Positions 1 through 64,000 of a DNA stretch of 64,000 nucleotides are shown here, in pieces; within the stretch, counting starts at the first letter, position 1; each line of letters starts with the position of its first letter. The stretch comes from Rhodospira trueperi (lineage in GTDB: Bacteria; Pseudomonadota; Alphaproteobacteria; Rhodospirillales; Rhodospirillaceae): the NCBI RefSeq assembly GCF_900101965.1, contig NZ_FNAP01000002.1, forward strand, positions 62,001 to 126,000, given 5' to 3'. A program made the position numbers and the translations under genes. The notes below the pieces were generated by a model. It did no database searches. It was not told the origin of the DNA and was given only the letters and a program-made list of their open reading frames with translations.

Positions 1-120
1 CACGAAGGTCGGCCCCAGGCCCATGGCGGCGGTCGTCAGGCCGCAGAAGGCCATGAAGCTGCGCCGTGAGATGCCGTGGCGGCGCATCACATCATAGAAC
101 GTTTCGATTCCCGAGGACAT
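1..120 (-). CDS. hupS: [NiFe] uptake hydrogenase small subunit, N-terminal fragment
   Basis: Reading leftward from ATG at 120 gives 40 open codons that run off the window. The residues [18 protein letters not shown] are the classic start of membrane-bound uptake hydrogenase small subunits: a twin-arginine export signal (SRRSFM at residues 18-23) followed by a hydrophobic stretch. The family carries the electron-transferring Fe-S clusters and is exported folded, together with the large subunit, by the Tat system. A strong ribosome site (GGGGGAGG) lies seven bases before the ATG. The gene is divergent from hupK-hyp, as expected of a hydrogenase locus. It is also called hupA or hyaA. Only the signal region is visible, so catalytic features cannot be checked. 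Confidence 0.85.
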
Positions 121-467
121 GGTGCCTCCCCCAAATGGTTCGCTTCGTTTTGCGTGCGCCATCCCGACGCGGTGAGGATCGCGTGTCCGCCGCCATGCGC
201 CGCGCGCATTCCTCCGGCCGCCAGATCGGCTCGCGACCGACGGGATCGAGCGGCCGCGTTTCGGAAGGCTCTCCCGAATTTCAGAAGGTTGCCGGCTCTC
301 GGCGAAGGCGTCCCAGCGCAGCGCCCCGATTCAGATTGACAATTCTCAAGCCACAAGAGAAAACCACAATTCCTATCCGGTATGCAAGAACGTTGATTCG
401 GCTCCGGCACGATCTCCGACCAAATCCGCCCGCTATGCTGCGACTGCGAAACACTTGTGGAGGGAAC
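121..467. other. Intergenic region between divergent hydrogenase genes
   Basis: These 347 bases separate the divergent hydrogenase structural and maturation genes and must hold both promoters. The stretch around 330-400 is richer in A and T than its surroundings and contains TTGACA at 336-341, but no convincing -10 box follows at the right distance. No clear sigma-54 -24/-12 pair was found on either strand. Two imperfect copies of AAxCCACAA (near 349 and 362) could be regulator contacts, which is speculative. No gene is supported here. Confidence 0.4.
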
Positions 468-1685
468 ATGGATCGACCCCCTCGTCCGTCGCCGACCAAC
501 CCGGGGCTGCGGGCGGACCGCGACCGGCTGTCGGTGGCGCTGGACGTCGCGGACGACCGCGTCGTGGGGGTCGGTCTGGAGTCCTCGCGGCGCGCCGACG
601 TGGCCCGGGTGCTGATCGGTCAGCCGGTGGGGGCGGCGGTGCGGCTGGTCGGGCTTTTGTTCTCGCTGTGCGGCGTGGCGCAGACGGTGGCGGCGGTGCA
701 GGCGGCGGAGGCGGCCACCGGCGCGCGGGCCTCGTCGGCGACGAACGGCGCGCGCCATGCGGTGGTGCTGTGCGAGGCCGTGGAACAGAGCGTGCTGCGG
801 CTGGGGATGGACTGGCCGGCGGTGGCCGGGACGGCGCCGGATATCGAGGCCGTGCGCGACCTGCGGCACGGCGTGGCGGCGGCGCGTCGGGCGGCCTCCG
901 TCGCGTCATGGGACCGCATCGGCGGCGCGGCGGCCGGGGCGCGCTGGCCGCCGCCCGCCCTGGGCGCGGCGGTGGCGCCGATGACGGCGGACATCCGCGC
1001 GCTGGTGTTCGGGGATGCGCCCGTGCCGGAAACGGAGGCGGCCTTGGCGGATCTGGCGGCGTCGGGGCGCGGTTCGGTGTCGGGCGCGCTCGCCCTGGCC
1101 CTGGACGACGGGGCCGGCGGCGTGGCGGACGCGGCCGTGGCGCCCCTGCGCGACTGGGACCTTGGGACGTTTGCCGCGCGGCTGTCCGGATCGAACGGTC
1201 TCGCTTTCGCGGCCCGTCCCGACTGGCGCGGCGCCCCGGCGGAAACGGGCGCGCTGGCCCGACTGGACGGTCACCCCCTGGTGGCGGGACTGCGTGCCCG
1301 CGGCGCCGGTCTGGCCGCTCGGCTCGCGGCGCGGCTGCTGGATCTGGACCGCATGCTGGCCGCGCTGGCCGACTTGGCCCACGGTGCGGCGGCGCCACCG
1401 CCGGCCGCGTTGTCCGATGGTCCCGGTCGGGGCCTGTCGGCTGTGGACACGGCGCGCGGCCTGCTGGTCCACCGGGTGACGCTGGACGGCGGACGGGTCG
1501 CCGACTGGCGCATCGTGGCGCCGACCGAATGGACGTTCCATCCCGACGGCGCCCTGGCCCGGGTACCGCTGGGCTGGCCGGCCGGCGACCGGACGGCGCT
1601 GCTGCGACGGGTGCGGCTGCTGGTGGCGGCCATGGACCCCTGCGTGGCTCACGACGTGGCGATCCGCGAGGCGGCTCATGCATGA
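468..1685 (+). CDS. hupK: HupK-like hydrogenase assembly protein (degenerate large-subunit homologue)
   Basis: A 405-residue protein starting at ATG 468, with GGAGGG just upstream. Two places recall the [NiFe] hydrogenase large subunit: an internal LFSLCGVAQTVAAVQAAE near residue 65, equivalent to the first CxxC region but with one cysteine, and a C-terminal DPCVAHDV, equivalent to DPCxxCxxH but without the second cysteine. HupK proteins of rhizobia and Rhodobacter are such non-catalytic relatives and are thought to act as a scaffold or chaperone during insertion of the Fe(CN)2CO group. Its 3' end overlaps hypA by 8 bases, so the two are probably translationally coupled. The very high GC and the alanine/arginine-rich middle make internal alignment hard by eye. 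Confidence 0.75.
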   Translation: MDRPPRPSPTNPGLRADRDRLSVALDVADDRVVGVGLESSRRADVARVLIGQPVGAAVRLVGLLFSLCGVAQTVAAVQAAEAATGARASSATNGARHAVVLCEAVEQSVLRLGMDWPAVAGTAPDIEAVRDLRHGVAAARRAASVASWDRIGGAAAGARWPPPALGAAVAPMTADIRALVFGDAPVPETEAALADLAASGRGSVSGALALALDDGAGGVADAAVAPLRDWDLGTFAARLSGSNGLAFAARPDWRGAPAETGALARLDGHPLVAGLRARGAGLAARLAARLLDLDRMLAALADLAHGAAAPPPAALSDGPGRGLSAVDTARGLLVHRVTLDGGRVADWRIVAPTEWTFHPDGALARVPLGWPAGDRTALLRRVRLLVAAMDPCVAHDVAIREAAHA

Positions 1686-2019
1686 GATGGCGCTGACCGA
1701 AAGCATCCGGCGCCTTCTGGAGGCGGAGGCCGAACGCCAGAGTTTCTCGGCCGTGCGGGTGGTGCGCCTGGAGTTGGGGGCGCTGTCGCACGCCGACCCG
1801 GAGGCCATGCGCTTCTGCTTCGACGCCGTTATGCGCGGCTCGCTGGCGGAGGGCGCCCGGCTGGAGATCGAGCGCACGCCGGGCACCGGCTGGTGCATGA
1901 TATGCGCGCGCGAAATCACCGTGGCGCGGCGGTTCGATCCGTGCCCCCATTGCGGCGGACATCAGATCCAGGTGACCGCCGGCGACGAGATGCGACTCAA
2001 GGACCTGGAGGTGGTGTGA
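1678..2019 (+). CDS. hypA: HypA nickel metallochaperone
   Basis: 113 residues beginning [10 protein letters not shown], the signature HypA start in which the N-terminal amine and His2 bind nickel. The structural zinc site is present in modified form: CMICAR near residue 72 and CPHCGG near residue 91. The length matches the family. HypA works with HypB to deliver nickel to the hydrogenase large-subunit precursor in the cytoplasm. It overlaps hupK upstream, and its TGA shares one base with the ATG of hypB. Confidence 0.95.
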
Positions 2020-2963
2020 TGTGCGGTGTGTGCGGATGCGGACAGGCGACCATCGACGGACGGCCCGCGCAAGGCGCGCCCGGCCATCATCACGGTCATG
2101 ATCATCGTCATGACCACCATCACCATCACGGCCATGATCACGACCACGACCACGATCACGGGCACGATCACGGGCACGATCACGGGCACGATCACGGGCA
2201 CGATCACGGGCACGATCACGGGCACGATCACGGGCACGATCACGGGCACCATCACCACCACGCCGACCCGGACCCGGCTGCCGCCCGCGTCGTCCAGGTC
2301 GAGCGCGATATCCTGGCCGAGAACGACCGCCTCGCCGCCGCCAACCGGGCTTGGTTCGCCGAGCGCGGCGTGCTGGCGCTGAACCTCGTCTCCTCGCCCG
2401 GATCGGGCAAGACGACCCTGCTCGCCCGCACCATCGCCGACCTGAAGGGGACCCGACCGCTGGCGGTGATCGAGGGCGATCAGCAGACCGACCTGGACGC
2501 CGAGCGCATCCGGGCGACCGGCGCCCCGGCGGTGCAGGTCAACACCGGCAAAGGCTGCCATCTCGATGCCGCCATGGTGGCCCGCGCCGCCGCGTCGCTG
2601 GACCCGGCCGAGGGCACGCTGCTGTTCATCGAGAACGTCGGCAACCTCGTCTGTCCGGCCGCCTTCGACCTGGGCGAGGGGGGCCGGGTGGTCATCCTCT
2701 CGGTCACCGAGGGCGAGGACAAGCCGCTGAAATACCCGGATATGTTCCACGCCGCCGACCTGATGATCCTGAACAAGATCGACCTGCTGCCGCATGTGAC
2801 GTTCGATGTCGACCGCTGTGTCGACTATGCGCGGCGCATCAATCCGAAGCTGCCGGTGCTGTCGCTGTCGGCGACCACCGGACAGGGCATGGCGGCCTGG
2901 ATCGACTGGAGTCTGTCGCGCCGTCCGGCGGCTCGGGCGCGCGCCGGGGCGAGGTCGGCATGA
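2019..2963 (+). CDS. hypB: HypB GTPase with histidine-rich nickel-storage region
   Basis: A 314-residue SIMIBI-class GTPase for nickel insertion. The N-terminus starts MCGVCGCG, the high-affinity metal motif of some HypB proteins. Residues about 23-85 are almost entirely His, Asp and Gly, including seven exact 12-base units coding GHDH, typical of HypB proteins that also store nickel. The GTPase part has the P-loop [15 protein letters not shown], the metal-site [14 protein letters not shown] and NKID. The start overlaps the hypA stop (GTGATG) and the end overlaps the next gene (ATGA), so translation of the operon is coupled. The GHDH array is slippage-prone and its length may vary between strains. 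Confidence 0.96.
2160..2243 (+). repeat. Tandem 12-bp repeat inside hypB, seven exact units
   Basis: Seven consecutive exact copies of GGGCACGATCAC, each coding Gly-His-Asp-His, followed by a degenerate eighth unit (GGGCACCATCAC). The unit length keeps the reading frame, so copy-number changes would alter only the length of the metal-binding arm. Confidence 0.95.
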
Positions 2964-4108
2964 CCGCGCTGGCGCGGAGCCAAGTGGACGAGGGGCTGGC
3001 CTGGGCTGGCGCCGTGCCCGGTGCGCCGCCCTTGCCGGTGGCCGGCCTGGGCGCTTATCTGAAGGCCGCCGTTGCGGTGATGGCCGATGGGCGGGCCTGC
3101 CTCTCCCAGGCCACCGGCGACCTGGGCGACGTGGCCACTCGGCGCGCCTATGACGCCGTGGTGGCCGACATGCTGTCCCGGCTCGGGGCGCCGCTGCGCG
3201 TCATCGCCCACGACCTGCACCCGGACTTCCATTCCACCCACGCCGCGTGCGCGCTGGCCGAGGCGACCGGCGCGGTCGCCCTGCCGGTGCAGCACCACCA
3301 TGCCCACATCGCCGCCGTGGCGGCCGAGCACGGCCACGCCGGACCGCTGCTGGGGTTGGCGCTGGACGGCTTCGGCCTGGGGCCGGGCGCCGAATCCTGG
3401 GGCGGTGAACTGCTGCGCGTGGATGGCACCGCGTTCGAGCGCCTGGGCCATCTGCGCCGCCTGCCGCAGCCGGGGGGCGACATCGCCGCGCGCGAGCCGT
3501 GGCGCATGGCGGCGGCGGCCCTGTTCGCGCTGGGCCGGGCGGACGACATCGCGCCGCGCTTCGCCGACCGGACCCACGCCGGCATGATCGGCCAGATCAT
3601 GGCGCGCGGCCTGAACAGCCCTGAGACAAGCTCGGCCGGGCGTCTGTTCGATGCCGCGTGCGGCCTGCTGGGCGTGCATCCCGTGGCGGATTTCGAGGGG
3701 CAGGCCCCGATGGCGCTGGAAGCCATGGTCACGACGCCCCGGGTGATGGCGGACGGCTACGTGATCGGGGACGACGGTGTGCTGGACGTGCTGCCCCTTC
3801 TGGACGCCCTCAGCGCCACCGGAATGACGTCGGAGGACGGCGCCGACCTGTTCCACGGCACGCTCGCCGCCGCGCTGGTGGCTTGGGCCGCCCACGCCGC
3901 CGAGACCACCGGGATCGGCGTCGTGGGGCTGTCCGGCGGCTGCTTCTTCAACAGGGTGCTGACCGCCGCCGTGGTCGAGGGGTTGACCGCGCGCGGCCTG
4001 ACGGTCTTGGCCCACCGCCACGTCTCGCCGGGCGACCCGGGGCTGAGCCTGGGTCAAGCCTGGATCGCCGCGCATCATGCCGCCATGATGGTCGCCCCAT
4101 CTGCATAA
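2960..4108 (+). CDS. hypF: Short HypF: Kae1-like carbamoyltransferase domain only
   Basis: 382 residues matching only the C-terminal half of HypF. Visible motifs are QHHHAHIAA (metal-binding His cluster), [27 protein letters not shown] and [11 protein letters not shown]. Full HypF is about 750 residues and also has acylphosphatase, zinc-finger and YrdC-like domains, which turn carbamoyl phosphate into carbamoyl-AMP; none of these is here. The frame upstream of 2960 lies over hypB and shows no remnant of them, and the ATG overlaps the hypB stop (ATGA), so the short form looks like the intended product. Naturally short HypF proteins are known, for example HypF1 of Ralstonia eutropha. It should transfer the carbamoyl group to HypE, with activation supplied by another protein. 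Confidence 0.88.
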
Positions 4109-4135
4109 GGGCTGCCTCAAGAGGGAAAGCCTGCC

Positions 4136-4384
4136 ATGTGCCTCGCCGTGCCCGCCCTGGTGACCGACCTGCTGCCCGACGCCATGGCCCGCGTCGATGT
4201 CGGCGGCATCGGCAAGACCGTCTCCGTTGCGCTGGTCGATGATCTGGCCGTCGGCGACTACGTCATTCTGCATGTGGGCTTCGCCCTGTCCCGGCTGGAC
4301 CCGGAAGAGGCGGAGAAGACCCTCGCCCTGATGCGCGAGGTGGCGGACCTGGAGGCCGCCGCGCCGGCGGGGACGGCGTTATGA
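4136..4384 (+). CDS. hypC: HypC hydrogenase assembly chaperone
   Basis: 82 residues starting MCLAVPALV, the HypC/HybG signature in which Cys2 (after Met removal, the N-terminal residue) binds the iron being assembled and contacts the large-subunit precursor. It forms the HypC-HypD scaffold for Fe(CN)2CO synthesis. GAGGGAAAG lies ahead of the start. The stop overlaps the hypD start (ATGATGA), giving equimolar coupled synthesis. Confidence 0.96.
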   Translation: MCLAVPALVTDLLPDAMARVDVGGIGKTVSVALVDDLAVGDYVILHVGFALSRLDPEEAEKTLALMREVADLEAAAPAGTAL

Positions 4385-5556
4385 TGAAATACCTGGATGA
4401 GTACCGCGACCCGACCGTGGCCCGGGGGCTGGCCCGGGCCATCGCCACCGCCGTTCGCCCCGGCAGACCCTATCGCCTCATGGAATTCTGCGGCGGCCAC
4501 ACCCATGCCATCGTCAACCAGGGCCTCGCCCACCTGTTGCCGGAGGCGGTGCACCTGATCCACGGTCCCGGCTGCCCGGTGTGCGTGCTGCCGGTGGGCC
4601 GGCTCGACATGGCGCTGGCGCTGGTGCGCGCCCATCCGGAGGTCACCCTGTGCACCTACGGCGACCTGATGCGCGTGCCGGCCAGCGGCGGTGATACGCT
4701 GCACAGGGCGCGCGCCGACGGTGCCGACGTGCGCATGGTCTATTCGACGCTGGATGTCCTGACGCTGGCCCGCGACAACCCCGGCCGCTCGGTGGTGTTC
4801 ATGGCCATCGGTTTCGAGACCACGACACCGCCGACCGCCCTGCTGCTGTCCCAGGCGCGGGCGGAGGGGCTGGCGAACCTGTCGGTGTTCTGTAACCACG
4901 TTCTCACGCCGCCGGCCATCGGCGCGATCCTGGGCGGCGTGGGATCGGACAGCCCGCTCGACGGTGTCATCGGCCCGGCCCACGTCTCCACCGTGATCGG
5001 CAGCGAGGCCTACCGGCCGGGCGCCGAGCGGTTCCGGGTGCCGGTGGTGATCGCCGGGTTCGAGCCCTTGGACATTCTGCGCGCCATCCTGATGCTGATC
5101 CGCCAGATCAACGACAGCCGCGCGGAGGTGGAAACCGAGTATACCCGCGCGGTGCGGCCCGATGGCAACGCGAAGGCCCAGGCGGTGATGGAGAGCGTGT
5201 TCAGCGTGCGGCCGTCCTTCGAATGGCGCGGCCTGGGCGCCCTGCCGGACTCCGCGCTGGGCATCCGCGACGCGTTCGCCGCCTGGGACGCCGAGCGCCG
5301 GTTCGACATGCCGCCCCTGACCGGTCGGGAAAACCCGGCCTGCGACTGCGGTTCGGTGCTCAAGGGCGCGCTGGACCCGCGCGACTGCCGCTTGTTCGGC
5401 AGGGGCTGCACCCCCGAGCGGCCCCAGGGTGCGTGCATGGTCTCGGCGGAGGGCGCCTGCGCCGCCGCCTGGACCCAGGGACCGTCGCCGGCGCACGCCG
5501 CCCGCGCCGGGGAAAGCGCGAACACGCGAGTTGCCCCCGACTCCGCCGTGATATAG
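4381..5556 (+). CDS. hypD: HypD hydrogenase maturation Fe-S protein
   Basis: 391 residues with the HypD hallmarks: EFCGGHTH near residue 35, GPGCPVCVLP near residue 61 (CxxC, iron and disulfide site) and a C-terminal cysteine group (CDCG, DCRLFGRGC, GACMVSAEGAC) that ligates the [4Fe-4S] cluster. HypD holds the iron with HypC while CN and CO are attached. It runs about 30 residues past the last cysteines, slightly longer than usual. The start could be 4381 or 4384 (ATGATG). hypE, often the next gene, is not here; an unrelated envelope gene follows. Confidence 0.95.
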   Translation: MMKYLDEYRDPTVARGLARAIATAVRPGRPYRLMEFCGGHTHAIVNQGLAHLLPEAVHLIHGPGCPVCVLPVGRLDMALALVRAHPEVTLCTYGDLMRVPASGGDTLHRARADGADVRMVYSTLDVLTLARDNPGRSVVFMAIGFETTTPPTALLLSQARAEGLANLSVFCNHVLTPPAIGAILGGVGSDSPLDGVIGPAHVSTVIGSEAYRPGAERFRVPVVIAGFEPLDILRAILMLIRQINDSRAEVETEYTRAVRPDGNAKAQAVMESVFSVRPSFEWRGLGALPDSALGIRDAFAAWDAERRFDMPPLTGRENPACDCGSVLKGALDPRDCRLFGRGCTPERPQGACMVSAEGACAAAWTQGPSPAHAARAGESANTRVAPDSAVI

Positions 5557-5639
5557 GGTGAGCCCTGATCGGGACCGCGCGAACGGGCGGCCCCGAAACC
5601 GCGTTCGGGATACACTCTTCCAGCAGGCACGAGCCGGCC

Positions 5640-7208
5640 ATGCGCGTCAAACGATCCGTGACCCAAACCACGTCCCGACCTGTCGCAGCCGCGTGGACGG
5701 CCGCGTCGGCCGGGATCCTGTTGGCGGCGGCCACTGTCCTGCCCGGATCGGCGCTGGCGCAGTCGGGGCAGCCGAATGTCATCGTCAACCCCGCCTTCGC
5801 CGGGGCGTCTGCTCCCGCCGTCAACCAGGGATACGGGGCACAGGGATACGGGGCACAGGGATACGGGACGCCAGGATACGGCATGGGGACGATGACGGTG
5901 CAGCCGTCGCCGAACGCACCCCCGCCCGTTGTCGGCTCGCCCCTGCAATTGCCGCCCCGTGGCATGCCCCGTTCGCAACTGACCGTGCCGTTCAACGCCT
6001 ACGGGTCGGGTCCGCCCCCCCTGATCTCCGGCATGCCGGGAACGGCGTATCCGTCCCGACCGGCGCCGCCGCCGGCGACCGCGCCGGGGTCGACCCTGAC
6101 GACCGGGCCGTCCGCGCAGGCGCCCGCCCGCCCGGCGACGGCCTCCATGCCGCCGGACGCGCCGACGCCGCCGTCCAGCGCGAACACCCCGTCACCACCG
6201 CCGCCGCCGCCGGTGCCGGACGCCGTCGCCGCCGTGCCCGCGCCCGCCGCGGACTCCGAAGTCGAGACCGGGGCGGAACCACCGGCAACGCCCCGCATGG
6301 CCGACACGCCCCCCGCCCCACCAGCGGACCCACGGGCGGTCGCCGCCCCCGCGACCGCCCCGCAAGCGGCCCCGGAGCCGGAACCGGTTGCGCGGCCAGC
6401 ACCGGAGCCCGAACCCGCGCCCGAACCCGAACCGGCCGCCGCGCCGGCCGGTCCGCCGCCGCCGGTGTCGGTGACCATGGCCAAGCCCGATGCGCCGCCG
6501 CGCCCGCGCTCGCCGGCGTCCGCGACCGGGCCGGTTCGCACGCGTCTGGCCGCCGGCACCACCCGCCTGACCACGGATCTCAGCGGACGCGTCGCACCCG
6601 CGCCGCCGCCGCTGGAAATCCAGGGGCAGACCTCCACCCGCCTTTCGGCTCCGGCGCGGCCTGAACCGGCATCGGCGCCGGCAACGCCCCCGGTTCCGGA
6701 ACCGCCAGCGCCGGCCCCCCCGCCCTCGACTCCGGCGGCCAGCGCCGAGCCGCCGCCCGACACGTCCGCCCGGCTGCCGGATTCCGACACGGTCTTCGAA
6801 GCCGCACCCGTCGCGGACAACGCAGCCGAGGCAACGGCCCCGCAGGTCGCGGCCCGACCCGCCGAGCCCCCTCCGTCCCCCGGCTCCGTCACGCCGGCCG
6901 GGGGGACCGTGAGCGTCTTGTTCGACGGGGACAGCACCACCCTGCCGGACTCGGGTCGCGCCATCCTGGATCGGGTGGCCGCCGTGCTGGACGGCAATTC
7001 CGCCGCGCGCGCCACCGTTCGGGCCTACGCCGACGGCGGCGGTGACGCCAACCAGGCCCGCCGCACCTCGCTGTCGCGGGCGTTGTCGGTGCGCGCCTAT
7101 CTCATCGACAAGGGCCTGGCCAGCGCGCGCATCGATGTGCGCGCCTTGGGCAACCAGTCCGGCGACGGCAACAAGGACCGGGTCGATGTGGTCACGTCTG
7201 ATCGCTGA
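5640..7208 (+). CDS. Exported Pro/Ala-rich protein with C-terminal OmpA-like domain
   Basis: 522 residues. A signal peptide ends near LPGSALAQ (about residue 41). A short Gln-Gly-Tyr-Gly repeat follows (about residues 63-82), then roughly 300 residues of proline/alanine-rich low complexity, which would form an extended arm. The last 100 residues resemble the OmpA/MotB peptidoglycan-binding fold: a beta segment VSVLFDGDSTTLPDSG, then SRALSVRAYLIDKGL and the usual closing region. The glycan-contacting aspartate region is degenerate. The gene heads a run with a MotA/ExbB-like and a MotB-like gene 27 and 43 bases apart, so it is probably a periplasmic partner of that energised complex. No precise function can be assigned. 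Confidence 0.7.
   Translation: MRVKRSVTQTTSRPVAAAWTAASAGILLAAATVLPGSALAQSGQPNVIVNPAFAGASAPAVNQGYGAQGYGAQGYGTPGYGMGTMTVQPSPNAPPPVVGSPLQLPPRGMPRSQLTVPFNAYGSGPPPLISGMPGTAYPSRPAPPPATAPGSTLTTGPSAQAPARPATASMPPDAPTPPSSANTPSPPPPPPVPDAVAAVPAPAADSEVETGAEPPATPRMADTPPAPPADPRAVAAPATAPQAAPEPEPVARPAPEPEPAPEPEPAAAPAGPPPPVSVTMAKPDAPPRPRSPASATGPVRTRLAAGTTRLTTDLSGRVAPAPPPLEIQGQTSTRLSAPARPEPASAPATPPVPEPPAPAPPPSTPAASAEPPPDTSARLPDSDTVFEAAPVADNAAEATAPQVAARPAEPPPSPGSVTPAGGTVSVLFDGDSTTLPDSGRAILDRVAAVLDGNSAARATVRAYADGGGDANQARRTSLSRALSVRAYLIDKGLASARIDVRALGNQSGDGNKDRVDVVTSDR
5826..5885 (+). repeat. In-frame 15-bp tandem repeat, four units
   Basis: Two exact units CAGGGATACGGGGCA (Gln-Gly-Tyr-Gly-Ala) and two degenerate ones lie in tandem near the start of the OmpA-like gene. 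Confidence 0.85.
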
Positions 7209-7235
7209 TCGAAGCCCCGCGCCGGAGGACCTATC

Positions 7236-8417
7236 ATGACCCGGCCCGGCCGGTTCCTGACGCGCATGGTGCTGTTCGTCGCCGTGGTGGCGGTGGTCGC
7301 GGCGGTGCTGTTCCCGCCGCTGCTGTCGGCCTTCATGGCCAATCCGGCGCTGAATGGCCTGATCCTGTTCGTCGTTCTGTTCGGAATCGCCCTGAACTTC
7401 CGGTTGGTGCTGCGGCTTGGGCCGGAAGTGACCTGGGTGGAGCGCTTCCGCGCTGGCGAGGTGGGGCTGGCCTCCGATCAGGCGCCGCCGCTGCTCAGCG
7501 CCATGGCGCAGATGCTGACGGAGCATAAGGAGACGTCGCTGGGGCGTGGCCGCTTCTCCATCTCGGTGCCGGCCATGCGGTCGCTGATGGACGGCCTCGC
7601 CTCCCGCCTGGACGATGCCCGCGACCTCGCGCGCTATTTCATTGGCCTGTCCATTTTCCTGGGCCTTTTGGGCACGTTCTGGGGCCTGCTGGAGACGGTC
7701 GGCTCCATCGGCGACGTGATCCGCGATCTGACCATCGCCGGGGATAATGTCGAGGCGGTGTTCGACGATCTGAAGAGCGGCCTGGAGGCGCCCCTGTCGG
7801 GCATGGGCACCGCCTTTTCATCGTCGCTGCTCGGGTTGGCAGGATCGCTGATCCTCGGCTTTCTGGATCTTCAATCCAGCCGCGCCCAGAACACCTTCCT
7901 CAACGATCTGGAGGAATGGCTGTCCGGGCTGACCCGCCTGTCGTCCGGGGGTGGGCTGGGCGACGGCGACGGGGGCGGCTCGGTGCCGGCGTACATCCAG
8001 GCGCTGCTGGAACAGACCGCCGACAGCCTCGACGATCTGCAACGCACGATCGCCCGGGGCGAGGAAGGCCGGCTGAGCACGCAGACCCAGATGCGCCACC
8101 TGGTCGAAACCCTGAGCACCCTGGCCGATCAGATGCGCACGGAACAGGCCGTCCTGCTGCGGCTGGCCGAAAGCCATGCCGACCTGCGCCCGCTGATGCA
8201 GCAGCTGGTGGCGGCCACCGAGCAGCGCGACGGCGAGGGCCTGGACGACGCCACCCGTGGCCATATCCGCAACACCGACGCCGCCGTGACCTACATCGCC
8301 AACGAGATGGCCGCCAGTCGCGAGCAGACCGTCAAGGAACTGCGCGCCGAGATCAAACTGCTGGCGCGCACCATCGCCGCCACCGCCGGGGTCCCGGAAC
8401 AGCAACGCCCGGGGTGA
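7236..8417 (+). CDS. MotA/TolQ/ExbB-family proton-channel-like inner-membrane protein
   Basis: 393 residues. Two hydrophobic segments lie at about 9-31 and 38-58, and a pair near 130-150 (FIGLSIFLGLLGTFWGLL) and 190-210 has the Gly-rich sequence of the MotA/ExbB channel family. A long soluble C-terminal helix region follows (about 245-393). GGAGG precedes the ATG. Members of this family use the proton gradient to drive a partner anchored to peptidoglycan or the outer membrane. Here the partners would be the flanking OmpA-domain proteins. The extra N-terminal membrane pair and long tail differ from flagellar MotA, so it is not called MotA. Confidence 0.78.
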   Translation: MTRPGRFLTRMVLFVAVVAVVAAVLFPPLLSAFMANPALNGLILFVVLFGIALNFRLVLRLGPEVTWVERFRAGEVGLASDQAPPLLSAMAQMLTEHKETSLGRGRFSISVPAMRSLMDGLASRLDDARDLARYFIGLSIFLGLLGTFWGLLETVGSIGDVIRDLTIAGDNVEAVFDDLKSGLEAPLSGMGTAFSSSLLGLAGSLILGFLDLQSSRAQNTFLNDLEEWLSGLTRLSSGGGLGDGDGGGSVPAYIQALLEQTADSLDDLQRTIARGEEGRLSTQTQMRHLVETLSTLADQMRTEQAVLLRLAESHADLRPLMQQLVAATEQRDGEGLDDATRGHIRNTDAAVTYIANEMAASREQTVKELRAEIKLLARTIAATAGVPEQQRPG

Positions 8418-8460
8418 GGGCGCCGACAGGGTCGCTGCCGAACAGGATGATGGGAGTGTC

Positions 8461-9939
8461 ATGGCCAGCCTGAGCCGCCGTCGCGCCAGTCAGACCCTCG
8501 ACATCTGGCCCGGATTCGTCGATGTCCTGGCCACGCTGCTCATCATCGTCATCTTCGTGCTGATGGTCTTCGTGCTGTCGCAGTTCTTCATGGGGCAGGC
8601 GCTCAGCGGGCGCGAGGCCGCGCTGGCCCGACTGCGCGACACGGTGACCGAATACGAGGACCTGCTGGCCATCGAGCGGCAGGCCAACGCCGATTTGCGC
8701 GCCGATGTGGAGCAACTGTCGGGGGATCTCCAGGCCGCCAACGCGCGCTGGGAAGACCTGCTCGGCGATGCCCGCGCCGGCGAGGCCGCCCAGGCCGAAC
8801 TGTCCGATGTGCTGGGACTGGTCGCGCGCCAGAAAGAGGACATCGCCGCGCTGGAGACCGACCGCCGCACCCTGGCCGAACGGCTGCGGGCGGCGCTCGG
8901 GGAGGTCTCGGAAAAGGACGAGGAACTGGCGGCGCGCGCGGAGCGCCTCGCCCGCCTGGAGGCTGCCAACGAAAGCCTGTCGGCGGACCTGGAGGAGGCC
9001 TACGCCACCATCGAGGCCGACCGGGAGACCGTCGAGGCGCGGCTGGCCGATCTGGCGCGGCTGGAGGCCCAGGTGGCCGCCATGCGCGATGCGCGGGACG
9101 CGCTGCGGGCGGACCTGGAGGCCGCCAACCAGACCATCCAGGCCGACAAGGAAACCATCGAGGTCAAGCTGGCCCAACTGGCGCGGTTGCGTCAGGACCT
9201 GGAGGCGCTGACCGCCCTGCGCGACGAACTGGAAGAGCGCATCAGCACCATGGACCGCCAGCTTGCCGACACCGAGGGCGCGCTGGAGGACCAGAAGAGC
9301 ATCTCCGAGCAGGCCCGCGCCCAGGCCGCGCTGCTCAACGCCCGCCTGAAGGAGGTGCGCGCGGAACTGGCCCGGCTGGGCGACCTGCTGGAGGCCAAGG
9401 AGGCCGAGAACGAGGACCAGCGGGTCCAGATCGCCAACCTGGGCGAACGGCTGAACGCCGCCCTGGCCACCAAGGTGCAGGAGTTGCAGCGCTACCGGTC
9501 GGAGTTCTTCGGCCGCCTGCGCGCGGTGCTGGGCGACCGCGAGGGTATCCGCGTCGAGGGCGACCGCTTCGTGTTCCAGTCCGAGGTGCTGTTCGACGTT
9601 GGCGAGGCCACGCTGGGGCCGGCCGGCCGCGCCGATCTGGCCGATCTGGCCGACACCCTGATGAGCGTGTCGCGGGAGTTCCCGCCGGAGATCGATTGGA
9701 TCCTGCGGGTGGACGGCCATACCGACAAGCGGCCGATCAATACCTTCCGCTTCGCCAACAACTGGGAGCTGTCAGCGGCGCGCGCGATTTCCGTGGTCCG
9801 CTTCCTGATCGACAAGGGGGTGCCGCCGGAGCGGCTGGCCGCCGCCGGCTTCGGCGAATATCGGCCGGTGGCCGAGGGCGACACCGAAGACGCCTACGCC
9901 CGCAACCGGCGCATCGAACTGAAGCTCGATCAGCGGTGA
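8461..9939 (+). CDS. MotB-like protein: membrane anchor, long coiled coil, OmpA domain
   Basis: 492 residues: a cytoplasmic N-terminus and one membrane segment at about 20-42 (FVDVLATLLIIVIFVLMVFV), the MotB arrangement in which an aspartate sits at the start of the helix. About 290 residues of heptad-like coiled coil follow (about 55-340). The OmpA-like peptidoglycan-binding domain has VDGHTDKRPI and NRRIELKLDQR. The coiled coil is far longer than in MotB, enough to span much of the periplasm. It should form the stator-like stalk for the channel subunit upstream. Similar gene pairs are common in alphaproteobacteria, but I know of no established role. Confidence 0.8.
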   Translation: MASLSRRRASQTLDIWPGFVDVLATLLIIVIFVLMVFVLSQFFMGQALSGREAALARLRDTVTEYEDLLAIERQANADLRADVEQLSGDLQAANARWEDLLGDARAGEAAQAELSDVLGLVARQKEDIAALETDRRTLAERLRAALGEVSEKDEELAARAERLARLEAANESLSADLEEAYATIEADRETVEARLADLARLEAQVAAMRDARDALRADLEAANQTIQADKETIEVKLAQLARLRQDLEALTALRDELEERISTMDRQLADTEGALEDQKSISEQARAQAALLNARLKEVRAELARLGDLLEAKEAENEDQRVQIANLGERLNAALATKVQELQRYRSEFFGRLRAVLGDREGIRVEGDRFVFQSEVLFDVGEATLGPAGRADLADLADTLMSVSREFPPEIDWILRVDGHTDKRPINTFRFANNWELSAARAISVVRFLIDKGVPPERLAAAGFGEYRPVAEGDTEDAYARNRRIELKLDQR

Positions 9940-9975
9940 GCATGGCGGTGGCGCACGCGCTTCAGCCCGAAACCC

Positions 9976-10004
9976 GTAGGGCAGGGGCGAAGCCCCAATC
10001 CGCC
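9976..10004 (+). repeat. GTAGGGC-type intergenic hairpin repeat, copy 1 (divergent form)
   Basis: Starts GTAGGGCAGGGGCGAAGCCC. It resembles the GTAGGGYGGGTT hairpin elements at 10084, 32444 and 53804 but has a shorter stem (GGGGC-GAA-GCCCC). Confidence 0.55.
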
Positions 10005-10083
10005 GGACCGCTCATGGTCGGGCGGGGAGCGCCCCCGTCCGGCGGGTGACTCGCCCCCCAATTCGCCGCGCGCAGCCCGCTGT

Positions 10084-10117
10084 GGCGGTTTGCGCCAGCG
10101 GCGCGAACCCGCCCTAC
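10084..10117 (-). repeat. GTAGGGCGGGTT intergenic hairpin repeat, copy 2
   Basis: Read on the minus strand it begins GTAGGGCGGGTTCGCGCC, then the complementary arm, and closes near AAACCGCC. It faces copy 1 across about 80 bases, between two convergent genes, where the pair could act as a two-way transcription end. Confidence 0.75.
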
Positions 10118-10143
10118 AGCGGTGAGGGGAGGCCCAGCGTCCC

Positions 10144-11415
10144 CTATCCCGGCACCACGCGGATCGAGGTGATGCGGTTGCGCACGCGCTTCAGCACCTC
10201 GAAGCGGAAGCCGTGGAACCGGAATGACTGCCCCGCCTCCGGGATGCGGCGCGCCTCGTGCAGGATCAGACCGGCCAGCGTGTTGGCCACGTCATCGGGC
10301 AGGTCCCATTCGAATTCGCGGTTCAGATCGCGGATGGTGACGTCGCCGGCGACCACATACGAGCCGTCGCCCTGCGCCCGCACGCCGGCCACCTGCACGT
10401 CGTGCTCGTCGCTGATGTCGCCGACGATCTCCTCAAGGATATCCTCCAGCGTCACCACGCCCATGATGGTGCCGTACTCGTCGACGACCATGGCGAAGTG
10501 CTCGCGGCGCTCGCGGAAGGCCTGCAACTGGTGCAGGAGCGTGGTGGTTTCGGGGATGAACCACGTCGGCGCCGCCAGACCGATCACGTCCAGTTCGTCC
10601 AGGTTCCCGGTGTAGGCCTGCACCGCCCGCAGCAGCGCCTTGACGTGCAGCACGCCGACGATGTTGTCCATGCGGTCGCGCCACAACGGAATGCGGGTGA
10701 ACGGGCTGTTCAAAACCTGCTCGACGATCTCGGAAGACGGCAGGTCGGCGTCGATCATCACCAGATCGGAGCGATGCACCACGATCTCGCCGACCTCGAC
10801 ATCGGCCAGATCAAGCACGCTCTTGAGCATCGCCCGCTCGCGGCGGACGGTGCGCCCGCCGGAGCCGCCGCCGTCGGCCTCGGCGGTGTGCAATTCGATG
10901 GCGCCGCGCAGTTCGGCCAGGGCGTGGACGGCGGTCTTCTCCTGCCCGGCGTCGGCCTTGAAGAGCCCCAGCATCACCTGCACCAGACCCTGGATGATCC
11001 GGGTGATGGGCCAGAACAGCCACGTCAGCCCCCGCATGATCGGGGCCACCGCCAGCGCCATGGTGTTGGTGTGGGTCAGGGCGTAGGTCTTGGGCAGGAT
11101 CTCCGCGAAGATCAGCACCATAATCGTCATGCCGGCGGTGGCATAGGCGACGCCGGCCTCGCCGAAGGTGGTGATCATGAAACTGGTGGCCAGCGCAGAG
11201 GCCAGGATATTGACCAGGTTGTTGCCCAGCAGGATGGTGCCGATGAGCTGTTCGCGCTTCTGCAGCAGGCGGTTGACGAGGCGCGCGCGGGCGTTGCCGC
11301 CCTTCTCCAGCTCCGTCATCAGGGGCCGTGAGGCGGCGGTCAGCGCCGTTTCGGATCCCGAGAACAGGCCCGAGAGGACGAGCAGCACGAAGATGGCAAG
11401 CAGTGATTCGATCAT
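10144..11415 (-). CDS. HlyC/CorC (CorB-type) CBS-domain membrane protein
   Basis: 423 residues: an N-terminal CNNM/DUF21 membrane domain (helices at about 5-25, 60-80, 90-110 and 125-150) with FSGSETALTA and EILPKTYA, then a pair of CBS domains (about 200-330, with DEYGTIMGVVTLEDILEEI) and a C-terminal CorC/HlyC domain. Family members are linked to magnesium and cobalt efflux or resistance. It ends the aroK-aroB run, 42 bases after aroB, an arrangement seen in other alphaproteobacteria. The transported ion is inferred from the family only. Confidence 0.9.
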   Translation of the reverse strand: MIESLLAIFVLLVLSGLFSGSETALTAASRPLMTELEKGGNARARLVNRLLQKREQLIGTILLGNNLVNILASALATSFMITTFGEAGVAYATAGMTIMVLIFAEILPKTYALTHTNTMALAVAPIMRGLTWLFWPITRIIQGLVQVMLGLFKADAGQEKTAVHALAELRGAIELHTAEADGGGSGGRTVRRERAMLKSVLDLADVEVGEIVVHRSDLVMIDADLPSSEIVEQVLNSPFTRIPLWRDRMDNIVGVLHVKALLRAVQAYTGNLDELDVIGLAAPTWFIPETTTLLHQLQAFRERREHFAMVVDEYGTIMGVVTLEDILEEIVGDISDEHDVQVAGVRAQGDGSYVVAGDVTIRDLNREFEWDLPDDVANTLAGLILHEARRIPEAGQSFRFHGFRFEVLKRVRNRITSIRVVPG

Positions 11416-11457
11416 GGCCGTGGAGTCGTGGTGGGGGCGGGTGGGAACGCCCGCCGC

Positions 11458-12575
<1,118 letters not shown>

Positions 12576-12579
<4 letters not shown>

Positions 12580-13172
12580 TGCAGGGATCCGTACGCGGAG
12601 TCGGGACCGAGACGGTCGGTCAGGGCGTCCAGGACGCGCCGGACGGTGTGGTCGGCGCTTTCGGCGCCGGTCTGCACCGTCACGTCGGCCTCGGCATAGA
12701 TCGGATAGCGTTCGTCCATCAGCTTCTTGAGGATGGCCCGGGGATCGCCGGTATTCAGCAACGGCCGATGCGGGCGCCCGACGGTGCGTGACACCAGGAT
12801 CTCCAGGTCGGCGCGCAGCCAGACAGACACCGCGTGCTCGCGGATCAGGGCGCGCGTGCCGGGATCCATGAAGGCGCCGCCGCCGGCCGCCAGCACACAC
12901 GGCGGCCCCTCCAGCAGGCGGGCCATGACCTTGCGCTCGCAGTCGCGAAAGGCGGCCTCGCCATACAGCTCGAAGATGTCGGCGATGCTCAGGCCGGCGG
13001 CCTTGACGATCTCGTCGTCGGCGTCGACGAAGGGCCACTCCAGGACGGCGGCCAAGCGGCGGCCGACGCAGCTCTTGCCGGCGCCCATCAGCCCCACCAG
13101 CACAACCGGGCTGGCATCGTCGATGCGTTGCGTCGGGGCCGGCCCGTCTCTACACTGCCTCGCGGTCGCCAT
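12576..13172 (-). CDS. aroK: Shikimate kinase
   Basis: 198 residues from ATG 13172. It has the P-loop [17 protein letters not shown] (Mg and shikimate contact), FRDCER and the AAGGGAF loop. It phosphorylates shikimate in the chorismate pathway. About 25 residues precede the core, as in many alphaproteobacterial homologues; an upstream in-frame extension lacks family similarity. First gene of aroK-aroB-corC. Confidence 0.95.
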
Positions 13173-13348
13173 GGTTTCTGCCCAGCATCCGGATCGGTGA
13201 CGTTCCGTGCGTGACGTCAGGTGTAACATTCGGGCTGTGTAGACCGACCCGCCGGCCGTGTCCAGACTCGGACCCCGGACACGGTCGCGCCAACCGGGCG
13301 GTCCCGTCAGGGACGGCCCCATCCGCCGTATCGAGAAGGAACGCAAAC

Positions 13349-13522
13349 GTGGCACGACGTCGGAGCCGCTCGGGAGGGGATGAGTCCTCCGGAGTTCTCA
13401 TCAAGATCCTTGTGAGTCTCCTGCTCGTTCTGCTGGTGGCCGGCGGCGTGGCCTTGGCCACGCTGGACATGAAGCCGCCGACCCGTCCGGTGGAAAAGGT
13501 CATCCCCAATGACCGCTTCTGA
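13349..13522 (+). CDS. Small single-pass membrane protein, 57 residues
   Basis: GTG start at 13349 with AGAAGGA eight bases before it. A basic N-terminus (ARRRSRSG) precedes one strong hydrophobic segment (about residues 20-38, [20 protein letters not shown]), then a short polar tail. The stop overlaps the next gene by 14 bases, so the two are probably made together. The shape suggests an inner-membrane anchor or accessory protein; the function is unknown. Confidence 0.6.
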
Positions 13523-15479
13523 GGGATGGAGACGCGGCCGGCGCGTGGCCGCGTTGGCCGTGGCGGTGACCTGGGCTCTGGTGCCGACGGGCGCGGCCGG
13601 GCAGGGCGGCGGCGCGGGCATGCCGGTGCCCCTGCTGCCACCGGACATGCGGGGCGAGCCCCCCCCGCAAGCCCCCGACAGGTCGGCGCCCGGGCCGGTG
13701 TGGACCCCCGACCAACCCGTTGGCGCGCCGCCGCCGCTCGGCGCCCCGCGCGAGGTCGCGCCGCCCCCGGGCGGCCTGACCGAGAGCGAACGCCTGTTGC
13801 CCGGACCCGGCGCGCCCACCACCGGCACGCCCGGCGCGCCGGGGTCCTGGACCGCGGTGCCGGCCACCCCCGCCGGACACCTGACCCCGCGCGAGGGCGG
13901 CTTTCCCGCCGACCTGTGGACCGGCACGCGGGCCGAGCGCGTCCGTGACCTGATCGCCGCCCTGCCCACGACCGTGCCCTCGCCGGTGGTGGTGGATCTG
14001 CGCCGCCGCCTTCTGCTCAGCCAGCAATCGGCGCCGTCCGGCCTGTCCGACGCCGCCCTGTTGAAGGCCCGCCTGTCGGTGCTGAGCGACCTGGGGACAC
14101 CGTCCGAGGACCTGCCGGCCCCCGCCGATGCCGCCGTCGCCACCGACGATACCTTTGACCGCGCGCGCCTTCGGGCGTTGCTGGCGGAGGCCCGCGACGA
14201 CCGCGCCTGCGCCCTGGCGGATCGGGTCGGCACCGCCTACCGCGCACCGCTGTGGCAACAAGTGCTGGTGTGGTGCGACCTGAAGGAGGGTCCCGATCCG
14301 CCGCGTCAGGCCATGCTCGGGCTGGCGCTGCTGCGCGAGATGGGGGCCGGGGCCACCGATGACGAGGCCTTCTTCATCCTCGCCGAACGCATGGCCGGAG
14401 TGAACAGTCCGCCGCCGGACAGTCTGACCGGCGCCGGCGCCGTGACCTACCGCCTGCTGCGCGCCCAGCCCAACGTCGATGCGCCGGCCGACGCGCTGCG
14501 GCGCGACCACCCCTGGACCGCCCGCGCCTTGGCGCTGGCCGACAACGGCCCACCGGCGGTGCGGGCCGAGGCCGCCGAGTACGCCGCCGCCGTCGGTGCC
14601 ATCTCCATCGCGGACCTGACGGCGGCGTGGCGCGGACTGGACGTCGATCCGCGCGACCTGGAGACGCCGGTCTCCCAGGTGGTGCAGACCAACACGCCGC
14701 TGAACCGGGCGCTGGCGTTCCGGATCGTGTCGCGCGAGACCGATCCGGCGCGACGGGCCGAGGGCCTGCTGCACCCACTGGAGACCAGCCGCGCCCTCAC
14801 ACCCGCGCTGTACATAACCCATGCCCGGCTCTATGCGCCGCTGATCCGTGAGCTTCCGGTGGAGCCGCGCGTGCCGTCCTTCCTGGGCGCGGCGGCGGGA
14901 CGCGCCCTGTTCGCCGCCGGCTCGGTCGAGGCCGGGCGGGCCTGGCTGCGCCGATTGCGCGACCAGGGCGAGGCCGGCGATGTGGACGCCGCCGACGCCG
15001 CCGCCCTGCTGTGGCCACTGGCGCGGATGGCCGACACCGCCCTGGGCGACCCGCTGCCGACGGATCGGCTGATCCTATGGCGGCAGGCCCGTGCCGCCCG
15101 CCTGGGCGAGGGGGCCGAGGCGCGCCGCGCGCTGGACCAGGAGCATGTGCGCCTGCTCAACCTGCTGGAGGCCCTGGGCGCCCCCGTCGAGCCGGTTCAC
15201 TGGCTGCCGATCCGGTCCAACCGGGTGTTCATCGAGACGGTGTCCGGGGACGACGGCGGCGGGTATGTCGACCCCGCGCGGCTGGACGCCCTGGATCGCG
15301 CCGCCCAGGCCGGCCGCATGGGCGAGGCGGTGGCCCTCGCCCTTCTGGCGCTGGGACCGGAGGGACCGGGCGGGGCGTCCATGGAGACCCTGCGCGGGGT
15401 CATCGGGGCGCTGCGGGCGCTCGACCTGACGGCGGAGGCACGCCGCGTGGCGGTCGAGGCGCTGCTGACCGGCGGGTGA
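13509..15479 (+). CDS. Exported alpha-helical protein of unknown function
   Basis: 656 residues. A basic start and hydrophobic segment (AALAVAVTWALVPTGAAG, about 11-28) form a signal peptide. Residues about 30-130 are proline/glycine-rich, and the rest is alanine/leucine-rich with helical-repeat character resembling TPR or solenoid proteins. Cysteines are few and no catalytic motif is evident. It is coupled to the small membrane protein and divergent from aroK, which fits a periplasmic or envelope protein. I do not recognise the family. Confidence 0.65.
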   Translation: MTASEGWRRGRRVAALAVAVTWALVPTGAAGQGGGAGMPVPLLPPDMRGEPPPQAPDRSAPGPVWTPDQPVGAPPPLGAPREVAPPPGGLTESERLLPGPGAPTTGTPGAPGSWTAVPATPAGHLTPREGGFPADLWTGTRAERVRDLIAALPTTVPSPVVVDLRRRLLLSQQSAPSGLSDAALLKARLSVLSDLGTPSEDLPAPADAAVATDDTFDRARLRALLAEARDDRACALADRVGTAYRAPLWQQVLVWCDLKEGPDPPRQAMLGLALLREMGAGATDDEAFFILAERMAGVNSPPPDSLTGAGAVTYRLLRAQPNVDAPADALRRDHPWTARALALADNGPPAVRAEAAEYAAAVGAISIADLTAAWRGLDVDPRDLETPVSQVVQTNTPLNRALAFRIVSRETDPARRAEGLLHPLETSRALTPALYITHARLYAPLIRELPVEPRVPSFLGAAAGRALFAAGSVEAGRAWLRRLRDQGEAGDVDAADAAALLWPLARMADTALGDPLPTDRLILWRQARAARLGEGAEARRALDQEHVRLLNLLEALGAPVEPVHWLPIRSNRVFIETVSGDDGGGYVDPARLDALDRAAQAGRMGEAVALALLALGPEGPGGASMETLRGVIGALRALDLTAEARRVAVEALLTGG

Positions 15480-15571
15480 TGAGGGGGGCTGGATCGCCTG
15501 CGTCGTGTGTAAAGCAGAATGACGCGCGATTTCGTTGACGCCTTCTGGAGGCTGTCGCACGACCCAGGGGC

Positions 15572-16084
15572 ATGATCCGTGATCGACCGACATTGGCCTT
15601 CGTGGATGCCCTGCTGGCGACCGAGAAGGATCTGGCCGGAGAACCCACATGGCGACGCCCGAACCGAACGACGGAGCAGGCGCGATTCTCCTGGCCTGTT
15701 CTCGCCAACGGTGTCTTGGCGGACTGCTTTCTGGCCGCCACGATCTATCCGGAGGATCGAGATCTTAGGTTCACGAATACCTTGAACTGCCATGATACGA
15801 ACGTCTGAAGGCTGGACTTCGAACCGTGGGACCGGATCGAGCACAACCCCTTCCTGGAGGGGCATCCGTTTAGCGGCGCCACGATCCGGGGGCCGCATTG
15901 CCACCCTTGGGAGGAAAACAGGAGATTCGGTAAGTCGGGTCTTATCCCGGATGAGCTTCCCATGCGGATCCCCTTGCCGAGCATCCGGTCTTGGGATAGC
16001 GCATTTCGCCACGTTCTGGGAGAGACCAACATTCGTCAGCCGACCGCGATTCCGCCCTGGCCGCCCCGAGAGAGGTTCCTGTGA
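15572..16084 (+). pseudogene. Interrupted first gene of an unknown two-gene module (in-frame TGA)
   Basis: The frame from ATG 15572 reads 78 residues to TGA at 15806-15808, then continues open for another 91 codons to TGA at 16082-16084. The second half starts RLDFEPWDRIEHNPFLEG and includes GPHCHPWEENRRF and a closing IPPWPPRERFL. It has no start codon of its own in a sensible place, and its stop overlaps the GTG of the next gene. The simplest reading is one gene of about 170 codons with a TGG-to-TGA nonsense change. It could be a sequencing error or a real inactivation. I do not recognise a named domain. The composition (many Trp, Pro and His) suggests a small cytoplasmic protein. Confidence 0.6.
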
Positions 16085-16830
16085 CCCATATGGACTTCGT
16101 CATTGAGGCGCTTGCGCCGTATTCGATTGGGAGCGAACGGGACGGCACCGTGGCCGTCCCGACTCAGTGCCTTTACCCCTCGCTCGCGGCGGTGACGGTG
16201 TATGTCCAGGGCGGCCCGAATGGCGCGATTGTATCGGACGCGGGCCGTGCGATTGACGAACTGACGGCCTGCAACAGGGAGATCCCCGACGCGGATCGCT
16301 TCCTGCGTCGGTTTTGCGAGAAAACGGGCCTGAAAGCCGAGCAGGGCAAGATTGTCTCGCCGAAGGTCAGCGCCACGCAACTGGCAGCGGCAGTGGCCTT
16401 CGTTGCTAATGCGTCCGCGTCCGCCGTGGCCTATGGCCTTGATCACCTCAAATCCAAGCCCCGTCGCGATGTCCGCGCGGAGCTGTTGTCGGTCCTGCGC
16501 CAAACGTTCCCACCTAAACGCATTACCCGACAGCGCTTCGTGGGAACGAGCAATCGTCCATACACTTTCGATTATGTCATCCACGGAAGCGGAGACCGCT
16601 ATTTTCTGGTGGATCCCGTGAAACCGGACCCCAATTCCATCAACTCGCGTGCCATAGCTCACCTTGATCTGAAAGGGGCGGGAGAGCTGAATCTGACGCA
16701 GCGTTTGGTTTACGATGAAGAGGACGCGTGGCAGGCCGCCGACCTCAATCTCCTCAGGATGGCCGCACCTTTGATCCCCCTTTCCCGTGCGGCCGTCGTT
16801 CTGCCTTCGGAATTTCGTTTGGAAAACTGA
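16081..16830 (+). CDS. DUF1828/DUF1829-like protein, second gene of unknown module
   Basis: 249 residues from GTG 16081, overlapping the stop of the previous frame (GTGA). Residues about 25-120 (VTVYVQGGPNGAIVSDAGRA and on) resemble DUF1828 and the remainder may correspond to DUF1829, domains of small uncharacterised bacterial proteins found in accessory regions. No signal peptide or membrane segment is seen. The GC content is lower than in flanking housekeeping genes. The coupled gene pair looks like a toxin-antitoxin or defence accessory, but nothing in the sequence proves that. The domain call is from memory of the family pattern. Confidence 0.55.
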   Translation: MTHMDFVIEALAPYSIGSERDGTVAVPTQCLYPSLAAVTVYVQGGPNGAIVSDAGRAIDELTACNREIPDADRFLRRFCEKTGLKAEQGKIVSPKVSATQLAAAVAFVANASASAVAYGLDHLKSKPRRDVRAELLSVLRQTFPPKRITRQRFVGTSNRPYTFDYVIHGSGDRYFLVDPVKPDPNSINSRAIAHLDLKGAGELNLTQRLVYDEEDAWQAADLNLLRMAAPLIPLSRAAVVLPSEFRLEN

Positions 16831-16832
16831 GG

Positions 16833-16862
16833 CGTATCGCGCCCGGCGCGGGGCGTGATACG
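16833..16862 (+). other. Long hairpin after the unknown module
   Basis: CGTATCGCGCCC pairs with GGGCGTGATACG across a six-base loop: twelve pairs including one G-U. It starts three bases after the TGA of the DUF1828-like gene and has no T-run, so it may protect the 3' end or assist termination. Confidence 0.6.
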
Positions 16863-16905
16863 GTGCCGGCCCGCCCTGGGAGGCGAGTTGTTTCGCCTTG
16901 AGCGC

Positions 16906-16924
16906 AGGCCCCTCGGGCTTTTTT
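16906..16924 (+). terminator. Probable intrinsic terminator
   Basis: AGGCCC-CTC-GGGCTT followed by a run of T to 16924. It lies between the unknown two-gene module and the DUF484 gene and would stop transcription of the former. Confidence 0.5.
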
Positions 16925-16950
16925 GGGAGCAGGCCACACGGGAGAGTTGG

Positions 16951-17655
16951 TTGAACGACAATTCCACCCCCCTCACCGACGACGCCGTGCTGGCGTACCT
17001 GACCGAGAACCCGGCGTTCCTCGACCGCCGGCCGGAGGCGCTGTTGCATCTGGTGCTGCCCGGCTCGGCGCGCGGCGACGGCGTGGTGGACATCCGGGAT
17101 TTCGTGGTTCGGCGCCTGAAGGACGAACTGCGCGAGATGCGCGACGGCACCGACGCGCTGATCCAGACCACGCGCATCAACATGTCGCTGCTCAACCGCA
17201 CCCATCAGGCGGTGCTGACGGTGTTGCAGGGCGACGAGAAGGGCACGCTGGGCGAGACCGTGGCCGACGACCTGACGCTGCTGTTGGACGTGGACGTGGC
17301 CGCGCTACGCTTCGAGAACGCAGGGCGCCTGCCGGCGCGCTCGGCCCCGCTGGCGACGTTGCCCGAGGGGTACGTGGACATGGTGGCGCCCCGCGAGCGG
17401 CCCATCGCGCTGCGCGCCCAGGCCAAGGGGGACGAGCGCCTGTTCGGCGGTGGCGCCGGGCTGGTGGCCAGCGATGCCCTGGCCCGTCTGGAGCCCGGCA
17501 ACGGGCACCCGCCCGGGCTGCTGGCCCTGGGCGATCGTCACCCCGGCGCCTTCTCGGAGGAGCAGGCCAGTGATCTGTTGTCCTTCGTGGCCCGCGTGGT
17601 GGAACACTGCGTGCGCCAGTGGACCTTCGGCGACCGCCCCGGCGCGCCGGGGTGA
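16951..17655 (+). CDS. DUF484 family protein
   Basis: 234 residues. A TTG start at 16951 is chosen because GGGAGAG lies a few bases before it and homology begins right after; an ATG at 16855 would add 32 unrelated residues across the terminator. It has the DUF484 start AYLTENPAFLDRRPEAL, then a GAF-like fold (about 80-220). The family is widespread in proteobacteria, often next to xerC, and has no established role. Here it is followed by a repeat array instead. Confidence 0.85.
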   Translation: MNDNSTPLTDDAVLAYLTENPAFLDRRPEALLHLVLPGSARGDGVVDIRDFVVRRLKDELREMRDGTDALIQTTRINMSLLNRTHQAVLTVLQGDEKGTLGETVADDLTLLLDVDVAALRFENAGRLPARSAPLATLPEGYVDMVAPRERPIALRAQAKGDERLFGGGAGLVASDALARLEPGNGHPPGLLALGDRHPGAFSEEQASDLLSFVARVVEHCVRQWTFGDRPGAPG

Positions 17656-17687
17656 GTTGCCTGCCGGGCAGGGCGGAATGGCGTTAT

Positions 17688-17718
17688 CACGTGATCCGCC
17701 GGATTGCTCGGGATTTGC
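17688..17718 (+). repeat. Degenerate copy of the CAAATC/GATTTG hairpin element
   Basis: GATCCGCCGGATTGCTCGGG followed by ATTTG matches the second half of the array unit that begins at 17736, with a shortened stem. Confidence 0.5.
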
Positions 17719-17735
17719 TCTCATTATTTGACATG

Positions 17736-18026
17736 TACGCAAATCGTCGTCGCGATCCGTTCCGGATCGCTCGGGATTTGTCTTGGCCTTCATCAGTACG
17801 CAAATCGTCGTCGCGATCCGTTCCGGATCGCTCGGGATTTGTCTTGGCCTTCATCAGTACGCAAATCGTCGTCGCGATCCGTTCCGGATCGCTTGGGATT
17901 TGTCTTGGCCTTCATCAGTACGCAAATCGTCGTCGCGATCCGTTCCGGATCGCTCGGGATTTGTCTTGGCCTTCATCAGTACGCAAATCGTCGTCGCGAT
18001 CCGTTCCGGATCGCTCGGGATTTGCG
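17736..18026 (+). repeat. 61-bp tandem array of hairpin element, five units
   Basis: Units start at 17736, 17797, 17858, 17919 and 17980; the last is cut short. Units differ by only single bases. Each contains CAAATC, then GCGATCCG-TTC-CGGATCGC (an 8-base perfect stem), then GATTTG, so the whole core of about 41 bases can fold with CAAATC/GATTTG as outer arms. The linker between cores is TCTTGGCCTTCATCAGTACG. The array lies between the convergent DUF484 and mlaC genes and ends directly at the mlaC stop codon. Related single copies lie at 18838, 29176 and 40281. It is an intergenic REP-like family, not CRISPR, because the 'spacers' are identical. Confidence 0.92.
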
Positions 18027-18704
18027 CTAGGCCGCGTCGAGCATGCGCCCGGTCAGAGCCTTGAGCGCGGCGATCAGGCCGGACAGCCCCTCCCGCTCGC
18101 GGATTGCGGCCCATTCGGAGCGGCGCAGGGCCACCTCGCTGATGGACCCGTCCATCAGCACGTCCACCACGCGTGGCCCATCCCCGCTTTGCGTCACCAC
18201 ATAGCTGAGGATCACGGGGGCCTTGCTCGGGCGGTCGATGTGGGTGTTGACCAGCAGCGTGCCGGCGGGACCGGGCGCGGTGCCGTCGATGTGGAAGGAC
18301 TCGCCGGAATGCCCGTCGAAGCGGTCGGCGTGGACGGCGACGGAGTAGGCGGCAAAGGCCTCGGCCATGCGCTCCTGCGTGTCCGCGTCGGCGTCGCGCC
18401 AGGCCCTGCCGACGGCGGCCCGGGCCATGCGGTCGAAATCGAAGGTCGCGCGCACCGCTTCGTCCAAGACGTCGGCCCGTTCAACGGCGGACAGCGCCTC
18501 CGCGCGGCGCATGACATCCAGCAGCGCGTCCTGGTAGCGGTGGATCAGGTCGGTCGCGGCGGCGGACGGGTCTCCGTTCTCGCCATCGCTGGCACGGGCC
18601 GGGAGCAAGGGCGCGGCCACGATGCCGGCAAGCAGGGACGCGCCGGCCAGGGACAGAAGCCCGCGGCGGGTCGGGCGGGTCGCGGAAAAGGGCTGATCTG
18701 GCAT
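18027..18704 (-). CDS. MlaC/Ttg2D-type phospholipid-binding periplasmic protein
   Basis: 225 residues. An N-terminal export signal with twin arginines (TRRGLLSLAGASLLAG) is followed by a MlaC-like domain: DFDRMARAAVGRAWRDA near residue 85, then YSVAVHADRF and a C-terminal VDVLMDGSIS. MlaC carries phospholipids between the outer membrane and the inner-membrane MlaFEDB complex; the same fold occurs in the hopanoid-linked HpnM, and the sequence alone does not separate them. The gene is alone, without mla partners, and its TAG stop abuts the hairpin array. Confidence 0.85.
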   Translation of the reverse strand: MPDQPFSATRPTRRGLLSLAGASLLAGIVAAPLLPARASDGENGDPSAAATDLIHRYQDALLDVMRRAEALSAVERADVLDEAVRATFDFDRMARAAVGRAWRDADADTQERMAEAFAAYSVAVHADRFDGHSGESFHIDGTAPGPAGTLLVNTHIDRPSKAPVILSYVVTQSGDGPRVVDVLMDGSISEVALRRSEWAAIREREGLSGLIAALKALTGRMLDAA

Positions 18705-18837
18705 TCAGGGGCTCCGGCTGAAACGGTCGGGGCGGCGGACGCGGAACGCTTCATGTCACGCGACACCTGAACCCTGCGCGTCCGGCGTGGCGGAATTGGG
18801 GCCATCGCGCGAAAACGTCGGGACAGGCAGCCTGTCA

Positions 18838-18865
18838 CGATCCGGTCCGGATCGCGCGGGATTTG
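18838..18865 (+). repeat. CAAATC/GATTTG hairpin element, partial single copy
   Basis: CGATCCGGTCCGGATCGCGC followed by GGGATTTG: the same stem and right arm as the 17736 array, with the left CAAATC arm missing. It lies upstream of mlaC and downstream of the epimerase gene. Confidence 0.75.
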
Positions 18866-18945
18866 CTTGTCTTATGGTCCGCCTCGGCTCAATCGGTGAG
18901 ATTGGGCCGCTGGCCGGGAGTGGCCACGCCAGTGCCGGCCTGTCG

Positions 18946-19965
18946 TCAGCCCTTATAGAAGTCCTGGTACCAGTCCACGAACCGCCTCACGCCCTCGTCA
19001 ATGTCGGTGCTTGGCGCGTACCCGGTGTCGCGGGCGAGCGCGCTCGTGTCCGCGAACGTCGCCTGCACGTCCCCGGGCTGCATCGGCCTCTGAACAATCC
19101 GGGCCTCCCGCCCCAGGCAGGCCTCCAGGGTCCGCACGTAGGCCATCAACGGAACCGGCCCGCCCCGTCCGATGTTGTAGATGCGAAACGGCGCGATGCC
19201 GCTCGCGCCGGGATTCGGCTGGACCTCGTCCGCCCGCCACGAGGGGTCCGGCTCCGGCACCCGGTCGAGCACCCGGACAATGCCCTCGACGATGTCATCG
19301 ACGTAGGTGAAATCCCTCTGCATGTCGCCCTGGTTGAACACCTCGATCGGTTCCCCGGCGAGAATGGCGCGGGTGAACTTGAACAGCGCCATGTCGGGCC
19401 GCCCCCAAGGCCCGTAGACCGTGAAGAACCGCAGTCCCGTGCACGGCAGGGCGAACAGATGCGCATAGGAGTGTGCGATCACCTCGTTGGCCCGCTTGGA
19501 GGCGGCATACAGGCTCATCGGGTGGGCGGTCCCCTGGTCCTCCGAGAACGGCATCGCCGTGTTCGCGCCGTAGACCGAACTGGTCGAGGCGTACACCAGA
19601 TGCTCGACCTTGTGGGCGCGGCACCCCTCAAGCACCGAGGCGAAGCCCACCAGATTGGCGTGAACGTAGGCCCCGGGATTCTCCACCGAATAGCGCACCC
19701 CGGCCTGGGCGGCCAGGTTGATGACCCGCGCCGGCCGGTGGCGGTCGAAGACCGCCGTCAGGGCCTCATGATCGGCGATGTCGATGCGGGCCTCGACGAA
19801 CCGGTCCCCATGGCGACGCAAACGGTCCAGACGCGCCTCCTTGAGCCGCACGTCGTAGTAGGGGTCGACCACATCCACCCCGATCACCGTGTCCCCACGC
19901 GCGATCAGACGTTCAGCCGTGTGATAGCCGATGAACCCGGCGGTGCCGGTGACCAGAACGATCAT
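18946..19965 (-). CDS. NAD-dependent nucleotide-sugar epimerase, UDP-glucuronate 4-epimerase type
   Basis: 339 residues of the extended short-chain dehydrogenase fold: TGTAGFIGYH at the N-terminus (NAD binding), the catalytic YAASK near residue 155 with the preceding ASTSSVYG, and RFFTVYGPWGRPDMA, which is typical of UDP-glucuronate 4-epimerases (CapI/LpsL). It would make UDP-galacturonate for polysaccharide. It stands alone, with no polysaccharide genes adjacent, so the exact substrate is inferred from sequence resemblance. Confidence 0.88.
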   Translation of the reverse strand: MIVLVTGTAGFIGYHTAERLIARGDTVIGVDVVDPYYDVRLKEARLDRLRRHGDRFVEARIDIADHEALTAVFDRHRPARVINLAAQAGVRYSVENPGAYVHANLVGFASVLEGCRAHKVEHLVYASTSSVYGANTAMPFSEDQGTAHPMSLYAASKRANEVIAHSYAHLFALPCTGLRFFTVYGPWGRPDMALFKFTRAILAGEPIEVFNQGDMQRDFTYVDDIVEGIVRVLDRVPEPDPSWRADEVQPNPGASGIAPFRIYNIGRGGPVPLMAYVRTLEACLGREARIVQRPMQPGDVQATFADTSALARDTGYAPSTDIDEGVRRFVDWYQDFYKG

Positions 19966-20166
19966 GCGGGTGGCTCCCGTGGCGCATGAAGGGTAGGGCG
20001 TTTTATATCGCCCCGGAGACCGGGAGCCAAGACAGCGTCCGTCCCGTCACGACAGCGATCCTGATCGATGGCGTCATGAACTGCCCCGGCTTTGCCGAAG
20101 GCTCCGAAACCTCGGGGCCCGTCCGGGGCGTCTCCAATACGGAACCCGTTTGATTGGGTCCGGCCG

Positions 20167-21747
20167 TCAGTTCAGGCGGCTGGGAGACAGAATGATGCCG
20201 TTGCGCGCCGCGCCCACCGGCCCCAGGTTCGGGGCCCGCCGGCCATCGATGTACACCTCGAGGCCGCCGGCGTTGCTGGTGTTGAGGGTATAGCCCACGC
20301 CCCCCGGAACGGCGTAGGTGTCGCCCCGGCGCAGCAGCCGCCGCACCACCAGTTCACCGGCCCGGCGCACCTGGATCCAGGAATCGCGATTGGCGCGCAG
20401 CACGATGCGGGACTCTCCGGTGACGGCCTGGACATCGGACGGCGCCGGGCGGCCCACATAGGCCGGAACCGTTTCTTCCGGCTCCTCTTCCGCCTCGGCG
20501 GTCTCCTGCGGTTCCGGTTCGGGGGTCGGTTCTGGCTCCGCCTCAGCCCCGGTTTCGGCGTCAGCGGCTGTCTCAGTCTCGGCCTCCGGCGAGGTCTCGG
20601 GGATGGCGGGCGCCGCCGACGCGGTCTGGTCTTCTTCCGGGGCCGTCGCGGTCGCGGCGGTGTCCGTCTCGCCGGCCGCCGGTTGGGCCGCATCGTCTCC
20701 AGACTCTGGTTCGGCGTCCGGGGTGGCTTCGGCCGTGGTCTCGGTGGGGGCCGGCGCCTCGTCGTCCTGGCCCTCTCCCGCCGACGCGGTTTCGGCCTCA
20801 TCGGAGGCCGGGGGGGCGTCGTCCTCGGCCATGGCTTGAGGAGCGTCCACCGCCGCAGTCTCGGGGTCGGCTTCAGCTTCAGCCTCAGCGACCGTCCCGG
20901 CCTGTGGCTCAGCCGCCGCCGTCTCCGCCGTTTCCGTCCCGGCCTCCGGCTGGAGTTCGGGCGTCGCCTCGCCAGCATCGGAGGCGGTTGCCGAACCCGG
21001 CGGTTCCGCCGAAACTGCGGTGTCCGCCGTGTCGGCGGGCGCGGGCCCCTCCGGCGCGGGTGCCTCCGGGGTGGTGGCGGGCGTCGGGCTCAGGGCGGCC
21101 AAGCCGTCCGCGGATTGGGCATCGCTCTCCGGCGGGGCGGGCTCGGGCGTTTCGTCCGCCGTGTCCTCGGCGGTTCCCGTCTTCGTTTCGTCGGCGGCCA
21201 CCTCGACATCCGGCGTGTCGTGGCCGGTGGCGTCCGAGCCGCCGGCCGCGTCGGGGCCGTAGATCATGGCAACCAGCGGCGGCGGCAGGGAGGGCAGCAG
21301 GTCCGCCAGGGACGTCTTGCTGACCGACATCCAGTACCACACGCCATAAGACGCCGCGACGACAACCAGCAGGATCAGCAGCAGCGCGCCGGCGGGCATA
21401 CCGCCACCGCCCGACGAGGCCGGAAAGTCCAGCGAGCCGGTCCCGGCGGCGCCTTGCGGTTCGTTCTTGTAGCGCCGAACGATTTCCTCGGCGTCCAGCC
21501 CCAGGTGCTCCGCATAGGCCCGGATGAACCCGGTCACATAGGTCGGCCCGGGAAGGTCATCGAAGCGCCCGTCCTCGATCGACAGCAAATGATGATATTT
21601 GATCCGCAGATCATCGGCGATGATCCGCAGATCCTGCCCCAGCCGCAGGCGCGTCTCCTGCAACAACGTGCCGACATGCTCCGCCGGGATGAAGCCGTCT
21701 CCCGGGTGTCGCCGTTCCGCCGAATTGGCCAAGGTTGTCGCCCTCAT
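20167..21747 (-). CDS. RodZ-like protein: HTH, membrane helix, acidic linker, DUF4115
   Basis: 526 residues from ATG 21747. Residues about 25-95 form the RodZ helix-turn-helix (LLQETRLRLGQDLRIIADDL, then DLPGPTYVTGFIRAYAEHLG). One membrane helix lies near 120-140 (ALLLILLVVVAASYGVWYW). It is followed by a Glu/Ala/Pro/Thr-rich low-complexity linker of roughly 270 residues and a C-terminal DUF4115 domain with WIQVRRAGELVVRRLL. RodZ couples the MreB cytoskeleton to the cell-wall elongation machinery. The linker is much longer than in E. coli and highly acidic. Overall architecture supports the call; a direct role in shape is inferred. Confidence 0.85.
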   Translation of the reverse strand: MRATTLANSAERRHPGDGFIPAEHVGTLLQETRLRLGQDLRIIADDLRIKYHHLLSIEDGRFDDLPGPTYVTGFIRAYAEHLGLDAEEIVRRYKNEPQGAAGTGSLDFPASSGGGGMPAGALLLILLVVVAASYGVWYWMSVSKTSLADLLPSLPPPLVAMIYGPDAAGGSDATGHDTPDVEVAADETKTGTAEDTADETPEPAPPESDAQSADGLAALSPTPATTPEAPAPEGPAPADTADTAVSAEPPGSATASDAGEATPELQPEAGTETAETAAAEPQAGTVAEAEAEADPETAAVDAPQAMAEDDAPPASDEAETASAGEGQDDEAPAPTETTAEATPDAEPESGDDAAQPAAGETDTAATATAPEEDQTASAAPAIPETSPEAETETAADAETGAEAEPEPTPEPEPQETAEAEEEPEETVPAYVGRPAPSDVQAVTGESRIVLRANRDSWIQVRRAGELVVRRLLRRGDTYAVPGGVGYTLNTSNAGGLEVYIDGRRAPNLGPVGAARNGIILSPSRLN

Positions 21748-21997
21748 CACCTGATCGCTAATACCGGCTGCCCGTTATTGGCGTGCGGCTCGACGGCACG
21801 CCCGGGTATCCGGTCACGGCTCGCTCCGCATCCGATCCGGGAACCGGGTCGGAGCGCCCACCATTCTCCAGACCTATACTCTACCTTATCGGATGACGAA
21901 ACGGCTTTCCAGGGCTTGCAGGCCTTTAACGTTTTTTCGGAACCCCTTGAAAAGAGCGACTTGAGGAACCGGACGACGTCGATCCGGCCGGCGGGCA

Positions 21998-24262
21998 TCA
22001 CGTCACCGTGATGTCGTGGTCGCGGGCGAACGCGGAAAGGGCACGACGCGGATTCGGCGCGTCGCGATCAATAAGGGTCCGCACGTAATTGGTCACGATC
22101 CCGCTATCCATGGACCGGAGCATCTGCTTGACGGGACCGATGCCCTGCGCCGCCATCGACAGCCGCCGATACCCCAGGCCGATCAGGGCCATGGCTTCCA
22201 GGGGGTGGCCGGCCATCTCGCCGCAGACGGTCACCGGCCGGCCCGCCGCGTCGCACTGTTCGCGCACGTCCCGCAGCAGACGGAGAACCGGCACGGACAA
22301 CGGATCGTACCGCCCCGAGACGCGCGGATTGCCCCGATCCGTGGCGAACAGGAATTGGAGCAGATCGTTGCTGCCCACCGAGACGAAATCGGCCACGCGC
22401 AGAAGTACCGGAAACTGGTACAGCAGCGCCGGGACCTCCAGCATGGTGCCGACACATACGGAGCTCGGCAGCGCGCCGCCACGTGACTGTTCCCGCGCCA
22501 CCTCGGCATCGACGACGCGGCGGGCCTGCTCAAACTCGGCCACATCGGCGATCATGGGAAACATCAGTTGTAGGTCGCGCCCGGCGCTGGCCCGCAACAG
22601 CGCCCGCACCTGGGCGCGCAGCACGGCGGGCCGGTCCAGCGTGATCCGGATGGAGCGCCACCCCATGGCGGGGTTGTCCTCGCCGTCGTCGCCCAGATAG
22701 GGCAGCAGCTTGTCGCCGCCGACGTCGAGCGTGCGGAACACCACCGGCCGATCCCCAGCCTGTTTCAGAATCTTCTGATACAACAGGGTTTGCGTGGCCA
22801 CATCGGGCAGGCTGGGTCGGGTCATGAACGGCAGTTCGGTACGGTACAGCCCGACCCCCATCGCGCCGGTGTCCTCCAGGTGGCCCATATCCATCAGCAG
22901 GCCGGCGTTCATCATGATGGTGACGGGGGCGCCGTCGCGGGTCTCGAACGGCAGGTCGCGTTCCGCCAGATAGGCCTGTTGGCGGGCTTGCCGGGTGGCC
23001 AGACTGTGCAGGAACGTGTCGCGCACATCGTCGCTGGGGCGCACGAACACCTGGGCGTTGTCGGCGTCCAGCGCCAGCGTGTCGAACGGCGCGATGCGTG
23101 TGAACACGCCTTCCAGGCGGCCGATCACCGGAATGTCGAGGGCCCGCGCCACGATCACGGCGTGCATGGTGGGAGCCCCTTCCTCCATCAGCACGCCGCG
23201 CACCGTGCCGCGCGGATAGTCCAGCAGTTCGGCCGGTCCCAGCGAACGGCAAATCAGCACCGCGTCGTCCGGCAACTCTCCCTGGGCGGAGGTCGGGCTA
23301 TGTCCGGTCAGGTGCAGCAGCAGGCGGTTGGCCAGATCCTCCAGGTCGTGCAGACGCTCCCGGATATAAGGATCGTTGGCCTGCGCCATGCGCACCTTCA
23401 TGTCGTCGTCCACCCGGCGTACCGCCGCCTCTGCGGTCAGGCCGGAGCGGATGGCGTCGGAGATGCGCGACACCCACCCCGCGTCGTCGGCGAACATGCG
23501 GTACGCTTCCAGGATTTCGCGGTAGTCGCCGGACAGATCGACGTGGGTGCGGATCAGTTCATCAATGGAACGGCGCAACGCCTGCAATGCCTCGCGCAGG
23601 CGCTGCAGTTCGGCGTCCGGGTCCTCGCAGATCAGGCGTTCAATATGCACCTTGGGGCGATGATAGATGGCCGTGCCTAGCACCGCGCCGGAGTTCAGGC
23701 ACAGACCCTCCATGCGGAACGGCAGCACGGCATTGCCGGCCACCGGCGCGAGTTCGTCGCGCGAGACGAGTTCGGTGCCGGCCAGCAGTTCGGCCAACAC
23801 CATGGCCACGGTTTCCAGGGCCTCGACCTCGATGTCCTGGTAGGGACGGCGGTCGCGGTTCTGCACCGCCAGCACACCGATGACCTGCCCGCCCCGGATC
23901 ATGGGGACGCCCATGAGTGAAGCGTACACGTCCTCGCCTGTCTCCGGGCGGTAGGCGAAGCTGGGGTGGTCCCAGGCGTTGGGGGCGTTGAGTGGACGGG
24001 CGCGCGCCGCGATTTCGCCGATCAGGCCCTCGCCGACGCGCAGCCGGGTCAGGTGGACGGCCTCCTGGGACAGGCCCTCCGTCGCGAACAATTCCAGCAC
24101 CTCGCCGGCGCGCATGACGTAGCAGGAACAGACGTCGGAGCGGGTTTCCTCGGCGATCAGCCGCACCGTGCGGTCGAGGCGGTCCTGGGTCGTGCCGCCG
24201 CCGGCCATGTATTCCCGCAAACGCCCGAGAAGGCGCCGGCCGCTGGAGTCGGGCAGGGGCAT
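21998..24262 (-). CDS. ptsP: PtsP, enzyme I of the nitrogen phosphotransferase system
   Basis: 754 residues: an N-terminal GAF domain (about 25-165), a linker, then PEP-utilising enzyme I. The phosphorylated histidine is His367 in GAPTMHAVIVAR. The C-terminal PEP-binding barrel has VSVGSNDLLQF, ATDRGNPRVSG and the catalytic Cys in VTVCGEMAG. It takes phosphate from PEP and passes it to NPr and EIIA-Ntr, a regulatory chain linked to nitrogen and potassium status, and the GAF domain senses glutamine or related signals. The start overlaps the stop of the preceding gene by one base, and lysC lies upstream, a common alphaproteobacterial order. Confidence 0.96.
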   Translation of the reverse strand: MPLPDSSGRRLLGRLREYMAGGGTTQDRLDRTVRLIAEETRSDVCSCYVMRAGEVLELFATEGLSQEAVHLTRLRVGEGLIGEIAARARPLNAPNAWDHPSFAYRPETGEDVYASLMGVPMIRGGQVIGVLAVQNRDRRPYQDIEVEALETVAMVLAELLAGTELVSRDELAPVAGNAVLPFRMEGLCLNSGAVLGTAIYHRPKVHIERLICEDPDAELQRLREALQALRRSIDELIRTHVDLSGDYREILEAYRMFADDAGWVSRISDAIRSGLTAEAAVRRVDDDMKVRMAQANDPYIRERLHDLEDLANRLLLHLTGHSPTSAQGELPDDAVLICRSLGPAELLDYPRGTVRGVLMEEGAPTMHAVIVARALDIPVIGRLEGVFTRIAPFDTLALDADNAQVFVRPSDDVRDTFLHSLATRQARQQAYLAERDLPFETRDGAPVTIMMNAGLLMDMGHLEDTGAMGVGLYRTELPFMTRPSLPDVATQTLLYQKILKQAGDRPVVFRTLDVGGDKLLPYLGDDGEDNPAMGWRSIRITLDRPAVLRAQVRALLRASAGRDLQLMFPMIADVAEFEQARRVVDAEVAREQSRGGALPSSVCVGTMLEVPALLYQFPVLLRVADFVSVGSNDLLQFLFATDRGNPRVSGRYDPLSVPVLRLLRDVREQCDAAGRPVTVCGEMAGHPLEAMALIGLGYRRLSMAAQGIGPVKQMLRSMDSGIVTNYVRTLIDRDAPNPRRALSAFARDHDITVT

Positions 24263-25344
24263 CAGGCAACCGGCTCGGGTGGGGCCGTTCGAGGGGCCGT
24301 CGCCCCGGGCGTTGCCGGGATGGCCCGTGACGCCAGAGCGGCCTCGGCTTGGGCGATCAGGGTATCGATGATGACCCGGACCGGCTGTTCCTCCCTGACC
24401 AGACCGACGCTCTGGCCGGCCATCAACGATCCGGTCTCGACGTCGCCGTCGATGACCGCGCGGCGCAGTGCGCCGGCCCAGAAGTGCTCGATTTCAAGCT
24501 GGGCGGCCTTCTGGTCGAGTTCGCCGGCCTGATGCCGGGCGATGACCGTGCGCTGGGTTTCCATGAAGGCGTCCGTACCCTTGTTGCGCAGGGCGCGCAC
24601 CGGGATCACCGGAAAGCGCGGGTCGACCTGCACCGTGGGCACGGCATCGCGGGCATTGGCCTTGATGAAGGCGGCCTTGAAGTTCGGATGGGCGATGCTC
24701 TCGGTCGCGCAGACGAAATGGGTACCGATCTGCACGCCGGACGCGCCCATCTCAAGGTACGACAGAATCGCCTCGCCCCGGCCGATGCCGCCGGCCACGA
24801 ACACGGGCACCGCGTCGGCCACTTCGGGCAGAATCTCCTGCGCCAGCACGCTGGTGGAGACGGGGCCGATGTGACCGCCGGCCTCCGCGCCCTCGACGAT
24901 CAGGCCGTCGACGCCCAGCTTGATGAGCTTGCGGGCCAGTGCGGTGGCCGGCGCGAAGCACAGCACCTTGGCCCCACCGTCCTTGAGGCGCCGGATGGCG
25001 ACGCCGGAGGGCAGGCCGCCGGCGAGCACGACATGGCCCACGCCCAGGCGCTGGCAGACGTCCATCAGGGCATCCAACTCGGGATGCATGGTGATGAGGT
25101 TGACCCCGAACGGCCGATCCGTCAGCGCCTGCGTGGCTTCGATCTCGGCCGCCAGAAGGTCCGGCCCCATGGACCCGCACGCCAGCACGCCGAAGCCGCC
25201 GGCATTGGAGATGGCCGACACCAGATTGCGCTCGGAGACCCACGACATGGCCCCGCCCATGATGGCCGTCTCCGTGCCCAGTAGGGCGCGGCCGCGCGCC
25301 CACAGGCGGTCGATGTGCTGGCGGGGTGTCTCGGCAAGGTTCAT
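24262..25344 (-). CDS. Nitronate monooxygenase / 2-nitropropane dioxygenase-like flavoprotein
   Basis: 360 residues with an FMN-binding TIM barrel: TAIMGGAMSWVS at the N-terminus, DGLIVEGAEAGGHIG near residue 155 (including the His used by the family), and VFVAGGIGRGEAILSYLEMG with GVQIGTHF, the phosphate-binding turn. Family members oxidise alkyl nitronates or act as related enoyl reductases, so the substrate is uncertain. It sits between ptsP and lysC in one direction and overlaps ptsP. Confidence 0.88.
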   Translation of the reverse strand: MNLAETPRQHIDRLWARGRALLGTETAIMGGAMSWVSERNLVSAISNAGGFGVLACGSMGPDLLAAEIEATQALTDRPFGVNLITMHPELDALMDVCQRLGVGHVVLAGGLPSGVAIRRLKDGGAKVLCFAPATALARKLIKLGVDGLIVEGAEAGGHIGPVSTSVLAQEILPEVADAVPVFVAGGIGRGEAILSYLEMGASGVQIGTHFVCATESIAHPNFKAAFIKANARDAVPTVQVDPRFPVIPVRALRNKGTDAFMETQRTVIARHQAGELDQKAAQLEIEHFWAGALRRAVIDGDVETGSLMAGQSVGLVREEQPVRVIIDTLIAQAEAALASRAIPATPGATAPRTAPPEPVA

Positions 25345-25410
25345 GGCGGTCTGGTCCGGCGGCGGCGGTGGTCGGGCGAAAGGGCGTTCGGAATCGGGAC
25401 TGGCGACGAC

Positions 25411-26643
25411 TCAGGCGGCGTCGAGTCCGTAGGCGCTGTGCAGGGCGCGCACCGCGAGTTCCGTGTATTCCTCGGCGATCAGGACGCTGATCTTGATCTC
25501 GGACGTGGTGATGACCTGGATGTTGATCCCGCGATCGGCCAGCGCCTTGAACATGGTCTGGGCGACGCCGGCGTGGCTGCGCATGCCGACCCCGATGACG
25601 GAAACCTTCACCACGCCGTCGGTGGCGGTCAGGGCCTTGTAGCCCAGTTCGTCCCGGCGCTCTTCCAGCAGTTTGACGGCCTTGTCCAGGTCGCCGGTCG
25701 GGACCGTGAAGGTCAGGTCGGTGGACTGGCCGTCCTCCGACACGTTCTGGACGATCATGTCCACGTTGATGTTGCCGTCGGCCAGCGGACCGAAAATCCG
25801 TGCCGCCACGCCGGGCAGGTCGGAGACCTTGGCCAGAGTGACCTTGGCCTCGTCGCGGCTGTAGGTGATGCCGCTGACAATTTCCTTTTCCACGATCTCG
25901 TCCTCGCCGCAAACCAGGGTTCCGGGAATGGTCCAGTATTCGGGCCAGCTGTGCCGCACCTGAACGCGCACGCCATGCTTCATGGCCATCTCGACCGAGC
26001 GGGTCTGCAGCACCTTGGCGCCCAGCGAGGCCATCTCCAGCATTTCCTCGTAGGTGATGCGGTCGAGCTTTCGGGCTTTGGGAACGATGCGCGGGTCGGT
26101 CGTGTAGACGCCCTGCACGTCGGTGTAGATGTCACAGCGATCCGCCATCAGCGCCGCCGCCAGCGCCACCGCCGACGTGTCCGAGCCCCCGCGTCCCAGG
26201 GTGGTCACCCGGTTGTCCGTCTGGCCCAGGCCCTGGAAGCCGGCGACCACGGCGACCTGTCCCTGCTCCATGCGCTCGATCAACGTTTCGGTGTTGATGT
26301 CCAGGATGCGGGCGCGGCCGTGCGCCACGTCCGTGAGCACCGGCAGTTGCCAGCCCATCCAGGAGCGTGCCTCAACGCCAAGGCTCTGCAGCGCAATGGA
26401 CAGCAGGCCGATGGTCACCTGTTCGCCGGTGGAGACGACGACATCGTACTCGCGCGCGTCGTGCATCGGTGCCACGTCGCGGCACAGGCCAAACAGTCTG
26501 TTGGTCTCGCCCGACATGGCGGACACGACGACGGCAACCTGGTTGCCGGCCTCGACCTCCTCGGCGACACGGCGGGCCACGGCCTGGATGCGCTCGACGC
26601 TGCCGACCGATGTGCCGCCGAACTTCATCACGATACGCGCCAT
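25411..26643 (-). CDS. lysC: Aspartate kinase
   Basis: 410 residues from ATG 26643, the start being fixed by the family N-terminus MARIVMKFGGTSVGS. It also has GRGGSDTSAVALAAAL, STGEQVT near residue 75 and two C-terminal ACT domains (about 265-405) that bind lysine and threonine for feedback control. It catalyses the first step to lysine, threonine and methionine. Divergent from ubiG across 230 bases, an alphaproteobacterial arrangement. No riboswitch-like structure is recognised upstream. Confidence 0.97.
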   Translation of the reverse strand: MARIVMKFGGTSVGSVERIQAVARRVAEEVEAGNQVAVVVSAMSGETNRLFGLCRDVAPMHDAREYDVVVSTGEQVTIGLLSIALQSLGVEARSWMGWQLPVLTDVAHGRARILDINTETLIERMEQGQVAVVAGFQGLGQTDNRVTTLGRGGSDTSAVALAAALMADRCDIYTDVQGVYTTDPRIVPKARKLDRITYEEMLEMASLGAKVLQTRSVEMAMKHGVRVQVRHSWPEYWTIPGTLVCGEDEIVEKEIVSGITYSRDEAKVTLAKVSDLPGVAARIFGPLADGNINVDMIVQNVSEDGQSTDLTFTVPTGDLDKAVKLLEERRDELGYKALTATDGVVKVSVIGVGMRSHAGVAQTMFKALADRGINIQVITTSEIKISVLIAEEYTELAVRALHSAYGLDAA

Positions 26644-26873
26644 GGTCGGCCTGATCCTTTTGTTTCCGGAGACAGGGTTCGCGCCCACCCCGACACACTG
26701 GCCCGCCGTCATATCGGCGACCGACGGGCGTTCCGGTTGCCGCCGCCGCCGGTTCCCTGTAAACGGGCTTCGGTCGGTGGCGCGCGGGCGCGCTCTTCAT
26801 ACCCGCTCGCCCCGCGCGAGGCAAGGCCACGCGCCCACCGGCTCAGGTTCCCCCGTCGTCCCGGAGACACGCC

Positions 26874-27632
26874 ATGACCGCCCCCAGTTCCGAACGCCCC
26901 GCCAGTTCCGCGCTCGACAACGAGGTGGCCAAGTTTGCCGCCATGGCCGATACGTGGTGGGATCCGGACGGGCCGTTCAAGCCGCTGCACACCTTCAATC
27001 CGAAGCGGCTGGCCTATATCCGCGACCGGGCCGTTGAGCGGTTCGGACGCGACATGGAGCAGCGCCACCCCTTCGCCGGCCTGAGCCTGCTGGACATCGG
27101 CTGCGGCGGCGGCCTGCTGTGCGAGCCGATGGCCCGCCTGGGCTTCGAGGTCACGGGAATCGACGCCACCGAGAAGAACACCAAGATCGCCGCCGTTCAC
27201 GCCGAGCAGTCGGGCCTGGATATCACCTACCGGAACGCCACGCCGGAGGTTCTGGTGGCGGAAGGCAAGACCTTCGATGTGGTTCTGACCATGGAGGTGG
27301 TGGAGCACGTCGCCGACGTCGACGCCTTCCTGCACAGTTGCGGCACCCTGGTCGCGCCCGGTGGCCTGCTGGTGGGGGCGACGCTGAACCGCACCATGAA
27401 GGCGTTCGCGCTGGCCAAGGTGGGGGCCGAATACGTGCTGCGCTGGCTGCCCAAGGGCACGCACGACTGGAAGAAGTTCGTGCGCCCGTCGGAGTTCGCC
27501 GCCGGCCTGCGCGTGGGCGGCCTGACCATCGACGGCATGGTGGGCATGACCTTCAACCCGCTGGCCGGCGAATGGTCGCTGAGCCGGGATCTGGACGTGA
27601 ACTACATGATCGCCGCGCACAAGGCGGGGTGA
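26874..27632 (+). CDS. ubiG: Ubiquinone biosynthesis O-methyltransferase UbiG
   Basis: 252 residues. SAM-binding motif I is [20 protein letters not shown]; the following GIDATEKN and [13 protein letters not shown] are as in UbiG. The N-terminal [19 protein letters not shown] is diagnostic. It performs both O-methylations in ubiquinone synthesis. Presence of ubiG supports a proteobacterial, quinone-respiring host. Confidence 0.97.
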
Positions 27633-27798
27633 GGCGGGCGCGACGGTCGCCCGGAGCGCGCTCCTTTAAGCCTGCAATAATGGTGTCCGTCAATCTAAGC
27701 TTGTCTTAAGTCCGTCTTGAGAGCTACCGTATCCGCAGGTCCCCAGTTGCTCCGGCGCGTTGAAGGTGTCAGGGTCAAGAACGTGGAGCGGGGCTGAA

Positions 27799-27816
27799 CC
27801 TGATCGATTGATCAGG
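27799..27816. promoter_or_regulatory. Perfect palindrome upstream of outer-membrane barrel gene
   Basis: CCTGATC-GATT-GATCAGG, a 7+4+7 inverted repeat 39 bases before the ATG at 27855. The position fits an operator or a 5'-leader hairpin. No regulator is identified. Confidence 0.4.
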
Positions 27817-27854
27817 ACGCGGGGCCGCTGTCGAGCCACCAAGGTTTCACGTCG

Positions 27855-29174
27855 ATGCATCGCATTCTCGGGCGATTTCTGGCCGTCATGTTTGTCGCCG
27901 TTGGTTTGGCGACGGCGCCGATCACTCCCGCCGTCGCGCAGGCCACCCTGTATGATTCATTGCTTGCGGACTTCGCTTTCGGTGATTTTGGTGGTCAGCT
28001 TTTTAGCGCCCTCGGCGATTTTTCCGATGGGGGGGATACCCAGAACGATGACGCGCTCGCGGCGTTCCTCAGGACCAGCTACTTCTGGGGAGAAATGGGC
28101 ATTCCCCCTGACCTTGAGGCGTATCTTGCGGCCTACTTCGCGGGGTCGAATGAGATCAGACCCACGCCGGACCCCCGCGCGGTTTTCCAGGAAATCCACG
28201 GGTCCGATGCGGCGGCGATCGAGGGGTCGGGCGCCGTCAGCTTGAACGGCGGCGGACGGCAAATCCGATCGGTGCTGCATCGCAGAACCCGCGCGTTGAT
28301 CAACAAGGCACGGGGCGGCGGGGGCGGCGGCGCGGGTTTTGCCGGCGGCCAGGAGCACTCGGGCCGTCCCGTCGGCGGGTGGGCGCTCGGATTGGCCGGC
28401 GGCGACGCCGAGTCAGCGGTGGCGGGACGCCTCGCCGCATGGAGTGATTTTACCGGCACCCTGTTCGACAACAGCCGATCGCCAGACGGCTTCTACGGGA
28501 GCCAGCTTCTCGGCATGGCCGGGATGGACTACCGGTTCGGTGACTCCTTCATGGGGGGCGTGGCGCTGGGGTTTGAGACTCTGGACGTCGAATTCGGCAG
28601 CGGCCGGAAGCGGGACGTCAGCTATTTCGGCCCCACCCTGTACGGCGCGTACCTGTTGACGGACGAGATCGGCCTGTCCCTGCTCGGGTCCTATTCCCAC
28701 GGATGGAACACCGAGACCGAGGCCAAGGTGATGTCGGGGGCCTCTCACGATCACGGGTCTCACCGCTTCATCGTCGCCGGGACGGTCATGCACAACGCCC
28801 TGTTTGACCGGGTGACGACGTACAGTGCCCTGGGCCTCCTGTACGGGGTCGAGACATTCGAGGCCTACCGCGACAGCGCGGGTTCGGAGGTGCGGCCGCG
28901 CCCCACTCATCTGGGACAGGCTTCGGCGGACGGCAGGCTGGGCCATCTGTTTGATGTGGGCGAAGAGTCGCTCCTCGAACCCTATGTCACCGCGCGTCTG
29001 GAGTTCGACTTCGTGCGCGCCGGCAACACGGATCAGTTCGGCGCCATGGTGGGCGGCGGCCTGCGCCTTGCGGTGGGGGAGTCCGTCAGCCTGGATGCCT
29101 TCGGCCAGACCGACGTGGCGCGCACGGACGAGTCCGCGGTCGACTTCGGTGTGGGGTTGAGGATCCAGTTTTAG
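27855..29174 (+). CDS. Secreted protein with autotransporter-type outer-membrane beta-barrel
   Basis: 439 residues. The signal peptide ends near TPAVAQA (about residue 31). A short domain of about 120 residues with an acidic, aromatic composition and a glycine-rich linker (near 155-165) follow. From about residue 180 there are alternating amphipathic strands typical of an autotransporter barrel (GMDYRFGDSFMGGVALGFE, YGAYLLTDEIGLSLLGSYSH), ending in GVGLRIQF; a C-terminal Phe is the BAM signal. The barrel is family-like, but the passenger region is much shorter than in classical autotransporters. The ligand or function is unknown. Confidence 0.8.
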   Translation: MHRILGRFLAVMFVAVGLATAPITPAVAQATLYDSLLADFAFGDFGGQLFSALGDFSDGGDTQNDDALAAFLRTSYFWGEMGIPPDLEAYLAAYFAGSNEIRPTPDPRAVFQEIHGSDAAAIEGSGAVSLNGGGRQIRSVLHRRTRALINKARGGGGGGAGFAGGQEHSGRPVGGWALGLAGGDAESAVAGRLAAWSDFTGTLFDNSRSPDGFYGSQLLGMAGMDYRFGDSFMGGVALGFETLDVEFGSGRKRDVSYFGPTLYGAYLLTDEIGLSLLGSYSHGWNTETEAKVMSGASHDHGSHRFIVAGTVMHNALFDRVTTYSALGLLYGVETFEAYRDSAGSEVRPRPTHLGQASADGRLGHLFDVGEESLLEPYVTARLEFDFVRAGNTDQFGAMVGGGLRLAVGESVSLDAFGQTDVARTDESAVDFGVGLRIQF

Positions 29175-29175
29175 G

Positions 29176-29219
29176 AAAAATCGCCAGCGACCCGGAACGG
29201 ATCGCGACGACGATTCGCA
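29176..29219 (-). repeat. CAAATC/GATTTG hairpin element, minus-strand copy
   Basis: On the minus strand it reads GCGAATCGTCGTCGCGATCC, then GTTCCGGGTCGC and GGCGATTTTT, matching the 17736 units with a few changes. It begins one base after the TAG stop of the outer-membrane barrel gene. Confidence 0.8.
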
Positions 29220-29396
29220 GAAAAGAAACACCGCCGTAGGGCGCACTCGACCGTCGCGAAAGGGCGGGCCGTGCGCCGCGTTTCCGATCCGCCCCGCCCC
29301 AGTTCTCCTCGATCCAGCGGAGGGAGTCCGGGCGTCGCCCTCCGCCACAACCGAACATGTTGCTGGCGGAAGCGAATGGATCATCCGGATTTCGTA

Positions 29397-32060
<2,664 letters not shown>

Positions 32061-32177
32061 GGCCGAGGCGGTTTCCGTTCACCGTGCGGGACAATCCCGG
32101 GGACGCGCCCGCGCTTTTACCCTGTGAGACGCCCCGGAGTCCAGGTGAGGCGGGGCGGAAGCAGGGCAATCGGGTGA

Positions 32178-32405
32178 CAGCAGTTCTCATTATGGCCGCG
32201 CCGCCTCCGAAGTGAACTGCCGGGAGTTCCAGGCGCGGGCCTGACTCCCTCCCCTGGATAGGGGAGGGCTGTGGTGGGGTTGATGCGAAAGGCGAGATCC
32301 GCGTCGAGATCGCCTCGCCCCCCTCCCAACCTCCCCCCGAAGGGGGGAGGAGAACAGGCCGGCACCGGCCGCAACCGACGTTCTCCCACCATCCTGAGAA
32401 TTGCT
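32178..32405 (+). repeat. Dispersed ~230-bp intergenic repeat, copy 1
   Basis: Begins CAGCAGTTCTCAT, contains CCGAAGTGAAC, ACTCCCTCCCCTGGATAGGG, GTGGGGTTGAT and a perfect hairpin CCTCCCCCC-GAA-GGGGGGAGG, and ends near CATCCTGAGAATTGCTG. The same blocks in the same order recur at 52920-53165, with a divergent middle. Both copies are in the plus orientation and intergenic. Confidence 0.85.
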
Positions 32406-32443
32406 GATCGGGTGAAGGCCCTGTTGACGAAACGCGAGATGTC

Positions 32444-32477
32444 GTAGGGTGTGTTCGCGCCGAAGGCGCAGCCCGCC
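32444..32477 (+). repeat. GTAGGGTGTGTT intergenic hairpin repeat, copy 3
   Basis: Starts GTAGGGTGTGTTCGCGCCGA and closes AGGCGCAGCCCGCC. It is the same 34-base element as at 53804, with several substitutions. Confidence 0.75.
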
Positions 32478-32642
32478 GCATCACCAGCGCGCGGCGGATT
32501 GCCCGGCTTCGCGGGTCGAATCCGCCCGACCCCAATAAAAGGACCGGCGCCCCCTCCGCTCGTTTTCGCGGGGTTTGCGCTTCCGGCCGCGCGGCCCGCG
32601 CGCTATGCTGAGCCCCCACACGCAAGGGGGGGCGCGACAGCC

Positions 32643-34796
32643 ATGGGCACGATGCCGTACAGCCTTTGGCCACAGGAACGGACGCTGGTCGAGGCCGCGC
32701 GGCAGGGGGAGGCGTGGTACGGCAAAATGCTGCCTCCCACGCCGGAACAACTGGCGGACCCGGATTTCGTCCAGACCATGCCGGTGATCCGGGCCGAGAC
32801 GATCCGCGCCCTCTGCCTCGGCTTGTGGGACGATGTGACGGTCGATCCGAGAGGCGTTGAGGTGTGGGGCGCGCGGATCGAAGGCGAACTGGACCTGTCC
32901 TTCGGCACGGCGTGCTGCCCGTTGCGCTTGCTTCATTGCCATTTCGCCGACCGGCCCAACTTCGCTGAGGCCACACTGTCGGTCCTCGTGCTGTCCGGCA
33001 GCCGGCTCGAACGCGGCCTGTTGGGCGATGGCCTGCGCGTTCAGGGCGGCCTGTTCTGCCGCAACGGCTTCGCGGCGATCAGAGAGGTTCGCCTGCTCGG
33101 CGCCGAGATCGGCGGCGATCTGGATTTCTCGGGCGCGACGCTGGACGGCAAGGACGTCGCCGCGCTAAGCGCCAACCGCATCGTAGTCAGAGGGGGGATG
33201 TTTTGTCGGGAGGGTTTCACGGCGACCGGGGGGGTACGCCTGCCAGACTCCCAAATCGGCGGCTATCTCGACTTCACAGGCGCAAAACTGGATGGCGGGA
33301 ATGACCCTGTGTTGGCCGCCGACGGAGCCAGTATATCGGGCGCGTTTTACTGCCGTGACAGATTCAGCGCGACAGGCGCAGTTAGCTTCAGAAACGCTGA
33401 GGTCGGGGGGGATCTATCGTTCTCCAATGCCAACATTTCCGCCCACCAAGGGAGTGCTGTGATCGGGATCCGCGCGAGAATCCTCGGAGACGTCAATTGC
33501 GAAGAACTGGCAGCAATCGGCGAGCTTGACCTTTTAGGGATTGCAATTGAAGGCGATTTAAACCTAGAGGGCGCTCGCTTAGATGGTAAAGACAGGTATG
33601 CCCTCAGGATCGAAATGGCAAAAGTAAAGAACCGGTTGTTATGCAGAAACAACTTCCAAGCTAGAGGCGCCATATCTCTATCGGATTCGGAAATTGGCGC
33701 ATATGCATCTTTCACCGATTCAACACTTAGAACTAATGGTCGCGAAGGGATTCATCGCGACAGCATCCACGCAAACAGATGCAATTTCATGAGCAATGTC
33801 TTTGCCCGCGGATCTTTTGACATTGCTGGCAATGCGAGTCTTGTTGGCGTCCGCGTCAGCGCCGTATTTGACTGGCGCCCGAACAATTGGGAGGGACGCC
33901 TCAACCTTGCACATGCCCATGTCGGGCAATGGTATGACAATTGGACGGGATCGGATTGGGGTTGTGACGGTGGTCCGTCGATCAACCTGACGGATTTTCG
34001 ATACGACGGCTTCCTGGACGAGACCGAACGAACCGACGCCCCCTCGCGCATTCGATGGATCCAGGCGGCGTTGGGCGACGATTTCAAGCCCGGTCCCTAT
34101 GAGGTTCTGGCCCAGGTACTCCGTCGCTCCGGGGATGATCGCGGCGCGCGCGATGTGCTGCGCGAAAAGGCGCGCCATCGGGTCCGCCATCTCGCCCGCG
34201 AGGACGAAGCGCGGGGCAAATCCCGTTCCTCCCGGCTGGAGCGGCTCCGGGCGGGACTCCTGCCGGCCAACCTGCGGCGGCTGTGGGGCACCATCCTGGA
34301 CCTGTCCACCGGCCACGGCTATCGCCCCTGGCGTGGCGTCATCGGGCTGCTGGGCTTTCTCGCCCTCGGCGGCGTGGTGTTCTCGGCCAACGCCCCCACG
34401 CCCGCCGGCGGGCCGGGCATCCTCAAGCCGGCGGTGCCGGTGACCATCATGCAGGGCCTCGCCCGCGCGACGGAGGACACCGCAGGCGGCCGCACCGCCC
34501 TGCCGCCCGAGAAATGGGACAAGGCCGACACCCACGCCATTCATTACGTGTTGCCGCCCGAATACACGCCGTTCAACGCGTTTTGGTATTCGCTGGATAC
34601 GCTGATTCCGCTGATCTCGCTGGGCCAGGAAAGGGCATGGCACCCGAGCCCCATCGGCGAGACCTGGGCCGAGGACCCGCGCGGCTGGGCGGTGCTGATC
34701 TATCTGTACGCGCACATCCTGATGGGCTGGTTCCTGTCCACCCTGACCGTGGTGGCCCTGACCGGCCTGATCAAGCGCGACCCGGATGCCCCGTAA
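32643..34796 (+). CDS. Beta-helix-repeat membrane protein with channel-like C-terminus
   Basis: 717 residues from ATG 32643. About residues 75-400 contain imperfect repeats of the type ...GGxFCRxxF-A-x-G-V-LxxAxIGGxLDFSGAxLDG, which resemble a pentapeptide/quadrilateral beta-helix. A basic helical stretch follows (near 490-545). Two hydrophobic helices lie at the C-terminus (about 565-580 and 690-712), with YSLDTLIPLISLGQ between them, reminiscent of a two-helix ion-channel pore loop. Homologues are often annotated vaguely as membrane-associated oxidoreductases; I see no redox motif. The middle of the gene (about 33420-33860) is markedly richer in A and T than its ends. Function unknown. Confidence 0.65.
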   Translation: MGTMPYSLWPQERTLVEAARQGEAWYGKMLPPTPEQLADPDFVQTMPVIRAETIRALCLGLWDDVTVDPRGVEVWGARIEGELDLSFGTACCPLRLLHCHFADRPNFAEATLSVLVLSGSRLERGLLGDGLRVQGGLFCRNGFAAIREVRLLGAEIGGDLDFSGATLDGKDVAALSANRIVVRGGMFCREGFTATGGVRLPDSQIGGYLDFTGAKLDGGNDPVLAADGASISGAFYCRDRFSATGAVSFRNAEVGGDLSFSNANISAHQGSAVIGIRARILGDVNCEELAAIGELDLLGIAIEGDLNLEGARLDGKDRYALRIEMAKVKNRLLCRNNFQARGAISLSDSEIGAYASFTDSTLRTNGREGIHRDSIHANRCNFMSNVFARGSFDIAGNASLVGVRVSAVFDWRPNNWEGRLNLAHAHVGQWYDNWTGSDWGCDGGPSINLTDFRYDGFLDETERTDAPSRIRWIQAALGDDFKPGPYEVLAQVLRRSGDDRGARDVLREKARHRVRHLAREDEARGKSRSSRLERLRAGLLPANLRRLWGTILDLSTGHGYRPWRGVIGLLGFLALGGVVFSANAPTPAGGPGILKPAVPVTIMQGLARATEDTAGGRTALPPEKWDKADTHAIHYVLPPEYTPFNAFWYSLDTLIPLISLGQERAWHPSPIGETWAEDPRGWAVLIYLYAHILMGWFLSTLTVVALTGLIKRDPDAP

Positions 34797-34966
34797 GGGG
34801 GGCTCCCGCGATGTCCCTGGGGGGAGACCGGGGGCGGCCGATCATCAGCGCGGCCCATACAAGCGCATGCACCCCCAGTATGATGACAACCAGCCTCCCG
34901 CCCCACGCATGTCCCCGTTCCGAGAATTGTTATTGCCTCATGAAAATCAGGGAGATTAAGCTGACG

Positions 34967-35020
34967 AATTGGGCGGCCGGCATGGGGTGCCTAATCAAAA
35001 GGCAGCTCGGCCGCCGAATT
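34967..35020 (+). promoter_or_regulatory. Large 5'-leader hairpin before the Amt-chemoreceptor gene
   Basis: AATTGGGCGGCCG (34967-34979) pairs with CGGCCGCCGAATT (35008-35020) with one mismatch. An inner TGCC/GGCA pairing closes a loop around TAATCAAAA. The ribosome site GGAGGGG starts three bases after the hairpin. Such a structure could act as an attenuator or limit ribosome access; this is inference from geometry only. Confidence 0.5.
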
Positions 35021-35038
35021 GCGGAGGGGTCAGAGGCC

Positions 35039-37594
35039 ATGGACCGGATGGGACGCACCCGTTCGCGCACGCGGACGGAAGGTGGAGCTTTGCGCGCGGC
35101 GGGATTGCTGGCTGTCGTGATCGCTGTCCTCCTCGCGACCGGCGCACCGTCCCATGCCGAGACCCTGGCTGATCTGCGCGCCGAGATGGAGGTCGCGCTC
35201 GCCTCCCAACAGGCCAGCATGGACCACATGTGGACCATGACGGCGGCCGCCCTGGTGTTCCTGATGCAGGCCGGGTTCCTGTTGCTCGAAGCCGGCATGG
35301 TGCGGTCCAAGAACTCCATCAACGTCGCCCAGAAGAACATCGCCGACTTTGTCATCGCCACCGCCGGGTTTTATGTCATCGGCTTCGGCGTTATGTTCGG
35401 CCCGTCGCTCCTCGGCGGCGGCTGGCTGGGATGGGGCGGGCTGACGTTCGGCCAGCTTGATGACTGGAGCTATACGTTCTTCGTCTTCCAGGTGGTGTTC
35501 TGCGGCACGGCGGCGACCATCGTTTCCGGCGCGGTGGCCGAGCGCATGAGTTTTACCGCCTATCTGGCGGTGACCTGCTTCATCTCCATCCTGATCTATC
35601 CCGTGTTCGGACACTGGGCCTGGGGCAACCTGCTGAACGGCGACAACCCGGCGATCCTGGCCGACATGGGATTCATCGACTTCGCCGGCTCGACGGTGGT
35701 CCACTCGGTCGGCGGTTGGGTGGCCCTGGCCGGCGTGATCGTGATCGGCCCGCGCATTGGCCGTTTCGATCCCGAGACCGGCAAACCGCTGCCGATTCAC
35801 GGACACAGCGCGGTGCTGTCCACGGCGGGTGCGATTCTGTTGTGGGTGGGCTGGATCGGGTTCAACGGCGGCTCGACCACCACCGGCGACCCGGCGTTCG
35901 CCCACATCATCTCTAACACGATCCTGGCCGGCGCTTTCGGCTCCATCGCCTCAATGCTGATCGGCCGGCAAGTGGACGGCCTGTTCCGGCCCGACCGGGC
36001 CATCAACGGCGTGCTCGGCGGGCTGGTCGGCATCACCGCCGGGTGTGATGCGGTCTCGACCTACGGCGCGGTGTTCATCGGCCTGTCCAGCGGCGTGGTG
36101 GTGGTGCTGGCCGCTCATGTCATTGAGTACTGGCTGCGCCTTGACGACTGCATCGGCGCGGTGCCGGTCCACGGCGTCTGCGGCGCCTGGGGCACCATCA
36201 TGGCCGGCGCGCTGGCCGTGCCGGAGGCGCTGGCCGCCAGCGACCGCCTGACCCAGGTGGGCGTGCAGATGCTCGGCGTGGGCATGGGCTTCCTCTGGGC
36301 CTTCGGCACCGCCTACATCTTTTTCAGGCTCCTCGACGCGACCATCGGCATCCGCGTTTCCGCGGAAGAGGAATTGCAGGGCCTGAACGTCGCCGAGCAC
36401 GGCACGACCCTGGGCACCGGCATGCTGCAAAAGGCGATGCTGGAACTGGCCACGGGCGCGGGCGATTTGTCGCACCGCCTGGACGACTCGACCGGCGACG
36501 AGTCGGGCGAACTGGCGGGCTCCTTCAATCTTCTGATGGAGCGCCTGCAGGGCATGATCTTGAACGTGGCCGGGAATGCCCACATCCTGCTTCAGTCCTC
36601 CATGGACCTGCGGGGCATTTCCGACACCATGAGCCAGGACGCCGGGGTCATGACCGACCGGGCCGGCCATGTCGCCTCCATGACCGACGACGTGGCCGAC
36701 CGTGTGGGCAACATGTCGGAGGGCGTGGGCACCCTGAACGAGAACGTGCTCGACATCGCCAACGCGGCGCGCACGATGTCTGGACATGTGGTGAATGCCT
36801 CCTCCAACGTCGAGGAAATCTCGCAGGCCATCACCGCCATCGCCAACACGGCGCGGGAGGCGGCGCAAACCGCCGCCAACGCCTCGTCGCGCGCCAGCGA
36901 GGCCGGGGGCTCGGTGGAGACCCTCAGCGGCGCGGTGGGCGAGATCACCAAGGTCGTCGACGCCATCCGCGCCATCGCCGGGCAGACGCGCATGCTGGCC
37001 CTGAACGCCGCCATCGAGGCCCAGCGCGCCGGCAGCGCCGGCAAGGGCTTCCAGGTGGTGGCCAACGAGGTCAAGGGGTTGGCCGATGAGGCCGCCGAGG
37101 CCGCCGACGAGATCGCCCACCGCATCAACGCGGTGCGCGACGGCACGAGTTCCGCCGTCGCGGTCATCGCCGATGTGTCCAAAGTCATCGAAGAGGTGCA
37201 TGCGTCGGTCGCCCGCATCGACGACGCCGTCGAGCAGCAGTCGCGAAGCACCGAGGCCATTTCCAGCGGCATGGCCCGCGCTGCCGAGGAGGCGCGCACC
37301 ATCTCCGACGCCATCGAGCACGTCTCCACCACCGCGCGGGAGGTTTCGTTCGACGCCCGCCACGCGGCGCAGGAGACGCACTCGGTGTTCCACATCGTCA
37401 ACCAGGTCAACGACGCGGCCCGCGACAGCACGACCACCGCCCACGATGTGCAGGCGGCGGCCCGCGAGGTGTTCCGCATCGCCCGTGAACTGGAGAGCAT
37501 GGTCGGCAAGCTGGGCGGGGCGCGCGCCGCCCTGGACCGGATCGACACCAAGGCCACCGATCTGGCCAACCGGGAGGCGGCGGACGCCATATAA
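35039..37594 (+). CDS. Ammonium transporter fused to methyl-accepting chemotaxis signalling domain
   Basis: 851 residues from ATG 35039. A signal-like hydrophobic segment lies at about 18-40. A full Amt/MEP/Rh transporter domain spans about 65-455, with GHWAWG (191-196), the pore-lining twin histidines at His222 (FAGSTVVHSVGG) and His378 (VPVHGVCGAWG) and the Amt-typical tail ELQGLNVAEHG. A HAMP-like linker (about 465-510) leads to a chemoreceptor coiled-coil (about 515-840) whose tip is QTRMLALNAAIEAQRAG. Amt proteins conduct ammonium and chemoreceptor tips control the CheA kinase. The intact pore histidines suggest a working channel or sensor, so it may report ammonium directly to chemotaxis. 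No GlnK gene is adjacent. The fusion is seen directly; the signalling role is inferred. Confidence 0.93.
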   Translation: MDRMGRTRSRTRTEGGALRAAGLLAVVIAVLLATGAPSHAETLADLRAEMEVALASQQASMDHMWTMTAAALVFLMQAGFLLLEAGMVRSKNSINVAQKNIADFVIATAGFYVIGFGVMFGPSLLGGGWLGWGGLTFGQLDDWSYTFFVFQVVFCGTAATIVSGAVAERMSFTAYLAVTCFISILIYPVFGHWAWGNLLNGDNPAILADMGFIDFAGSTVVHSVGGWVALAGVIVIGPRIGRFDPETGKPLPIHGHSAVLSTAGAILLWVGWIGFNGGSTTTGDPAFAHIISNTILAGAFGSIASMLIGRQVDGLFRPDRAINGVLGGLVGITAGCDAVSTYGAVFIGLSSGVVVVLAAHVIEYWLRLDDCIGAVPVHGVCGAWGTIMAGALAVPEALAASDRLTQVGVQMLGVGMGFLWAFGTAYIFFRLLDATIGIRVSAEEELQGLNVAEHGTTLGTGMLQKAMLELATGAGDLSHRLDDSTGDESGELAGSFNLLMERLQGMILNVAGNAHILLQSSMDLRGISDTMSQDAGVMTDRAGHVASMTDDVADRVGNMSEGVGTLNENVLDIANAARTMSGHVVNASSNVEEISQAITAIANTAREAAQTAANASSRASEAGGSVETLSGAVGEITKVVDAIRAIAGQTRMLALNAAIEAQRAGSAGKGFQVVANEVKGLADEAAEAADEIAHRINAVRDGTSSAVAVIADVSKVIEEVHASVARIDDAVEQQSRSTEAISSGMARAAEEARTISDAIEHVSTTAREVSFDARHAAQETHSVFHIVNQVNDAARDSTTTAHDVQAAAREVFRIARELESMVGKLGGARAALDRIDTKATDLANREAADAI

Positions 37595-37710
37595 GGCATG
37601 GCGCGGGGCCGCGTCCGGCGAACGCTTGACTTGGGCGGCGCTCCACGGGTTATGAAGCCGTGCGGCGCGACGGTTCGGGCCGCCGGGGACACAAGGAGAC
37701 TTCCGCCGCC

Positions 37711-38367
37711 ATGACCGACCCGTCCATGCCTCTGGAGTTCGCCGCGCTGGGCGGCTACCTGCTGGGATCCGTGCCGTTCGGCCTGGTGCTGACGCGCCTG
37801 GCCGGACTGGGGGACATCCGCGCCATCGGCTCCGGCAACATCGGCGCGACCAACGTGCTGCGCACCGGCCGCAAGGATCTGGCCCTGGCCACGCTATTGC
37901 TGGATTCGGGCAAGGGCGCCTTCGCCGCGCTGGGGGCCATGGCGCTGGCGGGCTGGAGCGGGGTCGATCCGACGGTGCCCGTCGTGGCGGGCGTGGCCGC
38001 CGTGGTCGGCCACAACTATCCGCTCTGGCTGCGCTTCAAGGGCGGCAAGGGCGTGGCGACGACGCTCGGCGTGCTGTTGGCGACGGCGTGGCCGGTCGGC
38101 ATCGCCGCCTGCCTGACGTGGCTGTTGATGGCCGTGGTGTTTCGGTATTCCTCGCTGGCCGCGCTGACCGCCCTGACGGTGGCGCCGGGCTTCGCCTTCG
38201 CCATGGCCGGGTGGCCGCATGTGGCGGGATTCGCCGGGCTCGCCGCGTTGGCGTGGTGGCGCCACCGGGACAACGTGCGCCGGCTGCGCGACGGCACGGA
38301 AAGTCGGATCGGGCAGACGTCCGGCGGCGAGCCCGCCACCGCTGTCCAGGCCCGAGACGCTGCATGA
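37711..38367 (+). CDS. plsY: Acyl-phosphate glycerol-3-phosphate acyltransferase PlsY
   Basis: 218 residues from ATG 37711, with AAGGAG upstream. Motifs are LGSVPFGLVLTRLAG, the glycerol-phosphate site IGSGNIGATNVLR, and the second site GHNYPLWLRFKGGKGVAT. Five hydrophobic segments fit the known fold. It makes lysophosphatidic acid in the inner membrane from acyl phosphate. The stop overlaps the next start (ATGA). Confidence 0.96.
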   Translation: MTDPSMPLEFAALGGYLLGSVPFGLVLTRLAGLGDIRAIGSGNIGATNVLRTGRKDLALATLLLDSGKGAFAALGAMALAGWSGVDPTVPVVAGVAAVVGHNYPLWLRFKGGKGVATTLGVLLATAWPVGIAACLTWLLMAVVFRYSSLAALTALTVAPGFAFAMAGWPHVAGFAGLAALAWWRHRDNVRRLRDGTESRIGQTSGGEPATAVQARDAA

Positions 38368-39680
38368 GACCGGCCGACGAAAAGGGAGACCTTTTCGAAG
38401 GCCGGCCGGCGCAACCGCGCCGGCGCGGCGAAGCCGCGGAGCCGCGCGCCCCGGAGGGGGGCTGCGGCGAGAAAACCAAAGACTCGACGCTGCCGGGTCG
38501 TTGCAGAGACGCCGAGCCGGAAGACTCAATCCTGTCGTCGGCCAGTCCGAACACGATCCTGTTCGTTGCCAATGCGCTGGACAACTTCGTGCATCACCGC
38601 CGCAACGTGGTCGAGGCCGCCGCCGGGGCGGGCTTTCGTCCTGTCGTGTTCGCGGTGGGGAGCGATCGCGAGACCGACACCACGGGGTTCGAGTACAGGC
38701 CCATCCGCCTGGAGCGGCACCGCTTTGCGCTGGGCCGCGATGCCGGACTGTTCCTGACGGTTTTGCGGTTTCTTCTGACGGAGAAGCCCGCCGCCGTTCA
38801 CTTCATCAACATCAAGCCGTATCTCTACGGTGGGCTCGCGGTGCGGGTGGCGCGTCTGTTCGGCTGGCGCGGCCGGACGGTCGTGACGGTTCCCGGCCTG
38901 GGCCGGCTGTACGACAGGGCGGCCGACGGATCCCGGGCCGCCGCGTTTCGGCGCGCCGTCGTCGAGGTCTTTTTGCGGATCGGCATGAAAACGGCTCGCG
39001 TGTCGTTTGAAACCGCCCATGACCGGGACGTCTGGCTGTCCCGCCGCCTGATTACAGGGGACCAAGCCTTCGTGACCAAGGGCGCCGGCGTCGATCTGGG
39101 TCGGTTTCACGGCGGCTTGCGCGCCGACCCGGCCGACCGCCTGTCGGTGCTGTTCGCGGGGCGTCTGCTGCGCAGCAAGGGGCTGGATGTGGTCCTGCGG
39201 GCCGGCGCGCTGCTGGCCGGACGCTCGGACATCGAGCTGCTGGTGGCGGGCTTCGTGGAACGGGACGATCCTGACGGGGTTTCGGTCGAGGAGATCGAGG
39301 CGGCCGAAACCGTGACGTTTCTTGGGCCGGTGCGCGACATGCCGGACCTTCTGGCGCGCTGTGGCGTTGTGGTGCTGCCGTCCCGCTACAACGAGGGCGT
39401 TCCGCGCATTCTGATCGAGGCGGCGGCCTGTGGCTGCGTGCCGGTGGCGACCCGGTTCGCCGGCAGTGAGGCGTTGATCGCGGAAGGGGAAACGGGGTTC
39501 TTTTTGGGCGAAGGCTCCGTCGAGGCCCAGGCCGCGCGGCTGGCCGACGTGAGTCTGGAGTTGCGCCGCGATGACGCGCGGCGGCTGGCAATGGGCCGCC
39601 GCGCCGCCGCGTTCGTCCGCGACAACGGCTTCGGCGCGCGGGATGTGGCCGCCGTGTTTCTCGCCGAATACACCGCCTGA
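38364..39680 (+). CDS. Glycosyltransferase family 4 with a repeat-encoded N-terminal extension
   Basis: 438 residues. The GT-B fold starts at about residue 62 (NTILFVANALDNFVHHRR). It shows VHFINIKPYLYGG, VPGLGRLYD, the C-terminal domain LSVLFAGRLLRSKGLDVVL and the nucleotide-sugar site RYNEGVPRILIEAAACG. Such enzymes transfer sugars to lipid carriers or surface polysaccharide. The only usable start in frame is ATG 38364, overlapping the plsY stop. The first roughly 60 residues are Arg/Glu/Gly-rich and are encoded by a dispersed repeat (38401-38547) found again, inverted, at 43403. There is no ATG, GTG or TTG between the repeat and the catalytic fold. Confidence 0.85.
   Translation: MRPADEKGDLFEGRPAQPRRRGEAAEPRAPEGGCGEKTKDSTLPGRCRDAEPEDSILSSASPNTILFVANALDNFVHHRRNVVEAAAGAGFRPVVFAVGSDRETDTTGFEYRPIRLERHRFALGRDAGLFLTVLRFLLTEKPAAVHFINIKPYLYGGLAVRVARLFGWRGRTVVTVPGLGRLYDRAADGSRAAAFRRAVVEVFLRIGMKTARVSFETAHDRDVWLSRRLITGDQAFVTKGAGVDLGRFHGGLRADPADRLSVLFAGRLLRSKGLDVVLRAGALLAGRSDIELLVAGFVERDDPDGVSVEEIEAAETVTFLGPVRDMPDLLARCGVVVLPSRYNEGVPRILIEAAACGCVPVATRFAGSEALIAEGETGFFLGEGSVEAQAARLADVSLELRRDDARRLAMGRRAAAFVRDNGFGARDVAAVFLAEYTA
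38401..38547 (+). repeat. Dispersed repeat inside a coding region, copy A
   Basis: It shares with the inverted copy at 43403-43537, in the same order, a GGCGGCGGAGCC-like block, GCGCCCCGGAGGGG, CTGCGGCGAGA, CAAAGACTC and GTCGTCGGCC. Here it is translated as residues about 13-61 of the glycosyltransferase. Confidence 0.75.
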
Positions 39681-39847
39681 CCAGGGGCTTCGCGGGGTCC
39701 AGGGCAAGGGGCGGCCGGGGGCGGCTCGGCCCTCCTCACCAAGGCACGCCAGCAGCATCGGGTCGCGCGGCGTTGCGTTTCGACAATTACAGACCGACCA
39801 ACATGACCGACAAAGGAGGGGTTGCCCCACACCGGAGACCATCGCTC

Positions 39848-40264
39848 ATGTCCGAGGCCCTGCGCACGGCGCTGGAGGAGGCGCTCGATTCGGAGTACCG
39901 CGCCGAGGCAACCTTCGAGGCGGCCATCGCCGCCTTCGGGCCGGTCGAGCCGTTCGTCGGCGTGGTGGAGGCGGCGCGGCGCAATACCGATGATCTGTTG
40001 CGCCTGTTCGAGCGGCATGGCCTTGAGCCACCGGCGAACCGTTGGCGCGGCCGGATCCCTAAACCCGCCGATGTGGCCGAGGCCTGCCAGACCGCGCGAA
40101 ACGCCGTTCAGGATGCGGCGGAGTGCTATGATCGTCTGATCGACCGCATCGAGGCGGAGGACGCCCGTGCCGTCATCCAGCGTCTGCGCGACGTCGCCCG
40201 CGCCATGGATCTGCCGATGCTGAAAGACTGCTGTGATCGCAGTCACCATCTCGACTCTCTCTAA
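39848..40264 (+). CDS. Ferritin-like four-helix protein (DUF2202-like), probably without a full metal site
   Basis: 138 residues, all helical. ALDSEYRAEATFEAAIAAFG, then PVEPFVGVVEAARRNTDDLL and LFERHGLEPPANRW, follow the pattern of DUF2202 ferritin-like proteins. In those the third segment usually has an E-x-x-H (for example EARHI); here it reads EAARRN, so one iron ligand appears lost. Starts at 39803 or earlier are possible; 39848 is chosen for GGAGA about 10 bases upstream and because homology begins there. Role unknown, perhaps small-molecule or metal handling. Confidence 0.6.
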   Translation: MSEALRTALEEALDSEYRAEATFEAAIAAFGPVEPFVGVVEAARRNTDDLLRLFERHGLEPPANRWRGRIPKPADVAEACQTARNAVQDAAECYDRLIDRIEAEDARAVIQRLRDVARAMDLPMLKDCCDRSHHLDSL

Positions 40265-40280
40265 TGATTTGATATTCAAG

Positions 40281-40321
40281 CAAATCGACATCGCGATCCG
40301 GTCCGGATCGCTCGGGATTTG
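40281..40321 (+). repeat. CAAATC/GATTTG hairpin element, full single copy
   Basis: CAAATCGACATCGCGATCCG, then GTCCGGATCGCTCGGGATTTG: the same 41-base core as the 17736 array. It lies 16 bases after the stop of the ferritin-like gene. Confidence 0.9.
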
Positions 40322-40362
40322 TTCTAGATCCCGCGCCCCAATCGCGTCATACCAGAGCTCCG

Positions 40363-41565
40363 ATGCCGGATCACACGGTTTGGGGGCAGTGCGACATGAT
40401 GGAGACCGTGGCGCCGGGCGCGGCCGCCGCCCGCCCCGAGGGTAGCCGCCCGGGCGCGGTGCTGCGCCGGGCGGAGGCGCGCCCGATCATCGAGATCGAC
40501 GACGTGGTCAAGACCTTCGGCGCCTTTGTCGCCGTCGATCACGTCTCGCTGACCATCCGTGAGGGCGAGTTGTTCGCCCTGCTGGGCGGGTCGGGGTGCG
40601 GCAAGACGACCCTGCTGCGCATGCTGGCGGGGTTCGAGCGGCCCACCGCCGGACGCATTCTGATCGGTGGTCAGGACATGACCGACACGGCGCCCTATGA
40701 CCGCCCGGTCAACATGATGTTCCAGTCCTATGCGCTGTTCCCGCACATGACCGTCGAGGCCAACGTGGCCTTCGGTCTGCGGCAGGATCGCATGCCCAGG
40801 GCGGCCATCCGCGAGCGGGTGCGTGAGATGCTGGACCTCGTGGAACTCACCCCCTTCGCCAAGCGCAAGCCGCATCACCTGTCGGGCGGCCAGCGCCAAC
40901 GGGTGGCTTTGGCGCGCTCGCTGGCCAAGCATCCCAAGGTGCTGCTGCTCGACGAGCCGTTGGCGGCGCTGGACAAGAAGCTGCGCGAGCGGACCCAACT
41001 GGAACTCGTCGGCATTCAGGAGCGCGTCGGGACCACCTTCGTCGTCGTCACCCACGACCAAGAGGAGGCCATGACCATGGCCGACCGGGTGGCGATCATG
41101 GACTCCGGCCGCATCATCCAGGTGGACACGCCGCACGCCCTGTACGAGTACCCCAACACCCGCTTCGTCGCCGAGTTCTTCGGCACCGTGAACCTGTTCG
41201 AGGGACAGCTTGTCGAGGACGAGCCGGACCACCTGCTGATCCGCTGTGACGCGCTGGCCAACCCGGTCTATGTCGGCCACGGCATCAGCGCGCGCGAGCA
41301 CGCCACGGTCTGGATCGCGCTGCGGCCGGAGAAGCTGGCCGTGTCCACGACCCGGCCCGACGCGCCCCACAACTGGGATCGTGGCATCGTCGAGGACATC
41401 GTCTACCTGGGCGGCATCTCCACCTATCACGTCCGCCTGGACGGCGGCGCCCTGGCGCGGGTGACGACCCAGAACCTGGAACGCATGAGCGCGCCGGAGA
41501 TCACCTGGGACGATGTGGTTTATGTGTCCTGGCGGCCTGACAACGTCGTGGTGGTGACGTCATGA
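40363..41565 (+). CDS. Polyamine-type ABC transporter ATP-binding protein
   Basis: 400 residues. Walker A is GGSGCGKTT, the signature [15 protein letters not shown], Walker [12 protein letters not shown], and the switch histidine is in [11 protein letters not shown]-terminal TOBE domain (about 315-395) marks the PotA/PotG group of spermidine/putrescine importers. The start may instead be 40396 (ATGATG). Its stop overlaps the next permease gene (ATGA). It powers uptake through the two permeases that follow. Confidence 0.93.
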
Positions 41566-42554
41566 CGACCGGGTCGGATACGCGGGCACGGGCGGAGCGC
41601 CTCTGGGCGCGGGCCGGCGGTGGGGACGGCGGCCCGCGACTGACCCGCCTGCAACGGCTGGCGGCCCGGTTCGGACGCGGCGCGGTGATCGGCGTGCCCT
41701 ACCTCTGGCTGCTGCTGTTCTTCCTGCTGCCGTTCCTGATCGTGCTTAAGATCAGCTTCGCCGAGTTCCGCATCGGCGTGCCGCCCTATACCCCGCTGCT
41801 GGAGTGGCTGGAGGGCGGCTATCTCCAAATCAGGCTGGCGCTGGGCAACTATCTGTTTCTGGGACAAGACCCGCTGTACATCTCGGCCTATCTCAGTTCG
41901 CTGAAGGTGGCGGCGGTCTCGACCCTGATCGCGCTCTTCATCGGCTATCCGATGGCCTACGCCATCGCCCGGGCCTCGCCGTCGTGGCGGGCGGTGTTCC
42001 TGCTGCTGGTGATCCTGCCGTTCTGGACCTCGTTCCTGATCCGGGTCTATGCCTGGATCGGCATCCTCAAGAACAACGGCCTCATCAACAACGCGCTGAT
42101 GGCGCTCGGCCTGATCGACGATCCGTTGCCGCTGCTCAACACCGAAATCTCGCTGTATGTCGGCATCGTCTATTCATATCTGCCGTTCATGGTCCTGCCG
42201 CTATACGCCACGCTGGAGAAAATGGACGTCTCGCTGATCGAGGCGGCGGCGGACCTGGGCTGCCGGCCCTTGCGGGTGTTCCTGACCGTAACGCTGCCGC
42301 TGTCGATGCCGGGGATCGTCGCCGGGTCCATGCTGGTGTTCATCCCGGCGGTGGGCGAGTTCGTCATTCCCGACCTGCTGGGCGGCGCCGATACCCTGAT
42401 GATCGGCAAGGTGCTGTGGAGCGAGTTCTTCACCAACCGGGACTGGCCGGTGGCCTCGGCGGTGGCCATCGCCATGCTGGTGCTGCTGGTGATCCCCATC
42501 GTGATCTTCCAGCATTATCAGCAGCGCCAGGCCGAACGGGCGGAGGAGACGTGA
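41562..42554 (+). CDS. Polyamine-type ABC transporter permease (PotB/PotH-like)
   Basis: 330 residues with a long cytoplasmic N-terminus, six predicted membrane segments (first at about 45-65, YLWLLLFFLLPFLIVLKIS) and the EAAxxLG-type coupling loop seen as EAAADLGCRPLRVF. The LPFWTSFLIRVYAW segment is characteristic of spermidine/putrescine permeases. Overlaps the ATPase gene by 4 bases. Confidence 0.93.
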   Translation: MTTGSDTRARAERLWARAGGGDGGPRLTRLQRLAARFGRGAVIGVPYLWLLLFFLLPFLIVLKISFAEFRIGVPPYTPLLEWLEGGYLQIRLALGNYLFLGQDPLYISAYLSSLKVAAVSTLIALFIGYPMAYAIARASPSWRAVFLLLVILPFWTSFLIRVYAWIGILKNNGLINNALMALGLIDDPLPLLNTEISLYVGIVYSYLPFMVLPLYATLEKMDVSLIEAAADLGCRPLRVFLTVTLPLSMPGIVAGSMLVFIPAVGEFVIPDLLGGADTLMIGKVLWSEFFTNRDWPVASAVAIAMLVLLVIPIVIFQHYQQRQAERAEET

Positions 42555-42555
42555 G

Positions 42556-43362
42556 ATGCGCGCCCGTCCGCTCTTCCTGCCGTCCGCGCTGGCCCTGGGG
42601 CTGACGTTCCTGTACGCGCCGATCCTGCTGTTGGTCCTGTTCTCGTTCAACGAGAGCCGGCTGGTGACGGTGTGGGGCGGCTTTTCCCTGAAATGGTACG
42701 GCGCGCTGTTCCGGAACGAGCAGATGCTGGAGGCCGCCCTCGTCTCCCTGCGCATCGCCACGACCTCCGCCACCCTGGCCACGGTGCTGGGTACGCTGGC
42801 CGCCCTGATCCTGGTGCGTTTCGGGCGGTTCCGGGGGCGGCTGCTGTTCACCGGGATGATCACCGCGCCCCTGGTCATGCCGGAGGTCATCACCGGCCTG
42901 TCGCTGCTGCTGCTGTTCGTCTCTCTGGAAACCACGCTGGGATGGCCGTCCGGACGCGGCGTGGACACCATCATCATCGCGCACACCACCTTCTGCACCG
43001 CCTATGTGGCGGTGGTGGTGCAGTCGCGCCTGGGCGGGCTGGACCGCAGCGTCGAGGAAGCGGCCATGGACCTGGGCGCGCGACCGCTGAAGGCGTTCCT
43101 GGTCATCACCCTGCCCATGCTGGCCCCGGCGCTGGTCTCGGGCTGGCTGCTGTCGTTCACCCTGTCGCTGGACGATCTGGTGATCGCCAGCTTCGTCGCC
43201 GGGCCGGCCTCGACCACCCTGCCGATGGTGGTGTTCTCGTCGGTGCGCCTGGGGGTCACGCCAGAGATCAACGCCCTGGCCACCCTGCTGGTTCTGGTGG
43301 CGACGGTGACGATCCTGGTCGCCGCCGCCGTGCTATGGCGTCAGGAGCGGGGCCAGCGTTAG
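42556..43362 (+). CDS. Polyamine-type ABC transporter permease (PotC/PotI-like)
   Basis: 268 residues, six membrane segments. The N-terminus LYAPILLLVLFSFNESR and the coupling loop EAAMDLGARPLKAF are typical of PotC/PotI; LDDLVIASFVAGP is also conserved. It starts one base after the stop of the partner permease. No binding-protein gene completes this operon. Confidence 0.93.
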   Translation: MRARPLFLPSALALGLTFLYAPILLLVLFSFNESRLVTVWGGFSLKWYGALFRNEQMLEAALVSLRIATTSATLATVLGTLAALILVRFGRFRGRLLFTGMITAPLVMPEVITGLSLLLLFVSLETTLGWPSGRGVDTIIIAHTTFCTAYVAVVVQSRLGGLDRSVEEAAMDLGARPLKAFLVITLPMLAPALVSGWLLSFTLSLDDLVIASFVAGPASTTLPMVVFSSVRLGVTPEINALATLLVLVATVTILVAAAVLWRQERGQR

Positions 43363-43402
43363 TCGCGCCCATGCCCGCGTCCGCCGGCTCCGGCACGCCG
43401 GG

Positions 43403-43537
43403 GACTCATACCGGCCGACGATAGACTTGACTCGTCCGGCCTTCACGACGCCCAGCCGGCGATGTTGAGTCTTTGTCTCGCCGCAGCGCCCCTTCGGGGC
43501 GCGTGGCTCCGCCGCCCCGGCCGCCCAAAGGGCGGCC
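43403..43537 (-). repeat. Dispersed repeat, copy B (inverted relative to copy A)
   Basis: The reverse complement carries GCGCCCCGAAGGGG, CTGCGGCGAGA, CAAAGACTC and ATCGTCGGCC in the order of copy A at 38401. Here it lies downstream of the polyamine permease genes and is not part of a recognised gene, although the same minus-strand frame still reads AEPRAPKGRCGE. Confidence 0.75.
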
Positions 43538-43586
43538 ATCCTTAAATCGGTGTCGCGAAGCGATGCCAGAGGCGCGCCGGCCGGTA

Positions 43587-43877
43587 TCACGGGCGTATGC
43601 CGCACATCGGTTCTCCCGCCTCCCGCGCGGCCTGTAGGGTCGCGATCCACGCGGCCACGTCCCGTTCATGCCGCGTGCCGGCCGCCGTGTCCCTGACCGC
43701 CTCGGTCTGGTCCATGGCGACGAGCGCGCCGATCACGTAAAAACCGGTCGCCGCAAACGCGCTTCCAAAAATGAAATGAATATAGAGCAGGATATAAGGG
43801 CCAAAATTTACGGCGCCCGAATACATAAATATCAATAGCATTACAAGAGATGTGATGAAGAATATCTTCGCTCTCAT
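43587..43877 (-). CDS. Small two-helix membrane protein, AT-rich gene
   Basis: 96 residues from ATG 43877, chosen because AAGGGA lies about 10 bases before it. Two hydrophobic segments (about 5-24 and 28-55, IFFITSLVMLLIFMYSGAV and on) are followed by a soluble tail with Glu, Arg and Ala. The membrane half is coded with A/T-rich codons (about 35% GC in 43801-43860), unlike the GC-rich tail and neighbours. This suggests a foreign or recombined origin. No family recognised. Confidence 0.5.
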   Translation of the reverse strand: MRAKIFFITSLVMLLIFMYSGAVNFGPYILLYIHFIFGSAFAATGFYVIGALVAMDQTEAVRDTAAGTRHERDVAAWIATLQAAREAGEPMCGIRP

Positions 43878-44581
43878 AATTTTTTCCCTTATAGGATCCA
43901 CCAAGTCAGTTTCGGTTGGACCAAGGGCGACTCAGGCGATGACGAGCCGATGCGTCAAGGGGGGCGAGGCGGGGGACGCAACGGTTTCTGATGTCATTGC
44001 TGGTGCGCGTGCAATTCACACCATTATGGGGAGTTGCATCGGGCGCGTCCAGACACGGCGGGTCACCACTGAGGCTTCCGATTCGGCCCACAAAAAGCAT
44101 GAGCGCACATCTTTAGATATGAAAACTATCATGAAGCCCGGATAAGTGTGTTGCACGAAAGCAACGCGGGGCCGGACGCAGTCGCACCCCATGGACGAGG
44201 AACATGCAATGAAAGTACTATAAGGTGTGACGGCCGATCCTCAACAGCGGCACGGAACACATTTACATCGAATTTTTTTTCCGATTTGTGACGGTGTGGT
44301 TGGCACTCTCCCCTGCGCCTCCCTATGTTGCAATGCACAAAGAAATGGGGTGGCCATTGGCGACGGGCTGTGGCAAGCCTCTGTGTGTTGACGCGAGGGG
44401 AAGCGGCGTCAACGTCTGTCCCGAAGAACGACGGGCTATATGTTCTTCTGCTAGACGCGGAAGAACACAATATTTTGTGTTTGTCCGCATGGGGCCGAAC
44501 CCAACCCCGCCGACCCGTTCAGAGGCGTTATGCCTCCCTAAGGGCAGGTTCCCCCGTTGGCATTGAAGCGCGAGGTTTGAG
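43878..44581. other. AT-richer intergenic region, no convincing gene
   Basis: About 700 bases with lower GC than the surroundings. Short plus-strand frames exist but lack ribosome sites, family resemblance and consistent codon use. Two perfect inverted repeats stand out: TTGACGC/GCGTCAA (44388-44412, 11-base loop) and AACACAA-TATT-TTGTGTT (44464-44481). Both lie within 200 bases of the cell-wall hydrolase start and could be operators or leader structures. A small RNA here cannot be excluded. Confidence 0.5.
44464..44481. promoter_or_regulatory. Perfect palindrome upstream of the cell-wall hydrolase gene
   Basis: AACACAATATTTTGTGTT, a 7+4+7 inverted repeat about 100 bases before the start at 44582; operator-like in size and symmetry. 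Confidence 0.4.
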
Positions 44582-45232
44582 TTGACCGTTCGTTCGAGAC
44601 CCATCCGCACCCTGTTCGCTGGTGTCCTGGTGCTGGCGGCCCTGGTCGTGACCGGAGGGGCCGTGTCGGCGCGGGCCGAGGTTCCGCATGCCGCGCTGCC
44701 CTCCGATCTGCATGTGGACTGGACGCGCATGGTGGTCTCCCGTCAAGAGCTGATCTGTTTGGCCCTGAACGACTACTGGGAAGCGCGCGGTCAGGACACC
44801 CGGGGTCGCGTGGCCGTGGCCCAGGTGGTGCTCAACCGTGCCCGGGACCCCCGGTTCCCGGACAGCATTTGCGGCGTGGTGACGGAAAACCGTTCGCAGC
44901 GGGCGGGTCTGTGTCAGTTTTCCTGGTGGTGCGACGGTCGTAGCGACGATCCGGACGAGACTGCTGCGTGGCGCCAGTCCGTTCTGCTGGCGAAGTCGCT
45001 GCTGACCCGCAACAACGCCATCAGCGATCTGACCGGCGGTGCCTTGTGGTACCACAACCGCGACGTCAATCCCGCCTGGTCGGGACGCCTGGAGTTCGCG
45101 GTTCGCGTCGGCGACCACTATTTCTATCGCGAGACCGGTCCCCGGGTGCTTCAGGCCGGAGCGCCGCCCCAGACCTTCGCGGACTGGACCGAGGAACAGG
45201 CCCTTGATCAGGTGGCCAACAGCGGCGAATGA
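44582..45232 (+). CDS. Cell-wall hydrolase, SleB/CwlJ family
   Basis: 216 residues with a TTG start. The signal peptide ends near VSARAE (about residue 33). The Hydrolase_2 domain has ELICLALNDYWEARGQ (catalytic Glu), VAVAQVVLNRARDPRFP and CQFSWWCDGRSD, and ends with ALWYHNRDVNPAW. The domain is known from spore-cortex lytic enzymes, but in proteobacteria it serves general peptidoglycan turnover. It acts in the periplasm. Confidence 0.9.
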   Translation: MTVRSRPIRTLFAGVLVLAALVVTGGAVSARAEVPHAALPSDLHVDWTRMVVSRQELICLALNDYWEARGQDTRGRVAVAQVVLNRARDPRFPDSICGVVTENRSQRAGLCQFSWWCDGRSDDPDETAAWRQSVLLAKSLLTRNNAISDLTGGALWYHNRDVNPAWSGRLEFAVRVGDHYFYRETGPRVLQAGAPPQTFADWTEEQALDQVANSGE

Positions 45233-45362
45233 CGGCGGTACGGTCCTGCCCGGCGCCGGGCGGGGGCAACGACACGGGGTGGGCCGGGTGACGGCGCGCC
45301 CCGTTTTCGTGTTATAGGTCCACGCCTCATCCTCATCCCAGCAACAAGGACTTCGAACGGAC

Positions 45363-46403
45363 ATGGCTTATCGAGAGGGCGGATACCGGGTCGCGGTGAT
45401 CGGCGCGACGGGCAACGTCGGACGGGAACTCCTGGGCATTCTGGCGGAGCGCGGCTTCCCCGCGCGCGAGGTCGTCGCCCTGGCCTCCGAACGCTCGGTC
45501 GGGCGCGAGGTGTCGTTCGGCGAGGATCAGGTGCTCAAGGTCCAGGCTCTGGAGACGTTCGACTTCACCGGCACCGACATCGCCCTGTCCTCGCCGGGCG
45601 CCAAGGTTTCGGCCGTTCAGTCGCCCCGCGCCGCCAAGGCCGGCTGTGTGGTCATCGACAACACCTCGCACTTCCGCATGGACCCGGACGTGCCCCTGGT
45701 GGTGCCGGAGGTCAATCCGGAGGCCATCGCCGGCTTCCGCAAGAAGGGCATCATCGCCAATCCCAACTGCTCCACCATTCAGATGGTGGTGGCGCTGAAG
45801 CCGTTGCACGCCGCGTTCGGCCTCCGCCGCGTCGTGGTTTCGACCTATCAGTCCACCTCCGGCAGCGGCAAGGCGGCCATGGACGAACTGTTCAACCAGA
45901 CGCGCGGCATCTTCATGAACCAGCCGTGGCGCGACCATCAGGAAAAGTTCCCCAAGCAGATCGCCTTCAACGCGATTCCGCACATCGACGTCTTCATGGA
46001 CGACGGCGCCACCAAGGAAGAGTGGAAGATGAACGTCGAGACGCGGAAGATTCTGGACCCCAAGATCAAGGTCCATGCCAACTGCGCGCGCATCCCCTCG
46101 TTCATCGGTCACGCCGAGTACGTCAACATCGAGACCGACAAGCCCATCGACGCCGAGTCCGCCCGCGCCGTGCTGCGTGCGGCCAAAGGCGTGTCGGTGG
46201 TCGATTTTCGCCAGGACGAGGGCTACGTCACCCCGGCCGAGTGCGCCGGCGAGGACGCCGTGTTCGTGTCGCGCATCCGCGACGACGCCACCGTGGACAA
46301 CGGCCTGTCGTTCTGGTGCGTCTCCGACAACCTGCGCAAGGGGGCCGCGCTGAACACCGTGCAGATCGCCGAGACGCTGTGCCGGGACTATCTGGACGCC
46401 TGA
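45363..46403 (+). CDS. asd: Aspartate-semialdehyde dehydrogenase
   Basis: 346 residues. The NADP site is VIGATGNVGRELL; the catalytic cysteine is in NPNCSTIQMV, and STYQSTSGSGKAAMDEL and the HANCARIP region bind substrate. It reduces aspartyl phosphate, the product of LysC (encoded at 25411), to the semialdehyde used for lysine, threonine, methionine and cell-wall diaminopimelate. Confidence 0.97.
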   Translation: MAYREGGYRVAVIGATGNVGRELLGILAERGFPAREVVALASERSVGREVSFGEDQVLKVQALETFDFTGTDIALSSPGAKVSAVQSPRAAKAGCVVIDNTSHFRMDPDVPLVVPEVNPEAIAGFRKKGIIANPNCSTIQMVVALKPLHAAFGLRRVVVSTYQSTSGSGKAAMDELFNQTRGIFMNQPWRDHQEKFPKQIAFNAIPHIDVFMDDGATKEEWKMNVETRKILDPKIKVHANCARIPSFIGHAEYVNIETDKPIDAESARAVLRAAKGVSVVDFRQDEGYVTPAECAGEDAVFVSRIRDDATVDNGLSFWCVSDNLRKGAALNTVQIAETLCRDYLDA

Positions 46404-46436
46404 TCCTTGCTGGGTCCCAGGTGGGTCCGCCTCGCC

Positions 46437-46465
46437 TTGCGATGTGACCGCGTCACGGGTATACT
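46437..46465 (+). promoter_or_regulatory. Promoter with embedded operator for higBA
   Basis: TTGCGA (46437-46442), a 17-base spacer and TATACT (46460-46465). The spacer contains the perfect inverted repeat GTGAC-CGC-GTCAC (46444-46456), a good binding site for the HigA-type repressor. The expected transcription start falls at or next to the ATG at 46472, so the mRNA may be leaderless. Confidence 0.7.
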
Positions 46466-46471
46466 GCTCGC

Positions 46472-46753
46472 ATGATCAAGAGCTTCGCCGACAGGGAGAC
46501 GGAGGGGCTGTTTCACGGGCGATCCGCCCGCAAACTGCCCTCCCAGATCCAACGAGGCGCCCAACGCAAACTGCGCCAACTCAATGCGGCAAAGGCTCTG
46601 CAGGACCTCGGCGTGCCACCCGGCAACCGCCTGGAGGCACTCAAGGGCGACCGTGCCGGACAGCATAGCATCCGAATCAACGATCAATGGCGCATCTGCT
46701 TCGTCTGGTCGGGTGGCGACGCGGAACGGGTTGAGATCGTGGATTATCACTGA
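46472..46753 (+). CDS. higB: HigB-type toxin (RelE superfamily)
   Basis: 93 residues beginning MIKSFADRETEGLFHG, then RLEALKGDRAGQHSIRINDQ and WRICFVW, ending VEIVDYH: the HigB/RelE-like mRNA interferase pattern (PF05015), with the conserved basic and C-terminal His/Tyr residues. HigB cleaves mRNA on the ribosome. The toxin gene precedes the antitoxin, the usual hig order. The immediate promoter carries a palindromic operator. Confidence 0.93.
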   Translation: MIKSFADRETEGLFHGRSARKLPSQIQRGAQRKLRQLNAAKALQDLGVPPGNRLEALKGDRAGQHSIRINDQWRICFVWSGGDAERVEIVDYH

Positions 46754-46766
46754 TGGGAGACGGGAC

Positions 46767-47066
46767 ATGGAACCGCGTGACCTTCCCCCGGTCCATCCGG
46801 GTGAACAGCTTCGGGAGGAGTTCATGGCGCCCCTGGGCCTGTCTGCCTACAAGCTTGCCAAGGACACCCATGTCCCCATCAGTCGGATCCAGGCCATCGT
46901 ATCGGAACGGAGGGCCATCAGCGGCGACACGGCGCTCCGCCTCGCCCGGTATTTCGGAACCACCCCGGAATTCTGGCTGAACCTGCAGCGGGACTATGAT
47001 CTTGAGAAGGCCATGATCGAGGCCGGAGACCAGATCACGGCCACGGTGCATCCCCGGGCGGCCTGA
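46767..47066 (+). CDS. higA: HigA-type antitoxin, XRE family
   Basis: 99 residues from ATG 46767, 13 bases after higB. VHPGEQLREEFMAPLGLSAY and ISRIQAIVSERRAISGDTAL form the helix-turn-helix, then RYFGTTPEFWLNLQRDYDL, the classic HigA signature. It neutralises HigB and represses the operon through the palindrome in the promoter. Confidence 0.94.
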   Translation: MEPRDLPPVHPGEQLREEFMAPLGLSAYKLAKDTHVPISRIQAIVSERRAISGDTALRLARYFGTTPEFWLNLQRDYDLEKAMIEAGDQITATVHPRAA

Positions 47067-47080
47067 ACCGCGCTCAACGC

Positions 47081-48229
47081 CTAGTCCTCCGCCCCCTCCG
47101 CCAGCCAGGCCTCGAAGCGGCGGCGGCGCAGCGCCTCGGTGTTGGCGTACCACGCGCTGTCGATGACCAGGGCCCGGTCCATGCGGTGCGGGGCGGTGGG
47201 CAGGTGATCGGCCATCGGCACCCCGGCCACCGGATGCAGGCCGATCCGCTCCAGAGCCGACCGCCGTGTCGGACCGTAGGGCAGGCGTTCGGCCAACGCC
47301 GCCTGCCGGTCCGGACCGGTGGCGAAGCGGATGAAACGTTCGGCGGCGGCCCGGTGGGCCGGATCGGCGGCGGCGGGAATCGCCCAGGCCTCCTGGGCCA
47401 CAAGCTGGCCGTCCCAGATGATGATGATCGGCCGGTCGCGCATCACCCGGGCGTCGAAAAAGCGCCCGTTGAAACCGGAGGCCATGACGGCGGCCCCGGA
47501 CTCCAGCAGCTCAACGGGCGCCTCGGCGGCCTCCCACCAGAGGATGTGCTCGCGGATGCGGTCCAGTTCCCGCAGCGCCAGCCGGATGCCCCGATCCGTC
47601 GAGAGCAGATCATAGATCTGGGCGCGCGGCACGCCGACGGCCATCAGCGCCCATTCCATCAGGGCCCCGGGATTGCGGCGGAAGGCGCGCTTGCCGGGAA
47701 ATGCCTCGATATCGAACACATCGGCGATGCTGGCCGGCTTGCGCCCCGGGAAAGCCCGGTCGTCATAGGCCACGACGGTGGCGAAGGTGGAATGGGCCAG
47801 CGCGCAGCGACCGAACGATCCGGGCAGGAAGTCCTCGCGCGTCGCGCCGCCCCCCGGCGGCGGGGCGGGCAGCGCGGCGGTGTCCAGCGGCACCAGCAGG
47901 CCGGCGGCGCAGGCCGCGCCGGCGTCGGCGGCGCCCATGTCGATCAGGTCCCAGCCGCGTGCCTCGGGACGGCCGGGCACATCGGGGCCGCCGTCGTGGC
48001 GCGCCGTCTCGATGACGATCCCGGTCGCGGCGGTGAAGGGATCGAACAGGGCGGCGCGCTGGGCGGCTTCGTAGACCCCGCCCCAGGTGGCGATGGTCAG
48101 GGACGTCGGGTCGGTCTCCGCCCGGCCCGGCGTCGGCGGCACAGCCAGTCCGGCCAGCGCGGCCAGTCCGGCCAGCACCCGGCGGCGGGAGAACCCCGCA
48201 GCGGTTGGTGTCGGATCACGGTCCTTCAT
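47081..48229 (-). CDS. Extracellular solute-binding protein, spermidine/putrescine-like
   Basis: 382 residues. A Tat-type signal (FSRRRVLAGLAALAG) precedes a periplasmic binding fold starting LTIATWGGVYEAAQRAALF, similar to PotD/PotF-class ABC binding proteins, with WAIPAAADPAHRAAAERFI near the hinge. GGGAGGAGC precedes the ATG. Its start overlaps the stop of the upstream ClC gene by 14 bases, so they are co-transcribed. It could feed the orphan polyamine permeases at 40363-43362, but ligand and partner are inferred only. Confidence 0.83.
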   Translation of the reverse strand: MKDRDPTPTAAGFSRRRVLAGLAALAGLAVPPTPGRAETDPTSLTIATWGGVYEAAQRAALFDPFTAATGIVIETARHDGGPDVPGRPEARGWDLIDMGAADAGAACAAGLLVPLDTAALPAPPPGGGATREDFLPGSFGRCALAHSTFATVVAYDDRAFPGRKPASIADVFDIEAFPGKRAFRRNPGALMEWALMAVGVPRAQIYDLLSTDRGIRLALRELDRIREHILWWEAAEAPVELLESGAAVMASGFNGRFFDARVMRDRPIIIIWDGQLVAQEAWAIPAAADPAHRAAAERFIRFATGPDRQAALAERLPYGPTRRSALERIGLHPVAGVPMADHLPTAPHRMDRALVIDSAWYANTEALRRRRFEAWLAEGAED

Positions 48230-49988
48230 GCTCCTCCCGCCTCAGGTCGCGCATGGTGTCCAGATAAGCGCCGATGACCGCCGCTTCGGTGACCATGCCG
48301 ATCAGCCGGCCGTCGTCGTCCACCACCGGCGCGGCGTCGCCGACGAAGCCCTTGAGCGCCTGCATGGCGCCCCAGACGGTGGTCTCCCGGTGCAGCACCA
48401 CCTCCCCAACCCGGGCCACCGCGCCGGCGGTCTCGTGCTCGCGCGCGCGGGCGTCCTGGACGCGCAGCATGCCCACATAGCAACCGTCGGCGTCCGTCAC
48501 CACCGCTTCGGCGCGGCCGGCCGCCGTCAGGCGGTCGAGCACGGCACCGACCGGCTCGCCCGTGTCGGCGCGCGGCACGTCCTCGCCCATGCAGGCGGTC
48601 ACCGGCATGCCGTCCAGCATGGCCCGATCACGCCCGGCCGACAGGTCCACGCCCTGCTGCGCCAGTTGCACGTCGAACAGCGAGCGCCCGAAGAGCTGAT
48701 AGCTCAACAGGTTGGAGAACACCACGGAGACCATGGCGGCGATGGTCAGGTCGTAGTTGTGGGTCAGTTCGAAGACCACCAGGATCGTGGCCAGGGGCGC
48801 GCCGATCACCGCGCTCGTCAACGCCATCATGCCGCAGATGGCATAGACCACCAGCCCCGACGTGGCGAGACCCAGGGCGCCGTCGAGCCCGCTCCACACC
48901 AGGGCGCCGAACAAAATGCCGATCAGCAGCGACGGGCTGAACACACCGCCGGCGAAGCCCCAACCCAGGCACAGCGCCGTCAGGCCGATCTTGGCGACCA
49001 GCAGCAGGGCCAGTTCCCAGGGGACGAAGGCGCCCTCGATGGTGGCGAAGCGCAGGGCCTCCGTGCCGATGCCCAGCACGTCCGGCAGCCCCAGGGCGAC
49101 CACCCCCACGGCCAGACCCGCCAGCGCCGGGCGCAGCGACGCCGGAATCCGCCAGCGCTCGGCCAGCGCCGCCGTGGTCAGGATCAGCCGCATGAACGTC
49201 ACCGCCACCAGAGCCGCCAGCACCCCCACCACGGCGAAGACGGGGAACTCGTAGCCGTGCTGGACGCCCCCGAAATCCACCAGGAACAGGGCTGGCCGGT
49301 GAAAGACCACGTTGGCGACCACGAACCCGGTGGCCGCCGCCACGGTGGTCGGCGCGAAGGCCCGGATGGAGTAGTGCCGCAGGATCACTTCGTGCGCGAA
49401 CACCAGCCCGGCGATGGGCGCGTTGAAGGCGGTCGAGATGGCGGCCGCCACGCCGCAGGCGATGGCGATGGTGCGCAGGTTTCCGATGCGGGCGTTCAGG
49501 CGCGCGGCCACGCCGCCCACCAGCGCGCCGAGATAGACCATCGGCCCGTACTCCCCAACCGAGGCCCCGCAGCCCAGCGCCAGCACGGCGGCCAGGGTGG
49601 ACACCACGCCGGCCCGCGCCGACGGTGGCGCCGTACGGGTCTGGGCGGCGCGGATGGCGTCCGGCGGTCCCAGGGGGCGCCGCTCGGGCGACAGATGACG
49701 CAGCATCATGCCGACGGCCAGGCCGCCCAGGGTCGGCACCAGGACCGTCACGGCCACGACCAGCAGGCGTTGGTCCTCAAGTTGAACGCGGACGCGCGGT
49801 GAGATCAGCAGGGCGTCGTTGAGCCAGTTGACGGCATCGACGAAGGCGATGGCCGCCAGCGCGGTGACCGTGCCGACGGCCACGGCCAACGCGCTCAGAA
49901 CGATCATGCGGTACAGCGATCCTGTCACGGTGTCATCGCGGTCGGCCTTTCCGCGTCTCGGTCCTTCGCCCGGGTTCGCGTCCACCAT
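48216..49988 (-). CDS. ClC-family chloride channel/transporter with CBS domains
   Basis: 590 residues from ATG 49988 (an earlier ATG at 50114 adds 42 unrelated residues). The membrane domain is at about 25-435 and two C-terminal CBS domains at about 450-580 (VVDDDGRLIGMVTEAAVIG). The selectivity loops include GWGFAGGVFSPSLLIG. The usual GREGP motif, whose Glu is the proton/gating glutamate, reads GEYGP here (Tyr147), so proton coupling is probably lost and the protein may be a passive channel. It is transcribed with the solute-binding protein that follows. Confidence 0.92.
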   Translation of the reverse strand: MVDANPGEGPRRGKADRDDTVTGSLYRMIVLSALAVAVGTVTALAAIAFVDAVNWLNDALLISPRVRVQLEDQRLLVVAVTVLVPTLGGLAVGMMLRHLSPERRPLGPPDAIRAAQTRTAPPSARAGVVSTLAAVLALGCGASVGEYGPMVYLGALVGGVAARLNARIGNLRTIAIACGVAAAISTAFNAPIAGLVFAHEVILRHYSIRAFAPTTVAAATGFVVANVVFHRPALFLVDFGGVQHGYEFPVFAVVGVLAALVAVTFMRLILTTAALAERWRIPASLRPALAGLAVGVVALGLPDVLGIGTEALRFATIEGAFVPWELALLLVAKIGLTALCLGWGFAGGVFSPSLLIGILFGALVWSGLDGALGLATSGLVVYAICGMMALTSAVIGAPLATILVVFELTHNYDLTIAAMVSVVFSNLLSYQLFGRSLFDVQLAQQGVDLSAGRDRAMLDGMPVTACMGEDVPRADTGEPVGAVLDRLTAAGRAEAVVTDADGCYVGMLRVQDARAREHETAGAVARVGEVVLHRETTVWGAMQALKGFVGDAAPVVDDDGRLIGMVTEAAVIGAYLDTMRDLRREEHEGP

Positions 49989-50142
49989 AAACCATCGGCG
50001 GTCGTTTTCGACCCGTCGGACCGGGGGCGGGTCCGCTCCCGCTTTCTTTCGCGCGCAATCACACAGCGTTTGCGCCGCGACCGCAACGAACGGTAACATG
50101 CCCTCACACCGCATTTTCGCCGTTCAGGCGTTGGGAGTGCCG

Positions 50143-51693
50143 ATGACCCTTTCCACGGCGTCCAAATCCGCCTCTCCCGTGGTTCCGCCGGAGGGCCGTG
50201 TTCTTCTGGTGGAGGACACGCCCTCGATGGCGCGGGTCTATATCGAATACCTGAGCGATATGCCGTGGCCGGTGGATCTGGCGGAAACAGGCGAGGAGGC
50301 ACGCCGCCTGCTGGCCCAGGGCGGGCACATCGCGGTGATTCTGGACTTGCGGCTGCCGGATGCGTCTGGGATCGACATCCTGCGCGAGATCCGGGGCGAT
50401 TCCCATGCCGAGACGCATGAGGTCGCGGTCGTGGTCGTCACCTCCCAGGGGTCGATGCAGGTCGCCGTCGAAGCCATGCGCGAGGGCGCCGACGACTTCC
50501 TGACCAAGCCCTTCGCGCCCGACCGCCTCCGCGTGACTCTGAAGAACGCCATCGAGCGTCACGCCATGACCGGCACCCTGCGGCGCATCCGCAAGGAGAT
50601 CGGGCGTGAGGCCTTTCACGGCTTCATCGGCTCGTCGCTGGCCATGCAGGCGGTCTACCGGACCATCGAGGCCGCCGCGCCGTCGCGCGCCAGTGTCTTC
50701 ATCACCGGCGAGTCGGGTACCGGCAAGGAGGTCTGTGCCGAGGCCCTGCACCGCGCCAGCGCCCGCGCCAAGGGTCCCTTCGTGGCCATCAACTGTGCCG
50801 CGATCCCGCATGAGTTGATCGAGAGCGAGGTATTCGGCCACGTTAAGGGCGCCTTCACCGGCGCCACCGCCGACCGTCAGGGCGCCGCCGCGCGGGCCAA
50901 CGGCGGCACCCTGTTCCTGGACGAAATCTGCGAGATGGACCTGGGGTTGCAGGCCAAGCTGCTGCGCTTCATCCAGACCGGCACGTTCCTGCCCGTGGGC
51001 GGGACGCGCGTGGAAAGCGTCGATGTCCGTTTCATCTGCGCCACCAACCGCGATCCGTGGGACGAGGTGCAGAACGGCCGCTTCCGCGAGGATCTGTATT
51101 TCCGCCTGCATGTCATCCCGATCCACCTGCCGCCGCTGCGCGAGCGCGACGTCGACGTGGTGGAAATCGCGCGCGGCCTGCTGGCCCGGTTCTCGGAGGA
51201 GGAGGGACGGGCGTTCACGGGATTCACGCCCGAGGCCGAGGCCCTGCTGGTCCGTCTGGGGTGGCCCGGAAACGTGCGCCAGCTTCAGAACGTGCTGCGC
51301 AACGTCATCGTGCTGAACGAGGGACCGCTGGTCACCGAGGCCATGCTGGAGGGGCCGACCCGTGCCCTGCCGAGAGCGGAAACGCCCGCGCCCCCGCCGG
51401 AGGGGGCGCCGCCGGCCGAGGCCTCGACGCTCGCCGCGTCCGCCGCTCCCGGGCCGGGGCCGACGCCCGGCGACCCGCTGAACGCCATGCGGCAGTCCGA
51501 GGGTCTGCGCCCGATGTGGCAGGTGGAATGGGAGCACATGACGCTGGCGCTGAAGGCGTGTCAGGGTAACGTGCCGCGCGCCGCCGCCCTGCTGGAGGTT
51601 AGCCCCAGCACCATCTACCGCCGCATCCGCCAGTTCGGCGATCCGGTGACGGGCGCCCCGCCAGCGGTGGGTGAGGGCACCGCCACCGGCTGA
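50143..51693 (+). CDS. Sigma-54-dependent response regulator (NtrC/LuxO type)
   Basis: 516 residues from ATG 50143. The receiver domain has the phospho-acceptor Asp68 in VILDLRLPD and Lys122. The AAA+ domain has Walker A GESGTGKE (189-196), the sigma-54 contact GAFTGA (236-241), GGTLFLDEICEMD, and the arginine-finger region FREDLYFRL. A proline-rich linker (about 405-445) leads to a Fis-type helix-turn-helix at the C-terminus (VPRAAALLEVSPSTIYRRI). It activates sigma-54 promoters when phosphorylated by a kinase not encoded nearby. Its last codons lie in a 35-base direct repeat. Confidence 0.95.
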   Translation: MTLSTASKSASPVVPPEGRVLLVEDTPSMARVYIEYLSDMPWPVDLAETGEEARRLLAQGGHIAVILDLRLPDASGIDILREIRGDSHAETHEVAVVVVTSQGSMQVAVEAMREGADDFLTKPFAPDRLRVTLKNAIERHAMTGTLRRIRKEIGREAFHGFIGSSLAMQAVYRTIEAAAPSRASVFITGESGTGKEVCAEALHRASARAKGPFVAINCAAIPHELIESEVFGHVKGAFTGATADRQGAAARANGGTLFLDEICEMDLGLQAKLLRFIQTGTFLPVGGTRVESVDVRFICATNRDPWDEVQNGRFREDLYFRLHVIPIHLPPLRERDVDVVEIARGLLARFSEEEGRAFTGFTPEAEALLVRLGWPGNVRQLQNVLRNVIVLNEGPLVTEAMLEGPTRALPRAETPAPPPEGAPPAEASTLAASAAPGPGPTPGDPLNAMRQSEGLRPMWQVEWEHMTLALKACQGNVPRAAALLEVSPSTIYRRIRQFGDPVTGAPPAVGEGTATG

Positions 51694-51715
51694 TCGCCGC
51701 GGACCGCGCACAGGC
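51681..51715 (+). repeat. 35-bp perfect direct repeat, left copy
   Basis: Starts CGCCACCGGCTGATCG and ends CCGCGCACAGGC. It is identical to 52344-52378. The stop codon of the sigma-54 regulator (TGA, 51691-51693) lies inside it. Together the copies bracket the dinJ-yafQ genes with their promoter. Confidence 0.95.
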
Positions 51716-51733
51716 GCCGGCGACCGAAAGCCA

Positions 51734-52015
51734 TCATAGACCGAGTTCACCATGGGACCCGAGACGAACCAGGATCAGAGTTTTGTCATCGGGTTTGCGG
51801 TAGATCAGGATCAGGTCGGGTCTGATGTGACAGTCGCGATGGTCCCGCCATTCTCCAGACAGGGCGTGATCCCGGTGCCGTGCCGCCAAGGCGCGATCCG
51901 TCGCAAGACACTCCACAATATGGCGGAGATCGCCGTCCAAAGTGGGCCGATGGCGGCCCTTTGCCTCTCGTTTGTAGTCCCTCCGGAACTGCGTGGTCCG
52001 CTCAATCGTCCGCAC
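51734..52015 (-). CDS. yafQ: YafQ-type mRNA interferase toxin
   Basis: 93 residues with a GTG start at 52015; GGAGGA lies five bases before it inside the antitoxin gene. It begins RTIERTTQFRRDYKREAKG and ends with IRPDLILIYRKPDD and LVRLGSHGELGL, the YafQ/RelE pattern with a C-terminal His in GSHGELG. It cleaves mRNA on ribosomes. It overlaps the antitoxin gene by 14 bases. Confidence 0.95.
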   Translation of the reverse strand: MRTIERTTQFRRDYKREAKGRHRPTLDGDLRHIVECLATDRALAARHRDHALSGEWRDHRDCHIRPDLILIYRKPDDKTLILVRLGSHGELGL

Positions 52016-52265
52016 GCAGGTCCTCCATCAGAGCGTCCACGCTGTCGAACCGGGGCAGATGACCGGTCCGGGCCTCCCGCATGGCGGCGATGGTCTCGGC
52101 GTTGGGACGCAGGGGTTCGAAGGGCAGGGCCTTTTCGGTGGCGATCCGCACCATCATCATCCGGAACGCATCGGAGACCGTCAGCCCCATGCTCGCCAGC
52201 ACGTCGGCCGCTTCTTCCTTGATGCGCCCGTCGATGCGCGCGCGCACAACATCATTCCGAGCCAT
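52002..52265 (-). CDS. dinJ: DinJ/RelB-type antitoxin
   Basis: 87 residues from the second of two ATGs, six bases after AGGAGG; the first ATG (52271) touches the ribosome site. VRARIDGRIKEEAADVLASM and GLTVSDAFRMMMVRIATEKA form the ribbon-helix-helix pattern of DinJ; the C-terminus wraps the toxin. It is the first gene of the pair, as usual for dinJ-yafQ, and represses its own promoter. Confidence 0.95.
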   Translation of the reverse strand: MARNDVVRARIDGRIKEEAADVLASMGLTVSDAFRMMMVRIATEKALPFEPLRPNAETIAAMREARTGHLPRFDSVDALMEDLRADD

Positions 52266-52291
52266 GGCCATCCTCCTGCCGTTTGCGCCAC

Positions 52292-52320
52292 ATTGTAGCT
52301 CACTCGCGTCGGTGGCTCAA
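52292..52320 (-). promoter_or_regulatory. Promoter of dinJ-yafQ
   Basis: On the minus strand TTGAGC (52320-52315), a 17-base spacer and TACAAT (52297-52292) lie upstream of dinJ. The -35 box overlaps the stop codon of the neighbouring methyltransferase gene, so the promoter lies wholly inside the segment bracketed by direct repeats. Confidence 0.7.
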
Positions 52321-52895
52321 GCAGGCGACAGTGGATGCGGCAGCGCCACCGGCTGATCGCCGCGGACCGCGCACAGGCTCTGCACCACACCCTCGCCGCG
52401 CCCGGAGGGCATGGGCTGACGACCCTGCTCGAACGCCACCACCTGCACGTCGCCGCCGACCGTCGTCAGGAACTCGCCCGGGCGCAGCAGGTGGTCCGGG
52501 TGGCGCGGCCGGGCAAAGCGCTCGTGGCCGACCATGAAGGTCTGGCAGATCAGAACGCCGCCGTCGGCCACATTGGCGATCATATCGGGCAGGCGCGGCC
52601 GGTTGAGATAATTGGTCACCACGACGGCATCGAACGCGCGGCCGCTGAACGGCCACGGCGAGCCGTCCTCCAGGTCGGTGGTGACGACCTCCGCCCGGTC
52701 GGCCAGATCGGCGACGTATTCGGTGTCGCGGTCCACCAGAGTCAGGGCGAAGCCCCGCTCCAGCAGCCAGCGGGCATGGCGACCGCCGCCGCAGGCCACG
52801 TCCAGCACCCGCCCACCGGGCCGGATCAGCGCGGCGAAGCGGGTGACCCAGGGCGACGGCACGGTCATCTTCAGGTGGACGTCGGGTGGGGGCAC
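52317..52895 (-). CDS. Class I SAM-dependent methyltransferase
   Basis: 192 residues from GTG 52895 (ATG 52868 is an alternative). Motif I is VLDVACGGGRHARWLLERGF, then LTLVDRDTEYV and DLEDGSPWPFSGRAFDAVVV. It belongs to the small TehB-like group. The substrate is unknown. Its final residues after about 180 are encoded by the right direct-repeat copy and the toxin-antitoxin cassette edge, so its native C-terminus may have been replaced. Confidence 0.85.
   Translation of the reverse strand: MPPPDVHLKMTVPSPWVTRFAALIRPGGRVLDVACGGGRHARWLLERGFALTLVDRDTEYVADLADRAEVVTTDLEDGSPWPFSGRAFDAVVVTNYLNRPRLPDMIANVADGGVLICQTFMVGHERFARPRHPDHLLRPGEFLTTVGGDVQVVAFEQGRQPMPSGRGEGVVQSLCAVRGDQPVALPHPLSPA
52344..52378 (+). 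repeat. 35-bp perfect direct repeat, right copy
   Basis: Identical to 51681-51715. It lies within the 3' coding end of the methyltransferase gene, 629 bases after the left copy. Confidence 0.95.
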
Positions 52896-52919
52896 GGGGG
52901 GTCTCCGGAGAAGAGGGGC

Positions 52920-53165
52920 CAGCAGTTCTCATTTTGGCCGTGCGGCCTCCGAAGTGAACGGCTGGGAGCCCCAGGCGCGAACCGGACTCCCTCCCCTGGA
53001 TAGGGCTGGGGTGGGGTTGATATCGGCAACACGCGGGGTTGGAGATGCAAGCACTGCCCGTGCGAAAACCAACTCGCCCCCCTCCCGACCTCCCCCCGAA
53101 GGGGGGAGGAGAACCGGTCGGCACCGACCGCAACCGGTGTTCTGCCCTCCTCCTGAGACCTGCTG
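52920..53165 (+). repeat. Dispersed ~230-bp intergenic repeat, copy 2
   Basis: Same order of blocks as copy 1 at 32178: CAGCAGTTCTCAT at 52920 through the GGCCTCCGAAGTGAAC block, ACTCCCTCCCCTGGATAGGG, GTGGGGTTGAT, the CCTCCCCCC/GGGGGGAGG hairpin and a CCTGAGA-CTGCTGG-like end. The segment after GTTGAT is different in sequence from copy 1. Confidence 0.85.
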
Positions 53166-53182
53166 GAGCGGGGCATGCCTTG

Positions 53183-53211
53183 GTGAACCGTTCACGTTTC
53201 CGGGGTATACT
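53183..53211 (+). promoter_or_regulatory. Candidate promoter and palindrome for the DUF1178 gene
   Basis: A TATACT -10 box (53206-53211) follows a perfect palindrome GTGAAC-C-GTTCAC (53183-53195) that occupies the -35 region. No good -35 hexamer is present, which suggests an activator- or repressor-controlled promoter. Confidence 0.45.
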
Positions 53212-53246
53212 GGAGCCATGATCGCCGTTCAAACCGGGATGATCCG

Positions 53247-53786
53247 ATGATCCTGTACGCGTTGCATTGCGACAATGGACACACGTTCGAGGCTTGGTTC
53301 CGGGACGGGGCCTCGTTTGATGAACAGGCCGAGGCCGGCGTGATCGCCTGCCCCGAGTGCGGCAGTACGGCGGTTGGAAAGGCCATCATGGCGCCCAATC
53401 TGGCCCGGCATCACGGCGCCCGGCAGTCCGCGCCGTCGCGACCGTCCCCTGCGCCGGCCGATGCGCCGGCCCAGGGGACGGCCCACGGGACGGCTCACGG
53501 GACGGGCGGGAAAAACGCGCCGACCGACTCGGAAGCCGCTTCCGGAGCCGGCGACAGCCAGACGCCGGCCGGCGCGCCGGCGGCGCTGTCGGCGTTGCGC
53601 GAAATGGTCGAGAAGACCTGCGATCACGTCGGCGACCGTTTCGCCGAGGAGGCGCGCCGCATCCACTACGGCGAGGTGGCGCCCCGGAGCATCTACGGCC
53701 GCACCACCGAAGACGAGGCCGAGGCCCTGCGCGAGGAGGGGGTCGAGTTCGCCTCCCTCCCCTGGTCGCGCCGCTCGGACGCGTGA
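53247..53786 (+). CDS. DUF1178 family protein
   Basis: 179 residues. The N-terminus MILYALHCDNGHTFEAWF and the pair CPECGS near residue 40 form a rubredoxin-like zinc ribbon. A Gln/Ala/His-rich variable middle is followed by a conserved C-terminal helix region (HYGEVAPRSIYGRTTEDEA). Common in alphaproteobacteria; function unknown. Confidence 0.92.
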   Translation: MILYALHCDNGHTFEAWFRDGASFDEQAEAGVIACPECGSTAVGKAIMAPNLARHHGARQSAPSRPSPAPADAPAQGTAHGTAHGTGGKNAPTDSEAASGAGDSQTPAGAPAALSALREMVEKTCDHVGDRFAEEARRIHYGEVAPRSIYGRTTEDEAEALREEGVEFASLPWSRRSDA

Positions 53787-53803
53787 CCGCTTCTCAAAAC
53801 CCC

Positions 53804-53837
53804 GTAGGGCGGGTTCGCGCCCAAGGCGCAACCCGCC
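53804..53837 (+). repeat. GTAGGGCGGGTT intergenic hairpin repeat, copy 4
   Basis: GTAGGGCGGGTTCGCGCC, then CAAGGCGCAACCCGCC. The arms GCGGGTTCGCGCC and GGCGCAACCCGC pair imperfectly. It lies between convergent genes (DUF1178 and acetoacetyl-CoA synthetase). Confidence 0.85.
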
Positions 53838-53849
53838 ACATCGCCGCTC

Positions 53850-55811
<1,962 letters not shown>

Positions 55812-56284
55812 CCTCCCGGTTTCGCGGTGGGCCGCCCGGTTCAGCGTCCGGCGGCCTGATTCGTTTCGGAAGGCATTGTGCCCGATGGGCTCCGCGCGGC
55901 CAAGGGGCCTGCCCACAAACCATGCGCCCCAAAAAAGGTTCATCACGGGATTCGATGAGAGCTGGCCGTTTCGGACCCCTTCAGCGCTATCGTCGTCACA
56001 CGTCTGTCCGCCATGCTCCCTGCGGTCTCGACGCTTGCGATCATTCAGGGGACGGAAGGCCATCAAGGCACTCCGTCACCAAGGCGGCGTCCCCCGCTTG
56101 CGCCGCTCGTTCGATCCGAAATAGCGGGTCGACCCCGCAGTGCCGTAGCCCCACCCCAAACAAACGGAGGGCGGGCACGGCCCTCAGGCCAGCCCGCCCC
56201 AACGTCATTGCCACGCGCCCGTCCGCTCTCCGGAAACCGGATATCAGGAGCGCGCGCGGCCCATTCTAACCCTCGCGGCCACGC
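55812..56284. other. Intergenic region, no recognised gene
   Basis: 473 bases between two minus-strand genes. Short plus-strand frames are present but show no family, start signal or codon bias worth calling. A strong hairpin at 56169-56199 belongs to the end of the next minus-strand gene. Confidence 0.5.
56169..56199 (-). terminator. Probable terminator of the first Cys-rich protein gene
   Basis: GGGCGGGC and GCCCGCCC form a perfect 8-base stem. On the minus strand it is followed by TCCGTTTGTTTG, a moderately T-rich tail. It lies about 85 bases past the stop. Confidence 0.5.
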
Positions 56285-56632
56285 TTATTCGGCCGGAACC
56301 TTGCCAAGGCACTGGATCTGCACCTCGCAGACGAAGCCGGCGGCCGTTTCTTCACAGTCGCAGGAGCCAGTACGGGCCTGCACCGGACGTTCGCCGATGA
56401 TGCAGGTCTCCGTCCTGGCCCGATACTCAGCGAGCTCGCAGGCATCCCCAGCGCGCACACCGCCGGCCCGCGCCATACGATAGGTTCCGCCCGAACGCGT
56501 GAACTCGACCTTGACCAGAGCCGGGTCCTCAATCTGAAGGGAGGTCATGGCCGGCGCCGCGCCAGCGGACGAAGCCGAGAAACCGATGGCGGCGCACACG
56601 GCGGCCGCGACGAAAAAGCCCTTCTTGAACAT
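56285..56632 (-). CDS. Secreted six-cysteine protein, paralogue 1
   Basis: 115 residues from ATG 56632. The signal peptide (MFKKGFFVAAAVCAAIGFSA, cut near AGAAPA) leaves a mature part of about 85 residues with six cysteines spaced C-x11-C-x13-C-x-C-x8-C-x5-C near the C-terminus. The gene at 57144 has the same layout: Lys-Lys start, similar signal peptide and the same closing CxC...C-x5-C-x-G. Likely disulfide-bonded in the periplasm or outside the cell. I do not recognise a named family. Confidence 0.7.
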   Translation of the reverse strand: MFKKGFFVAAAVCAAIGFSASSAGAAPAMTSLQIEDPALVKVEFTRSGGTYRMARAGGVRAGDACELAEYRARTETCIIGERPVQARTGSCDCEETAAGFVCEVQIQCLGKVPAE

Positions 56633-57143
56633 GACGTTAGATCCCCTTTCGGTGATTCCAGACGGTCGCGCGAGCGGCAACCAGTCTATGAATAAAGCAT
56701 TGCACCCTGAGCCATCTGTGTCCAGGCGGAACAGGCGGGGATGCCCCCTCCGGCTCCGGTTCTGGTGTCGCCGCTGACCCTGACGGATCGATCCGGCGTC
56801 TCCATCGCTCCACGCCAAGACCACGCCGTGAGCCCGGAAACGCCCGTGCTCTCGCCTAGCCTTCTGCATCAATGGATCGCCGACACTCGCATACCGTCTG
56901 CCCATTCCCGTCCCCCCGGTATGCCGACTCTCCACAGCCGACGGCGGAAGCAGCCGCCTTTCCCGACCATGCCCTGGAGGCAGTCACCTCCGGACAGACT
57001 CGAGACCGACGAGTCGCGGAACGAACAACGGGCCGGTCGGGAGAGGCCTCTCCCGCCGACGCGGCTCCGCCGCCAGCCAGCGGCGGCGCTGTTGGGGGTG
57101 GGTTCCCGACGCGTGGGGGGAGACCGCACCCCAACCGCGATCC
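56633..57143. other. Intergenic region between the two Cys-rich genes
   Basis: 511 bases, no supported gene. It contains a 16-base perfect palindrome GGGAGAGGCCTCTCCC (57040-57055) and a CGCCGCC/GGCGGCG hairpin near 57068-57088, either of which could end transcription of the second Cys-rich gene. The 200 bases before 56632 presumably hold the promoter of the first. Confidence 0.5.
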
Positions 57144-57455
57144 TTACTGGGCGCCGCCGTGGCACTCAGCAATGACGTAGCAGATGGTCCGGCCCAGTTC
57201 CTTGTCCTCGCACACGCACTCGCTGACGCTGCGCGGCGGACCGAACACGCACGCACGATCCGCGCGTTCCGTGACGGCATTGCAGGAGAACCGCGCGTTC
57301 ATGCCCTGGCCACGCACGCTCACGGGAACCCATTCCCCGGCGTCCGCGATTTGCTGCCCAGCAGCGGTAACGTCTTCCGCAGCCACCGGAGCAGAGAACG
57401 ACATGGCAAAGGCCACGCACACGGCGGCCGTGGCGAGATAGGTCTTTTTCAGCAT
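57144..57455 (-). CDS. Secreted six-cysteine protein, paralogue 2
   Basis: 103 residues from ATG 57455, with GGGGGAAG upstream. The signal peptide (MLKKTYLATAAVCVAFAMSF) is cut near APVAAE. Mature cysteines follow C-x10-C-x10-C-x-C-x9-C-x5-C, including SECVCEDKELGRTICYVIAE, aligned with SCDCEE...FVCEVQIQC in paralogue 1. The two are diverged but share length, signal and cysteine pattern. Function unknown; toxin-like, adhesive or redox roles are all possible. Confidence 0.7.
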   Translation of the reverse strand: MLKKTYLATAAVCVAFAMSFSAPVAAEDVTAAGQQIADAGEWVPVSVRGQGMNARFSCNAVTERADRACVFGPPRSVSECVCEDKELGRTICYVIAECHGGAQ

Positions 57456-57587
57456 GGAGAAGCTTCCCCCATTTTTGGCAGAGTCCCAAGGTCGCGCCCA
57501 TCGCAACCGACCGCCGAACAGAATACACAATAAGCCCAAGAATCATAGGGTGGATTCAGCATCCCAAGCGCCGATGCCTCAGGGCGG

Positions 57588-58439
57588 CTACCGCATCAGG
57601 TCCTGAATGTAGCGTGGCAGCGCGAAACAGGCCCCCTGGATCCCGGGAGTCCAGTAGCGTGTTTGCAGGTCAAGGCCGGCCGTGCGGCGGTCGATCTCCT
57701 CGGCGCTCAGCGCTCGGTTCGCCGGATCCTTGCTGGCCCAGCCCAGGGCCATGAAGCCGCCGACATAGCTGGGCACGGGCACAACATAGAATCCGACGTC
57801 GGCGAACCCGGCCGCGCCCAACCGCCGCCACGAGGTCGTCAGTTCCTCGCCCTGGGTGAAGGGCACGCCGTTCTGGGTCACCAGAACGCCTCGTTCGGAC
57901 AGGCGGGCGTGGCAGTCGGTGTAGAAGTCCTGGGTGAACAGAACCTCGCCGGGGCCATGCGGATCGGTGCTGTCGATGATGATGACGTCGAAGGTCTCGG
58001 CGCTGGTCTTCATGAAATCCACGCCGTCGGCGATGACGATGCGGGCGCGCGGATCCTCCAGCGCGGCCTTGCCGATGGCCGGCATCCACTGCTTGGAGAA
58101 TTCGACCACGCCGGCATCGATTTCCACCAAAGTGGGCTCGATATCAGGGTGTTTGAGCGCCTCGCGCAGGCATCCGCCGTCGCCGCCGCCGACAATCAGC
58201 ACGCGCCGTGCCGCGCCGTGCCCGACGATCGGCACATGCACCATCATCTCCTGGTACATGAACTCGTCGCCCTCGGTGATCTGGATGACCCCGTCCAGCG
58301 CCAGCACACGCCCGAAAACAGGACTTTCGAAGATGGCCAGATCCTGATGCGCGGTGGTCTCGCGGTGGATCCAGCGGTCAACGGCGAACACCTGGCGCCA
58401 GCCGGGGTACAGGGTTTCCTCGAATCGATCCGTGCTCAC
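57588..58439 (-). CDS. speE: Spermidine synthase (polyamine aminopropyltransferase)
   Basis: 283 residues from GTG 58439. It has LIVGGGDGGCLREALKHP (decarboxy-SAM binding), VEIDAGVVEFSKQWMP, and the catalytic aspartate region IIIDSTDPHGPGEVLFTQDF; the N-terminal DLAIFESPVFGRVLALDGV is also conserved. It transfers an aminopropyl group to putrescine. The Pot-like transporter at 40363 would complement it by import. Confidence 0.96.
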   Translation of the reverse strand: MSTDRFEETLYPGWRQVFAVDRWIHRETTAHQDLAIFESPVFGRVLALDGVIQITEGDEFMYQEMMVHVPIVGHGAARRVLIVGGGDGGCLREALKHPDIEPTLVEIDAGVVEFSKQWMPAIGKAALEDPRARIVIADGVDFMKTSAETFDVIIIDSTDPHGPGEVLFTQDFYTDCHARLSERGVLVTQNGVPFTQGEELTTSWRRLGAAGFADVGFYVVPVPSYVGGFMALGWASKDPANRALSAEEIDRRTAGLDLQTRYWTPGIQGACFALPRYIQDLMR

Positions 58440-58508
58440 GGGTCCGAACCTCGCGTTTCTTGGACAGGATGGGCGATGAAGGGCGGGGGAGACACCGGGC
58501 GACGTGCG

Positions 58509-59495
58509 TTATTCCGATGCCTCATAGCGCAGGAGATTGCCGCGGGGCAGCGCAAGCAACTCCAGAGTGCTGCCGTCGACATACAGGACGCCGTAGCACT
58601 GTGGCGCGCTCTCCTCGACGAGGCGGACGACGATCACCGGATCGCCGTCTTCCCCGCCGCCCTGCCCAGGGCACGCCGTGGCCACCTCGTAAGGGCCGGT
58701 CTCCATCAGGTCGCCGGCGTGATAGGAGGCGTAAAGGTCCTCGTCGAACGTGATTCGCGCGGCCCGGTCATCCAGCGACCGCCATGCCCCCTGGATGGCT
58801 TGGTGGGCGGAGGACAGACTGGCGCCGCCGTCGGCCGCCGGAGCCCCGAACGGAGACTCGGGCGGTGTCTGCGGCGCGGCGTCGGCCGTGTCCGGTGTCT
58901 GCGGGGCCGAAGCCGACGGGGCCGAAGCCGACGGGGGCGGCGCATTCGGCACGGCGGCGATCTCCTCGTCGGGCGGCGGCGCGCTCCCCCCGGATCCCTC
59001 GGAGTTCATGGGCCGGGCGCCCGGTACGGTGCGGGCGTTCAGCACCAGCGTGAAGGTGACGGCGCTGTCGCCGGTGTCCACCTCGCGGAAATCAAGCTCC
59101 TGGTATCCCCGGCGCGTGCAATCCGAATCGCCGACGATGTTGAAGGCATCGGGCACGGCACAGAAAAAAAAGCCATCGCCCTCGAACTGTTCGTTCGGAT
59201 CCTCCGCACGGTAATAGTAGTACCGTTGCGTCAGGTCGTCCTCGATGGGCTTGACGCAGTCACCCGGCTCCACATGCCACCAGCCCTCCGAGGACCAGAC
59301 CTCGTCCCTGTTCAGGTATCCGATGGCCAGCCAGCGGGCGACACTGGTGTGGTTGCAGACCTCAAGGCCGGCGTGGGCGGCGGATGCCGCCGTCATCATC
59401 GCGACCAGGGCCACGGTACCCGCCACGCCACGGCAAACGCGGTCGGACAAGGACCTCCGAATGGAACGGAACGGCTTCGGCATGGCTCTCTCCAT
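58509..59495 (-). CDS. Secreted DUF1036 protein with an extra C-terminal domain
   Basis: 328 residues. The signal peptide ends near ASAAHA (about residue 42). DUF1036 starts LEVCNHTSVARWLAIGYLNR and includes SEGWWHVEPGDCVKPI and FFFCAVPDAFNIVGD (about 43-150). A Pro/Ala/Ser linker (about 165-215) joins a second small domain (about 220-328) with GAWRSLDDRAARITFDED and two cysteines. DUF1036 is frequent in alphaproteobacteria with no proven role. The second domain resembles small lipocalin-like or META-type folds only loosely. Confidence 0.8.
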   Translation of the reverse strand: MERAMPKPFRSIRRSLSDRVCRGVAGTVALVAMMTAASAAHAGLEVCNHTSVARWLAIGYLNRDEVWSSEGWWHVEPGDCVKPIEDDLTQRYYYYRAEDPNEQFEGDGFFFCAVPDAFNIVGDSDCTRRGYQELDFREVDTGDSAVTFTLVLNARTVPGARPMNSEGSGGSAPPPDEEIAAVPNAPPPSASAPSASAPQTPDTADAAPQTPPESPFGAPAADGGASLSSAHQAIQGAWRSLDDRAARITFDEDLYASYHAGDLMETGPYEVATACPGQGGGEDGDPVIVVRLVEESAPQCYGVLYVDGSTLELLALPRGNLLRYEASE

Positions 59496-59635
59496 GTCAG
59501 GGCAGTGGACGAGGCGGTGCCCGTACGCGGGACGCGCATCGGCGATCCCGGTCAGGGTAACAGGGGTTGGCCGGCGTCACGAGCGGAATGAGCCCGTCTT
59601 GACCCCCGACGGTGACGGAGCAGCCCGGGCGCCGG

Positions 59636-61753
59636 TCAGGAAACCGTCGTGGATTGCGCGACGGTCACGGGAACCACGGCGTTGGACAGCCGGCGGTCGG
59701 GCGGAAAGATCAGGCGTGCGGTGGTACCGACGTCCAGCACACTTTCATGGTCCAGCCGGCCACCGTGCAGGGTGATCATTTCCTTGACCAAAGCAATGCC
59801 CAGGCCATAGCCGCCCGACCCACGGGCCACGTCCGGGCTGGTCTGGTAGAACGGATCGCCCAGGTTCGCCACCTGATCGGGCGACATGCCGATGCCGGTA
59901 TCGGCCACCACCAGGGCAACCCCGGCGTCGGGCTGATCCTCGATAGAGACCTCGACGGTCCCGGCCTCCGTGAACTTCACGGCGTTGGACAGAAGATTGA
60001 CCACCATGCGCTGAACCTGCCCTTCGTCGGCCCACAGCCGCACCGGATGGTCCGGCGCGATGACGCGAATCTCCGTGCGATTGGCCGACGCGAGGCCGGT
60101 CAACACCGCAACCTTGCTCGACACCACGGCCCCCAGATCGACTGCGGTCTCGTGCAGCGCCAGCCGGCCGGAATCGATCCGGGTGATGTCCATCAGGTCA
60201 TCCACCAGTCTCAAAAGGGCTTGCCCGGAGACGTGGACATCCTTGGCATACTGTCGGTACTGATCGCTGCCCAACGGACCGAACATCTCCTGTGACAGCA
60301 CCTCCGAAAAGCCGAGAATGGCGTTCAAAGGCGTGCGCAGTTCGTGGCTGAGCGTCGCCAGGAAGCGGCTCTTGGCGGCGCTGACCGTGGCCATGGCGCC
60401 GGCGGCCCGCCGCACGTCCGCCTCGCGCTGGCGTTCTTCGGTGACATCGCGAATGACGGCGAGGCTGCCGCCATCCTCCATGGGGGCGAGCCGAGCCTGA
60501 AAGTTGTGGGTTTTGCCATCCAGCAGGTCCAGGGCGTAGTCGAGGGGCTGGGCCTCGCCCGTCTCATGCATGCGCATCAGCGCCTCACGGGCGGCCTGGG
60601 CGACATCTTCCGGCAGCGCCGCCTCAAGGCTCTGGCCGCGCAGGTGGTCAAGGTCGCGGAGGGCGAGACCGTCCGGGTCGTGAAGGTCGACGAATCGGCC
60701 CTCGGCATCGAGCCGGAAGAACAGGTCCGGCATGACCCGGATCAGGGCATCGGCCTCGGCGCGCGCCTGTTCCGCGCGGGCTCGCTCGTCGTCCAGACGT
60801 GCCGCCAACTGGCGCAGGTGTTCGGCCTGTCGCCACAGGGACCGTCCGCGCGTATCCGCCAGACCCGTGGCGCGCCGCTGTCTGACATAAAGGACCGTCA
60901 CGACCAGCAGGAAAACCGCCAGCCCGCCGGTCGCATAGGGCAGCAGGACCTCGACCGGAATCACACGCCGGGATTCGATCTCGGGCAGCCACGTCCGGTG
61001 TAGCCTCTCAAGGGTGCCGTCGGCGGCGACGATGGCCAGCCCGCCGTTCAGTTTCGCCAGCAGGCCGGCATCGCCGGCGCGCACCGCGAAGGCGTAGGCC
61101 AGCGAGAACCCTTCCAGCGTCAGGGATGCGGGGGCAATGCCGTCCAGGTCGCGCTCTTTGATCAGCAGCAAGCCCTGGAGTCGGGGGGCCACGACCACGT
61201 CGCACGCGGCGGCGGCCAGACAGTCGAACGCGGCGCCCAGGCTGTCAAAGGTCTCGACATCCCCGCCCCAGGGACGGGATCGCGCGTACTCGTGCCCGAC
61301 ATCGTCGCGCATGACGGCCACGCGCAGATCGGCCAGATCGTCGTCGGACTCGATGCGCGGACCGTCGTCGCGCCGGAACGCCGCGCCGTGGGTCACCACC
61401 ACGGGCACCGAGAAGTCCAGGTATTCGTCGCGATCAGGGAAGATACCGACGAAGGGCAGAGCATCCAATCGACCGGCGCGCAAGTCCTCAAGAAGCTCGT
61501 TCCAAGGCCCGACGGTGAACGTCACGTCCAGGTCCATGACCTCGGCCACGGCACGGAAGAGATCGACGGAAAACCCGGTCGGCGCCCCCGAGTCATCGAC
61601 CATGGCGAACGGGGGGTAGTCCAACTCGCTGCCGACACGCAAGGATTCAACGGCCCGAGCGCGCGAGTCTGTCGCGGCCAACCCCAACAGCAGAAGCAGG
61701 GCGACCACCGCTCCAACACGACCCCAACGGACGAATCCCGCCCGACCGAACAT
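59636..61753 (-). CDS. Sensor histidine kinase with periplasmic solute-binding (type 3) input domain
   Basis: 705 residues: a signal-anchor (about 10-30), an amino-acid-binding-type periplasmic domain (SBP_bac_3, about 37-258, LRVGSELDYPPFAMVDDSG), a membrane helix (about 268-290), a coiled coil, a PAS domain (about 335-440), HisKA with phospho-acceptor His470 in SHELRTPLNAILGF, and HATPase with Asn590 (VNLLSNAVKF) and DTGIGM. It should autophosphorylate in response to a small ligand such as an amino acid. No response regulator is adjacent. The sigma-54 regulator at 50143 is a possible but unproven partner. Confidence 0.93.
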   Translation of the reverse strand: MFGRAGFVRWGRVGAVVALLLLLGLAATDSRARAVESLRVGSELDYPPFAMVDDSGAPTGFSVDLFRAVAEVMDLDVTFTVGPWNELLEDLRAGRLDALPFVGIFPDRDEYLDFSVPVVVTHGAAFRRDDGPRIESDDDLADLRVAVMRDDVGHEYARSRPWGGDVETFDSLGAAFDCLAAAACDVVVAPRLQGLLLIKERDLDGIAPASLTLEGFSLAYAFAVRAGDAGLLAKLNGGLAIVAADGTLERLHRTWLPEIESRRVIPVEVLLPYATGGLAVFLLVVTVLYVRQRRATGLADTRGRSLWRQAEHLRQLAARLDDERARAEQARAEADALIRVMPDLFFRLDAEGRFVDLHDPDGLALRDLDHLRGQSLEAALPEDVAQAAREALMRMHETGEAQPLDYALDLLDGKTHNFQARLAPMEDGGSLAVIRDVTEERQREADVRRAAGAMATVSAAKSRFLATLSHELRTPLNAILGFSEVLSQEMFGPLGSDQYRQYAKDVHVSGQALLRLVDDLMDITRIDSGRLALHETAVDLGAVVSSKVAVLTGLASANRTEIRVIAPDHPVRLWADEGQVQRMVVNLLSNAVKFTEAGTVEVSIEDQPDAGVALVVADTGIGMSPDQVANLGDPFYQTSPDVARGSGGYGLGIALVKEMITLHGGRLDHESVLDVGTTARLIFPPDRRLSNAVVPVTVAQSTTVS

Positions 61754-62266
61754 GTGCAGAGCCCCTCAAACCCCGGCCCCTCCGGTCGTCCCGCCCATTC
61801 CGACCGCGCGGGACCCGGAAAACAACGAAACCGCCCGCCGCTCCGCCCTGTGTTGACGGCGAACCGGCAGGACTTGGAACAACAAAGGGCACACGAAAAA
61901 ACAGCCTCCTGTCGTTCCTCAGGCATTCTAACCTGATTCCCCCCCTCGTCCAGCCCCGGCCAGCGAAGCGGGTTCGCCGAATCCTGCTGCGGCGCAAACC
62001 GGCCGCAGACAACTGGTCATGCGATTCCGAGTTGAAGCTCCTTTTTCAGTGTGGAAGCCATGCCGCGAAAACTGTATGGTTGACACAGCACCTATTGCGG
62101 ATCTCTTTCTGTTCGCACGAGCGCCGCTGGTTCATTCCTCGCATGGAACCATACGTTCTCGCCGCCCTTTCAGACGGACGTACATGGTTTCCATGAAGAA
62201 ACGATGCGACCGACAGGCGCGTTAGAGGGACGCAAGTTCCCCAAACCACCGGGAGGACACCCAACC
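61754..62266. other. Intergenic region with AT-richer centre
   Basis: 513 bases between the divergent kinase and PDC-sensor genes, so it holds both promoters. The part 62020-62200 is lower in GC. A TTGACA occurs at 62079-62084 (plus strand), but no convincing -10 follows. Short frames here show no support as genes. Confidence 0.45.
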
Positions 62267-62848
62267 ATGAAAACACTGGTTTCGACCGTGGCCCTTGTCG
62301 GGGTCACCGCAATGTGGCTTGGCTCGGCGTCCGCGAACGAATTTCGGCCGCAATTGGAAGCGCTGCTCGCAACGGAGATTGCACCCTGGCTGTCCGACGC
62401 CACCGTGGTGGACGCGGTCAAGGCCAGCAACGCCGAGCATGCCGGGTTGTCCGACGGCGATGTCGAGGCCCTCGACAAGACGTGGCGGGAAGAAGCCGAG
62501 AGCGGAAGCGGTCCTCTCATCGACCGGATCCTGGGCAACGAGTTGTCAACCTTGTTGTCCGAGCGCAAGGCCGCCATGGAGGGCAAGGTCTCCGAGATGT
62601 TCGTGATGGACAACCGGGGCCTGAACGTCGGCCAGTCGGACATCACCTCCGACTTCTGGCAGGGGGACGAGGACAAGTGGCAGAAGACCTACGCGGTCGG
62701 CCCTGACGCGGTGTTCATCGACGAGGTCGAGTTCGACGACAGCGCCGAGGCGTTCCTGTCCCAGGTCAGCAAGACCATCGTCGATCCGCAAACGGGTGAG
62801 GCCATTGGCGCCATCACGGTCGGCGTGAACGTCGAAAACCTGTTCTGA
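62267..62848 (+). CDS. Periplasmic PDC/Cache-type sensor-domain protein
   Basis: 193 residues from ATG 62267 with GGGAGGA upstream. The signal peptide ends near SASANE. DITSDFWQGDEDKWQKTYAV and FIDEVEFDDSAEAF, then SQVSKTIVDPQTGEAIGAIT, match the single-domain PDC/Cache pattern of extracellular sensors. It has no membrane anchor or output domain of its own, so it may bind a ligand and present it to a membrane receptor, such as the chemoreceptor encoded 161 bases downstream. The partner assignment is inference. Confidence 0.75.
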   Translation: MKTLVSTVALVGVTAMWLGSASANEFRPQLEALLATEIAPWLSDATVVDAVKASNAEHAGLSDGDVEALDKTWREEAESGSGPLIDRILGNELSTLLSERKAAMEGKVSEMFVMDNRGLNVGQSDITSDFWQGDEDKWQKTYAVGPDAVFIDEVEFDDSAEAFLSQVSKTIVDPQTGEAIGAITVGVNVENLF

Positions 62849-63009
62849 GCAGGCCGGCCGGCTCCAGGCCCTGGATGCCCGATGCGCGGAGCCGGCATCA
62901 CCCCTCTTCTCGACTGCCCGCGAAGGCGGCGGCCGTGCGCTTGCTATGTGCCACTCCCTGTTGGCGCCAAGGCACGTTCGTTGCCCGGCCCTTTCGCAGG
63001 ATCCGAGCC

Positions 63010-64000
63010 GTGACTCTTTCGACACGCATCTTAACGGGATTTCTGTTTGTCCTTCTGCTGACCATGGTGGTTGCCGCCATCGGCTGGCGCTCCCTGGAGA
63101 GCAGCAATACCGCCTTCGGAATCGAAAGAACCGGCCTTGATGCCCAGATTGGTTTGGGCAAGGTGGTTCAGCACGAACTGCAGGGCCGGTTGGATCTGAG
63201 CGCGGACGTGGAAGGGGCCGTGTACAACGAAATCGAGAAAATGACGGGCCAGCTGAGTCGACTGCTCGAACACGACAGTATCAGGCCTCAGGTCATGATC
63301 GCTCGCGACGCGGTCGATGCTTACAAAGCCAACTTCGAGACCTTTAAAGCCAATGAACGCGAGGTCAATGCCACCGCCTCCACGGTCAGGGTGGTGGAAG
63401 AAGACCTGTCGGCGACCGTGGGGGAGGTTGCCGCGGAACGGGCGGAACGTCTCGCCAAGGCGCGCGAGACCGCGACCAACGCGATCGCGGAGCAAGAGGC
63501 GGCGGCCGCAATGCGGGCCGTCGCGCGCTCCGTCGAGGACGCGGTGTACGCCGGAACCCTGCGTGTGGAGCAATATCGGCGCGTCAACACGGAAGCCCGC
63601 GCCACGGAGGCGGCGGCGGCGATCCAGCGTTTGACCAACACGGTCCAACGGCTCGGCGAATCGGTCAGCGAGATCGATGCCATTGGACGGGAAGAGCTGT
63701 CGCAGGCCAGTGAGGGTGTCATCGCCGCGTTCACGGCGTTCGACGAGATTGCCGCCCAGGAGCGCGCACTGGAAGCGGAACGCCATGCCACGGTCGCGAC
63801 GATGAGTGAGGCGTCAGAGGCGCTGGACCACGCGGTGACCCGGCTCAGCCGGTTTCAGACAGCGCGTCTGAAGGCGGCGCAACAGAATTTCGCGTCTCGC
63901 GACATTCTGTCCGAACTGACGGGGCAGTTGGTGACCCTGACGGACTTGCACAACACGGCCGCCCGGGCCCGAATCCAGCAGGAGGTGTTCCTGCGCACCG
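63010..64000 (+). CDS. Chemoreceptor-like membrane protein, N-terminal part, cut by window end
   Basis: Opens with GTG at 63010 and stays open for 330 codons to the window end. VTLSTRILTGFLFVLLLTMV is an N-terminal membrane helix. It is followed by about 300 residues of long amphipathic helices (NEIEKMTGQLSRLLEHDS and on), as in chemoreceptors with a helical bimodular (HBM) periplasmic domain. The signalling tip lies beyond the window, so a kinase output cannot be excluded. The upstream PDC-sensor gene runs the same way. Confidence 0.7.
   Translation, partial: MTLSTRILTGFLFVLLLTMVVAAIGWRSLESSNTAFGIERTGLDAQIGLGKVVQHELQGRLDLSADVEGAVYNEIEKMTGQLSRLLEHDSIRPQVMIARDAVDAYKANFETFKANEREVNATASTVRVVEEDLSATVGEVAAERAERLAKARETATNAIAEQEAAAAMRAVARSVEDAVYAGTLRVEQYRRVNTEARATEAAAAIQRLTNTVQRLGESVSEIDAIGREELSQASEGVIAAFTAFDEIAAQERALEAERHATVATMSEASEALDHAVTRLSRFQTARLKAAQQNFASRDILSELTGQLVTLTDLHNTAARARIQQEVFLRT

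Follow-up and report, generated by a model that had tools for sequence, protein, structure and literature searches.

A REP-like two-hairpin repeat family of Rhodospirillaceae placed with unusual exactness at stop codons

The 64,000-nucleotide stretch of the Rhodospira trueperi genome analysed here (the window) contains a tandem array of hairpins between two convergent genes. This raises the question of what kind of element the hairpins are and how they came to be repeated immediately behind a gene. A first-pass annotation had described a five-unit, 61-bp array of nearly identical units, with a decayed copy near 17688 and single copies elsewhere in the window, one of them inverted. These observations all hold. 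The tandem repeat finder TRF gives a 61-bp period with 4.8 copies and 99% matches at 17735-18024, and the core GCGATCCG-TTC-CGGATCGC, which is enclosed in the units by CAAATC/GATTTG arms, recurs exactly in 61-bp steps at 17752, 17813, 17874, 17935, and 17996. With covariance-model matches, the array of five units extends over 17733..18029 on the minus strand, the sense of the gene that precedes it (units at 17977-18029, 17916-17968, 17855-17907, 17794-17846, and 17733-17785). Their 41-nt hairpins are the same but for a single base in one of the units. The decayed sixth unit can be read in the sequence at the 3' end of the array in gene sense (17688..17722, minus strand; no model match). The first three bases of the array (18027..18029) are the TAG stop of an MlaC-like gene on the same strand (18027..18704; PF05494, 111.5 bits), and a convergent DUF484 gene lies on the other side (16951..17655, plus strand; PF04340).

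The window also holds single cores at 18837, 29187 (inverted), and 40293. The first belongs to a decayed copy away from stop codons (18817..18870, minus strand; model E 0.005). The second lies in a copy on the plus strand (29172..29224) that begins with the TAG stop of a gene with an autotransporter domain (27855-29174, plus strand). The third is part of a copy on the minus strand (40274..40326), whose 3' spacer reaches the TAA stop (40262-40264) of a convergent gene (39848-40264, plus strand). Allowing up to three mismatches, the core has 15 matches on the two strands of the window, against 0.11 expected by chance. A 12-bp tandem repeat of 9.8 copies (CACGATCACGGG) at 2088-2255 of the window is probably a histidine/aspartate-rich stretch of a gene.

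The window belongs to a 4.21-Mb draft assembly of 50 contigs (G000). Across this genome, the core with at most two mismatches was found 103 times on the forward and 116 times on the reverse strand, compared with 0 and 1 for a reversed-pattern control; as the core is almost a palindrome, many sites enter both totals. With R2, a covariance model of the hairpin, 97 matches were obtained at E<=0.01. The core is thus far from confined to the window, and these counts, like those within the window, rule out a chance origin of the family. That the repeat is an artefact of assembly is extremely improbable: the copy number of the array does rest on a draft of 50 contigs, but arrays occur in several independent assemblies. 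We dropped one match that overlaps another on the opposite strand (C29:114944), and the remaining 96 copies form 83 loci once arrays are collapsed. Five loci are arrays of two to five units, that is, four in addition to the one in the window. The dispersal and local tandem growth proposed by the annotation are thereby borne out.

Genes around the 97 matches were called with a simple home-made codon-model caller trained on the window. The overlap of a match with a called gene never exceeds 12 nt, which extends to the whole genome the intergenic placement noted in the window, and a gene on the same strand lies upstream at 70 of the 83 loci. There is no recurrent neighbour gene among the 134 flanking proteins: judged from the 25 most frequent of their 245 Pfam families, the top families have at most four members and look like ordinary cell genes, with no transposase among these 25. 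At one locus (C12:64111), a copy abuts a REP of the type associated with REP-associated tyrosine transposases (RAYTs) (CCCCAACCTAC|GAGC), an arrangement which suggests that it inserted beside or within another repeat.

The 41-base core is only one half (H1) of an element of about 105 bp. The other half is a second hairpin, H2, which rules out a simple 41-bp unit. In the sense of the upstream gene, H1 reads TAGAGCAAATCCCGAGCGATCCGGANCGGATCGCGACGACGATTTGC, and H2, about 20 nt further on, reads TAGAGCGCGTTGCGTGA...TCACGCAACGCGCTCTA. The full element in gene sense starts with H1 (TAG-AGCAAATCC...GATTTGC), continues through some 20 nt of spacer with NTAG as its last bases, and closes with H2 (AGC...GCTC-TAG). 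We assessed covariation in 115 fixed-length copies from R. trueperi and its relatives (111 distinct), which were kept by their CTA-like right end, a filter that took no account of pairing. Standard pairs fill 88.2% of the pair cells in the 111 copies, against 81.7% after shuffling and 27-38% when the positions are slid. A subset of 91 copies reaches 91.3%, a value that favours pairing because the other 20, several with a degenerate H2, were excluded by eye. Bases have changed on both sides in 15 of 17 pairs of H2 and 6 of 17 pairs of H1 (111 copies), and between species the H1 core passes from GATCCG/CGGATC to GATCTG/CAGATC or AATCTG/CAGATT with pairing kept. H1 and H2 are therefore two covarying hairpins. 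Each can stand alone, as H1 does at C14:583844 (an H1-only insertion) and H2 at C7:79704, and full units of about 103 bp occur in tandem in two relatives (contig C342 of G005 and C15 of G024), whereas the tandem units of the window array consist of H1 only. Variant heads with an extra ACA (TAGAGACAAGCAAATCC) were seen at loci L255, L310, and L326 and at 18817-18870 of the window; they occur in several species and perhaps represent a subfamily.

The R2 model has matches in 12 of the 73 genomes of the taxonomic family, representing 6 of its 23 genera. Their number varies widely: 25 in G001, 3 in G002, 38 in G003, 6 in G004, 147 in G005, 57 in G024, and 91 in G031, which we take to be Rhodospirillum rubrum ATCC 11170. 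The matching records include Roseospira visakhapatnamensis, R. marina, R. navarrensis, and Roseospirillum parvum, as well as metagenome-assembled genomes of Rhodospira, Rhodospirillum, and Azospirillaceae. One further genome (G020, genus g16) has 42 weak matches to the H1 model, the best with E 8.7e-7, and may carry a divergent high-copy branch. Carriage by viruses was ruled out, with 0 matches in viral contigs.

The position of the element relative to genes is unusually exact. In 37 of the 70 loci that have an upstream gene on the same strand, the element begins with the stop codon of this gene (31 TAG, 3 TGA, 3 TAA). Downstream, the TAG of a convergent gene coincides exactly with the end of H2 at 9 of the 42 loci that have such a gene. 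Some loci have stops at both ends, so that the element is the entire intergenic region (e.g., C14:299404 and C29:139633). Among the 46 abutting stops, 44 could be matched to well-scored genes; TAG accounts for 38 of these 44, against 27 of 152 other genes (Fisher p 6e-17). The base before the abutting stop, whichever the codon, is C or T in 34 of 44 cases and G in 5, compared with C or T in 8 of the 27 background TAG stops. CTAG is itself rare in the window (9 occurrences against 187 predicted from base composition). In about half of the loci there is no stop codon at the element edge, and copies away from stops often have a decayed TAG (GAG, TGG, CAG).

The same pattern is found in relatives. 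We scored 76 loci in six other assemblies, picked by an exact match to canonical H1 (two are cut by a contig edge): of the 44 upstream genes on the same strand, 24 have their stop exactly at the element (21 TAG, 2 TAA, 1 TGA), and no locus shows a gene overlap. In G031, where the best-scoring 29 of 86 matches were scored and one of two tandem neighbours was omitted, the upstream gene ends exactly on the element in 10 of 19 cases (7 TAG, 3 TAA), and the TAG of seven convergent genes falls at the end of H2. The REP-like reading of the annotation thus stands as regards dispersal and tandem growth, but it had overlooked the exact placement at stop codons, the second hairpin, and a RAYT gene elsewhere in the genome.

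Placement directly behind stops could result from selection on a structure in the 3' untranslated region, the hairpin being kept as an mRNA stabiliser, a ribosome-stalling element, or a terminator. The hairpin lies directly behind the mlaC stop and may indeed act there as a 3'-UTR stem-loop. At 37 of 70 loci the element follows the stop in gene sense, which fits such a role, as does the folding of one full 105-nt copy as RNA (-49.8 kcal/mol, z -7.0); PMC12306157 reports ribosome stalling by Escherichia coli REPs that lie within 15 nt of a stop codon. Yet one full copy folds equally non-randomly as DNA (-35.8, z -7.8). G-U pairs are not significantly commoner than A-C mismatches in the 111 copies (29 versus 21 and 97 versus 86 in the two helices), so that no preference for the RNA strand, and no selection for RNA pairing, is visible in these cells. 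Selection alone would produce a spread of distances rather than an offset of exactly zero. No T-tract terminator lies on the gene-sense strand at the array: the three matches of the terminator search are weak and all on the plus strand, whereas mlaC is on the minus strand, and this candidate was rejected. Rfam gave no match at E<=1, which also rules out a known RNA family. We therefore consider it unlikely that an RNA function sets the position of the element.

Exact placement may otherwise arise because the element inserts at stops or because it provides them. We compared 29 of the 37 exact-stop loci with the closest sister genome, G002, which is up to 96% identical at gene ends and has three copies of the family; five of the 29 gave no usable match. 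In all 17 orthologues that align fully (at least 201 of 203 nt), the G002 gene stops at the same codon and the element is absent. The stops at these sites are 13 TAG, 2 TAA, and 2 TGA in R. trueperi, and 11 TAG, 2 TAA, and 4 TGA in G002, where the share of TAG still exceeds the background of 27 in 152 (binomial p 2.4e-5). Seven further sites align in part: one has a TAG past a small indel, one a TAG two codons on, three a TGA at or near the position (including mlaC), and two are ambiguous. This suggests that the family usually inserted precisely behind pre-existing stop codons, mostly TAG. The preference for (Y)TAG is not absolute: 4 of the 17 sites have TAA or TGA in R. trueperi itself, and a strict YTAG target cannot account for all of them.

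A general supply of TAG by the element, which would shorten or re-terminate the genes, is distinctly unlikely in view of these 17 shared ends, 11 of them already TAG in G002. The abundance of TAG among abutting stops (38 of 44) would nevertheless be expected from such a process, and some sites are compatible with it. At the array locus, the mlaC genes of G002, G003, and G004 stop at the same codon, which is TGA, TAA, and TGA, respectively, and the element is absent (in G005 a separate copy lies further along, and G001 has no copy). At right ends, three G002 genes stop at the same codon as in R. trueperi, one with TAG and two with TGA, so that two of the three are TAG here and TGA there. Hence, the element may have supplied the TAG in some cases.

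Six sites align closely on both flanks, two of them exactly and four more within 14 nt. At the two exact empty sites, C49:371649 (CTTTAG|AGACC in G002) and C14:422944, TAG stands on either side of the insertion in R. trueperi, which fits a target-site duplication and a TAG carried by the element equally well. The former would be expected of a miniature inverted-repeat element (MITE) mobilised by a DDE transposase, with a TA or TAG target duplication and GAGC...GCTC terminal repeats; IS5- and IS630-like elements are examples of DDE families. The TAG at both ends, the short GAGC/GCTC inverted ends, and the compatibility of the empty sites with a 2-3-bp duplication speak for this origin. We nonetheless hold it to be improbable: the terminal inverted repeat would be only about 4 bp, neither TAA nor TGA stands at the right end in the few readable cases that have one of them as the left stop, and none of the loci read holds an autonomous copy, with a transposase enclosed by H1 and H2.

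The annotation had seen no associated transposase in the window, and this extends beyond it. The genome encodes a single RAYT (NCBIfam NF047646, 191.5 bits, contig C10), which is flanked by a different REP family (GTAGGTTGGGG...; GTAGGTTGGGGTGAG...CTCACCCCAACCTACG), a normal RAYT-type REP; H1/H2 was found neither at its flanks nor beside the RAYT-like genes of G004 and G031. Moreover, neither a RAYT nor a Y1 transposase was found in G001, G003, G005 (88% complete), and G024, which still carry 25, 38, 147, and 57 copies. The resident RAYT is therefore unlikely to mobilise the family, and we rejected it as a candidate. More broadly, H1/H2 could be a GTAG-type REP moved by a RAYT, be it resident or lost. 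A RAYT gene is present, the TAG-containing foot and the hairpin resemble REPs, and PMC3733652 gives gene 3' ends as the typical location of REPs, but the flanks of the RAYT genes and the copy-rich genomes lacking them leave this explanation with little credibility. The RAYT gene and its REP pairs (L031:1123-2139; C10, about 136267-137283) lie between the copies of a perfect 91-bp direct repeat that takes in the 3' end of the upstream open reading frame, an arrangement resembling the duplication of a long target upon insertion.

Comparison with known repeats places the family close to several of them. Like GTAG-REPs and RAYT-associated REPs (PMC3733652 and PMC2817692), it consists of short, dispersed, intergenic hairpins downstream of genes with a terminal TAG, and its distribution (97 matches, no gene overlaps, 70 of 83 loci behind a same-strand gene) is that of GTAG-REPs. 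Unlike these, it has two different hairpins per element and the foot (Y)TAG-AGC instead of GTAG (TAGAGC, with C or T before the stop in 34 of 44). Unlike RAYT-associated REPs, it does not flank a RAYT (C10, G004, G031) and abounds in genomes without one. CGTC-REPs are described in PMC3733652 as prevalent in alphaproteobacteria and lacking a transposase, with stems of 8-9 bp starting with A-T, loops of 4-5 nt, mostly a CCA tail, and rare clusters. H1/H2 shares with them the alphaproteobacterial host, the lack of a dedicated transposase, an inner H1 stem of 8 bp, and CGTC right before this stem in the array units (CGTCGTC-GCGATCCG); among the aligned copies, conservation of the complementary GACG is 90% or higher. 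In contrast with CGTC-REPs, the H1 stem starts with G-C, the loop has 3 nt, a CCA tail is missing, and CAAATC/GATTTG adds an outer stem. Given these differences in stem start, loop, and tail, and a foot that is not GTAG, we place the family in neither superfamily.

BIMEs and RIMEs are mosaic elements with two palindromes. H1/H2 resembles them as a two-palindrome composite of about 100 bp, with a different sequence and host, and we know of no stop-codon-exact insertion for BIMEs or RIMEs. PATEs are miniature elements derived from IS200/IS605, and H1/H2 is like them in having a hairpin at each end, a short target at the left, and a matching short motif at the right. It differs from IS200/IS605-derived elements in that four copy-rich genomes have no detectable Y1 transposase, although such an enzyme may have been lost or have diverged. 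Word matches in the open-access literature returned no description of H1/H2 and no work on repeats of Rhodospirillum or Roseospira, and the main text of PMC3733652 does not mention Rhodospirillum or Magnetospirillum. According to the same source, flanking open reading frames often owe their TAG stop to the terminus of a GTAG-REP; the kind of phenomenon is thus known.

Taken together, H1/H2 is best read as a real, uncatalogued REP-like hairpin family of Rhodospirillaceae with unusually exact placement at stop codons. We regard the array in the window, with a probability of roughly 0.6, as the product of local amplification within a family of non-autonomous, REP-like mobile DNA hairpins that prefers (Y)TAG targets. 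A transposition machinery would place the hairpin on the 3' side of (Y)TAG. YTAG is rare in this genome of 68% GC and TAG stops would be safe, so that surviving copies would gather at TAG stops. The NTAG end of the element would in turn create a new target at its 3' end, a fresh site for the next copy, which makes head-to-tail stacking possible. The array in the window would then have grown by ordinary tandem duplication, as suggested by its junctions, which have lost the TAG (CCAAG in its place) and are alike between units. A more specific version, which we offer only tentatively and with less than even confidence, is that a machinery other than Y1 picks stop codons (YTAG, sometimes TGA or TAA), with the 3' end of each element as its own landing site, allowing harmless spread and stacking.

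The empty sites of the sister genome appear to provide a clear case of a REP-like repeat landing on an already present stop codon. They separate a repeat that provides the stop from one that targets it, a distinction left open by the remark on GTAG-REPs in PMC3733652. The family also makes concrete the question of what moves REPs that lack a transposase. Its occurrence in cultured Roseospira and Roseospirillum, and presumably in R. rubrum, would open both its mobility and its influence on the 3' ends of mRNAs to experiment.
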